The translations under genes were made by a program, and so were the position numbers. Below are positions 1 to 59,226 of a stretch of DNA of 59,226 nucleotides, one piece after another; the stretch's first letter is position 1, and each line of letters starts with the position of its first letter. The notes under the pieces are model-generated. The model was not told the origin of the DNA. It saw only the letters and a program-made list of their open reading frames with translations, and did not search any database. Source of the DNA: Candidatus Aminicenantota bacterium (GTDB lineage: Bacteria; Acidobacteriota; Aminicenantia; JAMOAD01); the NCBI GenBank assembly GCA_027061995.1, contig JAMOUT010000012.1, positions 1 through 59,226 on the forward strand. Direction: 5' to 3'.

Positions 1-34
1 CATTATGGCAATTAATTTTTTAACTTGGTAGCTT

Positions 35-58
35 ACTTGTTCGGCTACTTGTTCGGCT
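35..58. repeat. Tandem 12-bp direct repeat
   Basis: The 12-mer ACTTGTTCGGCT occurs twice head to tail (35-46 and 47-58). Its role is unknown. Confidence 0.75.
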
Positions 59-82
59 TTTTTATTTAACTCATAATTCATA

Positions 83-277
83 ATTCAGCATTCATAATTC
101 ATCTTTCATCCCCGCACCAAATTATGAAGCTTAAAGCATTGAGCATCGAAGCTTAAAATATTTTCGGTGCAGCTCTTGGGGCTTAAAAGCTATCAAACTC
201 TTGCTGTTTTGAGGCAATCAATTACAGTATGGGATCTTCGCTCACTTTGTTCGCTCCGACATTCAGCATTCATAATT
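83..277. repeat. 17-bp direct repeat pair (83-99, 261-277)
   Basis: ATTCAGCATTCATAATT occurs exactly at 83-99 and 261-277. Further AATTCATAATTC-like words surround the first copy. This looks like a dispersed intergenic word family rather than a mobile element, because no coding sequence lies between the copies. Confidence 0.7.
127..159. repeat. Dispersed AAGCTTAAAGC-type repeat, copy 1
   Basis: The layout is AAGCTTAAAGC (127-137), a 5-nt spacer, then GCATCGAAGCTTAAAAT (143-159). A second copy with the same layout lies 51 kb away at 51265-51296, inside a small ORF. Same order and same spacing suggest a genuine dispersed repeat family. Confidence 0.55.
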
Positions 278-359
278 ATCTTTATCTCTTTTGTCTTATA
301 ATTTTATATTATTAAACTAATCATAAATTTTTAAACTATCTGTTTTTATTTTGATAATA

Positions 360-1919
360 CTATCTCTCTATAATGTTTTTAAATTTGATTCCTCGATCTT
401 CAAGAAGAGTTCCGAGAGCTTTTTTGAATTTTAAAATGGCAATATTAAGATCCACTATAGCCTTTACTTCGGATGATTTTGCTTGTTCATAATCTTTTTG
501 ATACTGAACAACCTGATAATTCGTGCTTAAACCTGTCATCAGTTTTTTCTCTTCGGCATCAAGTTTGCTTTTTGCCAACTCTCTTGCAAGTGCCGTTGCT
601 TTAACCATCCTTAAATTTGTTTCAACCTCCATAATGGCATTTCTTATCTCTTGGATAACGGATTGTTCCGCTGATTTGATTTGCAAAACAGCTTTTTCAA
701 ATTCTATTTTTGAAGAAGCATACCTTGCTTTCAATGCACTGTTTGATAAAGGTATTTTAAGATTAAGGCTTACAGACCAATTATTATAAAGAGCTTTTAT
801 CACATCTTTGAGAGCATCCGAGGAATTTCCTTTAATAATGGCGATTATATTTCCCGTAAAAAAATCATTGTTTTCATATATTATCCTGTCTCCGGCAACA
901 CCGGTCGTCCAATAACTCGCCTGAAAATCCAAAGAGGGTAATAATTGATTTTTTGCATATTTAACATCAATTCCTCTGCTCTTAAGGGAAAATTCCAATT
1001 GTTTAATCGTGGGATTATGCTTTTTTGCAATTTTTATAGCCTCTTTTATCGGGGGTATTCTGAAATTAATCTCTGTTTTAGGATTATCAACGGGAATAAT
1101 CTCAAAATCCCAGCTACCTTCAAACTTTTTTATATTAAGAATTCTTTTAAGATTATCCTCCGCCGATTTAATGGCGGCTTTCGATCTTATTATCTCGCTT
1201 TCCCTTGATGCTACCTCTGATTTTGCCACCATAATCTCAATAGGAGCAAGAGTTCCCACTTTAACCTGTTTTTCATTTTTAGCAAGTAAATCTTTTGCAA
1301 GGGCGAGAGCATCCTGTTGAACTTTAAGATTCATTCTCGCATAAACAAGATTCCAATAAGCCTGCTCAACTCTAAATATTGTATCTATAACTTTTTGTTT
1401 TAAGGAGTAAAAAGAGGATTCTCTTGTATTTGCCGCAATCAATATCTCTTTTTTTGTAACAGTTAAACCAAACCCCTTTAATAAAGGCTGAGTAAAAGCA
1501 AAGGTTAGCCTACTATTATAGCTCGGATTAAAACCGTAAAACCTGTTGTTTGTTTCTGTTTTTGACTGAGAAAGAGTTAATCTGAAATTTCCTCCGGTGG
1601 GCGTTTTTTCCATTAATTGAAATTCATAATTATCTGTTTCCGTTTTTGAGATATTTGCTCCGTCCAAAAAAGAGGAGGCGGGTGATTTTGTTTTTCTTTT
1701 AGAATAATTTAGCGACAGTTCGGGAATAAAAAGCCCTTTGAACGAAAGAAGGCTTTTTTCTGCTTGTTCAAAGCTTAAAGTTTCTATCTTAAGGTCCAAG
1801 TTCTTTTTTAAAGCTTGGGAAATACAATCCTGCAAGCTCAATTTAATAATTTTACCCCCACCATACATTCTTCCGATAAAAATCATGATAAAAAAAATCA
1901 AAAAAAATCGCTTTTTCAT
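360..1919 (-). CDS. TolC-family outer membrane efflux protein
   Basis: Outer membrane factor of the TolC/OEP family (519 aa), which forms the exit duct of tripartite efflux or type I secretion systems. A hydrophobic signal peptide follows the start. Two OEP repeats are visible: the first (about 30-250) rich in long amphipathic helices, the second (about 290-510) ending in the typical coiled-coil heptads. The start at 1919 is chosen over an upstream frame extension because a GGAGG ribosome binding site lies just ahead (about 1924-1930) and the signal peptide begins there. No membrane-fusion or inner-membrane partner is adjacent, so the transported substrate cannot be read from context. It lies 70 bp downstream of rnhA on the same strand. 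Confidence 0.88.
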   Translation of the reverse strand: MKKRFFLIFFIMIFIGRMYGGGKIIKLSLQDCISQALKKNLDLKIETLSFEQAEKSLLSFKGLFIPELSLNYSKRKTKSPASSFLDGANISKTETDNYEFQLMEKTPTGGNFRLTLSQSKTETNNRFYGFNPSYNSRLTFAFTQPLLKGFGLTVTKKEILIAANTRESSFYSLKQKVIDTIFRVEQAYWNLVYARMNLKVQQDALALAKDLLAKNEKQVKVGTLAPIEIMVAKSEVASRESEIIRSKAAIKSAEDNLKRILNIKKFEGSWDFEIIPVDNPKTEINFRIPPIKEAIKIAKKHNPTIKQLEFSLKSRGIDVKYAKNQLLPSLDFQASYWTTGVAGDRIIYENNDFFTGNIIAIIKGNSSDALKDVIKALYNNWSVSLNLKIPLSNSALKARYASSKIEFEKAVLQIKSAEQSVIQEIRNAIMEVETNLRMVKATALARELAKSKLDAEEKKLMTGLSTNYQVVQYQKDYEQAKSSEVKAIVDLNIAILKFKKALGTLLEDRGIKFKNIIER

Positions 1920-1989
1920 TTTAATCCTCCACTTTTTTCTTACTCTACTTTTACGAAATAATATTCGGTTTTGTTCACTTTTAATTTTT

Positions 1990-2415
1990 TTAACCCTTTT
2001 TAAAAAAATCCTCAATCTTTTCGTTTGCCAAAGCATCCGCTATTTGGATATACTTATGCGTTCTATATACCTCTTCAAAATCAAAATATTCAAAAATTTT
2101 TAATTTTTCCATTATTTTTTGATGAAAAAGTTTAAGATGCTGTTTCTTTACCTTATATTCCCCTTTAAGTTGCCTTAAAACAAGCTGGGAATCACTTGAA
2201 ATAATTATCTTTTTTATTCCCCTCTTTTGGCTTGTGATAATCCCTTCCAACAAAGCTATATATTCAGCTTCATTATTAGTGAATTTATCCCCTATATAGA
2301 TTTTTTTCTTTAAAATCACTTTATCCTCGGGCGAAATAATAACAATCCCTCCCGCTGCATGCCCCGGATTCCCTTTGCTGCACCCGTCGGTATAAAGCCT
2401 ATAAATTTCACTCAT
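1990..2415 (-). CDS. rnhA: Ribonuclease HI family protein
   Basis: Cleaves the RNA strand of RNA-DNA hybrids (R-loops, primers). The 141-aa protein keeps the RNase H fold motifs: TDGCSKGNPG with the first catalytic Asp, TNNEAEYIAL with the catalytic Glu, SDSQLV with the next Asp, and a late THKYIQIADALAN segment with the last Asp. The length suits the small RNase HI/ArfB-like class. An in-frame ATG five codons upstream (2430) is possible; neither start has a strong ribosome binding site. It is probably co-transcribed with the TolC-family gene downstream, with no obvious functional link. Confidence 0.9.
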   Translation of the reverse strand: MSEIYRLYTDGCSKGNPGHAAGGIVIISPEDKVILKKKIYIGDKFTNNEAEYIALLEGIITSQKRGIKKIIISSDSQLVLRQLKGEYKVKKQHLKLFHQKIMEKLKIFEYFDFEEVYRTHKYIQIADALANEKIEDFFKKG

Positions 2416-2534
2416 ATGAAATTTTATCATTTTTCCCGTTTTTTACAAAGAAAAAGTAAAAAAAGAAATAGATTTCATTTATACAAAAAAGATTATTAAT
2501 ACTTAATGTTCATAATCATATATTTTTATCAAAT

Positions 2535-2563
2535 TTGACAAAGGGTATTAATTATTTTATATT
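2535..2563 (+). promoter_or_regulatory. Promoter of the pilus operon
   Basis: TTGACA (2535-2540), 17-bp spacer, TATATT (2558-2563). The expected transcription start is about 2570-2571, one or two bases before the mshE ATG, so the message would be leaderless or nearly so. No Shine-Dalgarno is present upstream of that ATG. Confidence 0.65.
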
Positions 2564-2571
2564 ATAAAATA

Positions 2572-4272
2572 ATGGAAGTAAAAGATAAAAAGGTTGTTAG
2601 AAAACCCTTGGGGATAAGATTAATCGAAGGTGGATTTATAACGGAGGAACAGCTAAACCTCGCTCTTAAAGAACAGCAGAGAACAGGAGCTATGCTTGGG
2701 GAAACACTAATAAACCTCGGATTTATCTCTTCGGATGTTTTATCTTCAACCCTTGCAGCTCAATCAGGAGTTGAATTCGTAGATCTGAGAAATATAGCAA
2801 TTGAAGAAAAAGCAATATCAAAAATACCTGAAAATGTGTGTAAAAAATATAATATATTTCCGATAGATTATGATGAAGAAAAAAATATTTTAACGGTCGC
2901 AGCTGAAAATATTTTTGATGTTGATGCTATTTCCGAAGTTGAATCGGTTTCAGGAGCAATCGTTCGTTTTGTTTCCGCTGTTCCGGATGAAATAGCCAAT
3001 GCTATTGAGATTTATTACAGAGGGGGAAGATCTCTTGATGAATTAATAGAAGAGAGTATAAATCTCGCAAGCAGACCCGGCATAGGAGCACAGGAATTAA
3101 CTCTCGCTGAAGAAGCTCCTATCGTTCGCCTCGTTGATCAATTGATTATTAAAGGGGTAAAAGACAGGGCGACTGATATCCATTTTGAACCGGATGAAAA
3201 GGTTTTAAGAGTCCGATACAGAATTGACGGGATAATGCAGATGGGCCCAACTCTTCCGAAAGCTATTCAACCTCCCGTTCTCGCGAGATTAAAAATACTC
3301 GCGGAAGTTAATATAGCAGAATCAAGAATCCCAATGGACGGAAGAATAAAATTCAGGATAGGAAAAAAAATAATAGACATAAGAGTATCTTTTTTCCCAA
3401 CTTTTTTCGGATATAATGTTGTCCTCAGATTATTGGATAAATCAAGAGTTGTTCTCGGGCTTGAAAACCTCGGGTTTAATCCGCATAACCTTAATATTTT
3501 TAAGAATATAATAAAAAAACCACATGGAATTATTCTTGTAACAGGACCGACAGGCTCGGGAAAAACAACAACTCTGTATTCCGCATTATCTTTTTTAAAT
3601 TCAATAGACAGGAATATAATAACGATAGAAGATCCCGTAGAATATGAGTTTCCAATTATAAGACAATCACAAATTAATGAGAAAGCGGGTTTTACTTTTG
3701 CAAACGGATTAAGATCAATCCTAAGACAGGATCCCGATATAATAATGATCGGAGAGATGAGAGACAGAGAAACCATTGATATGGCTATAAGAGCCGCCCT
3801 CACGGGGCATCTTGTGTTTTCCACTCTCCATACGAATGATGCAATCTCATCAATCCCGAGATTATTGGATATGGGAGTTGAAAAATTTTTATTGGCATCA
3901 ACTATAAATGTGATAATAGCGCAAAGGCTTGTTAGAAAAATATGCGATAATTGTAAAACAGAGCATTCACCCGACGAATTATTGATGAAAAAAGTTCATC
4001 TGAAGGAGGGGGACCCTCCTGTCTTTTATAGGGGAAAAGGATGCTCCGCATGCAATAATACAGGATATAAAGGCAGAATAGGAATTTTCGAGATGTTTTT
4101 AATAACCGAAGAGATAAGAGATCTGATATCATCAGGTGCTGCTTTTTCAGAAATAAAAAGAGTTGCACAAGAGCAAGGATTTATCTCTCTTTTTGAAGAT
4201 GGAATGGAAAAAGCGAAAAAAGGGATTACAACTCCTGAAGAGGTTCTAAGAGTAGCTTTCGGGGAAATCTGA
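2572..4272 (+). CDS. mshE: MshE/GspE-type assembly ATPase
   Basis: Hexameric ATPase (566 aa) that powers pilus extension or type II-like assembly from the cytoplasmic face. The N-terminal MshEN domain (about 10-150) carries two LGxxL helices with Leu-rich spacing, the module known to bind c-di-GMP in MshE. The C-terminal T2SSE domain has Walker A GPTGSGKT (about 325-332), the Asp box, a degenerate Walker B (DPDIIMIGEMRD) and the His box ending in STLHTNDA. A CxxC pair near 458-461 and a second near 490-494 mark the zinc knuckle. It overlaps the next gene as TGATG. Its neighbours match the MSHA pilus set better than a classical T2SS. Confidence 0.92.
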   Translation: MEVKDKKVVRKPLGIRLIEGGFITEEQLNLALKEQQRTGAMLGETLINLGFISSDVLSSTLAAQSGVEFVDLRNIAIEEKAISKIPENVCKKYNIFPIDYDEEKNILTVAAENIFDVDAISEVESVSGAIVRFVSAVPDEIANAIEIYYRGGRSLDELIEESINLASRPGIGAQELTLAEEAPIVRLVDQLIIKGVKDRATDIHFEPDEKVLRVRYRIDGIMQMGPTLPKAIQPPVLARLKILAEVNIAESRIPMDGRIKFRIGKKIIDIRVSFFPTFFGYNVVLRLLDKSRVVLGLENLGFNPHNLNIFKNIIKKPHGIILVTGPTGSGKTTTLYSALSFLNSIDRNIITIEDPVEYEFPIIRQSQINEKAGFTFANGLRSILRQDPDIIMIGEMRDRETIDMAIRAALTGHLVFSTLHTNDAISSIPRLLDMGVEKFLLASTINVIIAQRLVRKICDNCKTEHSPDELLMKKVHLKEGDPPVFYRGKGCSACNNTGYKGRIGIFEMFLITEEIRDLISSGAAFSEIKRVAQEQGFISLFEDGMEKAKKGITTPEEVLRVAFGEI

Positions 4273-5486
4273 TGCCTGCTTATTCTTATAAAGCCAGAAA
4301 TTACTTGGGTGAATTGGTGGAAGGGGTCGTAAATGCAAGAAATCCCGAAGAATTAGATCAACATATGGCAAACCTTGATTTAATCTTAGTAAAAGCATCC
4401 CCGATAAAAGAGGAAAAAAAATTAACAAAAAAGAGGATAAAAAGAAGAGACCTGATTCTTTTTAGTATTCATATAGCAACTTCTCTTGAAGCGGGAGTTC
4501 CCATAATTTCCGCTCTTACGGATTTTGCGGAAACAACTGATAATATGATATTTAAAAACATTCTTGCGGGTATTGTAAAGCAGATTGAATCAGGCCAATC
4601 TTTCTCTCAAGCACTTGAAACATATCCGAAAGCTTTTCCCGAAATATATGTAAGTATAATAAGAGCGGGAGAAGCGACAGGTAATCTTGATAAAGTTTTA
4701 AGAGAATTAATAACTTTTCTTGAGTGGCAGGAGGAATTAATCGCTCAGGTAAAACAAGCATCCGTATATCCGACTTTTGTTTTTCTGATGATAGGGGTTG
4801 TAATATTTATAATGATGACTTTTACGGTTCCGAAGTTTATCCCGATATTAACATCATTTAATGTGGAATTGCCTGCTCCCACTAAATTATTAATCAGGAT
4901 TGCTAATTTCTTCCAGCATGGTTGGTGGATTATGTTAATAGTGGCTGCAGGGCTTTTTATTCTTTATAAAATAACCAATAAACAAGAAAAGGGAAGATTG
5001 TTATGGGACAAAGGAAAATTAAAACTCCCTATATTCGGCAAACTTGCTTTAAAACTTGCTTTATCAAGGTTTGCACATTATACCGCTTTATTATATTCCT
5101 CGGGTATAGGAATCCCTCAAACACTAATTATCGTTGAAAAAGTGGTGGGAAACGAGGTTATCGCAAAAGAGATAAAAAGGACAAGAGAGGAGATACTAAC
5201 AGGCTCAAGCATGTATGAGAGTCTAAAAAAATCTCCCTATTTTCCCTCTCTTGTTTTAAGAATGATTCAAGTTGGAGAAGAAACAGGTTCCCTTGACTCA
5301 ACACTTAAAAAAGTTTCCGATTATTATGATAAAGAGGTCCCACAAGCGATAAGAAAAATGTTTTCTGTTTTAGAACCAACCTTAATTGTTTTTATGGGAG
5401 GGATAGTTTTATTCATCGCTTTATCGATTTTCCTACCAATATATAAACTAACTTCGGGAATAGCTGCGGCAGGAGGATTAAGATAA
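4272..5486 (+). CDS. mshG: MshG/GspF-type inner membrane platform protein
   Basis: Polytopic platform protein (404 aa) that couples the assembly ATPase to pilin polymerisation. Two tandem T2SSF domains (about 70-190 and 270-395) each carry the conserved GEATG/GEETG turn (RAGEATGNLD and QVGEETGSLD). Three membrane segments are visible, near 170-190, 215-235 and 375-395. Length is normal for the family. Start and stop overlap both neighbours (TGATG and TAATG), so it is translationally coupled to mshE and mshI. Confidence 0.92.
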   Translation: MPAYSYKARNYLGELVEGVVNARNPEELDQHMANLDLILVKASPIKEEKKLTKKRIKRRDLILFSIHIATSLEAGVPIISALTDFAETTDNMIFKNILAGIVKQIESGQSFSQALETYPKAFPEIYVSIIRAGEATGNLDKVLRELITFLEWQEELIAQVKQASVYPTFVFLMIGVVIFIMMTFTVPKFIPILTSFNVELPAPTKLLIRIANFFQHGWWIMLIVAAGLFILYKITNKQEKGRLLWDKGKLKLPIFGKLALKLALSRFAHYTALLYSSGIGIPQTLIIVEKVVGNEVIAKEIKRTREEILTGSSMYESLKKSPYFPSLVLRMIQVGEETGSLDSTLKKVSDYYDKEVPQAIRKMFSVLEPTLIVFMGGIVLFIALSIFLPIYKLTSGIAAAGGLR

Positions 5487-7039
5487 TGAAAAAATATCTT
5501 GTTATGGAATATCATGGAGGGGAATTAAAATTATTAGAAGTAAAAAAAACCAGAAAAAGATATGAAATAAAAAAATATCTTAAATTTACTGTATATGACG
5601 AAGATAACCCCGAACAAGAGATTAAAATCAGGCTTAAGAAAGAAGGGATAAAAGCGGACAAGGTTATTTTTATTTTAAATTCTTCTCTTGTAAAAAATGT
5701 AATAAGGAGTTTCCCCAAGATTCCACAAAAAGAGTTAAAACTCATAATAGACAGGGAAGTAAAAAAAGAGGCTAAGGATGAAAAAATATTTTATGATTTT
5801 ATCCCTCTGGAGGAGAAAAAAGAGAGAGATACCACAAAAAAAGAGATATTGGTATCGGTAGCTCCACAGGATTTAATATGGAAGGCTTTCTCGTTTTTAA
5901 GAGGTATTGAGAAATCCCCGATAATAATAACCTCTTTTTATCAATCTTTTATATTGGGAAGAAGGCTTCTAAAAATAGAGGAAAAAGACAAGACTTTCGG
6001 AATACTGAACATACATATGAAAAAATCAAGTTTTCTCATTTTTAAAGGGGGGTCGGAATATGTTCTTGAGAGAGATATTATATCGGTAAGCGGTGAAGAG
6101 ATTAACCCTGATACAATTGAAACATTATTGATGGAAATTAATAGAACCATTCAATACTTTAAACAGAAAAACAGGGGCTATGAACTATCCTCCATTTACA
6201 TCACAGGAACAATAAATAATATAGAAGAGGTTTCTTCTGCCTTAAATGAAATGCTTCCGTTTATTGTTCAACCCATCCCTGTTAACAAAGTATTGAATTT
6301 TTTAAAGATAACCATAGAAGAGAACCTATCTCCTTATTCCTTTCTTTCGGAATTTTTCACTCTCTTCGGAGGAATATTTATTCCCGATGCAAAAGACAAG
6401 ATAAACTTGCTTCCTTCATATTATTATGAAAAAGAAGCATACAAAACAAGGCTTTTAACTTTTCTTATAACAACAACCCTTCTTTTCGGGATACTTTTAA
6501 CCTCTTCTTTTTTTATAAAAAGAACAAAGGATAGTGTGGAAAAGGATTTGGAACAACAAAAAATCGCTTTAGATAAAATAAAATCACGAATGCAGGCAAT
6601 AGAAGAGATAAAGCACAAAAGAGAAAAATACCATAACGCTCTTCTAATACTTGGAAATTCAAAAAAAGCCGTTGAAAAAATAATTCTTTTCTTTAATTTT
6701 TTAACTTTAAACACCCCTGATGGAATTCACTTAAAAACCGCTGATATAGATAAAGAGGGAGCAGGCTATGAAATAATTTTAACGGGAGTAACAGATAGTG
6801 TCGCACCTTTTATGAGTAATGAATTGTTTAAAATTTTTTATGATAAACTATCCTCTTTCCCTTATGTCTCCAAAATATCCTTTTCTCTACAACAGAAAGA
6901 GGTTAATAAGGATAATGTAATTAAAAAAACTATGAATTTCACAACAAATATCACAGAGAATATTATATCTCCCGAAAAAACGGAAAAAATGAAAAAACAG
7001 GTTTTGTTTTTTGAAATAAAAATGAGGATAATAATATAA
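5486..7039 (+). CDS. mshI: PilM-PilN fused protein (MshI/GspL-like)
   Basis: Inner-membrane assembly protein (517 aa) linking the cytoplasmic ATPase to the periplasmic alignment complex. Residues about 1-310 look like the actin-like PilM fold: N-terminal strand, then segments such as FGILNIH and SIYITGTI at nucleotide-fold positions. One membrane helix (about 335-357) follows, then a coiled coil (about 358-400) and a PilN-like ferredoxin fold. PilM and PilN are separate proteins in classical type IV pili, whereas MshI/GspL types join them. Sequence similarity is diffuse, so the call rests partly on gene order. Confidence 0.72.
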   Translation: MKKYLVMEYHGGELKLLEVKKTRKRYEIKKYLKFTVYDEDNPEQEIKIRLKKEGIKADKVIFILNSSLVKNVIRSFPKIPQKELKLIIDREVKKEAKDEKIFYDFIPLEEKKERDTTKKEILVSVAPQDLIWKAFSFLRGIEKSPIIITSFYQSFILGRRLLKIEEKDKTFGILNIHMKKSSFLIFKGGSEYVLERDIISVSGEEINPDTIETLLMEINRTIQYFKQKNRGYELSSIYITGTINNIEEVSSALNEMLPFIVQPIPVNKVLNFLKITIEENLSPYSFLSEFFTLFGGIFIPDAKDKINLLPSYYYEKEAYKTRLLTFLITTTLLFGILLTSSFFIKRTKDSVEKDLEQQKIALDKIKSRMQAIEEIKHKREKYHNALLILGNSKKAVEKIILFFNFLTLNTPDGIHLKTADIDKEGAGYEIILTGVTDSVAPFMSNELFKIFYDKLSSFPYVSKISFSLQQKEVNKDNVIKKTMNFTTNITENIISPEKTEKMKKQVLFFEIKMRIII

Positions 7040-7746
7040 TGAATCAGTTGTTTTATAAGTATGGAAAATTCTTCTTTTGGTTAATCATTTTTCTTATAAT
7101 ATTTCTATATCTTTTTCTATATTTTTACCCTTCCTTAAACAGTTTAAAGGCAAAAAAAAATCAATTTAAAAATAATGCACTAATACTTTCCGAATATCAA
7201 AAAGAATTAAAAATCTTCAAAGAACCTACTAAAGAGGAAAAATTATTATGGAAAAAGATAGAAGAGAGAATTAATACAAAAAGAATAATATTAAAAAATG
7301 AAAAACAATATCTTTCCTTTCTTTCTAAAAACATAAAGACATTAAAATCAATATTAGAAAAAGATTTTAGTGATTTTTTACTGAACATTGAAGACAAGAA
7401 CATAAAGATAACTCAAACACTAAAAGATGATTCTGAATTAAAGAATTATTTTAAAGAGATTAAAGACTCTTCTTCCGTTAAAATGAAAAAGAATAAATCT
7501 TCATCGTTTATTGCATATCAGGAAAACAATATAAATTATAAGAAAAAAAGGGAAAATAATGTAATAATTAATATGTTTTTTGTTTCAACGCTTGAAAAAA
7601 CTTCCCGTTTATTATACAAATTGCCAAAAGAGTATAACAACTTAATTATTAAGAAAATAACCATCATGAGGAAAGAAAATAAAACATTTTATCTGATAGC
7701 TTTAAAATTAAATATAGAAAAGGTTTACGAAAATGTTAAAAAATAA
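7039..7746 (+). CDS. mshJ: PilO/MshJ-like alignment protein
   Basis: Single-pass inner-membrane protein (235 aa): a membrane helix at about 12-33, a lysine-rich coiled coil (about 38-100), then a poorly conserved alpha/beta periplasmic domain. This is the architecture of PilO/GspM/MshJ, which dimerises with the PilN part of the preceding protein. Direct motifs are lacking. The call comes from topology, size and position between the PilMN fusion and a PilP-like gene. It overlaps mshK by 14 bp. Confidence 0.6.
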   Translation: MNQLFYKYGKFFFWLIIFLIIFLYLFLYFYPSLNSLKAKKNQFKNNALILSEYQKELKIFKEPTKEEKLLWKKIEERINTKRIILKNEKQYLSFLSKNIKTLKSILEKDFSDFLLNIEDKNIKITQTLKDDSELKNYFKEIKDSSSVKMKKNKSSSFIAYQENNINYKKKRENNVIINMFFVSTLEKTSRLLYKLPKEYNNLIIKKITIMRKENKTFYLIALKLNIEKVYENVKK

Positions 7747-8305
7747 ATATCTTGCCATCGTTTTATCAATTATTGCAATTATCTTAATCGCCAACCTTTT
7801 TTTAAAAAAAGAAAAAAAAGGGAAAACATTCGCAGCGGTAAAACTTCCACCTATGCCAAAGAAAACCTCTTTTCCTATGATGCAAACAAACACTGAAAAC
7901 GGAGAACCTAAAATAAAGCAAAAAAAGGTTGCTTTCTCGGAAGAGAGGAATCTCTCTTTTTCTCCTTATGAACCCCTTAAAATAAAAGAAAATGTCCTGC
8001 CAAACCCATCTTCCCTAATCTGGGGAAAAGACCCTTTTGGTCCCGTTGATAATATTGTTTCAAATTATGCTGTTCAAAAGACTTTTCAAAAAGTTTTTCT
8101 TTCAGCGATAATAATCAGAAAAAATAAAAAAATAGCAGTTATAAATAATATTGTATTCAAAGAGGGTGATTTAAAAGGTGGAATTCTGTTAAAAAAGATT
8201 GAAAATTCTTATATAATAATTGTCGTTAATAATAAAGAGATTACTTTAAAAATATTTGAAAAAAAAGAGATACCTTTGAAAGAAGAAAATAAAGGGAGAG
8301 TTTAA
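7733..8305 (+). CDS. mshK: PilP/MshK-like periplasmic protein
   Basis: A 190-aa protein with an N-terminal membrane anchor (about 6-24), a proline- and lysine-rich linker, and a small C-terminal beta domain (about 95-180). The WGKDPFGP motif at the domain boundary is the KDPF/RDPF signature seen in PilP, GspC and MshK proteins, which connect the inner-membrane platform to the secretin. The start codon lies inside mshJ, indicating coupled translation. Confidence 0.65.
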   Translation: MLKNKYLAIVLSIIAIILIANLFLKKEKKGKTFAAVKLPPMPKKTSFPMMQTNTENGEPKIKQKKVAFSEERNLSFSPYEPLKIKENVLPNPSSLIWGKDPFGPVDNIVSNYAVQKTFQKVFLSAIIIRKNKKIAVINNIVFKEGDLKGGILLKKIENSYIIIVVNNKEITLKIFEKKEIPLKEENKGRV

Positions 8306-8306
8306 A

Positions 8307-10109
8307 ATGAAAAAAATTTTCATAATAATATTTTTTATCGTTTTTTCATTCAATTTTTGCACAAAGACACAAATTATAACTCCTGAAAAGCATCAAAGCA
8401 AGAAGATGAAACAGCTTAAAGTGAGGAGGAAAACCCCTCCCCCTCTTAAAATAGAGGAAATTCCGATGGAGGTAGCTCCTCCTACTCAAAAGAATGAGGA
8501 ACCTAAAGATACACAAAAGGTAAGAATCGCACTCTCAAAAGCAGAAATAAGGGATGTTCTAATAGCTCTGACAAAAAATACAAAATACAGTTTATACATT
8601 GAGCCGGATGTATCCGGAACCATAGAACTTGCGAATTTTAAAGAAATTTCTCTTAAGGATGCTTTGGATTATATTCTCCCCTCTCTCGAATTATCTTATA
8701 AAATCGAAAATAATAATATCTTACATGTGTTTAAGCATAAGAAAATAACCCGTGTTTTTACTCTGGATTTTCTCGCCATAAAGAGAAAAGGAAAAAGAAA
8801 AGTATCTTTTTCAACAAGATCCCAGATGGGACAGGGAGGTGGAACTGGAGGAGGCTCGGGAATGGGGGGATCTTCCGGAGGCTCTGCGGGAGGAAGCTCG
8901 GGAGGAGGTGCAGGAGGCCAAAACGAAAGTAGTTCTTCAATACAAACTGAAACAGACAGCACTGTTTGGGTGGAATTGACCGAAGGACTTAAAGCTCTTT
9001 TTGAAGATAATGACCAAACTACAACGGGAAATACTTTTTCTGCGAAATCTTCGAGTGCCATCGAAGGGCTTAATCTTTCAAAACCGGACGGAAGAAGGCT
9101 AATTGTTAGTCCGAAAACAGGTATTGTTTTAATTACTGATTATCCTGAAAAGATGAATCTGTTTTCAAATTTTCTTCAAACTTTTGAAAAATCAATAAAA
9201 AGAGAGGTTTGGATAGAAGCGAAAATCCTTGAGGTCTATCTTAATAAAGCACACCAAATGGGTGTTGATTGGTCTAGTGTTTTCAGTTTCTCCAATTTTT
9301 ACGGAACTTTACCGAATACAAGCACTCTCGTATTCCCCTCAACTCGGTTAAACACAGGCTCTCCCGTTATGGATAACCTGAACCAGGGCTATGGTATTTT
9401 CAGGTATTCCATATCAAACAACCAGATAGATCTTCTTCTTGAAGCATTATCGAGGCAGGGAGAATTAAAGGTTTTAAGTAGCCCGAGAATATCGACTCTT
9501 AATAATGAAAAGGCTATAATAAGAGTTGTCAGGGAGGAGGTTTTTTATAGTATTCAGAATCAGATTTCAACCTCTGTCGGAGGAACTGTCTCCGCTCCGA
9601 GTATAAATGTTCAAATTGTTCCCGTTGGTATAGTAATGGATATAATCCCTCAAATAAGTGCTTCAGGGGAAATAATCCTAAGCATAAACCCTGATATCTC
9701 TCATCTTGTATCAGTAAAAACATTTGAGGCGGAAGGAGCTTCCGCAATGCAACCTGTTATTGACAGAAGATCGGTTGATACAATCGTCAAGGTTCATGAC
9801 GGTGAAACCGTTGTAATAGGGGGAATAATGGAGGAGAGAAAACAGGAGATAAACAGGGGCGTTCCCTTTTTAATGAATCTCCCTTTTATCGGTTCTCTTT
9901 TCAGAAGAACGGAACAATCAATAAAAAAGACAGAATTGGTAATTTTGATAACGCCGCATATTATGGTTGGAAAAACAATAAAAGATTTGACTCAAAGAGA
10001 GATAAAAAGGGTAAAAGATGCTTTAACCCCCTTTCATATATCGGACATAGTTCCTATAGAAGAGGGATTAAACAGAGAATTAAAACAGAAGGAGGAAAGG
10101 AAAAAATAG
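8307..10109 (+). CDS. mshL: MshL/PilQ-type secretin
   Basis: Outer-membrane secretin (600 aa) that forms the pilus exit pore. The signal peptide ends at Cys18, a plausible lipidation site. A short STN-like N0 domain (about 70-145) is followed by a Gly/Ser-rich linker (about 173-208), an N1/N3-like ring domain, and the C-terminal secretin domain (about 370-560) with ITPHIM near its end. Having a single STN domain instead of a series of N domains fits MshL better than GspD. Ribosome binding site: GGGAGAG upstream. Confidence 0.9.
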   Translation: MKKIFIIIFFIVFSFNFCTKTQIITPEKHQSKKMKQLKVRRKTPPPLKIEEIPMEVAPPTQKNEEPKDTQKVRIALSKAEIRDVLIALTKNTKYSLYIEPDVSGTIELANFKEISLKDALDYILPSLELSYKIENNNILHVFKHKKITRVFTLDFLAIKRKGKRKVSFSTRSQMGQGGGTGGGSGMGGSSGGSAGGSSGGGAGGQNESSSSIQTETDSTVWVELTEGLKALFEDNDQTTTGNTFSAKSSSAIEGLNLSKPDGRRLIVSPKTGIVLITDYPEKMNLFSNFLQTFEKSIKREVWIEAKILEVYLNKAHQMGVDWSSVFSFSNFYGTLPNTSTLVFPSTRLNTGSPVMDNLNQGYGIFRYSISNNQIDLLLEALSRQGELKVLSSPRISTLNNEKAIIRVVREEVFYSIQNQISTSVGGTVSAPSINVQIVPVGIVMDIIPQISASGEIILSINPDISHLVSVKTFEAEGASAMQPVIDRRSVDTIVKVHDGETVVIGGIMEERKQEINRGVPFLMNLPFIGSLFRRTEQSIKKTELVILITPHIMVGKTIKDLTQREIKRVKDALTPFHISDIVPIEEGLNRELKQKEERKK

Positions 10110-11018
10110 ATGTATAAGGATTTTTTCGGTTTTAAGCAACCCCCTTTTCCTATCACTCCGAACCCGAATTTTTTTTATCTGAGTAGCGAACATCTTGAAG
10201 CTTTGGATCATCTAATCTACGGAATAAATAATGGAGAGGGTTTTCTTTTGTTGGTTGGGGGAATCGGAACAGGCAAAACAACAATATCAAGAGTATTGCT
10301 TGAAAAACTCGGAGACAATCTGAAAACATCTCTTATTTTAAACCCTTTTATCAATGAACTGGAATTCTTGCAAACAATTCTTTGGGATTTCGGTTTAATA
10401 CCCGAGGACAACAGTAAAAAAAGCTTACTTGATCAATTGAATGATTTTTTACTTCATGATGTTGCGGCAAAAGGAAAAAGAGCTCTCTTAATAATCGATG
10501 AAGCCCAAAATTTAGGTTTGGATATTCTTGAGCAAGTTCGTATATTGTCAAACCTTGAGACAAACAAAGAGAAATTATTACAAATCCTATTAATAGGACA
10601 AGAAGAACTCTATTTTAAATTACAACTTCCGGAATTACGACAATTAAACCAAAGAATTTCTGTCAGATACTATTTAAAGCCTCTTAAAAAAAAGGAGGTT
10701 GCTGAATATATTTATCATAGAATAAACAAAGGGGAACCTGCGGTAGAGATAAAATTTTCAAAAAAAGCGATAAAAAGAATTTATAAATTTTCAGGGGGAA
10801 TACCGAGAGTAATAAACATGTTATGTGATAGAGCTCTTCTTGCAGCCTTTGTTCAGGAAAAAACTTCCATATCACCTGTAATGGTGAAAAAAGCGGAAAA
10901 AAGCTTAAGAGGGGAAAATTTTGACGAACTTGATAAGGAACAGGAAAAAAGAGGATTATTTAAAAAAATTTTTAAAAGAAAAAAAGCGAGGGAGATGAAA
11001 AATGAGTTTAATCTCTGA
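10110..11018 (+). CDS. mshM: MshM/ExeA-type AAA ATPase
   Basis: Cytoplasmic AAA ATPase of the ExeA/GspA family (302 aa). ExeA proteins help secretin assembly through peptidoglycan. The N-terminal FGFKQPPFPITPNPNFFYLS segment is the family hallmark. Walker A GGIGTGKTT lies at about 50-58 and Walker B LLIIDEAQNL at about 127-136. Unlike ExeA there is no peptidoglycan-binding extension or transmembrane helix, matching the shorter MshM form. It starts immediately after the mshL stop and overlaps mshN by 17 bp. Confidence 0.85.
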   Translation: MYKDFFGFKQPPFPITPNPNFFYLSSEHLEALDHLIYGINNGEGFLLLVGGIGTGKTTISRVLLEKLGDNLKTSLILNPFINELEFLQTILWDFGLIPEDNSKKSLLDQLNDFLLHDVAAKGKRALLIIDEAQNLGLDILEQVRILSNLETNKEKLLQILLIGQEELYFKLQLPELRQLNQRISVRYYLKPLKKKEVAEYIYHRINKGEPAVEIKFSKKAIKRIYKFSGGIPRVINMLCDRALLAAFVQEKTSISPVMVKKAEKSLRGENFDELDKEQEKRGLFKKIFKRKKAREMKNEFNL

Positions 11019-11967
11019 TGCACTAAAAGAAGCTCAAAAAAGAAGGGATGAACTTTCAAACGATGAACCCGAAAAAATAAAAACAAAAAAAAGCTCAGAC
11101 GGAAAAAGATTTATTTTAATAAGTATGATATCCCTTTTAATTTTTTCACTCGGTTTTCTTTTTTTATATATATCCACAGGCAAAAAAGCGGAAATAATTA
11201 AAGACAAGATAAAAATACAAACTCGAAACAAAATTGTCCAAAAGAACAAAAGACAAAGAACTCAAAAGGAAATGATTCCTCAAAAAAGAAAGCTTCCCGT
11301 AATTAAAAAGAAAACAGGTAACGACAAAAAATCCGTAAAATATAATAAACCGAAGAAAAAGCGGTTTTTTTTGAAAAAGAAGGAAAAAGCTAAAAAGCAA
11401 AACGAAAAACTCAACATAAAGAAGACGATTACCAAACAAGAAAAAGATATTTCAAAGAAGGAAAAGAAAGGGAAAATTAAAATCTTTTTGACAACCGAAA
11501 AAATTATCGGAAACAAAACTTCTTATTTAAAAGAGGCGGAAAAAGCTTTTAAAGAGAGAGACTATGACAGAGCGATAAAAAATTATAATTTGGCTTTATC
11601 CTATTCTCCCGATGATACAAACATTCTTTATAACCTTGGAACCGCTTATCTTTTAAAGAAACAGTATCTTCTCGCTCTTAATGAGTTTGAAAAGATATTG
11701 GCAAAAGAACCTTACAATAAAAAGACTCTTTTTAATGCCGGAATCTCTTTATTTAAAATGGGTAAAATAGAAAAAGCAAAAACACTTTGGAATAATTTAT
11801 ATCGGATAGAGCCGGACTATAAGGACATCCATTATTTTCTCGGTGTGGCGGAAGACTTAACAGGAAATTACAAACAAGCGAAAAAACATTATTATTATTA
11901 TCTTTCACGAGGGAAAAACAAAGCTTTAAAAAGATGGATTGTTAATAGATTAAAAAGTTTAAATTAA
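11002..11967 (+). CDS. mshN: MshN-like TPR membrane protein
   Basis: A 321-aa protein beginning with the SLISDALKEAQKRR helix typical of GspB/MshN-like pilus proteins. It then has one membrane helix (about 37-58), a very lysine-rich linker (about 60-165) and several tetratricopeptide repeats (about 173-300) that should lie in the periplasm. TPR partners usually scaffold secretin or pilin assembly. Ribosome binding site GGGAG lies in the end of mshM. The 3' end overlaps the convergent MBL gene by 9 bp with no terminator visible. Confidence 0.72.
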   Translation: MSLISDALKEAQKRRDELSNDEPEKIKTKKSSDGKRFILISMISLLIFSLGFLFLYISTGKKAEIIKDKIKIQTRNKIVQKNKRQRTQKEMIPQKRKLPVIKKKTGNDKKSVKYNKPKKKRFFLKKKEKAKKQNEKLNIKKTITKQEKDISKKEKKGKIKIFLTTEKIIGNKTSYLKEAEKAFKERDYDRAIKNYNLALSYSPDDTNILYNLGTAYLLKKQYLLALNEFEKILAKEPYNKKTLFNAGISLFKMGKIEKAKTLWNNLYRIEPDYKDIHYFLGVAEDLTGNYKQAKKHYYYYLSRGKNKALKRWIVNRLKSLN

Positions 11968-13389
11968 TTTATATTTCTCATTATAAAAAACTCTTTTAAC
12001 CTCTTTAACTCCGTTCTTTTCCAAAACTTGTTCAAGATATTTTTGTGCGTCAGGCTCACCATGCACAAGAAAAATCTTCTTTAATTTATCAAGATTAAAT
12101 TGTTTTATATATTCTTTTATCTCATTATAATCAGCATGAGCGCTAAAGGTATTAAGGATTTTAACTCTTGCATTAACCTTAAGTTTTTCTCCGAAAATTT
12201 TGACTTCTTTTTCCCTGTCAGCTATTTTTCTTCCCAAGGTATGTTGAGCCATAAAACCCACAACCAAAATGGTGTTTTCAGGTTTTTCTATATTGTTTCT
12301 CAAATGATGAACTATTCTGCCATGTTCACACATCCCGCTTGCCGCAATAATTATGGCGGGCCCTTTAAGTGAATTTAGTTTTTTGCTTTTTTCAACATCA
12401 ATTATATAATTAACATCCTTAAAATCAAAAGGGGAATCATCTTTATCGTAAAAAAGTTCAAAAGTCTCTCTGTCAAAACATTCGGGATGAATCTTAAATA
12501 TTGAGGTTGCGTGAACCGCCATAGGGCTGTCAACATAAATGGGTAGGGAGGGAATCCTTTTGGTTTCAATTAACTCGTGTATATAATAGATAATCTCCTG
12601 AGTTCTTTCAACTGCAAAAGCCGGTATTATTATTTTACCCTTTTTCTTATAAGTTGAATTAATAACCTCGGCAAGCTCGTCTTTTGTTTTTATAAGATTA
12701 TCATGAAGCCTGTTACCATATGTGCTTTCGAGAATAAAATAGTCAAGGTCAGGCAGTTTTTGCGGATCTTTTAAAATAACTTGATTTTTTCTTCCGAGAT
12801 CTCCTGAAAACCCTATTTTTAAAGTTTTAAATTCATCAATTTTAACAAAGAAAACAACCATTGCGGAACCAAGAATATGACCTGCATCATAAAATTCAGC
12901 CTCTACATTATCAAATACTTTTATTCTTTTATTATAATCAATAAGAATAAATTTTGATAAAGTTTTTTTTACATCATCAATACCATAGATAGGTTCATAA
13001 ACCTTAAGATCCGTTCTTTTTCTTTTTTTTATGATTTTCCTGATAAATTCCGTATCCCTTTTTTGTATGTATGCACTATCGTTAAGGATAAGAGAAGTAA
13101 GATCAAAAGTGGCGGGGGTTGCATAAATATCTTTATCATAACCGTCTATAACAAGAGAGGGCAAGTTCCCGCTGTGATCAAAATGCGCATGGGTTAAAAA
13201 AACAACATCTATCTCTTCCGCTTTAAAAGGAAGTGTTTTATTTCTTCTGTATGTTTCTTCCCTTCTTCCCTGAAACATACCGCAATCAATTAAAATTCTT
13301 TTACCATCGACTTCAAGAATATGTTTTGAGCCTGTTACCTCTTGAACAGCCCCGAAAGAGTATAATCTGACATTTGTTTCTTTTTTCAT
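11959..13389 (-). CDS. MBL-fold beta-CASP ribonuclease family protein
   Basis: Metallo-beta-lactamase protein of the CPSF/beta-CASP class (476 aa), usually RNA endo/exonucleases. Motif II HAHFDH (about 67-72) supplies zinc ligands. Further motifs are AGHILGS (motif III), FSGDLGR (motif IV), the beta-CASP region with ASGMCEHGR, and the C-terminal FSAHADY and HGEP motifs. No KH domain precedes it. Ribosome binding site AAGGAG sits ahead of the ATG. It is the last gene of the long leftward run. The RNA target cannot be told from context. Confidence 0.88.
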   Translation of the reverse strand: MKKETNVRLYSFGAVQEVTGSKHILEVDGKRILIDCGMFQGRREETYRRNKTLPFKAEEIDVVFLTHAHFDHSGNLPSLVIDGYDKDIYATPATFDLTSLILNDSAYIQKRDTEFIRKIIKKRKRTDLKVYEPIYGIDDVKKTLSKFILIDYNKRIKVFDNVEAEFYDAGHILGSAMVVFFVKIDEFKTLKIGFSGDLGRKNQVILKDPQKLPDLDYFILESTYGNRLHDNLIKTKDELAEVINSTYKKKGKIIIPAFAVERTQEIIYYIHELIETKRIPSLPIYVDSPMAVHATSIFKIHPECFDRETFELFYDKDDSPFDFKDVNYIIDVEKSKKLNSLKGPAIIIAASGMCEHGRIVHHLRNNIEKPENTILVVGFMAQHTLGRKIADREKEVKIFGEKLKVNARVKILNTFSAHADYNEIKEYIKQFNLDKLKKIFLVHGEPDAQKYLEQVLEKNGVKEVKRVFYNEKYKLI

Positions 13390-13399
13390 TTTTTCTCCT

Positions 13400-13945
13400 T
13401 TAAAAACCTGTAAATATTTGTTTTTCTTTAAAAAAAAGGGAAAAGCCCCCTTTTTCGTTAATTAATTTTATATCATTCTTTTCCTTATAAAAAATTCCGC
13501 TTTTACCTCCGCTTTTGTAAACCAATTCTATCCCCTCTATTACTCCCTCCTTATCAACTGCTTTTACCATATCATAAATAGTCATTAATGAGGTTGAAAC
13601 CGCAAAAAGAGCCTCCATCTCCACCCCTGTTTTATAATGTGTTTTAACAAGTGAAAAACAATTTATTCTATCTTTTTCAGTAAAAAACTCTATCTTTATC
13701 TTTTCTACGGGTAAAGGATGAGTTAAAGGGATTAATTCACTAACCTTTTTTACCCCCATTATTCCTGAAATTCTTGAAACTTCATAAACATTACCTTTTT
13801 TTATCTTTGAAGATTCAATCAAATTAATGGTTTTTTCGGAAAGAGAGATATAACCTTTGGCAATTGCAACTCTTTCGGAAAAAGGTTTGTCTCCTATGTC
13901 AACCATATCCAAATCACCTTTTTTATCAAAATGGGTAAATTTCAT
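13400..13945 (-). CDS. moaC: Cyclic pyranopterin monophosphate synthase MoaC
   Basis: Second step of molybdenum cofactor synthesis: converts the MoaA product to cyclic pyranopterin monophosphate. Family motifs are present: MVDIGDK near the N-terminus, LIPLTHPLP (about 75-83), KTGVEMEALFAV (about 107-118) and the late KSGGKSG. The protein (181 aa) is about 20 residues longer than usual because of a charged C-terminal tail. It follows moaA with a 1-bp gap and has a G-rich ribosome binding site that overlaps the moaA end. No moaD, moaE or moeA is in view. Confidence 0.93.
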   Translation of the reverse strand: MKFTHFDKKGDLDMVDIGDKPFSERVAIAKGYISLSEKTINLIESSKIKKGNVYEVSRISGIMGVKKVSELIPLTHPLPVEKIKIEFFTEKDRINCFSLVKTHYKTGVEMEALFAVSTSLMTIYDMVKAVDKEGVIEGIELVYKSGGKSGIFYKEKNDIKLINEKGGFSLFFKEKQIFTGF

Positions 13946-13946
13946 T

Positions 13947-14924
13947 CTAACCCCCTATTTGAAACATAGCTTTATCTGTTTTATGCTCGTATATATTCAT
14001 ATTATGTTTTTCCGGTTTTTTATCCAAAGCTCTCCGAATCGCATTTATTAACTCTTTTTCATCTTTTTTTTGAATCTCCTTTTTTAAAGAGACCTCTTCG
14101 TCCGAAGCAAGACAGACTCTAAGTTTACCATCGGAGGTGATTCTGATTTTATCACAGCTTTCGCAAAAATTATGTGTTATTGCGGAGATAAATCCTACAA
14201 TCCCTTTTTCTCCCTCTTTTTCAACCGTGTAATATATAGAAGGACCTATTCCAAAAGAGAGTTGTTCTCTATTCATTTTATACTCTTTTTTTATAATCTC
14301 TTTTACGGTTTTCTCTGAAACAAACTCTTTTCTGACTTCGGAAGAGATAGGCATAAGCTCAATAAATCTTATCGGTATTCGCAGATTATTGGCAAAAGAG
14401 ATTAGAGTTGTAATTTCATTGATATTTTTTTTCATTATGACAGTATTGATTTTAGTGGTAATATTAGTATTAGCGGTAGCTTTAATCCCCTTTAAAACTC
14501 TATCAAGAGCATTAACTTTGGTTATCTCTACAAATTTGTCTGGTGAAAGAGTATCAAGACTAATATTTATGCTTTTAATACCGATTTTTACAAGCGTGTC
14601 AATTTCATTTTTAAGAAAATAGCCGTTAGTTGTTATATGAACAGAAGGTATTATTTTTGTAACCTCAGATAAAAAGTCCATAAAACCATGTTTTACAAAT
14701 GGTTCCCCCCCTGTTAATCTTACCTTTTTTATTCCATGGTTTTTAAGAGTTGCAAGCAAAAAATATAATTCTTCAAAACTTAACATCTCCGAATGGGGGA
14801 GATACTTGAAATCTTTTATCGGTTTGCAATAAAAACATCTGAAATTACATCTGTCTGTAATTGATAATCTTAAATATGTAACAATCCTTCCGAAAGAATC
14901 TTTTAAAACCTTTTTTTCAGACAT
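13947..14924 (-). CDS. moaA: GTP 3',8-cyclase MoaA
   Basis: Radical SAM enzyme that starts molybdenum cofactor synthesis from GTP. The SAM-binding cluster motif is CNFRCFYC (Cys26, 30, 33). The second C-terminal [4Fe-4S] cluster is CESC followed by a third Cys in RVCLAS (about 250-270). TGGEP lies at about 70. The 325-aa length is normal, but the protein ends without the usual C-terminal GG tail read-out except for a final IGG, which matches the family's GG end. The start at 14924 is preferred over an upstream extension that would lie inside kdsD; the kdsD stop is 1 bp before it. Confidence 0.94.
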   Translation of the reverse strand: MSEKKVLKDSFGRIVTYLRLSITDRCNFRCFYCKPIKDFKYLPHSEMLSFEELYFLLATLKNHGIKKVRLTGGEPFVKHGFMDFLSEVTKIIPSVHITTNGYFLKNEIDTLVKIGIKSINISLDTLSPDKFVEITKVNALDRVLKGIKATANTNITTKINTVIMKKNINEITTLISFANNLRIPIRFIELMPISSEVRKEFVSEKTVKEIIKKEYKMNREQLSFGIGPSIYYTVEKEGEKGIVGFISAITHNFCESCDKIRITSDGKLRVCLASDEEVSLKKEIQKKDEKELINAIRRALDKKPEKHNMNIYEHKTDKAMFQIGG

Positions 14925-14925
14925 A

Positions 14926-15879
14926 TTAAAACATCTGAGTTCTCCACAAATCATGGAGATGTATTAAACCTTTGATTTTTCCGTTTTTTTCCGCAACTAT
15001 TATTGAAGTGATTTTTTTGTTTTCCATTATATTCAGAGCCTTAACCGCTATCTCATCCTCCTCTATCAAAACAGGGTCCCTATGCATACAATCTTCAGCT
15101 TTTTTATCATCAAGTTTTCCGAATTTCAAATATGCTCTTCTCAAATCACCATCCGTAATTATCCCTTTAACCCTTTTAGTATCATCAACTATTATCGCAA
15201 CTCCTAATTTTTTATCCGAAATCTCTTTTATAACTTTTTCCATTTTATCTGAAAATTTACATAGCGGCAATTCATCCCCTTTATGCATAAGATGTTTAAC
15301 TTTTATTATTTTTTTCCCGATTTTACCCCCGGGATGAAAATAGGCGAAATCATCTTTTGAAAATCCTTTCTCAACCATTAAAGAAACCGCAATGGCATCT
15401 CCTAAGGCAAGCATTGCCGTTGTGGAAGTTGTCGGAACAAGCCCTATTGGGCATGCCTCCTTTTCTATAAAAACAGGAAGAACAATATCAGATGCTTTTG
15501 CAAGAGTGGATTCGCTATTCCCTGTTATGGAGATAAGAACATTTCCATTCCTTTTTAAGAATTCAAGAAGATTTTTTACCTCGGCCGTTTCTCCTGAAAA
15601 AGAGAGCGCTATTACAGTATCATCGGGAAGAATGGAGCCTAATTCTCCGTGAACAGCTTCAGCCGCATGCATAAACAAGGAGGGGGTCCCTGTAGAGGTC
15701 AGAGTAGCCGCTATTTTTTGCGCTATGAGCCCGCTTTTGCCTATCCCTGTCAGAACAACCCTCCCTTTGCTTTCCAAAATAGCCCTTACCGCTTTTGTGA
15801 AATCTTTATTTAACTCTTTTGCAATTTTCAGGATTGCTTTTCCCTCTATTTCCAGAACTTTTTTACCTGTCTCAATCAT
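14926..15879 (-). CDS. kdsD: Arabinose-5-phosphate isomerase (KdsD/KpsF)
   Basis: Interconverts ribulose 5-phosphate and arabinose 5-phosphate, the precursor for Kdo. An N-terminal SIS domain (about 20-180) has the GIGKSGLIAQK sugar-phosphate loop and the HAAEAVHGELG segment. Two CBS domains (about 200-315) follow, as in E. coli KdsD. The 317-aa length is standard. It overlaps kdsA by 8 bp, so the Kdo pathway steps are translationally coupled. Confidence 0.93.
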   Translation of the reverse strand: MIETGKKVLEIEGKAILKIAKELNKDFTKAVRAILESKGRVVLTGIGKSGLIAQKIAATLTSTGTPSLFMHAAEAVHGELGSILPDDTVIALSFSGETAEVKNLLEFLKRNGNVLISITGNSESTLAKASDIVLPVFIEKEACPIGLVPTTSTTAMLALGDAIAVSLMVEKGFSKDDFAYFHPGGKIGKKIIKVKHLMHKGDELPLCKFSDKMEKVIKEISDKKLGVAIIVDDTKRVKGIITDGDLRRAYLKFGKLDDKKAEDCMHRDPVLIEEDEIAVKALNIMENKKITSIIVAEKNGKIKGLIHLHDLWRTQMF

Positions 15880-16681
15880 TAACAGCTCTCCTGATTCTTA
15901 ATAATTTTGAGATAATATCACCAAGATCATTTAACCTGATTGAGTTAGGACCGTCAGAAAGTGCTTTATCAGGGTCAGGATGAACTTCCATAAAAACACC
16001 GTCCGCTCCGACAGAAACTCCGGCACGAGCGATATAGGGAGCCAAATCTCTTCTCCCTCCTGTTCTATTACCTTCGGCAGACGGTTTTTGGACAGAATGT
16101 GTTGCATCTATAACAACGAGAAAACCTTCCTTTTTCATCAAAGGGATAGAGGTAATATCCACAATCAAGTTATTATATCCGAAAGAGGTTCCCCTTTCCG
16201 TAAAAAAAATTTTTTGATTGCCGGTAGATGATATTTTTTCATATATATTTTTCATGTCCCAAGGGGCGGAAAACTGTGCTTTCTTAACATTAATCGGTTT
16301 TTGTGTTTTCCCTGCAGATAGAAGAAGATCTGTTTGCCTCGAAAGAAAGGCGGGAATTTGAATTATATCCACAACTTCAGCAACAGGCTCGGCTTGATAA
16401 GGCTCATGAATATCAGTTAAAACAGGAATGTCAAAATTCTCTTTTACTTTTTTTAGGATAGCTAAACCTTTTTTTAACCCAGGACCTCTATAAGAATTTA
16501 TTGAAGTTCTGTTAGCTTTATCAAAAGAGGCTTTAAAAATAAAATTAAAGGAAAGATCCTCTGAAAGTTTTCTTAATTTTTCGGCAACCTGAAAAACAGT
16601 TTTTTCATTCTCTATAACACAAGGTCCGAGAATAAAAAACAACTCTTTCCCAATATAAAAATCATCTTTCAGTTTAAACAT
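15872..16681 (-). CDS. kdsA: 3-deoxy-8-phosphooctulonate synthase
   Basis: Condenses phosphoenolpyruvate with arabinose 5-phosphate to Kdo-8-phosphate in the cytoplasm. The 269-aa TIM-barrel protein shows FILGPCVIEN, the FKASFDKANRTS loop, LTDIHEPYQ, and HSVQKP with GRRDLAPYIARA. NVKKAQF carries the PEP-site lysine; the Cys that marks metal-dependent forms was not resolved confidently by eye. It overlaps pyrG by one base (TAATG) and kdsD by 8 bp. Confidence 0.95.
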   Translation of the reverse strand: MFKLKDDFYIGKELFFILGPCVIENEKTVFQVAEKLRKLSEDLSFNFIFKASFDKANRTSINSYRGPGLKKGLAILKKVKENFDIPVLTDIHEPYQAEPVAEVVDIIQIPAFLSRQTDLLLSAGKTQKPINVKKAQFSAPWDMKNIYEKISSTGNQKIFFTERGTSFGYNNLIVDITSIPLMKKEGFLVVIDATHSVQKPSAEGNRTGGRRDLAPYIARAGVSVGADGVFMEVHPDPDKALSDGPNSIRLNDLGDIISKLLRIRRAVND

Positions 16682-18291
16682 TATTTTTTTTCTTTTTCCC
16701 CTTTATATTTTAAAGAAGCTTTAACAAAAGAGACAAAAAGAGGATTAGGAGAAACCGGAGTTGTTGTAAATTCGGGATGAAATTGGCAGCCTACGAACCA
16801 TCTATGATTTTTTATTTCAACAATCTCAACGAGTCCCCTTTCAGGGTTTTTTCCCGCAATGAAAAGGCCTTTGTTTTCAAGGGTTTTTTCATATTCGGGA
16901 TTAAATTCATACCTATGCCTGTGCCTTTCATAAAAAGAACTTTTTTTATAAGCTTTATAAGAATCACTGTCTTTTTTAATTTTACACAGATATTCACCGA
17001 GTCTCATTGTGCCCCCCATCTCCTCCACATTTTTTAATTCCTTCAATTTAACAAATATTTTATGGGGTGTTTTTTTATCAAATTCGGTGGAGTTTGCATT
17101 TTTTAAACCTGCTACATTCCTTGCAAATTCAATTGTCGCCGTTTGCATTCCGAGACAAATTCCGAAAAAAGGGATATTGTTTTCTCTCGCATATTTAATA
17201 GCCTTAATCATTCCCTCTATCCCCCTTTTTCCGAAACCTCCGGGAACAAGAATACCATCGGCATTTTTTAATACATCAACAGATGCTCCGTTTTCCAAAT
17301 CTTCCGCTTCTATCCATTTAAGGTGAACCCTTGCTTTTGAAGGAATTCCCGCAAGCCTTAAAGACTCGGCAAGACTCTTATAAGAGTCTTTATATTCAAC
17401 ATATTTTCCTACAATATAGATCGTTAAATCCTTTTTAAGGTTTTTAAGAATTTTTACCGTCTTTTTCCATTCCTCTATATCAAATTTTCTTGATTTTAAT
17501 TTTAATAAATCAAGTATAATTTTATCCAATTTTCCTTTTTTAAAAATAAGGGGAATTTCATAAATCTCATCCACATCCTTTGCGGTAATAACGGCCTCAT
17601 AAGGAACATTGGTAAACAAAGAGATCTTTTCTTTTATTTCCCTTGTAAGAAACCTATCCGTTCTACATAATAAGATATCGGGCTGAATCCCTATCGCCCT
17701 TAACTCTTTAACACTGTGTTGAGTGGGTTTTGTTTTAAGTTCTCCGGACGCATTTATGAAAGGGACAAGGGTCAGATGAATAAAGAGAGTGTTTTCCCTT
17801 CCCTTCTCCTGTCTTACCTGTCTTATCGCCTCAAGAAAAGGGAGGCTTTCTATATCTCCGACAGTTCCTCCGATTTCCACAATAATCACATCATTATTAT
17901 TCTCCAAGGAATAAATCGCTTTTTTGATCATATTCGTAACATGGGGGATAACCTGAACTGTTTTTCCGAGATAATCACCTCTTCTCTCTTTTGTTATTAT
18001 TTCATAATAAATTCTTCCTGCTGTCCAATTACTCTTTTGAGAGGTCTTGTTTCCCGTAAACCTTTCATAATGCCCGAGATCAAGATCGGTTTCAGCTCCA
18101 TCATAAGTAACATAAACTTCTCCGTGTTGATAAGGACTCATTGTTCCCGGGTCAACATTAAGATAAGGATCTAATTTTTGGTTTGTAATATTAAGCCCGT
18201 GAGATTTTAAAAGAAGTCCTATCGAAGCGGAAGCAACCCCTTTTCCTAAGGAAGAGAGAACTCCTCCCGTAACAAAAATATACTTAGCCAT
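16681..18291 (-). CDS. pyrG: CTP synthase
   Basis: Makes CTP from UTP, ATP and glutamine. The synthetase half (about 1-265) carries [13 protein letters not shown] and the GTVGDIES loop. The C-terminal class I glutamine amidotransferase has GGFGKRG, the nucleophile elbow FGICLGMQ, and the His-Glu pair in CQFHPEF. Full length (536 aa). Placement between kdsA and kdsB is meaningful because KdsB consumes CTP to activate Kdo. It overlaps kdsB by 8 bp. Confidence 0.97.
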
Positions 18292-19027
18292 CTTTTTCCT
18301 CTAAATATTTATTAAATTTCTTCAAATCTTCCTCTGTGTCTATTCCTACGGAAACACCTTCAATAACATCTATTTTAAAAGATATATTGTTTTCAATAAT
18401 TTTGAGTTGTTCAAGTTTTTCAAGAGTGTCTATACTTGAAGTTAAATTAGGAAGAATCTGTTTTAAAAAGAATGAATTAAAAACATAAACCCCTATATGG
18501 TGAAAGAAGAAACTAAAATCCTCTTTTTGCTGATAGGGAATTGGCGCTCTTGAAAAATAAACAGCTTCATCATCTTTATTTAAAACAACTTTTACATTAT
18601 TAGGATTTTTAAATTCTTCATAAGAGGGATTTCTAAAACATAGAGTGGACACGAACCCGCCGTCTTCCACCAAAAAGAGTGCTTTTTCTATCTCCTCGGG
18701 AGACAGCATCGGTTCATCAGCCTGAAGATTAATAATTATAGGATAATTAACTTTATCAGCAACATAAAGAACTCTTTCTGTTCCCGAAGAAATATCTTTC
18801 GGGGTTAAAACCGCTTTTCCTCCGAAAGATTTTACCTCTTCGGCAATAAGTTCGGAATCGGTGGCAACCACAATATCCGTGTTCGGCACTTTTTTGCCGT
18901 TTTCATAAGTCCATTGAAGAATGGATTTGCCTTTAACCTTTATCAAAAGTTTTTCTTTAAGCCTGCTTGATTTTAACCTGGCAGGAATAACTATAAGAGC
19001 CCTCTTATTTTTTTGCTTTTTTTTCAT
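18284..19027 (-). CDS. kdsB: CMP-Kdo synthetase
   Basis: Cytidylyltransferase (247 aa) activating Kdo as CMP-Kdo for lipid A-core assembly. Motifs: [14 protein letters not shown] nucleotide loop near the N-terminus, [10 protein letters not shown]-like segment, INLQADEPM with the metal-binding Asp, and FSRAPIPY. A lysine-rich leader precedes the fold. The start lies within the bactofilin 3' end (23-bp overlap). Confidence 0.95.
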
Positions 19028-19418
19028 TTCTTACTTCTTCTAACGGGGGATTTATTCTTTTCAGCTCAGGAGTGGTATTCGTATCCTTCATCTTACATTC
19101 CCCTTCAAAAAAAGCACCTTCTTCTATTAAAAGCTTAGGAGTTATTATTGTTCCTATAACTTTTCCTTTACTAAATATTTCAACTTTGGTTTTAGCGTTT
19201 ATTGTTCCTTTAACTTTTCCGTTAATAGAGATTGTTCCTGTTTCTATCTCGGCATTAACATCTCCTGTTTCTCCTATAAGAAGGGATGAAGAAGAAAAGA
19301 TCTTTCCTTTGAAAGTTCCGTCAATTCGCAGGGTATTGTTAAATTTTATCTCTCCTGTAAAAAAAGTATCTTTGTCAAGAAAACCTGACAATCTCTCGCT
19401 TCCAATGTTTTTAGACAT
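19005..19418 (-). CDS. Bactofilin-family cytoskeletal protein
   Basis: Polymer-forming bactofilin (137 aa): a short N-terminal tail, a central right-handed beta-helix (about 20-115) with repeating hydrophobic/Gly turns such as RIDGTFKGKI and ISINGKVKGTI, and a short charged C-terminal tail. Bactofilins form nucleotide-independent filaments that scaffold cell-envelope or chromosome-segregation proteins. It starts 3 bp after parB with a GGAG ribosome binding site, so it is almost surely in the par operon. A bactofilin-par linkage is known from Myxococcus, where such filaments position ParABS. Confidence 0.9.
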   Translation of the reverse strand: MSKNIGSERLSGFLDKDTFFTGEIKFNNTLRIDGTFKGKIFSSSSLLIGETGDVNAEIETGTISINGKVKGTINAKTKVEIFSKGKVIGTIITPKLLIEEGAFFEGECKMKDTNTTPELKRINPPLEEVRNEKKAKK

Positions 19419-19421
19419 TTT

Positions 19422-20264
19422 TTACTCCTTAAAATATTTTATAATTTTATCAAGTTCTTCCATGTTTTTAAAGAGAATCTTTATCTCTCCCCCCCTCTTT
19501 TTTTTGTTTATTTTAACGACAGAGCCCAAATAAGTTTTTAATTCCTCTTCAAGAGATTTAAAATAAAGATCCTCCTCCTTTTTACCTTTTTTTCTTTTAT
19601 GCTCTTTTGAAGAAGATATCATCTTTTCAAGTTCTCTAACGCTTAACCCCTTATTGATAATCTCCTTAAGAAAAAGGTTTTCTTTTTCCTTTTCTTTTAA
19701 CTGTAACAAAACCTTAGCATGTCCCATACTAATTTTTTCTTCAAACAATGCTTTTTGTGTTCTTTCTTCAAGGTTCTTAAGCCTTATATAGTTGGAAACC
19801 GAAGCTCTGTCTATACCGAGAATTTTCCCTATCTCTTCCTGGCTCATCTCCATTTTTTTATTCATCTTATAAAGAGCTTCCGATAGTTCCATAGGATTCA
19901 GGTCTTCCCTCTGAAGGTTTTCAAGAACAGCAAGACCTATTAAATCCTTGTCTTTTAATTTTTTTATTATGGCGGGAATTTTTTTAAGCCCCGCTTTAAT
20001 ACTTGCCCTTAACCTTCGTTCTCCGACAACAAGAGTATATCCCGCTCCTTTCTCTTTCTTATAAACCACAATGGGCTGTAAAACCCCTTTTTCTTTTATT
20101 GAGTTTGCAAGTTCGTTCAAACTTTCTTCATCAAAATGTAGTCTCGGTTGAAAAGGATTTGTTTCTATCCTTTCTATATCAATATAAGCAAGCCTTTCTC
20201 CTCCAAAAACTTCATCATCCGAGATTAAAGCTTTTAACCCTTTTCCCAATGCTTTTTTACTCAC
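19422..20264 (-). CDS. parB: Chromosome partitioning protein ParB
   Basis: CTP-dependent clamp that loads at parS and spreads along DNA near the origin. The 280-aa protein has the N-terminal ParA-activating tail (KKALGKGLKALI), the CTP-binding fold with NPFQPR and GERRLRA, ENLQREDLNPMELSEA, a helix-turn-helix (about 140-165, IGKILGIDRASVSNYIRL), and a C-terminal dimerisation region rich in lysine. The start is GTG, overlapping the parA stop by 8 bp. It is flanked by parA and bactofilin. Confidence 0.96.
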   Translation of the reverse strand: MSKKALGKGLKALISDDEVFGGERLAYIDIERIETNPFQPRLHFDEESLNELANSIKEKGVLQPIVVYKKEKGAGYTLVVGERRLRASIKAGLKKIPAIIKKLKDKDLIGLAVLENLQREDLNPMELSEALYKMNKKMEMSQEEIGKILGIDRASVSNYIRLKNLEERTQKALFEEKISMGHAKVLLQLKEKEKENLFLKEIINKGLSVRELEKMISSSKEHKRKKGKKEEDLYFKSLEEELKTYLGSVVKINKKKRGGEIKILFKNMEELDKIIKYFKE

Positions 20265-21015
20265 TTTTTAAAATCTCCTTTGCTAAATTTAAATAAGATA
20301 AAGCTCCTTTGGACTTTATATCATAAAGAAGAATAGGCTTTCCAAAACTCGGAGCTTCGGAAAGCTTCACATTTCGAGGCACTTTTGTTTGAAAAACCTT
20401 TTCTCCGAAATAACTCCTAACCTCTTCTTCAACCTGTTTGGAAAGATTTGTTCTTTCGTCAAACATTGTTAAAAAAATCCCTGAAAATTCTAATTCGGGA
20501 TTATAAACTTTTTGAATCTCTTTTATTGTTTTTAATAGCTGTGTTAAACCTTCAAGAGCATAATATTCCGACTGAAGAGGAATTAAAACTTCCTTTGCAG
20601 CTACAAGAGAATTAACCGTTATAAAACTCAGAGAAGGGGGCGTGTCTATTAAAACAAAATCATATTCTTCTTTCATCTTTTCTATAGCTTTTTTCAGCAA
20701 AAAAACCCTCTCTCTTTCCTCATACACCTCAACTTCAAAACCCTGCATCTCTTCAGTGGAGGGGACTATTGACAAAAAAGGGATTTCAGTTTTAAGAACA
20801 TTGTCCTCTATCGGAGACTCTCCTATTAAAACATTATAAACAGAGGCTCCGTTTATATTTTCAATCCCAATTCCCGATGTTGCGTTTTGCTGAGGATCCA
20901 TGTCTATAACAAGAACTCTCTTTTCCGCAAGAGCGAGGGCAGCGCCAAGATTAATCACGCTCGTTGTTTTTCCCACTCCGCCTTTTTGATTTGCAATTAC
21001 AATAACTCTTCTCAT
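20257..21015 (-). CDS. parA: Chromosome partitioning ATPase ParA (Soj)
   Basis: Walker-type ATPase (252 aa) that moves ParB-parS complexes over the nucleoid. The deviant Walker A is KGGVGKTT (about 11-18) with the signature Lys at its start. The switch Asp is in VIDMDPQQNAT and the Walker B-like segment in FVLIDTPPSL. The start at 21015 is preferred over an extension that would run back into rsmG, because the ATG begins the first beta strand and lies just after the rsmG stop. Confidence 0.96.
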   Translation of the reverse strand: MRRVIVIANQKGGVGKTTSVINLGAALALAEKRVLVIDMDPQQNATSGIGIENINGASVYNVLIGESPIEDNVLKTEIPFLSIVPSTEEMQGFEVEVYEERERVFLLKKAIEKMKEEYDFVLIDTPPSLSFITVNSLVAAKEVLIPLQSEYYALEGLTQLLKTIKEIQKVYNPELEFSGIFLTMFDERTNLSKQVEEEVRSYFGEKVFQTKVPRNVKLSEAPSFGKPILLYDIKSKGALSYLNLAKEILKSE

Positions 21016-21016
21016 T

Positions 21017-21619
21017 TTAATGTTCCACGTGGAACTTCCTTGCAAAAACCAAGGACAGCAAGGTTTTTCCGTTGATTTTTTCAGCCGTTATCTTATAATT
21101 CATTTTTTTTTCTCTCATTTTTTTTATCTCGTTTGGTCCTGTAATAAAAACATAACCTATACTAACAAAATTCTCCCCTGTTTTCAACAGGGATATTTTA
21201 TCCCTTATTCCCCAGCTAATCCCTATGTCAAAAAGGGTTTTTCTCTTTTTTTTGAAAAAACCGGCAAAATCTTTTTTTTCTATCTTTATGTTTTCCAAAC
21301 ATAGTTTTTCTTTAACAGCCTCTAAAAACTCCGCTCTTTTCCCCGGTTCAACTAAAACAAGCTCTCTTTCTTCGTCCAATATTTTACCCGGAATAGAGGG
21401 AAACCCCGCACCCGAACCAAAATCCACAATCTTTTTATATTCTTTCGTTCTTTCAAAAGTGAAAACGGAGATATTCAAGAGGTTTAGAAAATTTTTCTCT
21501 ATCTCTCTTCTTGAAATCAGGTTTATATTTTCCGACCATTCTTTTAACAGGAGAAAATAATCATATATCTTTTCCTGTTTCTCTTTATCTTTTATTATTT
21601 TTTCTATCTCTTTTTTCAT
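21017..21619 (-). CDS. rsmG: 16S rRNA (guanine-N7) methyltransferase RsmG
   Basis: Methylates G527 of 16S rRNA using SAM. The 200-aa protein has the GidB N-terminal helix region (ending [12 protein letters not shown]), SAM motif I as [13 protein letters not shown], and [10 protein letters not shown]. The last residues, FHVEH, are encoded by the parS-like site. The start overlaps the mnmG end by 35 bp. Confidence 0.94.
21021..21036. promoter_or_regulatory. parS-like centromere site
   Basis: TGTTCCACGTGGAACT matches the parS consensus (TGTTTCACGTGAAACA) with symmetric C/G changes at two positions and one end mismatch. The inner 14 bp are a perfect palindrome. It encodes the last codons of rsmG (FHVEH), the same location as a known parS in other bacteria, right next to parAB. 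Confidence 0.85.
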
Positions 21620-23435
21620 TTTTAAATTTTTTAATATAAAAAATGATTACAGTTACAGCCGAAGGGGTTATTCCCGGAATAGAGTTTAAATCTCCTATCG
21701 TTTTCGGTTTATACTTTTTTATTTTTTCTCTTGTTTCAATTGATAAGCTTGGAATATCCTCTATTTTTAAATTTTTCGGAAATTTTAATTTTCCCTCTTT
21801 TTTTATTTTTTCTATCTCTTTAACCATTTTTTTCAAATATCCCTCGTATTTTATTTCGGCTTCTATATAATCTATCTCATCCTTTTTAAATCCTTCGAAA
21901 TCTTTTTTAAAAACCTCTTTTATATGTAAAAAATCACCTTCAGCCATTGTCAAATATTTGCCATATGATATTGTTTTCCCCTTAAACTTAAATTTTTCTT
22001 TTTTTATTTTTTTTATGATACCGTCTGCTTTCTCCATCTTTTTCAATTGTTTTTCGTATTCTTCTTCCCCTATCAATCCGAGTTTTCTTCCATGTTTCAT
22101 TAGTCTCTGTTTCGCATTGTCCGACCTCAACAAAAGTCTATATTCCGCCCTTGAGGTAAATAGTCTGTATGGTTCGTCTATTGATTTTTTTATTAAATCA
22201 TCTATCATCACCCCTATTAATGATTCACCTCTCCTTAAAATAAATTCTTTTTTATTTTTTATCTTTAATACTGCATTTATTCCTGTCAACAACCCTTGTC
22301 CTGCCGCCTCTTCATAACCGGAAGTTCCGTTTATTTGCCCCGCAGAATATAGCCCTTCGTATAACCTTGTTTCAAGTGTGGGCTTAAGTTGATGAGGTTT
22401 TATTGAATCATATTCTATTGCATAAGCGGGTCTTATCATTGTGCTCTCTTCAAGGCCGGGAATTGCTTTCAAAATCTTTTTTTGAATTACTACCGGTAAA
22501 GATGTTGATAATCCGTTTACATATACCTCGTCCGTTGTAAGTCCTTCCGGCTCCAAATAAAAAACATGGCTGTCTTTTCCTGAAAATTTTACTATTTTAT
22601 CCTCAATCGAAGGGCAATATCTTATCCCAATCCCTTCTATTTTACCTCCGTAAAGAGGTGTTAATAATATATTCTTTTTTATAATTTCATGAACTTTTTT
22701 ATTTGTTCTTCCCATATAGCAAGTTATTTTATTTTCTACTTTTTCCGTTCTCCATGAAAATGGCCTTGGTTCTTTGTCCCCCTCCTGTTTTTCAAACTTT
22801 TCCCAATTTATCGAATCTTTTTTTAATCTCATCGGTGTTCCCGTTTTTAATCTTATCATCTCAAACCCGAGTTTTTTCAGGTTCTCCGAAAGAGATATTG
22901 AAGCAGGTTCATTCGCTCTTCCCGAGCTATAAGCTTTCATTCCTACATGAATTTTTCCGTTTAAAAAAGTTCCTGTAGTGAGAATAACCGCTTTTGCTTT
23001 TATTCTTGAACCATCGATAAGTATTACCCCTTCTGTTTTTCCGTTTTTTATCTCTATGTCTGTTACGATTCCCTGATAAAGTTCAAGATTTTTCTGTCTC
23101 TCAAGAAATTGTCTCATTAGGTTTCTGTATAAAATTTTATCTTCCTGTGCTCTTTGCGCTCTAACTGCAACCCCTTTACTGCTATTTAAAACCCTAAAAT
23201 GAATTCCGGCTTTATCCGCCATAAAACCCATAATACCGCCAAGGGCATCTATCTCCTTTACTATCTGTCCCTTGGCTTGACCACCTATGGCAGGATTACA
23301 AGACATCTGCCCTATTGTTTCTATGTTCATTGAGATTAAAACAGTTTTTAATCCCATCTTTGAAGAAGCATATGCAGCTTCTATTCCCGCATGTCCTCCT
23401 CCTACCACTATTATATCTGTTTCTTTTTTTATCAT
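21585..23435 (-). CDS. mnmG: tRNA uridine modification enzyme MnmG (GidA)
   Basis: FAD-dependent partner of MnmE in forming 5-carboxymethylaminomethyl-uridine at the tRNA wobble position. It has the N-terminal dinucleotide fold [32 protein letters not shown], and [12 protein letters not shown], with a C-terminal helical tail. The length (616 aa) is normal. The start at 23435 overlaps the mnmE stop as ATGA; a TTG extension four codons upstream exists but would overlap mnmE further. Confidence 0.97.
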
Positions 23436-24790
23436 TTTCCTATACAAAAATCCTTAAATATTTCATCGAGTATAATCTCGTTTGATATTTTTCCTGTCAA
23501 CTCTTCCATAAAAAATCTTATCTCTCTTATCTTTTCCGCTAAAATCTCTTCTCCTGTTCCCTTTTCTATCATAGGGATTATTTCTTCTATCTTCTCTTTT
23601 ATCTTTTCAAACAACTGTTTTTGTCTTAAGCTTAGCAATACTTCTTTTCTTTCGGTTTTCTCTTGTTTCACGAAAAACCTTATCATTTTATTAAGAAGGT
23701 TCTCTATGTTTTTCTCATATTTTGCCGAAATCTCAACTGTTTCTTTTACCTCGGGAAAAACTTTTTTTATCTCTTTTTTTATAACCTTATTCTTTTTATC
23801 GGTTTTATTTATCACAAGGATCACTTTTTTTTGTTTTATTAATTCATATATTTTTTTGTCCCTGTTATCTATATTCTCAGAACCATCTATCATAAAAAGG
23901 ATATTTTCATTTTTTTTGATAATCTCCTTCGCTATTATAACCCCCTCTTTTTCTATCCTGCCGCTTTCATTTTCGTCTATTCCCGCTATATCAATTATAT
24001 TAAACCCTATCCCTTTAAAAGTTATCTTTTCTTTTATAAAATCTCTTGTTGTTCCCGGGGTTTCGCTAACTATCGCTCTTTTTTCCTGTAAAATCGCATT
24101 TAGGAGCGAACTTTTTCCCACATTCGGTTTTCCCGTTAAAATTATATCATAGCCCTCCTTTAATATTTTTCCGTAATGGTATGATTTCACCAATCCCGAT
24201 ATATTATCTTTCATCTCTTTCAAAATATTTATAACTTTTTTCTTATCTATCTCTATCTCATAGTCCGGAAAATCTATGCTTGCTTCTATAAAAGATATAA
24301 TCTCTATTATATCTCTTCTCATTTTTTTAACTTTTCTTGTTAAACTTCCCTTTAAATTTGAAAAAGCTATTTCAACCCCTTTTACCGTTATTGAATCTAT
24401 TATGTTTTTTATTGCTTCCGCTTGTAATAAATCAATCTTACCGTTCATATAAGCTCTTTTTGTAAATTCCCCGGATTCCGCTACTCTTGCTCCGTTTTTG
24501 TAAAGAAAATTCAAAATCTCTTCAACAATAACCATGCTTCCATGAAGATGTATTTCTACAACATCTTCGCCCGTATATGATTCCGGTTTTTTAAAATAAA
24601 GCAGAACTATATTATCAATAGGTTTTTTTTCCAAATACAGGGTTCCGTAGTTTACCTTTTTTTCAATAAAACTTCCCCGATATATCTTTTTTATTATATT
24701 TTTACTTTTACTTCCCGATACTCTTATTATTGAGATTCCCCCTTTTCCGACAGGGGTGGAAAGTGCCGCTATAGTATCTTCATCCCTCAT
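23432..24790 (-). CDS. mnmE: tRNA modification GTPase MnmE (TrmE)
   Basis: Potassium-dependent GTPase that acts with MnmG on tRNA wobble uridine. An N-terminal folate-binding domain (about 1-118) contains [16 protein letters not shown] helical domain surrounds the G domain with G1 GKPNVGKSS (about 218-226), G3 DIAGIDE and G4 NKTD. The C-terminal CIGK keeps the catalytic Cys. The usual 450-aa length is kept. Confidence 0.97.
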
Positions 24791-25391
24791 TTTTTTTAAA
24801 TATTTTCACTTTTTTATAATATCCCGAACCTACACTCTCTGTTTCCACCCCTTCTTCCGAAGCTATTATATGAAGATATTTTCTGTCTGACGGGTTTAGA
24901 TTGTTTGTTATGAAAAATCCTTTTTCTTCAATTTCCTTCAAAGCTTTTTCAAGAATTCTCTCCATTTTTTTATCTTTTCTTTTCTTATATTTATTTTCAG
25001 TATCAACTTTTATAATAATCGCTCTTTTTTCTCCCACCGCTTTGTTTAATATATATTGAAAAGCTATTATTAGTTCTCCGTCTTTTTTTTCAAATAGTTC
25101 CGAGTCCTTTCCCGTTATTATAACCTCTATTTCTTTTTCATCAAGTTTTTTAAACATAAAATCTATGTTATACCTTGTTTCTTTCTTAAACAATGTTAAC
25201 AAAGGAGATAAGTCAGGATGATACGATGTTTTATCCACCTCCGCCTTTATCACTATCTTTTTACCTCTTCTCGAAAAAAGTTGTGTTTTGTCCGTGTCTA
25301 TCTCATACTTTATGTATTTCCTGCTTACCCCGAGTTCTTGTTCGGCTTTTTTTACCGCCGTTTCTATGTTTTTTGCTTCTATCTCTATCAT
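24780..25391 (-). CDS. jag: Jag/KhpB-like RNA-binding protein
   Basis: A 203-aa protein with an N-terminal Jag_N segment (about 1-50), a KH-like region in the middle and a C-terminal R3H domain (about 150-198) with the SDRKYLH core. Jag/KhpB binds RNA and is usually encoded next to yidC. The stop of yidC and the Jag start overlap, and jag overlaps mnmE by 11 bp, matching the conserved origin-region gene order. Confidence 0.9.
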   Translation of the reverse strand: MIEIEAKNIETAVKKAEQELGVSRKYIKYEIDTDKTQLFSRRGKKIVIKAEVDKTSYHPDLSPLLTLFKKETRYNIDFMFKKLDEKEIEVIITGKDSELFEKKDGELIIAFQYILNKAVGEKRAIIIKVDTENKYKKRKDKKMERILEKALKEIEEKGFFITNNLNPSDRKYLHIIASEEGVETESVGSGYYKKVKIFKKNEG

Positions 25392-27070
25392 TATTTTTTT
25401 ATACTCTTTTTTGAAAGCTTTTCTTCATGCTTTTTCTTTTTCAGTGCTTTATTAACGAGGTATTGTTGTCCGACTTGAAGAATATTGTTTGTTAGCCAAT
25501 ATAAAACCAATCCGCTTTGAAAATTTAAAAACAAAAGCGTGAAAAAAATAGCCATCCCGTATCCCATAAATTTTTGATTTTTATCCGACCCTGATGATGG
25601 TGTTAGTTTTTGAAGTGCTATCTGTGACAGACCCATAAGAATAGGTAAAATATAGTAAGGGTCTTTTTGTGAAAGGTCTGTTATCCACAAAACAAAAGGT
25701 TGATGCCTTGTTTCTATTCCTACCCATAATAGTTTGTAAAAACCCCATAAAATGGGAAGCTGCAACAAAAGAGGTAGGCACCCTCCCGCAGGGTTCACCT
25801 TTTTTTCTTTGTAAAGTTGCATCACTTCCTGGTTCATTCTTTTTCTTGCCTCAAGGTCCTTCTTATCAAACTTTTTGTATTTTGCCTGTATCCTTTTTAT
25901 CTCCGGCTGTAACTCCTGCATTTTAGCCATTGAGATTGAGCTGGAAAAGGTTAAAGGTAATAATATAAGTTTTATGAAAATTGTAACGAGTATTATTGCC
26001 ACCCCGTAATTAGGAAATATTTTATATGCATACAGCAACAAGTAAAGTATTACTTTCGCTATCACCCCGAAAAATCCGTATTCAATTATATCTTCAACTT
26101 TATATCCTAATTTTTTTAACCTGAAGAATTCTTTTGGCCCTATATATATCCCCTTTATGTTTTTCACCGCTATTATGGCAAATTTGTTCGCTTTTTTATT
26201 TCCGTTCGTTTCTATTATTTTTATTTTTGCCTGCTCAATATCCCCTTTTGTAAAAAATATCGCCGAAAAATATTTTATATCCAAAGATACCCATTTTCGG
26301 AAATTTATTGAGCTTTCTTCTCCGGCTTTCATTACCTTTATTTTATTCACTTTATCATTCAGATAGTATCCTATTTTTTCTTCGAACTCAAAACTTATGT
26401 TCTTCAGATCCTCTTGTTGTATCCTACCTATACCCGGCCCCCATATCAAATATAATTTCCTGTTTTCACCCTCAAGTTCAAAATTTGTTTCAATATCTAT
26501 GTAATATGTTTTTTCTCTTAATGAAAACACTTTTCTCGCATAGTTTCCGTTTCCATCGCTAAAAATGAATTCTATTACGGTTTTTCCCCCGCTTCTCTTT
26601 TTTATAACCTTGTAAATCGCTTTGTTAAAGATCTCCCCCTCTTTGTCAAAAACCATAAAAGGATACTTCCCTGTTTTTTCCGAAAGATCAGAGACAAGTT
26701 CAAGTCTTTTTTTGTCCGAGCCCATATGTTTTTTCAATCTAAAACTTATAAGAGCAGCACCTTTGTTTGAAAAAACAGCTCTATACAAATCATTCTCATA
26801 TACTATATTGTTAATATTTTTTTCCACTATTTTAGGCTGCTTTTCAATGTTTTTATTTATTTTTGTATTATTAACCTTTTTTTCTTCCTGTTTTATTTTA
26901 ACTTCTTCTCTTTTTCTATAAGGCGTTTCATTCTTTTCCTTTTTTTTCTCCACTTTTTCCTGGACTATCTGTTCTTCAGCTTTTTTCTCAAATTTTTTCA
27001 TTACAAACTGTTGATAAAAAAATAAAAATACAATCGTTAACACAATAGCAATCGTTAATCTTTTTTCCAT
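25391..27070 (-). CDS. yidC: Membrane protein insertase YidC
   Basis: Inserts and folds inner-membrane proteins, alone or with SecYEG. The 559-aa form has an N-terminal membrane helix (about 6-24), a Lys/Glu-rich linker, a large periplasmic beta-supersandwich domain (about 85-330) and the conserved five-helix core (about 350-540). Cytoplasmic loop motif: [13 protein letters not shown]. The large periplasmic domain is the Gram-negative type. The start overlaps yidD by 16 bp. Confidence 0.96.
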
Positions 27071-27303
27071 TTTTCTCCTCTCACTTTTTTCTCCGGAACC
27101 GGATCATATCCTCCCGGATTTAACGGGTGACACCTTAACACTCTTTTTACTCCAAGATAATTTCCGTATAAAATTCCATGTTTTTGAAGCGATTCCATAT
27201 AATATGATGAACAAGTCGGATAAAACCTACAATGATTCCCAAGTAAAGGAGATATCAACTTTTTATAAATCCTTATAATCAATATCTCTATCTTTTTTAT
27301 CAT
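27055..27303 (-). CDS. yidD: Membrane insertion efficiency factor YidD
   Basis: Small (82 aa) YidD/Ytj family protein that aids YidC-dependent insertion. The signature [19 protein letters not shown] and [15 protein letters not shown] is intact, with three conserved cysteines. It sits between rnpA and yidC as in most bacteria. Confidence 0.96.
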
Positions 27304-27645
27304 CTAAATTAACCCTCTTTTTCCTATCATCTTTATAAACTCATTTTTTATTTCATCATATTTTTTTCCGCTTATATCCTTTTTTACTATTATCATCATT
27401 TTTATATTTTTCTTAAACTTCTCTCTCTTTTTTCTAAAAATCTCTTTTAATATTCTCCTTATCCTGTTTCTTTTAACAGAATTTACTATCTTTCTTCTTA
27501 CAGAAATTCCTACCTTTGATTCTATTGTTTTTTCCGTATAAAATATTTTAAAATCTTCGTTTTCAATTTTTCTTCCTTTTTTCAGAACAAAGATTATTTC
27601 ATCTCTTTTTCTTAATCTTCTTTCCCTCGTTAATCTTTCATCCAT
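27304..27645 (-). CDS. rnpA: Ribonuclease P protein component
   Basis: Protein subunit of RNase P, which matures tRNA 5' ends together with the RNA subunit (not in this window). The 113-aa basic protein has the central cleft segment and the RNR motif VKRNRIRRILKEIFR (about 57-71). It starts in the rpmH stop (TAATG). Confidence 0.95.
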   Translation of the reverse strand: MDERLTRERRLRKRDEIIFVLKKGRKIENEDFKIFYTEKTIESKVGISVRRKIVNSVKRNRIRRILKEIFRKKREKFKKNIKMMIIVKKDISGKKYDEIKNEFIKMIGKRGLI

Positions 27646-27779
27646 TAAACGGAAATTCTTTTTCTCCCTTTTTTTCTTCTTCTTCTAATTACATCTCTTC
27701 CACTCTTTGTTCTCATTCTTACTAAAAAACCGTGTGTTTTTTTTCTTTTTCTATTATTCGGTTGAAATGTTCTTTTCAT
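27645..27779 (-). CDS. rpmH: 50S ribosomal protein L34
   Basis: A 44-aa, very basic ribosomal protein: [18 protein letters not shown], then a [10 protein letters not shown] segment and an Arg/Lys tail. It matches L34 along its whole length. Ribosome binding site GGGAGAG precedes the start. It is the first gene of the leftward run and has its own TTGACA-N17-TATTAT promoter upstream. Confidence 0.97.
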
Positions 27780-27810
27780 TTTTCTCTCCCTGTTTACAAA
27801 ATTATGAAGT

Positions 27811-27839
27811 ATAATATAAAATATTTTTCATTTTGTCAA
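27811..27839 (-). promoter_or_regulatory. rpmH promoter
   Basis: On the minus strand: TTGACA (27834-27839), a 17-bp spacer and TATTAT (27811-27816). The expected start is near 27804, leaving a short leader before rpmH. It diverges from the dnaA promoter inside the origin region. Confidence 0.7.
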
Positions 27840-27877
27840 TATTTTTCCCCATGGTTTTATTCTTCTCTTTTTTTTAC

Positions 27878-27906
27878 TTGACAACACCTTTTTTTCATAT
27901 TACAAT
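27878..27906 (+). promoter_or_regulatory. dnaA promoter
   Basis: TTGACA (27878-27883), a 17-bp spacer and TACAAT (27901-27906). The predicted transcription start (about 27913) lies within the first DnaA box, which would allow autorepression by DnaA. Confidence 0.7.
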
Positions 27907-27909
27907 AGT

Positions 27910-27941
27910 TTTTCCACAAATGTGGAAATGTATGTGGAAAA
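27910..27941. promoter_or_regulatory. DnaA box cluster upstream of dnaA
   Basis: Three boxes: TTTTCCACA (27910-27918, +), TGTGGAAAT (27921-27929, reverse) and TGTGGAAAA (27933-27941, reverse). The outer two fit TTWTNCACA; the middle one has one mismatch. They lie between the dnaA promoter and the chosen dnaA ATG. Likely part of oriC and of dnaA autoregulation. Confidence 0.75.
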
Positions 27942-27945
27942 AACC

Positions 27946-29250
27946 ATGATATGGGAAAAATTAAAAACAGAACTTAAATCCATTCTTGATGAAAGAGAGT
28001 TAAACACTTGGTTCTCTCAAATAAAATTCATTGGTGAAGATGACAATGAATTATATTTAAAGGTCCCCGACGAATCTTTTCTCACAACATTCAAAAAAAA
28101 TTATCTTGATCTCCTTTATAATACTCTTAAAAAACTTTCTCTCACCGATTATAATCTGAATTTCATCATCGCAAGAAAAAACAATGGAACAAAAGACCAT
28201 ATCATAAAAAAAACAAAACTTTCCAACATTAAAACAAACATTAATAAAAAATATTTGTTTGATAATTTTGTCGTAGGTCCTGGAAATCAATTCGCTTATG
28301 CAATCTCGGTAGGAGCTGCTAAAAATTCCCACGACTATAACCCCATTTATATTTACGGAGATGTTGGTTTGGGAAAAACACATCTCCTTAATGCCATAGC
28401 GAATTATATCCATCTCCATGATAAAAACAAACTTGTCGTATATAAAACTTCAAAGGATTTCCTTGATGAAATGGTTTATTATCTTCAAAACAAAAAATAC
28501 TCTCTTTTCAAAGAAAAATATAAAAAAATCGATGTTCTTATCATAGATGATATTCAACTAATATCAACTTGGGAAGAAACAAAAAAACAACTTTTTTTTA
28601 TTTTTAATGAAAAGTATGAACAAGGAAAACAGATTATCATATCAAGCGATTGCCCGCCTAAAGATATAAAAAACCTTGAAGAAAGATTAAGATCCAGATT
28701 CGAGTGGGGAATTATAGCCCAAATAGAACCTCCTAATCTTGAAACAAGAATAGCGATTTTAATGCAAAAAGCAAATGAAAAAAATATTGATCTTGATATT
28801 AGTATTGCTGAATTTATCGCCTCTAAAATCAAGAAAAATGTAAGAACACTCGAAGGTGCTCTCATTAGAGTTTATGCACTTTCTTCAATTAAAGGAGTTC
28901 CTGTTACAATTGGTTTTGTAAAAGAGGCTATTAAAGATTATATTGATTATGATAAGGAGAAAATAAATCCAGATATCATTAAAAATTTCGTTGCCGATAA
29001 ATACAATATAAAAGCTCATGAACTCTCTTCTAAAAACAATTCTAAAAAAATCTCCTTTCCGAGACAGATTGCCATGTATCTTTTGAAAACCATCCTCGGG
29101 ATGCCTGTTTCAAAAATTGGTAAAGAGTTTGGTGATAAACATCATACAACAGTTCTCCATTCAATAAATAAAATCGAGAAATTAATCAAAGAGGATCCTG
29201 TTTTCGAGGATGAAATTTATTCATATATTAAAAGATTTAAAGATGAATAA
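27946..29250 (+). CDS. dnaA: Chromosomal replication initiator DnaA
   Basis: AAA+ initiator that binds DnaA boxes and opens the origin. The 434-aa protein has domain I (about 1-75, beginning MIWEKLKTEL), a short linker, domain III with Walker A GDVGLGKT and Walker B VLIIDDIQ, and domain IV with the helix-turn-helix FPRQIAMYLLK...GKEFGDKHHTTVLHS. GTG (27922) and ATG (27928) in the same frame lie inside the DnaA boxes and would add residues not typical of DnaA, so 27946 is chosen; none of the three has a strong ribosome binding site. Confidence 0.95.
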   Translation: MIWEKLKTELKSILDERELNTWFSQIKFIGEDDNELYLKVPDESFLTTFKKNYLDLLYNTLKKLSLTDYNLNFIIARKNNGTKDHIIKKTKLSNIKTNINKKYLFDNFVVGPGNQFAYAISVGAAKNSHDYNPIYIYGDVGLGKTHLLNAIANYIHLHDKNKLVVYKTSKDFLDEMVYYLQNKKYSLFKEKYKKIDVLIIDDIQLISTWEETKKQLFFIFNEKYEQGKQIIISSDCPPKDIKNLEERLRSRFEWGIIAQIEPPNLETRIAILMQKANEKNIDLDISIAEFIASKIKKNVRTLEGALIRVYALSSIKGVPVTIGFVKEAIKDYIDYDKEKINPDIIKNFVADKYNIKAHELSSKNNSKKISFPRQIAMYLLKTILGMPVSKIGKEFGDKHHTTVLHSINKIEKLIKEDPVFEDEIYSYIKRFKDE

Positions 29251-29255
29251 TAATG

Positions 29256-29264
29256 TTTTTCACA
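29256..29264 (+). promoter_or_regulatory. DnaA box downstream of dnaA
   Basis: TTTTTCACA fits the TTWTNCACA consensus and lies 6 bp after the dnaA stop, within the dnaA-dnaN spacer. Confidence 0.5.
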
Positions 29265-29293
29265 AATTTTTCATTACCGTGATTATAGTGCAC

Positions 29294-29334
29294 AAAAGGA
29301 AGAAACCGGTTTTTCAACAAAATAACTTCCTTTT
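29294..29334. terminator. Inverted repeat after dnaA (possible terminator)
   Basis: AAAAGGAAG (29294-29302) pairs perfectly with CTTCCTTTT (29326-29334) across a 23-nt loop that itself holds the palindrome AAACCGGTTT (29303-29312). A T-rich stretch follows. It could end dnaA transcription or be a structural part of oriC; the long loop is unusual for a terminator. Confidence 0.4.
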
Positions 29335-29345
29335 ATTGTTTTTTC

Positions 29346-29395
29346 TTATATATTATAATAATATATATTTATTATATAATAATAAATGTGGAAAG
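29346..29395. other. oriC unwinding-element candidate plus DnaA box
   Basis: 29346-29387 is a 42-bp run of only A and T, followed immediately by the DnaA-box-like TGTGGAAAG (29387-29395, reverse strand CTTTCCACA, one mismatch). With the boxes upstream of dnaA this gives a bipartite origin layout like that of Bacillus. Strand composition also changes here: minus-strand genes lie to the left and plus-strand genes to the right. Confidence 0.7.
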
Positions 29396-29403
29396 GTGGA
29401 AAA

Positions 29404-30516
29404 ATGAAAATTAAAATTAAAAGGGTATCGCTTGTTAAAGAATTGGAATTAATTAACGGAGTTATTGAAAAAAGAAACACCATGCCTGTCTTAAATTATT
29501 TTTTACTTAACGCAAAAGAGAATAATAAAATTGAACTTTCGGGAACAGATCTGGAAATCGGTATTGTTATTGAGATGGATGCCGAAGTTGAAGAGAAAGG
29601 GAGTTTTGCTATTCTTTTTTCTGTTTTTATGAACTTGGTTAAAGAGATGGACAATGAATTCGTGATTATTGAAAGTATAGACGGTGAAAATGTTGAGATT
29701 AAAGGTGGAAAGGGTGTTTATAAACTTTTTACCATTTCCTCTGATGATTATCCTACGATTCCTCTGCCCGAAGAGGGGGAGAAAATCAGAATAGATATAA
29801 AAGAGTTTAAAGATATTATAAAATTGATAAAGTTTTCGATATCCGCAGAGCAATATTCAAATGCAAGCGGAGGATATTTTCTTTTTAACGGAGATAAGAT
29901 AATAGCCGCTTCAACGGATTATTTAAGATTATCTTATGTTGAAAGAAGGTTAAGCGAAGATTATCCGAGAACAGAGTTTCTTTTTTATAAGAAAATATTA
30001 TCGGAAATTTTGGAATTGGGTGATGAGGGAGAGATGGAGATATTAAAGGGGATTAATAATTATTTCTTTTTATTTGAAAATAAAATTTTAATTTCAAGAA
30101 TTATGGAAAACAATTTTCCGGATTTTAATGAATTTGTTGAAAAACAAGGAACAGGAAAGGTTTTGGTTAAAAGAGGTCTTCTTATAAAAGCTTTAAGAAG
30201 GATATTGAGCATAGTTTCAACAACTTCAAACTATGTATATTTTAATATAAGTAATGGTAAACTTATTTTGAATTATAATAGCACTGATAGTGGAGAAGGA
30301 GAGGAAGAGATAGAGGTCGTATATGAGGGAGAGGATGGCTCTTTCGGATTTAATGCTAAAAATTTAAAAGAATTTCTTGAGGTTGTGAAAGAGGAAGATC
30401 TTGTTATGGAATTTTCTTCCGATAAAACAATGGTTAAATTTTATCCTGAAAAAGGGATTAACGGAATGGGGGAGAATTTTATATACAAGTATCTTCAGGC
30501 ACCTTCTTATAATTAA
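29404..30516 (+). CDS. dnaN: DNA polymerase III beta sliding clamp
   Basis: Ring-shaped processivity clamp (370 aa) with three topologically similar domains. N-terminal ENGVIEKRNTMPVLNYFLL-type segment is typical. The start at 29404 is chosen over an ATG six codons upstream because AAAGGTGG (about 29392-29399) is a good ribosome binding site and the upstream ATG falls inside a DnaA box. Neighbours dnaA and recF confirm identity. Confidence 0.95.
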   Translation: MKIKIKRVSLVKELELINGVIEKRNTMPVLNYFLLNAKENNKIELSGTDLEIGIVIEMDAEVEEKGSFAILFSVFMNLVKEMDNEFVIIESIDGENVEIKGGKGVYKLFTISSDDYPTIPLPEEGEKIRIDIKEFKDIIKLIKFSISAEQYSNASGGYFLFNGDKIIAASTDYLRLSYVERRLSEDYPRTEFLFYKKILSEILELGDEGEMEILKGINNYFFLFENKILISRIMENNFPDFNEFVEKQGTGKVLVKRGLLIKALRRILSIVSTTSNYVYFNISNGKLILNYNSTDSGEGEEEIEVVYEGEDGSFGFNAKNLKEFLEVVKEEDLVMEFSSDKTMVKFYPEKGINGMGENFIYKYLQAPSYN

Positions 30517-30530
30517 TCAAGAGGTTTTTT

Positions 30531-33889
<3,359 letters not shown>

Positions 33890-33898
33890 GAGTTAGAG

Positions 33899-36331
33899 AT
33901 GGAAGATAAATTTTTAATGGATAAGAATATTGAAGTTATTAATATAGAGGAGGAGGTTAAAACCTCTTATCTTAGCTATGCTATGAGCGTTATAGTGGGA
34001 AGAGCGATTCCCGATGTCAGAGACGGATTAAAACCTGTTCATAGAAGAATTCTTTTCTCAATGCAGCAAACAGGCAACACGCATTCAAACCCTTTTAAAA
34101 AATCGGCGAGAATTGTCGGAGATGTTATAGGAAAATACCACCCTCACGGAGATACCGCTGTTTATGATGCTGTTGTCAGGATGGCACAAGATTTTTCACT
34201 TCGTTATCCTCTTGTTGACGGACAGGGAAATTTTGGTTCGGTTGACGGAGATCCTCCGGCGGCGATGAGATATACTGAAGTCAGAATGACTAAGATAGCC
34301 GAAGAGCTTTTAAAGGACATTGATAAAGAAACAGTTGATTTTTTACCTAACTATGATAATTCTTTGGTGGAACCGGTTGTTCTTCCTTCAAGAATACCCA
34401 ATCTCCTTATTAACGGAAGTTCGGGCATTGCTGTCGGGATGGCAACGAATATTCCGCCCCATAATATTAACGAGGTTATCGACGGAGTTATTTTTTTGAT
34501 TGAAAACAGTGAAGTTAAAATAGATGATTTGCTAAAAATTGTGAAAGGACCCGATTTTCCTACAGGGGGATTTGCATATAGAAATGATAATCTTATCAGG
34601 GCTTATAAAGAGGGGAAAGGCTCTGTTTTAATGAGAGCAAGGGCTCTCATAGAGGAAGATAAAAAAGGGAGTAGAAAAATAATCGTTACTGAAATCCCTT
34701 ATACTGTTAACAAGGCTAAACTTCTTGAAAAAATAGCCTTTCTTGTGAACTCTAAAAAAATTGACGGTATATCGGGATTAAGAGATGAAAGCGATAGAGA
34801 CGGAATGAGAATAGTTATAGAATTAAAAAGAGACTCCATACCGCAAACAGTTTTAAACAATCTTTACAAACATACTCAACTTGAATTGAATTACGGGATT
34901 ATTTTTCTTGCGATTGTTGATGGAAGACCGAGACAACTTAATCTTCTTGAGCTTTTAAGATATTTTCTTTCCCACAGAAGAGAGGTTGTTTTACGAAGAG
35001 CGAAATATGAGCTTGATAAAGCTGAAAAAAGAGCTCATATTCTCGAGGGATTAAAAATAGCTCTTTCAAATATTGATGAAGTTGTGGCGATAATAAAAAG
35101 TTCTTCCAATGTTAAGGAAGCGAACGAGAGATTAAGAGCAAGGTTTGAACTTTCGGAAAGACAAGCCAAAGCCATCCTTGATATGCAGCTTCAGAGATTA
35201 ACAAACCTTGAGCAGGAAAAAATAGAACAGGAATATCTCGAACTTATCAAAAAGATAGCTTATCTTAAAGAGGTCATTTCAAATCCAAAATTAGTTGATC
35301 AAATAATTAAAAGAGAATTAACCGAGATAAAGGAAAAATACGGAGATGAAAGGAGAACCGAGATTATTTTCGGTAATGTGGAGGAATACTCATGGTCGGA
35401 TTTTGTAAAAGAGCAGGAGTTTGTGATCGTTTATACTGAATCAGGGTATATAAAGAGAACACCGGTTTCCGATTATAAGCAGAAAAAAAGAGCGGCTAAA
35501 GGACAAAGGGGTATTCTAATAAAAGAGGAAGATGCCGTGAAAGATCTTTTTACCGCAAATTCTCACGATTATCTGATTATAATTACAAACATAGGAAGAG
35601 CTTATTGGTTGCGAACAATTGATATTGTGGAAGCAAGTCTTTCCGCAAAAGGAAGACCCTTGGTTAATTTTTTACCGCTTCAGGAAAATGAAAAAGTTGC
35701 GTCTTTGATTAGTATAAGAGATTTTGATCAGGATTTGACTCTGTTCTTTATAACCAAAAAAGGTAAAGTAAAAAGAACAGCTTTAAAAGATTTTTCAAAC
35801 CCGAGAGCAACGGGAATTATTGCGGCTACCCTTAATGAGGGAGACGAGATAGTTGATGTCTTTCTTGTTAATCCTGAAGATGAAGTTCTCCTGTTTACAA
35901 AGAAAGGGAGAGCACTTAGAATAAAAGCGGGAGATGTTAGAGTTATGGGAAGAACGGCTGCCGGAGTCATAGGGATAAGACTTGCCCCCGATGATATAGT
36001 TCTTGGGGGCAGAAAAGTTATTGATGATGGTTTTATGTTTTTGATTTCTGAAAATGGTTTTGGAAAAAAGAGTAAATTAAGTTTGTTTAGAGGATATTCA
36101 AGAGGCTCCAAAGGGGTTATCGGAATGAAAGTTACCGAAAAAACAGGTTTTGTTATAGGGGGAGAGATATATAAAGAAGAGGGAGGGCTTGTTGTTATTA
36201 CTGAAAAGGGAACTTCCCTGAGAATAGATCTTGATACAATAAGAACATCGGGCAGAGCTACTCAAGGAGTGAAAATAATTAAATTAAAAAAAGGGGACAA
36301 AACAAAATCCATCACAAGAATAAGGAGTTAA
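33899..36331 (+). CDS. gyrA: DNA gyrase subunit A
   Basis: Breakage-reunion subunit (810 aa). Motifs: [36 protein letters not shown] (quinolone-resistance region with Thr at the E. coli Ser83 position and Asp at the 87 position), and AMRYTEVR with the active-site Tyr. The C-terminal beta-pinwheel (about 500-800) has six blades. The GyrA box, normally QRRGGKG, reads QKKRAAKG and is degenerate. Position directly after gyrB at oriC still favours gyrase over topoisomerase IV. Confidence 0.94.
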
Positions 36332-36334
36332 AAA

Positions 36335-38113
36335 ATGATAATACCAAAAAAAACAATGGTTGATAATTTTATCGAGTCGGTTGATAAGTTTAATAAAGAA
36401 AAACATATTCTTAGAAAACATAAAAAAAAGTATGAAGCGATTTCCACAAAACAGTTTAGAAAAGATGTGATAAGGCTTGCAATCGGATTAAAGCAAATAG
36501 GGGTTAAACCCGGAGATAAAGTAAATATTATAGGAGAAACTTCTTATGAATGGCTTGTTACGGATTTGGCGATTCTCTCTGTCGGAGCGATAACCGTTCC
36601 CATTTATCCCACTCTTCCTGCCGATCAGACCCTATATATAATAAATGATTCCGAAAGCACAACTCTGTTTTATTCGACAAAAGCACAATGGGAAAAGATA
36701 AAAACCATTAAGAGCGATATTAAAAAAATTAAGCATTTTATCTCTTTTATAGATGAAATTCCATCCGAAGAGATATTAACATTATCTGGGTTGAAAGAGT
36801 TGGGTGAAGAGAGGTCTGAAGAGGAGTATTATGATTTTATAAAACAGATAGGCCCTGATGACCTTGCTACTATTATCTATACATCGGGAACAACAGGGCT
36901 TCCGAAAGGGGCGATGCTAACCCATTATAATATTTTTTCCAATACATATGTAACAACCGAGATCATGGATATTTCGGATAAAGACACCTGTTTTTCCTTT
37001 TTACCATTATCACATATCTTAGAAAGAATGGTAACACAGGTTTATGTTAGAACAGGGGCAACTATAGCTTATGCGGAAAGTATAGAAAAAGTGGCAAAAA
37101 ACATAACAGAGGTAAAACCTACCATAATGGTTTCAGTTCCAAGGTTGTTTGAAAGGGTATATACGAGAATTATGGATAAAGCTTTATCAGGTTCCCCTTC
37201 CAAAAAGAAAATTTTTTTATGGGCGATGGGAGTCGGAGAAAAAAAATTAAAATTGGACATGGAAAGAAAAAAGACACCTATCTCTTTGAAAATAAAATAC
37301 AATCTTGCCGATAAACTTGTTTTCGGAAAGGCAAAACATGCTCTCGGAGGAAATTTCAGATTTTTTATCTCAGGTGGAGCCGCTTTACCGAAAAAAGTGG
37401 GAGAATTCTTTTATCAAATAGGAATTCCTATCAGAGAAGGATATGGCTTGACCGAAACTTCTCCCGTTATAGCTGTTAATACACCGAAAGATTTTAAAGT
37501 GGGAACTGTCGGAAAACCTATTCCGGGGGAAGAGGTTAAAATAGCGGAAGATGGAGAAATTCTTGCAAAAGGTCCCAATATTATGATTGGATATTATAAA
37601 AAAGAGGAGGAGACAAAGGAGGTTTTTACAGAGGACGGATGGTTTAAAACAGGAGATATCGGTTTTCTTGATGAAGAGGGTTTTCTCGCGATAACAGACA
37701 GAAAAAAAGCGATTATCGTAACTCTCGGAGGAAAAAATGTAGCTCCTCAACCTATAGAAAATAGAATTAAGCAAAATCCTTTTATCTCAAATGTTGTTGT
37801 TATAGGAAACGAAAGAAAGTATCTTTCCGCATTAATTATACCTGAGTTTGATAAAATGGAAGAGGTTGGCGCTGTTTTAGGTAAGAGTTTCAAAGATAGA
37901 GATGATTTTGTTAACAATAAAGATGTCCAAAAATTCTTTTTAAGAGAAGTAAAAAAGATGGTTCCCGATCTTGCTGATTTTGAGGTTATTAAAAGGGTGG
38001 GGATTCTTAAAGAGGAGTTTTCAATAGACGGAGGGGAACTCACCCCGACGCTAAAAGTTAAAAGAACTTTTGTGGAAAAAAAATATAAAAAAATAATTGA
38101 TGCTTTGTATTGA
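36335..38113 (+). CDS. Long-chain acyl-CoA synthetase (AMP-forming)
   Basis: Adenylate-forming ligase (592 aa) that activates fatty acids. P-loop-like IIYTSGTTGLPKGAML (about 180-195), GYGLTETSPV, GWFKTGDIG and the late catalytic Lys region near LTPTLKVKR are present. It resembles the FadD15/ACSL subgroup (N-terminal DKVNIIGETSYEW). Ribosome binding site AAGGAG. It follows gyrA by 3 bp and is probably co-transcribed with it, a non-standard neighbour. Confidence 0.92.
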   Translation: MIIPKKTMVDNFIESVDKFNKEKHILRKHKKKYEAISTKQFRKDVIRLAIGLKQIGVKPGDKVNIIGETSYEWLVTDLAILSVGAITVPIYPTLPADQTLYIINDSESTTLFYSTKAQWEKIKTIKSDIKKIKHFISFIDEIPSEEILTLSGLKELGEERSEEEYYDFIKQIGPDDLATIIYTSGTTGLPKGAMLTHYNIFSNTYVTTEIMDISDKDTCFSFLPLSHILERMVTQVYVRTGATIAYAESIEKVAKNITEVKPTIMVSVPRLFERVYTRIMDKALSGSPSKKKIFLWAMGVGEKKLKLDMERKKTPISLKIKYNLADKLVFGKAKHALGGNFRFFISGGAALPKKVGEFFYQIGIPIREGYGLTETSPVIAVNTPKDFKVGTVGKPIPGEEVKIAEDGEILAKGPNIMIGYYKKEEETKEVFTEDGWFKTGDIGFLDEEGFLAITDRKKAIIVTLGGKNVAPQPIENRIKQNPFISNVVVIGNERKYLSALIIPEFDKMEEVGAVLGKSFKDRDDFVNNKDVQKFFLREVKKMVPDLADFEVIKRVGILKEEFSIDGGELTPTLKVKRTFVEKKYKKIIDALY

Positions 38114-38124
38114 TAGGAGTCATT

Positions 38125-39468
38125 ATGGAGAAAAAAATACTTAATTTTCCGACAACTTTTTGGTCTGCTAATATTATAGAGCTTTTTGAGAGAGCGGCAT
38201 ATTATGCAGTGGCTTCTTTTGTTGTTATATATCTTAATGAAACTCTTGGAATGAGCCCGACTTTTGCAACTTTTTTAAACGGAACTCTTTTATGGGGAAT
38301 CGTTTATTTTTTCCCGATTTTAAGCGGAACACTTGCCGATAGGTTCGGTTTTAAAAAATCTCTTATTTTTGCTTTTATATTAATTTCTCTCGGTTATTTT
38401 ATTATGGGAAATGTTCAAAAATTTTGGCCGTTGATTGTCGGAGGAGGAAATAATATAAATTATACATTCCCGATTATTGTGGGAATAGTTTTTATAGGGA
38501 TAGGAGGTTCTTTTGTAAAACCATGTATCTCGGGAACAGTGCAAAAAACAGCCGGAGTTCTTGCGACTCTCGGGTTCGGGATTTTTTATATGACAATAAA
38601 CATAGGCTCAATGCTTGGAAGAACGGTTTCCTATTTTGTCAGGATAAAAAACGGCATTCCCGCTATTTTTACATATGTTGCTACGGTTTTTGCAGTGATC
38701 GGTTTTTTTGTTGTTGTTTTTTTGTATAAAGAACCGAAATATCAGGAAAAGACAGAAGATAATAAAAAAGTTAATAAACCTAAAACACTAAAAGAAGCTC
38801 TTGTAGGTATGTTTATTGTTTTAAAAAACTATAAATTTGTTTTTTTTCTTATTGTTATCGGATTTTTTTGGTTTATTTATGTGCAAATATATAATCTGAT
38901 TCCGCTTTTTTTAAGATATATAGATCCGAAAGCTCCGGTAGAGCTTTATACGATAATAAATCCCATTATGATAGTTTTATTCCAACTTTTAATTACAAAG
39001 TTTTCCAAAAGATGGAAGCCCGTTAAATCGATTATTTTCGGTGTTACTGTCACAGTTATAGGGATGCTTTTAAATGTTTTACCTTTTCTTCTTAACCTGT
39101 CCCCCTCACACAAAAGCTCTCTTTTCGGAATAATAATACCCATAGGGGGTATTTTTATGCTGCTTTCCATCGGTTCAATGGCAGTCGGAGAGATGCTTGC
39201 CTCGCCGAGAATATATGAATACATAGGAGCTATAGCTCCGAAAGGGCAGGAAGGTCTTTATCTCGGCTATGCTAATCTTCCCATGGCAATCGGAACAATT
39301 ATAGGTGCGCCAATCGGAGGTTATCTTTTCGAAGTTTTTATTAAGACTCCTGCAAAAGCGGGACAACATCCTAAAGCACCTTTAATGTGGGTAATTGTTT
39401 CGGCAATGGGGGTTTTGTCTATTCTCGGATTGTTTTTATATGATAAATATCTTATAAAAGAAAAATGA
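38125..39468 (+). CDS. POT/PTR-family peptide transporter
   Basis: Proton-coupled oligopeptide transporter-like MFS protein (447 aa, about 12 membrane helices). The N-terminal FWSANIIELFERAAYYAV contains the ExxER/YY proton-coupling pattern of the POT family, and GTLADRFGFKKSL the MFS loop. The start at 38125 follows AGGAG; an upstream TTG extension into the acyl-CoA ligase end is discarded. With S9 peptidase and kbl-tdh nearby it fits a peptide- and amino-acid-using lifestyle. Confidence 0.87.
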   Translation: MEKKILNFPTTFWSANIIELFERAAYYAVASFVVIYLNETLGMSPTFATFLNGTLLWGIVYFFPILSGTLADRFGFKKSLIFAFILISLGYFIMGNVQKFWPLIVGGGNNINYTFPIIVGIVFIGIGGSFVKPCISGTVQKTAGVLATLGFGIFYMTINIGSMLGRTVSYFVRIKNGIPAIFTYVATVFAVIGFFVVVFLYKEPKYQEKTEDNKKVNKPKTLKEALVGMFIVLKNYKFVFFLIVIGFFWFIYVQIYNLIPLFLRYIDPKAPVELYTIINPIMIVLFQLLITKFSKRWKPVKSIIFGVTVTVIGMLLNVLPFLLNLSPSHKSSLFGIIIPIGGIFMLLSIGSMAVGEMLASPRIYEYIGAIAPKGQEGLYLGYANLPMAIGTIIGAPIGGYLFEVFIKTPAKAGQHPKAPLMWVIVSAMGVLSILGLFLYDKYLIKEK

Positions 39469-39472
39469 GTTC

Positions 39473-39500
39473 TTGACTTTTTTATGAAATAGTTTATATT
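39473..39500 (+). promoter_or_regulatory. Promoter of the PilZ gene
   Basis: TTGACT (39473-39478), 16-bp spacer, TATATT (39495-39500), followed by a leader with GGGGG before the ATG at 39543. Confidence 0.55.
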
Positions 39501-39542
39501 ATATTATATAATTTTAATAAATTGTATAAGTTGGGGGCAAAA

Positions 39543-39854
39543 ATGGAGAAAAGAAGAGAAAAGAGGTTGAAAAAAAGAGTTTTAGTCAAGTTCGGTGAAA
39601 GCGGTTTTGAAAGGATAGGTTTTACCTCAAATGTTTCTAAAAACGGACTCTATATTAATTCAACACAGATTTATCCTTCAGGTAGAAAAATCAAGATTTT
39701 ATTATCCGACGGAAATCACAATTTTTCATTGAAAGGGGAAGTAAAATGGAGCATAAAATACCCCTCTCATTTTCATTCCTATATTCCGAGTGGTATGGGA
39801 GTTGTCATTAAAGAAGCGCCAGGCGATTATTATGATTTTGTCGGGAGAATATAG
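39543..39854 (+). CDS. PilZ-domain protein
   Basis: Small (103 aa) single PilZ domain, the common c-di-GMP receptor. The N-terminal basic stretch EKRREKRLKKRV supplies the RxxxR motif, and NVSKNGLYI the [D/N]xSxxG motif on the first strand. Residues 30-95 form the six-stranded barrel. The start at 39543 follows GGGGG. Its promoter is separate from the transporter upstream. Partner unknown; the window also encodes the MshEN-containing pilus ATPase. Confidence 0.82.
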   Translation: MEKRREKRLKKRVLVKFGESGFERIGFTSNVSKNGLYINSTQIYPSGRKIKILLSDGNHNFSLKGEVKWSIKYPSHFHSYIPSGMGVVIKEAPGDYYDFVGRI

Positions 39855-39908
39855 AAAAAGACAGAAACTCTTTTCATTTTTTTTTAAAAAAAATATGTTT
39901 TTATTATC

Positions 39909-39937
39909 TTTACTTTTTTTCTGTTTTTTTCTATAAT
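39909..39937 (+). promoter_or_regulatory. Promoter of the receiver-like gene
   Basis: TTTACT (39909-39914), 17-bp spacer, TATAAT (39932-39937), then AGGAGG before the ATG at 39962. Confidence 0.6.
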
Positions 39938-39961
39938 TTAATATAAGAATAGGAGGACAAG

Positions 39962-41353
39962 ATGAAAGTAATTATTTTCATTGGGGACGACAGTGTATCA
40001 ATTAGAAAAGTTATACAATTGGCTATAGGTGAAAAAGATTATGAAGTTAAATTTTTTAATGACGGGGACTCTCTTTATGATGCTATTAGTGAGAAAAAAC
40101 CGGATTTTCTTTTTTTAACACCCTCTTTGCCTGGTAAAGGGGTAAATTATCTTTTTGAAAAAGCAAAAGAAAAATACGGAGACGAAACAAAAGTTATTCT
40201 TATGAAAGGAGCTTTTGAAGAGGAAGGGGGTCCTATTAATGAATCTCTTTTTGATTCCGTTCTGTCAAAGCCTTTTTCTTCTGATTCTTTTGAAGAACTG
40301 CTTAATTCTTTTTCAGAGAAAACAAACGATGATTTTTCCTTACCTGAAGAGGATGAAGAATACGGAGAGGATGAAATGGATTTACCGGAAGAAAAGAAAG
40401 AAGAGATACCCCAAATAGAAAAAGAAGATACTCAGTCAAATACAAAAGAAAAACTTTCCATAGGAGATTCCATGGGAATATTTTCGGGAAGAGAGGAAGT
40501 TGCTCCCAATGACGATAAAACAAGAGAGAGTTCTGTTAGTTTACACACGATGAAAGAGCAAGAGGAGCAAGAGGAAGATATTGACAATCCTTTTTTTGAT
40601 GATAGCGGGAAAGATTTGAATTTTTCGGAGACGGCAGAGGAAACAGCTTCGGAAGAAGTTTCCGATAAAGAATCGTTTGATGATATTAAAGATGATTTTT
40701 TTTCGGAAGACAAAGAAGATGTTTCCGTAGAAAAGGCTGAAGAGAATAAAGAAAGTTTTTTTGAAGAGGAAAAAACAGAGGATGTTTTCAATGAGGAGGA
40801 AAGTAAAAAAGAGATAGAGGTGGATTCTTCCGAACCCGAGGAAAAGGAAAAAATGGTTTTTGAGGAACAGGGTTCCGTTGAAAAAGAAGAAGCTGTAGAA
40901 AAGGAAGAGGAGGCAAAAGAAACTGAAACAGAGGAAGTTTTTGAAGAAGAGACAAAAGAAGCGGAAGAGAAGGAACAAATATCAGCCGAAGAGGAATCTG
41001 GCGTAGAGATAGAAGAGAAAGAGTATAAGAAAGATAATTATTATGACAATGAAGATAAGGATATTTCAACTTTTCCGACTCAGAAAGTTGACGAAGATGG
41101 AAAAACAGCGGTTTTTAGGGAAAAAGATTTAAAAGAAGAGTTGGAAAAACAAGAAAAAAAGGAAGAGATAATAAAGGAAGAGAGTGCGACGGACGAGATA
41201 TCAGAAAATAAAGCTTTGGTTGAAAATCAGGTAAAAGAAAAAATAGAAGAGATTTTATGGGAAATAGTTCCCGAGATAGTTGAAAAAGTTATCAGAGAAG
41301 AGATAGATAAAGTTAAGGAAGAATTGGTTTCTCTTAAAGAAGAAGAGGAATAG
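39962..41353 (+). CDS. Pseudo-receiver protein with acidic repeat region
   Basis: A 463-aa protein. Residues 1-120 look like a CheY-type receiver: acidic pair DD at 9-10, and SKPFSS with the conserved Lys near 101. The phosphoacceptor position in PDFLFLTPSLPG carries Thr rather than Asp, so phosphorylation is unlikely. About 125-410 is a disordered, Glu/Ser-rich segment. The tail (about 420-460) is amphipathic: KIEEILWEIVPEIVEKVIREEIDKV. The arrangement recalls FrzS/AglZ-type motility proteins, a weak analogy. Ribosome binding site AGGAGG, own promoter, next to valS. Confidence 0.6.
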   Translation: MKVIIFIGDDSVSIRKVIQLAIGEKDYEVKFFNDGDSLYDAISEKKPDFLFLTPSLPGKGVNYLFEKAKEKYGDETKVILMKGAFEEEGGPINESLFDSVLSKPFSSDSFEELLNSFSEKTNDDFSLPEEDEEYGEDEMDLPEEKKEEIPQIEKEDTQSNTKEKLSIGDSMGIFSGREEVAPNDDKTRESSVSLHTMKEQEEQEEDIDNPFFDDSGKDLNFSETAEETASEEVSDKESFDDIKDDFFSEDKEDVSVEKAEENKESFFEEEKTEDVFNEEESKKEIEVDSSEPEEKEKMVFEEQGSVEKEEAVEKEEEAKETETEEVFEEETKEAEEKEQISAEEESGVEIEEKEYKKDNYYDNEDKDISTFPTQKVDEDGKTAVFREKDLKEELEKQEKKEEIIKEESATDEISENKALVENQVKEKIEEILWEIVPEIVEKVIREEIDKVKEELVSLKEEEE

Positions 41354-41379
41354 AAAACTATAATCAAGGAGAATATTTA

Positions 41380-44016
41380 ATGATTAAAGAATTTGAGAAG
41401 GAGTATATTCCGCAAAAAATAGAGGAAAAATGGTTAAAGTATTGGACTGATAAAGAGCTTTTTAAAGGTGATTCGGAGAGTGAAAATCCAAAGTTTTCAT
41501 TGGTTTTACCTCCTGCCAATGTTACGGGAACATTACACATGGGGCATGCTCTTACTTTTACCATCCCCGATATCATTGTTAAACGAAAAAAGATGATGGG
41601 TTTTAATGTTATGTGGCTTCCGGGAACGGACCATGCGGGAATAGCCACTCAAATAGTTGTTGAAAGAGAGCTTGCAAAAGAGGGTTTAAAAAAAGAGGAT
41701 CTCGGAAGGGAAAAATTTCTTGAAAAAGTATGGCAGTGGAAAGAAAAGAGCGAGAAGAGAATTTTAACACAGCTTAAAACTCTCGGACTTTCCCTTGATT
41801 GGTCAAGATATAGGTTTACCCTTGATGAACAACTCTCAAAAGCGGTTAAAAGAGTTTTTGTGAAATTATATAAAAAGGGTCTTATTTATAAAGGAAACTA
41901 TATGGTGAATTGGTGTCCGAGATGTAAAACAGCTCTTTCCGATCTTGAAGTTACATACAAAGAGGAAAAAGGTAAATTATATTATCTTAAATACCCTGTT
42001 AAAGGGGAAGGAAAATTTTTAATAGTCGCTACCACAAGACCTGAAACAATGCTCGGAGATACAGGAGTTGCCGTTCATCCTGAAGATGAAAGATATAAGG
42101 ATTTAATAGGAAAACGGATTGTTTTACCTATTGTCGGAAGAGAGATTCCCGTAATTTCCGATGAATTGGTTGAAAAAGATTTTGGAACAGGGGCGGTTAA
42201 AGTTACCCCTGCTCATGACCCTAATGATTTTGAGATGGGTAAAAAACATGATTTACAATTCATTAAAATAATAGATGAAAACGGTTATATGACAAAAGAA
42301 GCCGGAGAGGATTTTAAAGGGTTAAAAAGAGAGGAAGCAAGGGATAAAGTGCTTGAACTTTTTAAGGAAAAAGGGCTTCTTGAAAAAGAGGAGGAATATG
42401 TTCATTCTGTGGGACATTGTCAGAGATGCGGAACAATCGTTGAACCTCTTGTTTCAAACCAATGGTTTGTCAGTATAAAACCTCTTGCTGAACCTGCAAT
42501 TAAAGCGGTTGAAGAAGAAAAGATAAAATTTATCCCTTCAAATTGGGCGAAAACCTATTTTGAGTGGATGTATAATATCAGGGACTGGTGTATTTCAAGG
42601 CAACTTTGGTGGGGACATCAAATCCCTGTTTTTTACTGTAAAGAGTGTGGAAACATTATTGTTGAAGAGGAAACCCCTGAAAAATGTTTAAAATGCGGGA
42701 GCTCTGATATTTATCAGGAACAGGATGTTCTTGATACATGGTTTTCTTCCGCCCTTTGGCCTTTTTCAACTCTCGGTTGGCCTGAAGAAACCGATGATTT
42801 AAAAACTTTTTATCCCACCGATCTTATGGCTACAGGTTTTGATATCATCTTTTTTTGGGTTGCAAGAATGATTATGATGGGTATTGAATTCGGGGGGGAT
42901 ATCCCCTTTAAAGAGGTTTTGATAAACGGATTGATTAGAGATGAACACGGACAGAAGATGAGTAAAACTAAGGGAAATGTCATAGACCCCCTTGATATGA
43001 TTGAAAAATACGGCTCTGATGCATTAAGATTTACACTTGCAATGAATGCTGTTCCCGGAATGGATATCTCTATTTCCGAAAGTAGAATGAAAGGATATAA
43101 AGCTTTCGGGAATAAGCTTTGGAATGCGGCGAGATTTGTTTTTATGAACAGGGAAAAGATAGAGGTTAATGATTATGTTATTGATAAGGATTCTTTAAAC
43201 ATAGAAGACAGATGGATTTTATCCTTGCTGCAGAAACTTAAAAAAGATGTTAATAATGCTCTTGAAGAATATAAAATTTATAAAGCCGCCGACAGTCTTT
43301 ATCATTTTGTGTGGCATCAATTCTGCGATTGGTATATAGAGCTTTCGAAAAAAGGGTTAAGAGAGAACAATAAAAACACAATAAAAGTATTATTATTGGT
43401 TTTAAAAGAGATTTTACAACTTCTTTTCCCTTTTTTACCTTTTCTTACGGAAGAGGTATGGGATAGGTTCTCTTTTTCAAAAGAGAGTATTGTTTTGTCT
43501 GAATATCCTCAGGAAAACAGTGTTTTTATTGATTCTGACAGTGAAAAAAAGATGGAATATCTGATAGAGCTTGTTTCTTCCGTAAGAAAAAGCAGAGCTG
43601 AAGCCGGAATAAACCCCTCTTCCTATATTAATCTTATAATTGTAAGTTCTGACAAAGAGACGGAAAAACTTTTTATTGAGAACAGTGAAAATATAAAAAA
43701 TTTAGTAAAATGCAGAGAACTTTTGATAGAAAAAAAAGAACCGAGGGGCAAATTTCTTAAAGGGGTTTCTCATAAATGGCTGTTTTTCATTCCTGTCGAA
43801 GGACTCCTTGATGTGGAAAAAGAGATTAATCGTCTTTTAAAGGAGATTAAAAAAGCTGAAGTTGAGATTATATCAATTGAGGGAAGATTAAAAAACAAAA
43901 AATTTCTTGATAAAGCACCTGAAAAAGTTATTGAAATGACAAAAAAGAAAAAAGTTGAAACCTCCGAAAAACTTGAGAAACTCAAGTCAACTTTAGAAAC
44001 TTTTAAAGAGATTTAA
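41380..44016 (+). CDS. valS: Valyl-tRNA synthetase
   Basis: Class I aminoacyl-tRNA synthetase (878 aa). PPANVTGTLHMGHALT includes the HIGH motif as HMGH, and GQKMSKTKGNVIDP the KMSKS motif. An inserted editing domain (about 190-340) has TTRPETMLGDT. Zinc knuckles include CPRCKTALSD and CKECGNI with a second CLKCGSSD. The C-terminal coiled coil (about 810-870) is complete. Ribosome binding site AAGGAG. Confidence 0.97.
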   Translation: MIKEFEKEYIPQKIEEKWLKYWTDKELFKGDSESENPKFSLVLPPANVTGTLHMGHALTFTIPDIIVKRKKMMGFNVMWLPGTDHAGIATQIVVERELAKEGLKKEDLGREKFLEKVWQWKEKSEKRILTQLKTLGLSLDWSRYRFTLDEQLSKAVKRVFVKLYKKGLIYKGNYMVNWCPRCKTALSDLEVTYKEEKGKLYYLKYPVKGEGKFLIVATTRPETMLGDTGVAVHPEDERYKDLIGKRIVLPIVGREIPVISDELVEKDFGTGAVKVTPAHDPNDFEMGKKHDLQFIKIIDENGYMTKEAGEDFKGLKREEARDKVLELFKEKGLLEKEEEYVHSVGHCQRCGTIVEPLVSNQWFVSIKPLAEPAIKAVEEEKIKFIPSNWAKTYFEWMYNIRDWCISRQLWWGHQIPVFYCKECGNIIVEEETPEKCLKCGSSDIYQEQDVLDTWFSSALWPFSTLGWPEETDDLKTFYPTDLMATGFDIIFFWVARMIMMGIEFGGDIPFKEVLINGLIRDEHGQKMSKTKGNVIDPLDMIEKYGSDALRFTLAMNAVPGMDISISESRMKGYKAFGNKLWNAARFVFMNREKIEVNDYVIDKDSLNIEDRWILSLLQKLKKDVNNALEEYKIYKAADSLYHFVWHQFCDWYIELSKKGLRENNKNTIKVLLLVLKEILQLLFPFLPFLTEEVWDRFSFSKESIVLSEYPQENSVFIDSDSEKKMEYLIELVSSVRKSRAEAGINPSSYINLIIVSSDKETEKLFIENSENIKNLVKCRELLIEKKEPRGKFLKGVSHKWLFFIPVEGLLDVEKEINRLLKEIKKAEVEIISIEGRLKNKKFLDKAPEKVIEMTKKKKVETSEKLEKLKSTLETFKEI

Positions 44017-44055
44017 TTTTTTTTCTTGCATAAACCTTCAAATATTTTTTAAAAG

Positions 44056-44064
44056 TGTTATAAT
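44056..44064 (+). promoter_or_regulatory. Extended -10 promoter of the S9 peptidase
   Basis: TGTTATAAT is a TGn extended -10. No good -35 lies 17 bp upstream. The same 9-mer is used at 51397-51405 and 56180-56188. Confidence 0.5.
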
Positions 44065-44087
44065 TTTTAATGTTTTAGGAGGTTATT

Positions 44088-46643
44088 ATGAAAAACAGAA
44101 AAATTATTTCATTCATCTTTTTTTTATTCGTTTTTTTAAATTTAACTTTTTCTCAAAACAAAGATACGAAGATAAAAGAATGGCTGGTTTTGAGAGATAT
44201 TCCGGCAACAATTCCGGTTTTTTCGCAAATCGATAAAAAAGATTTTATAAAAACCTTTTTTGAAACAAATTATTTTAATTTTAAAAATAAAATATTTTCT
44301 CTCGGCAAAAAGCAGTTTGAAATTAAAGGGAAGAAATATGTTTGGGAAAAAATTATTTCTTTTGATAATCTTTTAAAAGTGAAAAAAACCCGTATAAATT
44401 TTCTTGCAACATATATTGATACTGATAGATATACAGAGGGGAAAATAGTATATACGGGATATTATCCTGTTGAGATTTTTTTGGATGGCAAAACCATAAT
44501 GAAAAACAGACAATACGGAGAAATAAAGACAAACTTGGAAAAAAGAGTTAAATTAATAAACGGAAAACATCTTGTTTTTGTTAAAACAATACTCTTCCCT
44601 GAGGAAAAAAACAAAGAAAGAGAATTTTCAATCTCTTTTGTTCCCGATAATGGTTTTAAAAAAGCAAAAATAATGTTTTCTCTTTCTCCCCGAAAAAGAA
44701 TCTCCTTAAAAGAGATTCTTGATGTGGAAACCCCTTCTTGGACTAAAATTTCTCCGAACGGAAAGTTGTTTGCTCTTTCTTTAAGAAAAAGAATGGATGG
44801 AAAACTTATAAGTTGGATAGAGTTAAGAGAAACAAAAACAGGAAGGATATTTACCTCCTTTAAAGGTTTGAACGGGATAAGTAATTTTAAATGGCGACCC
44901 GACGGAAAAAGCTTTTCTTTTATAAAAAGGGAGAATAATAAAACGGTTTTTTATCTTTCAAGTTTAAAAGGGGAAACAAGAGTTTTATACAGAAGCTCCC
45001 AAAAGATTCAAAATTATTATTGGACACCCGACTGTAAAAAGATAATCTTTTCCGTGGGAGAGAACAGAAAAGAATATATCAATGGTGTTAAACAAATGCT
45101 TAGCACCGAAGACAGACAAAGGGGAAACAGAAACAAGAGTTTTTTATATGTTTTATATATCAACGGGGGTTTTGTGGAAAGATTAACCTCTGAAAAATCA
45201 AGTTTTCTTCTTGATATTAATAGAAAAGGGGATAAAATCCTTTTTTCCGTAATGGGTATTGATTATAAAAAGAGACCTTATACCTTTTCCTCTTTTTACA
45301 CTTTGAATCTTAATACTTTTGATAAGAAAAAATTATTTGATTCCTATTGGGCAAATTATGCGGTATGGTTAAATGATGAAAATTTGGTGGTTTTGGGAGG
45401 ACCCGATAGTTTCGGAGGTATTGGGAGAAATCTTGAAGAGGGTGTTATTGCAAATGATTATGATATTCAGGCATATCTATATAATATTAATACAGCAAAA
45501 GTTTTCCCCGTAACGAAAGAATTCAAACCCTCTGTTGATAATATTAAGGTTACTAAAAAAGGAAAAGAAGTGGTTTTTACAGTAATCGACAGATCCTATA
45601 AAACAGTGTTTGTATATAATGTGGCAAAAAAGAGATTCAAGAAGATAGATGGAAAAAAGGAGATAATAAACTCTTTTTCAATTTCCAACGGAGGGGACAA
45701 AGCTGTTTTCATAGGAAACAATTCAAATACACCTCCGCAAATCTTTTCAATTGATATAGGGAAAAACAGAGTTAAAAGAGTTTATTATCCGGCAAAAGAG
45801 TTTTTTTCAATCATAGATTTCGGTAAAGTCGAGAATTGGGATTTTAAGAATGAAAACGGGGAGACCATTATAGGAAGAATCTATTACCCCCCGAACTATA
45901 AAGACGGGGAAAAATATCCCCTGATTATATATTATTACGGAGGAACCTTTCCGGTCGAAAGAACTTTCGGAGGAAGGTATCCTAAAAATTATTGGGCTGC
46001 AAACGGATACATTGTATATGTTTTGCAACCGAGAGGAGCAACAGGTTTCGGGCAGAAGTTTTCATCTTATCATGTTAATGACTGGGGAAAATATTCGGCG
46101 AAAGACATCTTGGAGGGAGCGAAAAAATTTCTGAAAGCACATCCTTTTGTGAAAAAAGATAAAGTTGGAATTATCGGTGCTTCTTACGGTGGTTTTATGA
46201 CAGAGTATCTTGTAACAAAAACAGATATGTTTGCCGCTGCAATATCTCATGCGGGAATCTCCCTTTTACCCCATTATTGGGGGGAAGGTTATTGGGGATA
46301 TTCATATAGTGCCGTGGCAACCGCAAATAGTTTTCCTTGGAATAGAAAAGATATCTATGTTGAAAGAAGTCCCCTCTTTAATGCGGATAAAATTAAGACT
46401 CCACTACTGCTTTTACACGGGCAGGTTGATACTAATGTTCCCACGGGGGAGAGCGATCAACTATATACAGCTCTGAAACTTTTGGGAAGAACAGTGGAAT
46501 ATATAAAAATAAAAGGACAAAACCATTGGATTATGGAATATAATAAAAGAAAGGTGTGGAGTAAAACAATAATAGCTTGGTTTGACAGATGGTTGAAAAA
46601 CCAGCCCGAATATTGGTATTCTATGTATAAAAAAACAGATTAA
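44088..46643 (+). CDS. Secreted S9 family (prolyl oligopeptidase-like) peptidase
   Basis: An 851-aa serine peptidase exported through an N-terminal signal peptide (about 1-22, ending near FSQ). Residues 200-560 form a beta-propeller with WD-like repeats (for example SPNGKLFALSLRK, TPDCKKIIFS). The alpha/beta hydrolase domain (about 600-850) has the nucleophile GASYGG, Asp in HGQVDTNVPTGES and His in GQNHWI. It probably cleaves peptides in the periplasm or outside. Ends 3 bp from convergent kbl without a terminator. Confidence 0.92.
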   Translation: MKNRKIISFIFFLFVFLNLTFSQNKDTKIKEWLVLRDIPATIPVFSQIDKKDFIKTFFETNYFNFKNKIFSLGKKQFEIKGKKYVWEKIISFDNLLKVKKTRINFLATYIDTDRYTEGKIVYTGYYPVEIFLDGKTIMKNRQYGEIKTNLEKRVKLINGKHLVFVKTILFPEEKNKEREFSISFVPDNGFKKAKIMFSLSPRKRISLKEILDVETPSWTKISPNGKLFALSLRKRMDGKLISWIELRETKTGRIFTSFKGLNGISNFKWRPDGKSFSFIKRENNKTVFYLSSLKGETRVLYRSSQKIQNYYWTPDCKKIIFSVGENRKEYINGVKQMLSTEDRQRGNRNKSFLYVLYINGGFVERLTSEKSSFLLDINRKGDKILFSVMGIDYKKRPYTFSSFYTLNLNTFDKKKLFDSYWANYAVWLNDENLVVLGGPDSFGGIGRNLEEGVIANDYDIQAYLYNINTAKVFPVTKEFKPSVDNIKVTKKGKEVVFTVIDRSYKTVFVYNVAKKRFKKIDGKKEIINSFSISNGGDKAVFIGNNSNTPPQIFSIDIGKNRVKRVYYPAKEFFSIIDFGKVENWDFKNENGETIIGRIYYPPNYKDGEKYPLIIYYYGGTFPVERTFGGRYPKNYWAANGYIVYVLQPRGATGFGQKFSSYHVNDWGKYSAKDILEGAKKFLKAHPFVKKDKVGIIGASYGGFMTEYLVTKTDMFAAAISHAGISLLPHYWGEGYWGYSYSAVATANSFPWNRKDIYVERSPLFNADKIKTPLLLLHGQVDTNVPTGESDQLYTALKLLGRTVEYIKIKGQNHWIMEYNKRKVWSKTIIAWFDRWLKNQPEYWYSMYKKTD

Positions 46644-46646
46644 GTT

Positions 46647-47873
46647 TTAACCTTTATATTTTTTTATAACATTTAGAACAAAATCTATATCATAAGAGGT
46701 GTGGTCAGCATTAATCTGAAAACGGATTTCTTCATCCCCTCTCGGAACAACAGGATAATTCAATCCCGTTGCAAGGACACCGTTTTCAAGAAGATGTTTG
46801 ACAATTTCCGCTGTTTTTTTTGTATCTCTGACAAGAAGGGGAACAATGGGATGATCGCTCTCAATGATTTCAAGTCCGAGATTTTTCAGTCCGCTTTCAA
46901 ACCTTTTTGTCAGTTCTCTTAAATACTCAAGTCTCTTTTTCCCTTTTTTGCTATCGAGAAAATCAATTACATACAATGCTGTTGCAGCCTCGGCTACTGT
47001 TATCGGATTTGAATAAACATAAGTTATCGCTTTTTCTCTGAGGTAACGGGTTATTGTTTTATTGGAAGTTATATATCCTCCGTTTACTCCGTAAGCTTTC
47101 CCGAGAGTTCCTATTAGGATATCGATTTCTTTTGCATTTGTATATTCTTCTGTTCCTCTTCCGGTTTTTCCGAAAGCCCCTACTCCGTGCGAATCATCCA
47201 CAACAGTGATTATGTTTTCCTCAAAATGCTTATCATATTTTTTAACGATTTCCGAAATTTTATCAAGCGGAGCATAATCCCCTCTCATACTGAAAATACC
47301 GTCCGTTACAACAATCACCCTTTTTCCTTTGCCTATGGAGTTTTTAAGTTGTTCTTCAAGCCCCTCCATATCAAGATGTTTATATATATGTTTTTCCAAA
47401 GGTCTTGATAATCTTATGGCATTTATTATGCAATTATGATTTAGTTCATCACTTATGACGATAGTTTCCTTTGAGATTAAAGAGGAGAGAACACCTATTA
47501 CAGTGGTATATGCAGCACTATATATCATTGCGTCTTCTCTTCCGTGAAATTTTGCCAATCTTTTTTCCAAGTCCCTGTGCGGTTTGTAGGTGCCATTTAT
47601 AAATCTGACAGCTCCGGGACCTACCCCATATTCTTCCGCCGCTTTTTCCTCAATTTTTATAACATCATCCCTTAGAGCCATTCCAAGATATGAATTGGAA
47701 TTCATTCTTATAAACTCTTTCTCACCAAAACCTTTTAGAAAAAAACGGGGTCCCTTTTCACCCGAGGGTTTTTTTACTTTTGTGATTATTAGCTCTTTTC
47801 CTTTTGCCGTTCCTTTTTCTTCAAGTTCCTTTAATTCATTTGCCAAAACCTTTGTAAATTTGTCTATGGGCAT
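46647..47873 (-). CDS. kbl: Glycine C-acetyltransferase (2-amino-3-ketobutyrate CoA ligase)
   Basis: PLP enzyme of the alpha-oxoamine synthase family (408 aa). With Tdh it turns threonine into glycine and acetyl-CoA. NSNSYLGMA near the N-terminus, DDSHGVGAFGKTGRGTEE, and the PLP lysine in GTLGKAYGVNGGY are diagnostic. A related 8-amino-7-oxononanoate synthase is possible, but adjacency to tdh decides. A 15-bp longer-than-usual N-terminus is present. Ribosome binding site GGAGG. Confidence 0.92.
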   Translation of the reverse strand: MPIDKFTKVLANELKELEEKGTAKGKELIITKVKKPSGEKGPRFFLKGFGEKEFIRMNSNSYLGMALRDDVIKIEEKAAEEYGVGPGAVRFINGTYKPHRDLEKRLAKFHGREDAMIYSAAYTTVIGVLSSLISKETIVISDELNHNCIINAIRLSRPLEKHIYKHLDMEGLEEQLKNSIGKGKRVIVVTDGIFSMRGDYAPLDKISEIVKKYDKHFEENIITVVDDSHGVGAFGKTGRGTEEYTNAKEIDILIGTLGKAYGVNGGYITSNKTITRYLREKAITYVYSNPITVAEAATALYVIDFLDSKKGKKRLEYLRELTKRFESGLKNLGLEIIESDHPIVPLLVRDTKKTAEIVKHLLENGVLATGLNYPVVPRGDEEIRFQINADHTSYDIDFVLNVIKKYKG

Positions 47874-47894
47874 TTCATCCTCCTTTATTTTTTA

Positions 47895-48932
47895 TTATGA
47901 AAGAATCACTTTTCCCGCTTTTCCCTCCTCCATCAATAAAAGCCCCTTTTCAATATCTTCCATAGGCATTCTGTGTGTTATTATCGGAGAAAGGTCTAAT
48001 TTTCCGCTTCTTAGTAATCCGTCCATTCTATACCATGTATCATACATCTTTCTTCCGTTAACACCTTTAATCGTAATCCCTTTGAAAATAATAAGTTCGT
48101 TTATATCGAGAGAAACATCTTTATTAAAAATTCCGAGAAGAACCAATATTCCCCCCTTTCTAATTGCTTTTAATCCGTCTATCAGAGCGGGTGTTGCTCC
48201 GGACATCTCCAGAACATTGTCAACCCCCTCTCCGTCAGTAAGCTCCATAATTTTTTCCACAAGATTCTCTTTCAGCGGATTAACAAGAATGTCCGCACCG
48301 AGTTTTTTTGCAAGATCCCGTCTGTATTCATTTGGTTCGGAGACTATTACAAGAGAAGCACCCGCTGCCTTGGCTATTCCCGCAGCCATTGCGCCTATGG
48401 GTCCGGCTCCCGTTATCAAAACCGTTTTCGTAGGTATATCCCCTTCAAAAACAGTATGAACAGCATTTCCGAAAGGATCATATATTGCAAAAAGTTCTTC
48501 GGGTATATCTTTTTTCACTCTCCAAAGATTTATGGAGGGAACAGCCACGAAATCAGCAAAAGCTCCGTTAGCATCGACTCCGAGAATTTTCACATTTTCA
48601 CAAAGATGAGCTTTTCCCGTTCTGCAAAGATAACAATGATTACAAACAACATGCATCTCCGCTGTTACAAGCTCTCCTGTTTTATACTCTTTAACCTCTT
48701 TTCCCTTTTCAACAATCTCTCCGTAAAATTCATGTCCTATTATAACAGGGAGTTTTAATCTGTTTTCAGACCATTTATTCCATTGATAGATATGCAAATC
48801 TGTTCCGCAAATAGCTCTTTTTTTTACTTTTATCAAAACCTCATTGTCTTTTATTTTCGGGATTTCAGACTCGGAAACAGTGATACCCCTTTCAGGCTTT
48901 GTTTTTTTTATGGCTCTCATTTTTTCAGACAT
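47895..48932 (-). CDS. tdh: L-threonine 3-dehydrogenase
   Basis: Zinc medium-chain dehydrogenase (345 aa) oxidising threonine to 2-amino-3-ketobutyrate with NAD+. Catalytic zinc ligands in CGTDLHIY and GHEFYGE; structural zinc cysteines in CNHCYLCRTGKAHLC (four Cys). NAD fold: TGAGPIGAMA. Start 48932 follows AGGAGGT. A strong promoter precedes it and kbl follows 21 bp on. Confidence 0.95.
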   Translation of the reverse strand: MSEKMRAIKKTKPERGITVSESEIPKIKDNEVLIKVKKRAICGTDLHIYQWNKWSENRLKLPVIIGHEFYGEIVEKGKEVKEYKTGELVTAEMHVVCNHCYLCRTGKAHLCENVKILGVDANGAFADFVAVPSINLWRVKKDIPEELFAIYDPFGNAVHTVFEGDIPTKTVLITGAGPIGAMAAGIAKAAGASLVIVSEPNEYRRDLAKKLGADILVNPLKENLVEKIMELTDGEGVDNVLEMSGATPALIDGLKAIRKGGILVLLGIFNKDVSLDINELIIFKGITIKGVNGRKMYDTWYRMDGLLRSGKLDLSPIITHRMPMEDIEKGLLLMEEGKAGKVILS

Positions 48933-48956
48933 TGCGACCTCCTACTATTACTCAAA

Positions 48957-48985
48957 ATAATAATCCAAGAGCAAGAGATTGTCAA
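48957..48985 (-). promoter_or_regulatory. tdh-kbl promoter
   Basis: On the minus strand: TTGACA (48980-48985), 17-bp spacer, TATTAT (48957-48962). Identical in layout to the rpmH promoter. Confidence 0.75.
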
Positions 48986-49073
48986 GATTGGGACAAACTT
49001 CCGAAAACAACAAAGATGGAAAAAGAAGAAAACAATAATAAAACAATAAAATTTAAAAAAGTATTTATTCCCT

Positions 49074-49104
49074 TGATTAATCAACCTTTATCATTATTTG
49101 ATAA
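49074..49104. promoter_or_regulatory. Operator-like palindromes
   Basis: TTGATTAATCAA (49074-49085) is a perfect 12-bp palindrome, followed by TATCA-N5-TGATA (49090-49104). Both share a TGAT/ATCA half-site and overlap or abut the promoter at 49099. This is a candidate repressor site for the island genes downstream. Confidence 0.45.
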
Positions 49105-49128
49105 ACACCTTTTGATATGCTTATATTA
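49099..49128 (+). promoter_or_regulatory. Promoter of the island's first gene
   Basis: TTGATA (49099-49104), 18-bp spacer, TATATT (49123-49128), followed by AAGGAG and the ATG at 49149. Confidence 0.5.
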
Positions 49129-49148
49129 TTAAGTTATAAGGAGATTTT

Positions 49149-49262
49149 ATGGGTAAGTTAAAAGAATTTTATGATACTGCAACGGAAAAAGGCAAAAGAT
49201 GTATTGAGAGATTCTTCAAAACACTGGAAGAAAAAAAGTTTGTGAGGATTAATTTTGAGTAA
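49149..49262 (+). CDS. Small hypothetical protein (37 aa)
   Basis: ATG with a strong AAGGAG ribosome binding site seven bases upstream opens a 37-codon frame rich in Lys and Glu with likely helices (begins MGKLKEFYDTATEKGKRC). It ends with TAA 65 bp before the DnaE-like gene. No family is recognised. It may be a small protein of the island or the remnant of a longer gene. Confidence 0.5.
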   Translation: MGKLKEFYDTATEKGKRCIERFFKTLEEKKFVRINFE

Positions 49263-49327
49263 AATATCTCCTTGCAAAAAAGTGTTATTTCTGATAATTT
49301 TTAAAATGTTGAAACCGGAGACAAATA

Positions 49328-50380
49328 ATGAGTGAAACTAAAAATGAATTTTTCGGTAAAAACTTGAGTGAATCTTTGAAAAAATGGATTGAAAACCGGA
49401 AAATTGAAGTCCCGCTTGATGATGGAAAAGTTTTTGAAGCTCTTAAAAAAGGGAAAACATCGGGCTTGTATCTTCTTGACGATAATTATGCGAGAAAACT
49501 TTTGAAAGAGTTTAAACCGGAAACATTTAAAGACCTGTTTTTATTTGTGGCAATCTACAAAGCTTACAATATTCTCTATGATAGGGAAATGGTTAAGGCT
49601 TTTTTAAAGGGTAGGAATAACCCGGCATCAATTGATTATATTTATCCTGAGATTGAATCTATTATTTCCGAAACATACGGTATTATTCTTTTCAAAGATC
49701 AGATTGAAGGGATTTTCACAAAAATCGGCGGACTTTCAGAGAAAGATTCCGTAAAATTCAGAAAAGCTTTCGGAAAATTAGACCTATTTGAGATTAACAA
49801 ATATGGTAAAAAATTCATTGATGGCGGAGTGAAAAAAGGGATTGATAAAAATACATTAAAGAAAATTTTAAAATTATGTGCTGGTTATAGAATCCCCCAA
49901 TTGGAAAGAGGCTATATAATGGAATTAGCATTCTTGATTTACATTCAGCTTTATTTTAATGAGAATATTATTAAGTATATAAAAGAAAAAAAGCAAAAGC
50001 CCATCTGTATTTCACATATTTTTACTAATATTGAGGATGAAAAATTTTTAAATAAACTTAAAAGATGGGTGAAAAAGAATGGCTGCTCTATGATGGACGG
50101 AGAAGGAGAGAGCATTTCGGCAATTGATTTTGACATCGCAATTATTGACAGAAGAAAGATTGATAAAAAAGCATGGGACGGATATGTGGCTTATACGGAG
50201 GAAGTTAATTCCAAAGGTGGGAAGGGATTTATAATTAAGGATGATCCCTTGTTAATTCTTTACGATAACATAAGGGATTGGAAACTTCCGAATTTAACCC
50301 GCATATTCCAGATAGAACCCGACTCCAAAAAAGCGGATAATTTTATATTAAACATTTTAAACAATTATTTGAAATTTTAA
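49328..50380 (+). CDS. DnaE fingers-like protein with extra C-terminal domain
   Basis: A 350-aa protein. Residues about 20-220 resemble only the fingers region of bacterial DNA polymerase III alpha (DnaE): KVFEALKKGKTSGLYLLDDN, LLKEFKPETFKDL, YPEIESIISETYGIILFKDQ, VKFRKAFGKL, FIDGGVKKGI. The PHP nuclease, the palm with its catalytic aspartates and the C-terminal OB/tau-binding parts are absent. In family sequences the fingers also keep LYRPGP and GYGFNKSHA; here they are IYKAYN and GYRIPQLE, so function must differ. Residues about 225-350 form an unrecognised alpha/beta domain (strands ending in PICISHI, DFDIAIID, GFIIKDD). GGAG lies upstream. A decayed dnaE remnant is less likely because the frame is open and the tail is novel. 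Confidence 0.7.
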   Translation: MSETKNEFFGKNLSESLKKWIENRKIEVPLDDGKVFEALKKGKTSGLYLLDDNYARKLLKEFKPETFKDLFLFVAIYKAYNILYDREMVKAFLKGRNNPASIDYIYPEIESIISETYGIILFKDQIEGIFTKIGGLSEKDSVKFRKAFGKLDLFEINKYGKKFIDGGVKKGIDKNTLKKILKLCAGYRIPQLERGYIMELAFLIYIQLYFNENIIKYIKEKKQKPICISHIFTNIEDEKFLNKLKRWVKKNGCSMMDGEGESISAIDFDIAIIDRRKIDKKAWDGYVAYTEEVNSKGGKGFIIKDDPLLILYDNIRDWKLPNLTRIFQIEPDSKKADNFILNILNNYLKF

Positions 50381-50391
50381 GGAGGAGAGTT

Positions 50392-51176
50392 ATGGGGAAC
50401 ATTAATGTTTTAGGTTATTCGGAAAGGGGAGTTATTAACTCCATCTTTTACGAAATTTTGTATGGTGATAAGCCTGTTGAATTTATTAAGAATTTTTGAG
50501 TAATATTAAATTTGTTGATGATGATAACAAAAACAATGAAATTGGGATTATCACTCGAGTTAAAGTTTTGATTGAGCAATCATTTTCGGATTTTGGTGAT
50601 GCGGATATTGTAATATTAACAAAGGATTCATTCGATAATAAAAAAGCTTTTTTTATAGAAGCTAAAGTAAGAGTCTTTAAGAAGAATTGGAATCTGTAGA
50701 AAACTTTCATTAATGAGTTTATAAATAAAATTAGTCAAGATAAAAATGAAGTTACTTCAAATTTATTTTCTCAGCTTTATTTAAAAAGCGTATTGGTTCA
50801 AAATTTATCAAAATGTGAAGTTGTAAACTTAAAAGTTGAGATGGACGAGTGTTTTAAAATAAAGAGAAGGAATAAGAATGATAGATCAAGGAAAATCGGG
50901 GAAAACGAAGTTGTATTAAAAGCGGTAGAAGAATTGAGAAACTATTGTAAGAATTCGTATTTTATAGCTCTAATTCCTGAAGAGAATGAAAATATTGAAA
51001 GTTTTATAGAAACCTTCAAAACGAAAATTCCTAAGTGCGGAACACAAATCTTAAAATATTGGAATACTAAAAATTGGGGATTTATTTCATGGAAGAATGT
51101 TCATGAGCTGTGTGAGAGATATAAGCTTTACAATCCATTGGAAGTTTTTAACTGGAATACAGGACAAATTTATTAG
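50392..51176 (+). pseudogene. Disrupted PD-(D/E)XK-type protein
   Basis: A ~260-codon reading frame broken twice. It starts MGNINVLGYSERGVINSIF with a GGAGG ribosome binding site, then needs a -1 shift at a T5 run (about 50493-50498), and has an in-frame TAG (50697-50699) before running on to 51176. The central GDADIVIL...FIEAKV segment looks like a PD-(D/E)XK core. The two lesions suggest decay; programmed recoding is a less likely alternative, because the site before the first stop (GAATTTT) is not a good slippery heptamer. Confidence 0.7.
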
Positions 51177-51196
51177 AAACTTTAAGGAGGATAAAC

Positions 51197-51361
51197 ATGT
51201 TTCCGGAGTATCTTAGTTTGTTTGATAGTGAAAGAGGAGGATATGAGATTCTTAAACAGCCATCAAGCTTAAAGCCCCAAGCCTCGAAGCTAAAATTGTC
51301 TTATCCTCAGATATATAAAAAACCGGAAGAGAGGATTATTGAAATTGTTGCGGAGTTGTGA
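51197..51361 (+). CDS. Small hypothetical protein (54 aa)
   Basis: ATG preceded by AAGGAGG (51184-51190) starts a 54-codon frame (MFPEYLSLFDSERGGYE...). Its middle (about codons 23-33) is encoded by the second copy of the dispersed AAGCTTAAAGC repeat. No family recognised. It may be the remnant of a larger gene rebuilt by repeat insertion. Confidence 0.45.
   Translation: MFPEYLSLFDSERGGYEILKQPSSLKPQASKLKLSYPQIYKKPEERIIEIVAEL
51265..51296. repeat. Dispersed AAGCTTAAAGC-type repeat, copy 2
   Basis: AAGCTTAAAGC (51265-51275), 5-nt spacer, then GCCTCGAAGCTAAAAT (51281-51296). Same order and spacing as 127-159, but inside a small ORF. Confidence 0.55.
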
Positions 51362-51396
51362 ATTTTTCGGAGATTATAAAAATAATTTTTGATTTT

Positions 51397-51405
51397 TTGT
51401 TATAA
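51397..51405 (+). promoter_or_regulatory. Extended -10 promoter of the restriction operon
   Basis: TGTTATAAT upstream of the nuclease gene; -35 not obvious. Same 9-mer as at 44056 and 56180. Confidence 0.45.
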
Positions 51406-51433
51406 TAGAGGAAAAGAGATTTGGAGGTGGATG

Positions 51434-52483
51434 ATGGGTTCACTTTTGGCTGAGTTTTATACAAGGATAAGAGGTTCTCAGGAGGATATTGCATCCTTGG
51501 GAATTGCCCGTATTCTGAACAAGTCTTCAAAAGTAAGGGAAGCTTTCTCTTTTCTTTTAACTCGAATAAATGGTGAAAATTTTTCAGAGTTAAGATATAT
51601 AGGACAAAAAGTTGAAAAAGACAAGGAGAGACCTGATATAGTAGGAGTTGATGAGGAGGGGAGGGAGAAAGTTATTATTGAGACAAAGTTTTGGTCATCT
51701 TTTACTGAAAATCAGCCGAACAAATATCTAAAGGACCTTACGAATAACGGGATTTTGATGTTTATAGTCCCCTCTCAAAGAAAGAGAATTCTTTTTACCG
51801 AATTAATAAGAAAAACTGAGAATGAATTTGAAATAAAAACTGATTCTGAAAAGTATGATCTTATTTTTGTTAAAGAGGGAAATAAATATATATTAATAAA
51901 AACATGGGAAGAGGTTTTCAACATTTTTAAACAAGCTCTGATAGAGGAAAATAATACTGAGCTTATTTCGGATATTGATCAATTAATCGGTTTTTATGAA
52001 GTTGTTGAGACTGAATCTTTTAAACCTTTGAGCGATGAGGATATTTCTCCCGAAATTGCGAGAAAACTTGTTTCTTACTATAATTTGGTAGATGAGATTG
52101 TTGAAGGATTAGGAAAGAAATTAGGATCTGAAAGTTTTAAAAAATTTAAAAGACAACCTCAGGTATATGGCTATCATAGGTATTTTCGAACGGATTATTT
52201 TGATTTTGCAGTATGTTTGAAGTTTGAACTTTGGGCAAAGGAGTTTGATACTCCATTTTGGTTTTATGTCTCAAAATATGATGGAAAAAAATGGAATGAT
52301 CTTAGTATGAAAGATAAAAAAAAGCTTGAATCTTATGCAATCATAAACAGATTAAAATATATTGAAAAAGACAGCGGAGTTTACATCTCTCTGATAACTC
52401 CCCTTAATAAAACAGAAGATGAGACAATCAATGATTTTGTAAAACAAATAATAAATATAATTGAAGTTTTAGAAGAAAAATAA
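51434..52483 (+). CDS. PD-(D/E)XK nuclease family protein
   Basis: A 349-aa protein. The N-terminal half holds the nuclease core: RPDIVGVDEEG with the first Asp and VIIETKFW (ExK), followed by QPNKYL, typical of PD-(D/E)XK proteins of unknown target. The C-terminal half (about 220-345) is helical with aromatic-rich segments. GGAGGT sits ahead of 51434; the ATG three bases upstream is an alternative. It is 19 bp from the McrB-like gene, so it is likely a member of the same operon and an extra effector nuclease. Confidence 0.75.
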   Translation: MGSLLAEFYTRIRGSQEDIASLGIARILNKSSKVREAFSFLLTRINGENFSELRYIGQKVEKDKERPDIVGVDEEGREKVIIETKFWSSFTENQPNKYLKDLTNNGILMFIVPSQRKRILFTELIRKTENEFEIKTDSEKYDLIFVKEGNKYILIKTWEEVFNIFKQALIEENNTELISDIDQLIGFYEVVETESFKPLSDEDISPEIARKLVSYYNLVDEIVEGLGKKLGSESFKKFKRQPQVYGYHRYFRTDYFDFAVCLKFELWAKEFDTPFWFYVSKYDGKKWNDLSMKDKKKLESYAIINRLKYIEKDSGVYISLITPLNKTEDETINDFVKQIINIIEVLEEK

Positions 52484-52502
52484 TTGATAGGAGGTGTGTA
52501 AA

Positions 52503-54794
52503 ATGAATGAAGAGGAAAGGAAGACAAAGATTGAAAAATTGTTAAAGGCTTATAAACAACATATAAGAAAAACGGAATTAAAAGATGAACTGTATAAATG
52601 GAGAATTGTGGGAAGATACAAAGGGTTGCCAAGAACTAATAACAATTTTTTGGAAGATTTTAAAAAGATAAATCCAGAAAATTTAATTGATCATCACGCT
52701 TGGCAAAGCATTGGCGATTTATATAATAACAAAACAGAAGAATATAAAAGCATTTTTATAGAGCTTTTTAACGAAAAAGAGGATTTAAGTATTAGATTAG
52801 TAAAATTTAAAAATAAAGCAGAAGAACTATATAATTCAATAAAGAAGGGAGAAACTTATAAAGCTCTTCATTATGAATCAGTTTCAGCTTTCTTTTTAAC
52901 TCTTAAATATCCGGAAAAATATACCTTATATAGAGCAAAATATTATGAAGAGTTTTGTAAATATTTGGAAGAAAAACCTAACTCAACAGTAGGTGAAAAG
53001 TATCCTCACTATTTAGAACTTATAAGAAAGTATGTTCTTCCGGCAATTAGAGATGATGAAGAACTCAAAAGTTTAAAAAAGAAATTTATTGAAGAATGTA
53101 AAGATTGTTATGAAGATCCAAATAATATGATTTTAGCTCAAGATATTTTGTATCAAATGTTTTATAAAGAAAAAATAGAAAAGAGTGAGAAAGGTGAGGG
53201 AAATAGGATAGAAGAAGAAAGTAAAACTACATTAGAAAATTCTTTTTTTCAGTCTCCTCTCAACACAATCCTCTTCGGTCCTCCGGGAACAGGAAAGACT
53301 TATAATACTATTAACAGAGCTGTTGAGATAATTCTTGAAAAAGAAGATAAAAAGAAATTAAATGTAAAAATAAAAAGTGATAATGAGAATGAGGAAGAGA
53401 GAGAAATTGAAATTAGTGAAATTAAAGAAACATTGAAAAAAGGCAAGAAAGAAAAGATTAATAATGAGGAAAGACAAGTCCTTAAAGCAGTTTTTGATTA
53501 TTATAAAGAAGAAAAGCAAATTGAGTTCATTACTTTTCACCAATCATACAGTTATGAGGAATTCGTTGAAGGGATTAAGCCAATCTTAGAAGAAAAGGAA
53601 GAAAATGACAAAGAATTGCAATTTGAAAAACATGAAGGTATTTTTAAAAATATTTCAGAAATAGCCAAGGAAAATTTAGAGAAAGCAGAGGGTAAAATTA
53701 AAATAGAAATTAAAGAATTGATTTTTGATTTTGCTGATAAAGTAAAGAATTATTTAGATGAAGGTAAAGCCTTTACACTTACCGACAAAAAAGCTAAATT
53801 AGTTGAAATTAAGGAAAGAGATGGCGAATTTAGGAGTTTTATTGTAGGTGGGTCTGTTAAAAGTCATCAACATTTGAGTTTGGGGGTCATTAATAGAGAT
53901 CTTGAAAACTTTTTAATCGGTAAAATAAAAACTGCGGATGATATTAAACCAGCCAAAGAATCAAAACAAAGAAGACATGGAAATGCAATATATTATTATG
54001 CTTTATATGAAAGAATTAAAGAATTTTACGAAAAGAATAAAGAAAAATATACTACAAAGAAAGAAAAGTTGAAAAACTATGTCCTTATCATAGATGAAAT
54101 CAATCGTGGAAACATATCAAAAATTTTTGGAGAGCTTATAACACTTATAGAGGAAGATAAAAGAATCGGTGGAAAAGAAGAGCTAAGGGTTAAGTTACCT
54201 TATTCAAGTGATGGTGATGAGGATTTCGGAGTTCCTAAAAATCTTTATATAGTCGGAACAATGAATACTGCGGACAGATCAATAGCCCTTATCGACACAG
54301 CTTTAAGAAGAAGATTTTACTTTGAAGAGATGATGCCGGATTATAAATTATTAGAGAATAAAAAAATAAAAGCTGAAAATAAAACAATAGAACTGAAACC
54401 CCTTCTTGAAGCAATTAATGAAAGGATTAAATTTATATACGATAGGGATCATACAATAGGGCATTCTTATTTTTTGGATATAGAAACATTTGAGAAGCTG
54501 AAAGACGTTTTTGAAAAAGAGATAATCCCTCTCCTTCAGGAATACTTTTACGATGATTGGGAGAAAATAAGGTTTGTTTTGAATGATAAAGATAACAGAT
54601 TTATAAAAGTTGAAGAGCTGAATTATCCGATACCTAACAATGATTTTAACCTTGAAGATAGAAAAATTTACAAAATAAAATCCTCAGAAGAGTGGAATGA
54701 CTTGGATGCGGATGCTTTTAAAAAAATTTATGAAGAAATTAAAGCAAGCAATGATAAAGAAGAAGAGCAAAAAAATGAAAATCCAGCTGAATAA
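52503..54794 (+). CDS. mcrB: McrB-like GTPase/AAA restriction protein
   Basis: Motor subunit of a McrBC-type system (763 aa). The N-terminal ~240 residues are an unrecognised helical domain, presumably the target reader. The AAA core has Walker A FGPPGTGKT (about 258-266), the FITFHQSYSYEEFVEG segment, Walker B LIIDEINRGN (about 522-531) and the McrB signature MNTADRS (about 591) with the arginine finger region LRRRF. GTP or ATP use cannot be told. AGGAGGTG and spacing favour 52503 over a GTG at 52494. Four bases separate it from mcrC. Confidence 0.87.
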   Translation: MNEEERKTKIEKLLKAYKQHIRKTELKDELYKWRIVGRYKGLPRTNNNFLEDFKKINPENLIDHHAWQSIGDLYNNKTEEYKSIFIELFNEKEDLSIRLVKFKNKAEELYNSIKKGETYKALHYESVSAFFLTLKYPEKYTLYRAKYYEEFCKYLEEKPNSTVGEKYPHYLELIRKYVLPAIRDDEELKSLKKKFIEECKDCYEDPNNMILAQDILYQMFYKEKIEKSEKGEGNRIEEESKTTLENSFFQSPLNTILFGPPGTGKTYNTINRAVEIILEKEDKKKLNVKIKSDNENEEEREIEISEIKETLKKGKKEKINNEERQVLKAVFDYYKEEKQIEFITFHQSYSYEEFVEGIKPILEEKEENDKELQFEKHEGIFKNISEIAKENLEKAEGKIKIEIKELIFDFADKVKNYLDEGKAFTLTDKKAKLVEIKERDGEFRSFIVGGSVKSHQHLSLGVINRDLENFLIGKIKTADDIKPAKESKQRRHGNAIYYYALYERIKEFYEKNKEKYTTKKEKLKNYVLIIDEINRGNISKIFGELITLIEEDKRIGGKEELRVKLPYSSDGDEDFGVPKNLYIVGTMNTADRSIALIDTALRRRFYFEEMMPDYKLLENKKIKAENKTIELKPLLEAINERIKFIYDRDHTIGHSYFLDIETFEKLKDVFEKEIIPLLQEYFYDDWEKIRFVLNDKDNRFIKVEELNYPIPNNDFNLEDRKIYKIKSSEEWNDLDADAFKKIYEEIKASNDKEEEQKNENPAE

Positions 54795-54797
54795 AAA

Positions 54798-56147
54798 ATG
54801 AAAAATAACATCACAATCACAGAATACGGATATCTTGTTGTTGATGATAAAAGAGTAGGGAAAAAAGTCAAAGATGAGAAAAAGTTCTTGTCCTCTAACA
54901 TTGACAAAAAATCATTTAAGCTTTTAAAGGATTTTAATTTTAAAAACAAAGATGAGATTTTTCATACAACAAGGTATCAAAGAGATGGGGAAAAATACGA
55001 TGCTTTGCAGGCAAAATCATTCGTCGGTGTTATCGAGCTTAAAAACGGAGTTGTGATTGAGATACTTCCCAAAATCTATACGGGAAATAATAAAATAGAA
55101 GATATAAAAGCAATATTTTTAAAAATGCTTTCAAAACTTATAGGTTCCAAATTTAAAGAGTTTGGCTCGGCACATCTTCTCTACAAGAAGTTTCCCCTTC
55201 TTGATATTTTTGTCCTTCTTTTTATGGAAAATGTTCACTCTCTTATAAGAAGAGGTTTAAGGGGAGATTATGTGAATATTGAGGGGAATGAAAGATTCTT
55301 AAAAGGAAAACTCATATTTCCCGAACACATAAAAAGAAACCTCGTTCACAAAGAGAGATTTTATGTTTCTTATGATGAGTTCAGTATAAACACTCATGCA
55401 AACAGATTAATAAAAACAACGATCTATTATCTGATGAAAAAGAATCTGTTTTATGAGACAAAGAGAAGATTAAAACAATTACTTTTTATCTTTGATGAGA
55501 TTGATTTTTCAAAAAACATTGATAAGGATTTTCAGATTGCCGATACAAAAATGAGGCTATTCAGTGATTATGAGAGAGTTTTAACATTTTGCAAAGTATT
55601 TTTAGGAAGAAAATCATTTGTGAACTATAAGGGAAAGGAGCTTGCAAATGCTATTTTATTCCCTATGGAGAAAATCTTTGAAGATTATATTGCGTATCTT
55701 GTGAAAAAGGATTATAAAGAAGATTATAGTGTAAAAATTCAAAAAGGTGGAGAGCATCTTATAGAAGACCCCGGAAAATTTAATCTCGTTCCTGATATTT
55801 TATTGATAAATAAAAATGATGAAAACGATAAAATCATCATTGATACTAAATGGAAACTGCTTGATAAAAGCAAGGAAAAAGAAAATTACAATATCTCCCA
55901 ATCAGACCTCTATCAGATGTTCGCTTATGCAAAAAAATACAAAGCAAACAAAGTCATTTTAATTTACCCTTACACGGAAAAATTTCCGATGAAGCAAGAT
56001 AACAAATTTATAGAATGGCAATTTGAAAAAGATATCTCCCTCTTAATCATTCCTGCTATGCTTTCAAATGTTATAAATGATGAGCAAGAAGTTGTAAAAA
56101 AAATAGAAGAAATCCTCAACGCTTTACTTAACCTTAAAACACATTAA
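54798..56147 (+). CDS. mcrC: McrC-like restriction nuclease subunit
   Basis: Nuclease subunit (449 aa) that works with McrB. The N-terminal region (about 1-230) holds VGVIELKNGVVIEILPKI, a McrC family segment. The PD-(D/E)XK core is LVPDILLIN and IIDTKWKLLD (about 327-352), followed by SDLYQMFAYAKKY. Immediately downstream of mcrB and translated in coupling with it (3-bp gap). Confidence 0.88.
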   Translation: MKNNITITEYGYLVVDDKRVGKKVKDEKKFLSSNIDKKSFKLLKDFNFKNKDEIFHTTRYQRDGEKYDALQAKSFVGVIELKNGVVIEILPKIYTGNNKIEDIKAIFLKMLSKLIGSKFKEFGSAHLLYKKFPLLDIFVLLFMENVHSLIRRGLRGDYVNIEGNERFLKGKLIFPEHIKRNLVHKERFYVSYDEFSINTHANRLIKTTIYYLMKKNLFYETKRRLKQLLFIFDEIDFSKNIDKDFQIADTKMRLFSDYERVLTFCKVFLGRKSFVNYKGKELANAILFPMEKIFEDYIAYLVKKDYKEDYSVKIQKGGEHLIEDPGKFNLVPDILLINKNDENDKIIIDTKWKLLDKSKEKENYNISQSDLYQMFAYAKKYKANKVILIYPYTEKFPMKQDNKFIEWQFEKDISLLIIPAMLSNVINDEQEVVKKIEEILNALLNLKTH

Positions 56148-56159
56148 AAATATTTATGT

Positions 56160-56196
56160 TTTACTTTTAAACATTATCCTGTTATAATAGGATAAT
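56160..56196 (+). promoter_or_regulatory. Promoter with overlapping inverted repeat
   Basis: TTTACT (56160-56165), 17-bp spacer and TATAAT (56183-56188, extended as TGTTATAAT). A perfect 8-bp inverted repeat, ATTATCCT (56173-56180) and AGGATAAT (56189-56196), flanks the -10, a likely operator. Similar GGTAATATTGG words follow to 56216. Confidence 0.55.
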
Positions 56197-56221
56197 ATAA
56201 GGTAATATTGGATGGTATATC

Positions 56222-57526
56222 ATGAAAGGTGCGGTAAAAAAAATAATACTTGAGTGGCAGAATTTGGAAGTTTCAAACCTTAAGGAGAGAAAATACAAGC
56301 TTTTATACACTGATGAAATAAATGCTGTTTACGGAATAAGGAGGAGCGGAAAATCATATTTTCTTTTCTTGGAGATTGAAAAACTTAAAAAACAGGGGGT
56401 TCCGAAAGAAAATATTTTATACTTGAGTTTTGATGATGAAAGAATTAGAGATATAAAATCAGAGGATTTAAGTTTGATTATTGATTCCTATTATGAACTT
56501 TATCCTGAAAACCTGAATAAAAGGATTTATCTTTTCTTTGATGAGATACAGGAGATTAAAGGATGGGAGAGTTTTATAAAAAGATTATATGAGAGAAAAA
56601 AGTATCATGTTACTATTACCGGCTCATCTTCAAAACTTTTGGGAAAAGAGATCGCAACTTCACTAAGAGGAAGAACCCTTAAATATCACATCAATCCTTT
56701 GAGTTTTAAGGAGTTTTTGGAGTTTAAAGGTATTCAGATTAATAGAAATGATGCTTTTTCGGAAAATAGGTTTGAAATATTAAAATTACAAAAGGAATTT
56801 TTAATTTTCGGGGGGTTTCCGAGAGTTGCACTTGAGAAAGATAATAATTTAAAAAAAATCCTAATAAAAGATTATCTTGATTTGATAGTTTACAAAGACA
56901 TCCTTGAAAGATACTCAATAAGAAATCCTCATCTTATGAGAATTATTATTAATTATGTTTTGAAAAATTTTGCATCCGAATTTTCAATTAGTTCATTTAT
57001 CAAAAAATTCAAAAATGAATACAAACTTAACAAGGAAACTGTTTTTAATTATTTTTCATATCTTGAAGAGAGTGATTTTTTGCACTTTTTAATGAGATTT
57101 TCGCATAGAATTCATCAGAATTATTTGAGTAAAAAGAATTATATTGGCGATAATGGTTTTTTTTCGATTGTCACTTTTGATGATTTTGACAATTTTGGAA
57201 GATACTTTGAAAATCTTGTTTTTACCGAACTTATGAAAACTAATAAGGAAATTTTTTACTATAGGGGAGATAACAGCGAAGAATGCGATTTTGTTTTAAT
57301 AGATGAAAATTCAAAGGTTTTAATTCAAGTTGCATACTCGGTTGAGGATGCTGAGGTAAGGAAAAGAGAAATCAGGGGTTTGACTTCGGCAATGAAAAAA
57401 TTCGGTGTAAAGAAAGGATATATAATTACTTTCGGCACCTATGAAGAGTTGGAAGTTTCAGATAAAAATATAATAATTATCCCTTTCTACATCTTTTTCG
57501 GGACTGAATCTTTTTATTCATTGTAA
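56222..57526 (+). CDS. AAA ATPase with DUF4143 domain
   Basis: ATPase of the AAA_14/DUF4143 type (434 aa). Walker A YGIRRSGKSY (about 36-45), Walker B YLFFDEIQEI (about 102-111), and the sensor TGSSSKLLGKEIATSLRGR. The C-terminal DUF4143 domain (about 210-400) ends with a restriction-like fold: FYYRGDNSEECDFVLI and VLIQVAYS. Function unknown; such proteins are common in accessory islands. No Shine-Dalgarno is clear. It has its own promoter. Confidence 0.85.
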   Translation: MKGAVKKIILEWQNLEVSNLKERKYKLLYTDEINAVYGIRRSGKSYFLFLEIEKLKKQGVPKENILYLSFDDERIRDIKSEDLSLIIDSYYELYPENLNKRIYLFFDEIQEIKGWESFIKRLYERKKYHVTITGSSSKLLGKEIATSLRGRTLKYHINPLSFKEFLEFKGIQINRNDAFSENRFEILKLQKEFLIFGGFPRVALEKDNNLKKILIKDYLDLIVYKDILERYSIRNPHLMRIIINYVLKNFASEFSISSFIKKFKNEYKLNKETVFNYFSYLEESDFLHFLMRFSHRIHQNYLSKKNYIGDNGFFSIVTFDDFDNFGRYFENLVFTELMKTNKEIFYYRGDNSEECDFVLIDENSKVLIQVAYSVEDAEVRKREIRGLTSAMKKFGVKKGYIITFGTYEELEVSDKNIIIIPFYIFFGTESFYSL

Positions 57527-57648
57527 AAAACACTGTTTAAAAATTTTTATCATTTTATTGTAAAATCCTTTACAGTAATTGTGATTGCGATAAAAAATGG
57601 AAAATTATAGTTCATAAATCGTTAGTTTTAATACAGCTTTTAACATGG

Positions 57649-57693
57649 AAAAACCTGCAGTGCAATACAGGTTTTTACGGAGAAAAACTGTAT
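57649..57693. promoter_or_regulatory. Mutually exclusive stem-loops
   Basis: Stem 1: AAAAACCTG (57649-57657) with CAGGTTTTT (57668-57676). Stem 2: AATACAGGTTTTT (about 57664-57676) with AAAAACTGTATT (about 57682-57693), one bulge. They share the strand around 57668-57676, so only one can form. They lie about 110 bp upstream of the DUF6508 gene. Terminator/antiterminator use is possible. Confidence 0.4.
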
Positions 57694-57750
57694 TATCGAT
57701 AATTCGGAGCTTTCTTGTTATTAAGATAGTCTCTGTTTTCAACAGAATCA

Positions 57751-57779
57751 TTGACATATAGTGTTCCAAGTGTTAATTT
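57751..57779 (+). promoter_or_regulatory. Promoter of the DUF6508 gene (weak)
   Basis: TTGACA (57751-57756), 17-bp spacer, TAATTT (57774-57779). Confidence 0.4.
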
Positions 57780-57813
57780 ATAATTGAAAGGGTAATTAAA
57801 GGAGGCTATGAAG

Positions 57814-58257
57814 ATGGTATTAGAAGAAGAAAATTATAGAGAGGTAATAGAATCTTATACTCTTGAAGATTGGAAACCATTGTTTGAGCTAATCCCCGAG
57901 ATTGAGAAGACAAAAGAGTTCGGAGAAATTGTGGGAGGAAGGGATGAGAATAATGTTTTTCAGATGCCGATGTGGGTCGGGGGAGATGTTATCAATAAGT
58001 TTACCGATATTATCTATAAAATGCCGATTGTCATAAATTTTAATTGGGGTAAGTGGGAAGAGGGAAGAAAAATCGCAAAGGATAAATCCTTTGATTATGA
58101 TTCCATTGATATCCCCACAAAATGCAAACTGATTACCGCGATAGTCAGAAATGACAGGTTTTGTGACGGTGTATTAGTATCAGCCTTTGAGTCAGGCTTT
58201 ATTTTAAAAATTCTAAAATCAATTGAAAGACAGGTGAAACAATCATCAAAGGTTTGA
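57814..58257 (+). CDS. DUF6508 domain protein
   Basis: A 147-aa protein matching the DUF6508 family by VFQMPMWVGGDVINKF, PIVINFNWGKWEEG, and the late IVRNDRFCDGVLVSAFESG. Function of the family is unknown. ATGs at 57808 and 57814 compete; GGAGG (57801-57805) spacing favours 57814. Closes the accessory island. Confidence 0.75.
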   Translation: MVLEEENYREVIESYTLEDWKPLFELIPEIEKTKEFGEIVGGRDENNVFQMPMWVGGDVINKFTDIIYKMPIVINFNWGKWEEGRKIAKDKSFDYDSIDIPTKCKLITAIVRNDRFCDGVLVSAFESGFILKILKSIERQVKQSSKV

Positions 58258-58330
58258 AAATTTTTTATCCGACTCCTTTATATAGATCCCCTATAAAGTA
58301 TCTCTATGAGCAAAAACACAAACAAATAAA

Positions 58331-58359
58331 TTGACATTTATTTTCAAAACCATTACATT
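58331..58359 (+). promoter_or_regulatory. Promoter of the lipoprotein gene (leaderless type)
   Basis: TTGACA (58331-58336), 17-bp spacer, TACATT (58354-58359). The expected start falls on the ATG at 58365. TTATAAAAT follows the -10 exactly as in the mshE promoter. Confidence 0.55.
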
Positions 58360-58364
58360 ATAAA

Positions 58365-59219
58365 ATGGGAAAAAGATATATTTTTATATGGGTTATTCTT
58401 TTATCGGTGATGGTTTCATGCAAAAGAGAGGATACTTCCCAAAAGGCAAAATTATTGTTTAAATCAGGTTTTGAAGCGGGCGTTTATATTGATAAAACAG
58501 CCTATGAAGATTCCGAGGATTACAGGTTTATAAGAGGAACGGATAATGAGACAGGGTTTAGCTGGCCTATCACCGTATTGGGCGCAAGTGAAAGTGCTTT
58601 ACACTATATAGATGATGATAATCATCAGGCTGTTTTTTGCGAGCTACAAACTGTTGCAGGGCATACCGGAAAACCGACAAGAACATTGTATTGCAGAGAA
58701 AACTATGATTTGGGAGTAACCCAATGTCCTTATGAAATTTTAAATATAAAAGAGGGAACAAAGGACTTATATGTAAAATATTGGATTAAAATTGACAGTG
58801 AGAGTTTGTCTAAACCCTACATGTGGCGTGCTATCTTTGAATACAAAACAAAAAGCTATGCAGAGGGGGAAGGTTTTAGATTGATTGCATTTGTTTACAG
58901 TGATGAAAACGGAAACCCTTATTGGTCCTTTCAGGGTGATAAAGATCCCGAGCATCCGATCTGGGAGATTGACAACAAACAAGTGCCGATTCCTTTAAAC
59001 AAATGGTTTCTTACGGAGTTTTACTGGCATTGGAGCGAGGGGGATGACGGAAGGGCTCTCTGGAAAGTAAACGGAGCCACAATAGGAGACCACCGAGGAC
59101 CTACAACAAGAAATTCAAAACCGATTGATTTTATAATGCTCACTCAAATTTACGGCAATTCCAATCCAAAGCACCAATGGATAGATGATATTGAGATTAG
59201 GGATGGTTTACCTGAATAA
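58365..59219 (+). CDS. Secreted lipoprotein, possible polysaccharide lyase fold
   Basis: A 284-aa protein with a lipobox ending VSC (Cys19) after a hydrophobic leader, so it should be membrane anchored. The rest looks like a concanavalin-type beta-sandwich: LFKSGFEAGV at the start, then LYVKYWIKI, KWFLTEFYWHW, GRALWKVNGATIGD, and the closing QWIDDIEIRDG, a pattern shared by heparin-lyase and alginate-lyase-like families. Catalytic residues were not identified, so it may also be a non-catalytic carbohydrate-binding protein. No Shine-Dalgarno; leaderless. Confidence 0.6.
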   Translation: MGKRYIFIWVILLSVMVSCKREDTSQKAKLLFKSGFEAGVYIDKTAYEDSEDYRFIRGTDNETGFSWPITVLGASESALHYIDDDNHQAVFCELQTVAGHTGKPTRTLYCRENYDLGVTQCPYEILNIKEGTKDLYVKYWIKIDSESLSKPYMWRAIFEYKTKSYAEGEGFRLIAFVYSDENGNPYWSFQGDKDPEHPIWEIDNKQVPIPLNKWFLTEFYWHWSEGDDGRALWKVNGATIGDHRGPTTRNSKPIDFIMLTQIYGNSNPKHQWIDDIEIRDGLPE

Positions 59220-59226
59220 ATCCGCA

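Follow-up and report, generated by a model that had tools for sequence, protein, structure and literature searches.

The ORF P0001 encodes a protein made of the fingers of the polymerase DnaE and a C-terminal alpha/beta domain, and apparently represents a very rare, undescribed, real protein rather than a broken gene. Quite possibly, though still tentatively, it belongs to a family, very small and so far undescribed, in which a non-catalytic mimic of the DnaE binding surface in the fingers, together with a receiver-like partner, would compete for or sense the ligand of the DnaE fingers. Positions refer to the window, i.e. the whole stretch of 59,226 nucleotides analysed here, and comprise the following features:

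49089 to 49118, forward strand: promoter block TATCATTATTTGATA-AACACCT-TTTGATAT, a pattern match upstream of P0001
49149 to 49262, forward strand: 37-aa leader ORF (MGKLKEFYDTATEKGKRCIERFFKTLEEKKFVRINFE), located 3' of the promoter block and 5' of P0001
49317 to 49320, forward strand: Shine-Dalgarno-like GGAG, 7 nt 5' of the ATG of P0001, from sequence
49328 to 50380, forward strand: P0001, 350 aa with ATG start, a fingers-only DnaE-like protein with a receiver-like alpha/beta domain (ORF, profile and structure searches)
49328 to 49990, forward strand: fingers domain of P0001, residues 1-221 (PF17657 at 27-171)
49991 to 50377, forward strand: C-terminal alpha/beta domain of P0001, residues 222-350 (homology to the stand-alone 134-aa P0003)
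50393 to 51176, forward strand: broken nuclease-like gene with a frameshift and an in-frame stop, directly 3' of P0001
51449 to 56147, forward strand: restriction genes, namely PDDEXK_4-like (weak match), McrB-like AAA_5 and McrC (profile search; context)
56222 to 57526, forward strand: AAA_14/DUF4143 protein, PADLOC candidate PDC-S01 (profile search and PADLOC; context)

Domain structure of P0001

The sole Pfam match of P0001 is PF17657 (DNA_pol3_finger, residues 27-171, E=4.1e-29), which places its N-terminal half inside DnaE. Several DnaE models of NCBIfam match in the fingers stretch alone (model positions ~510-765), and searches of the PDB by sequence and by fold give significant matches exclusively to Pol III alpha. 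The AlphaFold model of the fingers reaches a pLDDT >90 across most of residues 31-185, and all 14 Foldseek matches of the P0001 model below 1e-3 belong to Pol III alpha. PHP, palm, the (HhH)2/clamp-binding motif and OB were found in P0001 neither with Pfam nor with NCBIfam, whose matches are restricted to the fingers. The palm family PF07733, which carries the catalytic aspartates, has no Pfam match in P0001 or in its relative P0002 described below. Inside the fingers of P0001, RPGP is replaced by KAYN and FNKSHA by RIPQLERGY; R145, G149-K150, Q125 and T116/G118 are retained. The motif R-x-x-x-G-K, located near the nucleotide site in DnaE, is present in both P0001 and P0002, and the net charge of the fingers is +11 in P0001 and +3 in P0002.

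Because the palm, PHP, the clamp-binding region and two fingers motifs are missing, P0001 alone is, judged by its sequence, unable to polymerise DNA; absence of polymerisation after such losses follows from established Pol III biochemistry. The window's genome possesses a separate, intact full-length dnaE (1157-aa frame). Both this genome and that of the relative, JALVQI01, contain an intact dnaE and one palm domain each, inside that full-length gene, and no second or orphan palm is found in either. The preliminary description of P0001 as a fingers-only DnaE-like protein without palm or PHP, with replaced hallmark loops, its own ribosome binding site and an alpha/beta tail of ~125 aa, is borne out on all these points.

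The C-terminal domain

The tail of P0001 (~125 aa) can be counted as a genuine separate domain, since a stand-alone homologue of 134 aa, P0003, exists in JALVQI01. Residues 222-350 have no confident library match. AlphaFold predicts an alpha/beta fold (pLDDT 74) for P0003 together with the window's domain, and the top Foldseek/PDB matches of this model are mostly CheY-like receivers (best E 0.013, probability 0.98, TM ~0.42-0.58); weak matches of the domain in viral sequences, too, repeatedly are receiver proteins. With moderate confidence, the predicted fold looks like that of receivers, which are (beta-alpha)5 flavodoxin-like. The novelty ascribed to this domain in the preliminary description holds for its sequence, for which no family was found, but its predicted fold resembles a CheY-type receiver.

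Response_reg of Pfam does not match P0001 up to E=10, nor P0003 up to E=1. Of the receiver residues, only the Asp that closes the third strand is common to both proteins (D274 in P0001, D53 in P0003). Since neither the acidic pair that follows strand 1 nor the Lys of strand 5 is conserved, the domain would be at most a degenerate, phosphorylation-independent receiver. Weak Pfam matches to Gemin6_C and Imm74, and matches to phrog_18227 and phrog_12610, are taken as chance. Elsewhere in the window (39962-41353), a 463-aa protein possesses a receiver-like N-terminus, with GDD after strand 1 and TPSLPG at the place of the phospho-Asp, followed by ~300 very acidic, low-complexity residues.

Homologous genes in JALVQI01

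JALVQI01 (Candidatus Aminicenantes) belongs to the same family as the window's genome and to a different genus. Its P0002 (199 aa) consists of the fingers domain end to end (PF17657, E=9.1e-33), aligns to residues 589-780 of E. coli alpha, retains RPGP and has VCSKKA at the position of FNKSHA. P0002 is 23% identical to P0001. P0003 is a complete protein, homologous to the tail of P0001 with 27% identity (BLASTP E=4e-17 in a single comparison). P0002 and P0003 are located on one contig, 2.4 kb apart on the same strand, and both are intact. A search for homologues with the same domain pair had been proposed; both domains do occur in JALVQI01, but as separate nearby genes, whereas they are fused in P0001.

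The space between P0003 and P0002 holds a two-gene unit (L032:8188-10194, forward strand). One gene encodes a nuclease-like protein of 232 aa without family match (DLSFYN...IELKAH), the other a 434-aa metallo-beta-lactamase/RMMBL protein.

Origin and divergence of the fingers

In the tree, P0001 and P0002 group with the DnaEs of the family to which they belong; their branches are long and the support is modest (85/77). Among the matches listed from 142 genomes of the class, those closest to P0002 are likewise DnaEs of its own family. The fingers of both proteins are apparently derived from the DnaE of their own bacterial family.

At 14 positions, P0001 and P0002 agree on a residue that is seen in <15% of 44 DnaEs of the class, and six of these positions are columns in which 43-44 of the 44 DnaEs have one and the same other residue (Q49L, L76I, V126I, M127E, F187Y and T207Q in P0001 numbering). 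This agreement on rare residues argues for common descent after leaving dnaE, with hydrophobic convergence as a possible contribution. Near-invariant DnaE columns are retained at 23 of 70 in P0001, 31 of 70 in P0002 and 46 of 70 in a second, diverged polymerase of DnaE type from the same class. To judge by these columns, the constraint linked to catalysis is relaxed in P0001 and P0002, the residues lost being those that polymerases need. Divergence is unevenly distributed: towards its end, the fingers domain of P0001 can hardly be recognised (7-22% identity), and P0002 shares 41-63% with the family DnaE in residues 64-113 and 11-37% at both ends.

Neutral drift of the host's own fingers DNA to 31% identity produced a mean of 10.9 stops, and the frame remained open in none of 500 runs, compared with the real frames of P0001 and P0002, which are both open. 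The P0001/P0002 frame is probably under selection, and simple decay is unlikely because the relative's genes are intact, rare residues are shared, no simulated frame stayed open and a promoter block is common to the genes. The same had been argued from P0001 alone, and the gene in the relative agrees with it, being precisely bounded and intact and not a random truncation of dnaE.

Promoter block and leader ORFs

P0001, P0002 and P0003 are preceded by the consensus TATCA[CT]TATTTGATA-N7-TNTGATAT. In five genomes of the family, this 30-bp pattern has exactly four perfect matches, i.e. at P0001, P0002, P0003 and a 218-aa gene on the JALVQI01 contig, a count that is partly circular as the pattern was written from these same sites. 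The 15-bp core is present at other genes too; the second half is free of mismatches at those four genes only. Between block and gene, P0003 possesses a short leader ORF (MDKIISEIKK) in the same place as the 37-aa leader ORF of P0001.

The core is contained in a wider promoter type of the family, in which a TATAAT-like hexamer comes exactly 12 bp after the palindrome TATCA-N5-TGATA (or TGCTA). This element recurs 5' of unrelated genes in four family genomes, with sites in the window (49089-49103) and at loci L032, L036, L037, L041-L049, L051 and L052. It is a candidate for a clade-specific regulon or an alternative promoter type. Its other targets include an AddA/UvrD-like helicase, small hydrophobic peptides and a lipoprotein-like protein; an SOS box was rejected, these targets being mixed and without sign of a LexA regulon. 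Four such promoters (L037, L043, L044 and L045), in four genomes, precede a good ribosome site and a hydrophobic peptide of 28 aa (MLFYEILIFFFITEFFLIAEYLKSKREN and similar sequences), which represents a small, conserved membrane protein without annotation.

The 218-aa protein behind the same 30-bp block in JALVQI01 (L032:4642-5298, reverse strand) is of unknown family. A homologue (47%) occurs in one more family member (G003:C182) and none in the window's genome. It may be a third component.

Genomic neighbourhood

P0001 was first described as heading a restriction island. A setting among defence genes is found at both loci, but P0001 lies beside the restriction operon, of which it is at most a putative part, with the broken gene and ~270 nt more intervening before the PDDEXK_4, McrB and McrC genes. 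The C-terminal part of the broken gene is related to a PD-(D/E)XK-like Aminicenantes gene with FIEAKV. Relatives of this broken gene in two other Aminicenantes genomes are located beside a near-identical gene of 433-435 aa on the opposite strand (L159, L160). The downstream nuclease was rejected as partner of P0001, its relatives in other Aminicenantes adjoining this unrelated 435-aa gene.

Four relatives have tdh at 77-88% conservation, and upstream of it neither P0001 nor McrBC is found in any of the four; the block is therefore specific to the window's genome. In JALVQI01, the surroundings of P0002 and P0003 contain PD-Lambda-5 A and B, AbiEi/AbiEii, PDDEXK_4 and HD proteins. Both loci are situated inside defence islands but with different systems, and a link with McrBC is not general, McrBC being absent from the JALVQI01 island. 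The position among defence genes (an association of n=2) hints at involvement in conflicts with mobile elements. P0001, P0002 and P0003 match no model of PADLOC-DB.

Distribution

The pair of fingers-only and C-terminal domain is known from two genomes, the window's genome and JALVQI01. Further matches of the C-terminal domain are absent from 396 genomes of the phylum, genome contigs, viral contigs, phages and plasmids. Pattern scans (P0001 against genome contigs; P0001, P0002 and an alignment of the C-terminal domain against viral contigs) returned nothing beyond JALVQI01. In 100 relatives, among the matches listed from 142 class genomes and among the best matches listed from 396 phylum genomes, no other short fingers frame is as clear as those of P0001 and P0002, and none of 80 viral DnaE loci has a short closed frame around the fingers. 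P0002 has thousands of matches in phages and plasmids; a reading of these as fingers-only proteins was rejected, the three annotated phage matches examined being whole, long or split polymerases.

To our knowledge, the replicative Pol III alpha is generally described as a whole polymerase only. A literature search by Pfam name and accession of the fingers family returned no relevant paper. Two surveys that cover bacterial polymerases systematically mention, in their available sections, no protein consisting of fingers alone (PMC3919608, PMC12926913). According to these sections, one survey removed fragments without polymerase active site (PMC3919608) and the other discarded short and truncated sequences (PMC12926913), and stand-alone fingers therefore had little chance of being reported there.

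Possible function and alternative explanations

The globular C-terminal part of the clamp-loader subunit tau contacts residues 657-667 of E. coli alpha, which lie in the fingers (PMC4703070). By alignment to E. coli alpha, an equivalent of this loop is present in both proteins (~96-104 in P0001, ~74-82 in P0002). The similarity of P0002 to DnaE peaks in this loop and the residues that follow it, whereas P0001 lacks such a peak (25-29% there). With the fingers fold kept, isolated fingers could present the DnaE surface as a binding mimic. They might occupy the host ligand of the polymerase fingers, for which the globular C-terminal part of tau is the best known candidate, or they might intercept a DnaE-targeting protein of a phage or mobile element. 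The receiver-like domain would transmit or tune the effect of the fingers, either fused to them as in P0001 or encoded, as in JALVQI01, by its own gene downstream of the same promoter block. A more specific version, a bait-and-transducer conflict system, is improbable as it stands: the fingers copied from the cell's own polymerase would act as a stand-alone decoy, luring proteins with which phages or mobile elements seize Pol III, and the receiver-like partner, whether fused or separate and under the same promoter element, would report or enforce the response. If the gene is selected, isolated fingers would show that single domains can be taken from a replicative polymerase and used as binding modules. 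They would also be a ready reagent for finding the proteins in contact with the fingers of Pol III, be it tau, the clamp loader or takeover proteins of phages.

Binding could also serve regulation unrelated to phage conflict, for instance in a DNA- or nucleotide-binding, phosphorylation-independent response regulator with the fingers fold as output. The charge of +11 in P0001, the R-x-x-x-G-K motif kept in both proteins and the receiver-like look of the C-terminal domain fit such a regulator, but P0002 has a charge of just +3, the receiver acidic pair and beta5 lysine are not conserved, and both loci are in defence islands; we consider it somewhat unlikely. A host fork regulator that competes with DnaE for tau under stress, and came into a defence island by accident of horizontal transfer, would agree with fingers derived from the family's own DnaE and with the tau contact site in the fingers (PMC4703070). 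It is unlikely, being absent from other family members despite their closely related DnaEs.

Decay, i.e. a truncated copy of dnaE that is being lost and was fused by chance to a neighbouring ORF, would explain the sporadic occurrence, the broken gene directly 3' of P0001 and the barely recognisable last part of its fingers. It is hard to reconcile, however, with two intact genes in two genera that each have a start site of their own and share the promoter block, with a C-terminal domain that recurs near the second fingers copy, with open frames where neutral simulation left none at the same divergence, with a fold predicted at pLDDT >90 for most of residues 31-185, and with derived residues common to P0001 and P0002; we regard it as improbable, too. 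Least probable is that P0001 is the fingers half of a split polymerase, complementing a palm-bearing half as in phages with dnaE split at the palm/fingers boundary. The second DnaE gene of Rossellomorea phage phiT1 does start where P0001 and P0002 start, and a comparable frame is seen at locus L123 of the viral scan, yet neither genome holds an orphan palm, the clamp-binding, OB and C-terminal parts are missing, and P0001 has lost RPGP and FNKSHA. A fingers mimic with a receiver-like partner remains our preferred reading of P0001.

Comparison with known systems

The C-terminal domain resembles CheY-like receivers in its predicted beta-alpha order and in the Asp that ends the third strand (D53 in P0003, D274 in P0001). 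It differs in lacking a Response_reg match, the acidic pair and the beta5 Lys, and the fold match is weak (E 0.013). ImuB, according to the available sections of two papers, is a catalytically inactive Y-family homologue working with DnaE2 (PMC12926913, PMC3919608). The likeness to ImuB is one of concept only, that of a dead polymerase relative acting by protein contacts; ImuB belongs to a different polymerase family, occurs in LexA-regulated cassettes and has no sequence relation to P0001.

Split DnaEs are known from Rossellomorea phage phiT1 (gp20/gp18) and Tenacibaculum phage Larrie. In phiT1 (L061), DnaE is split into two genes with a 49-aa ORF between them, and the break lies at the palm/fingers boundary. 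Unlike P0001 and P0002, the second halves in the phages run several hundred residues past the fingers and the first half is next door. Whole DnaE is matched by P0001 and P0002 in the sequence and predicted fold of the PF17657 fingers, which apparently descend from the DnaE of their own family. Both proteins differ from it in the absence of the PHP, palm, clamp-binding, OB and C-terminal parts, in the loss of RPGP (P0001) and FNKSHA (both) and, for P0001, in the extra receiver-like domain.
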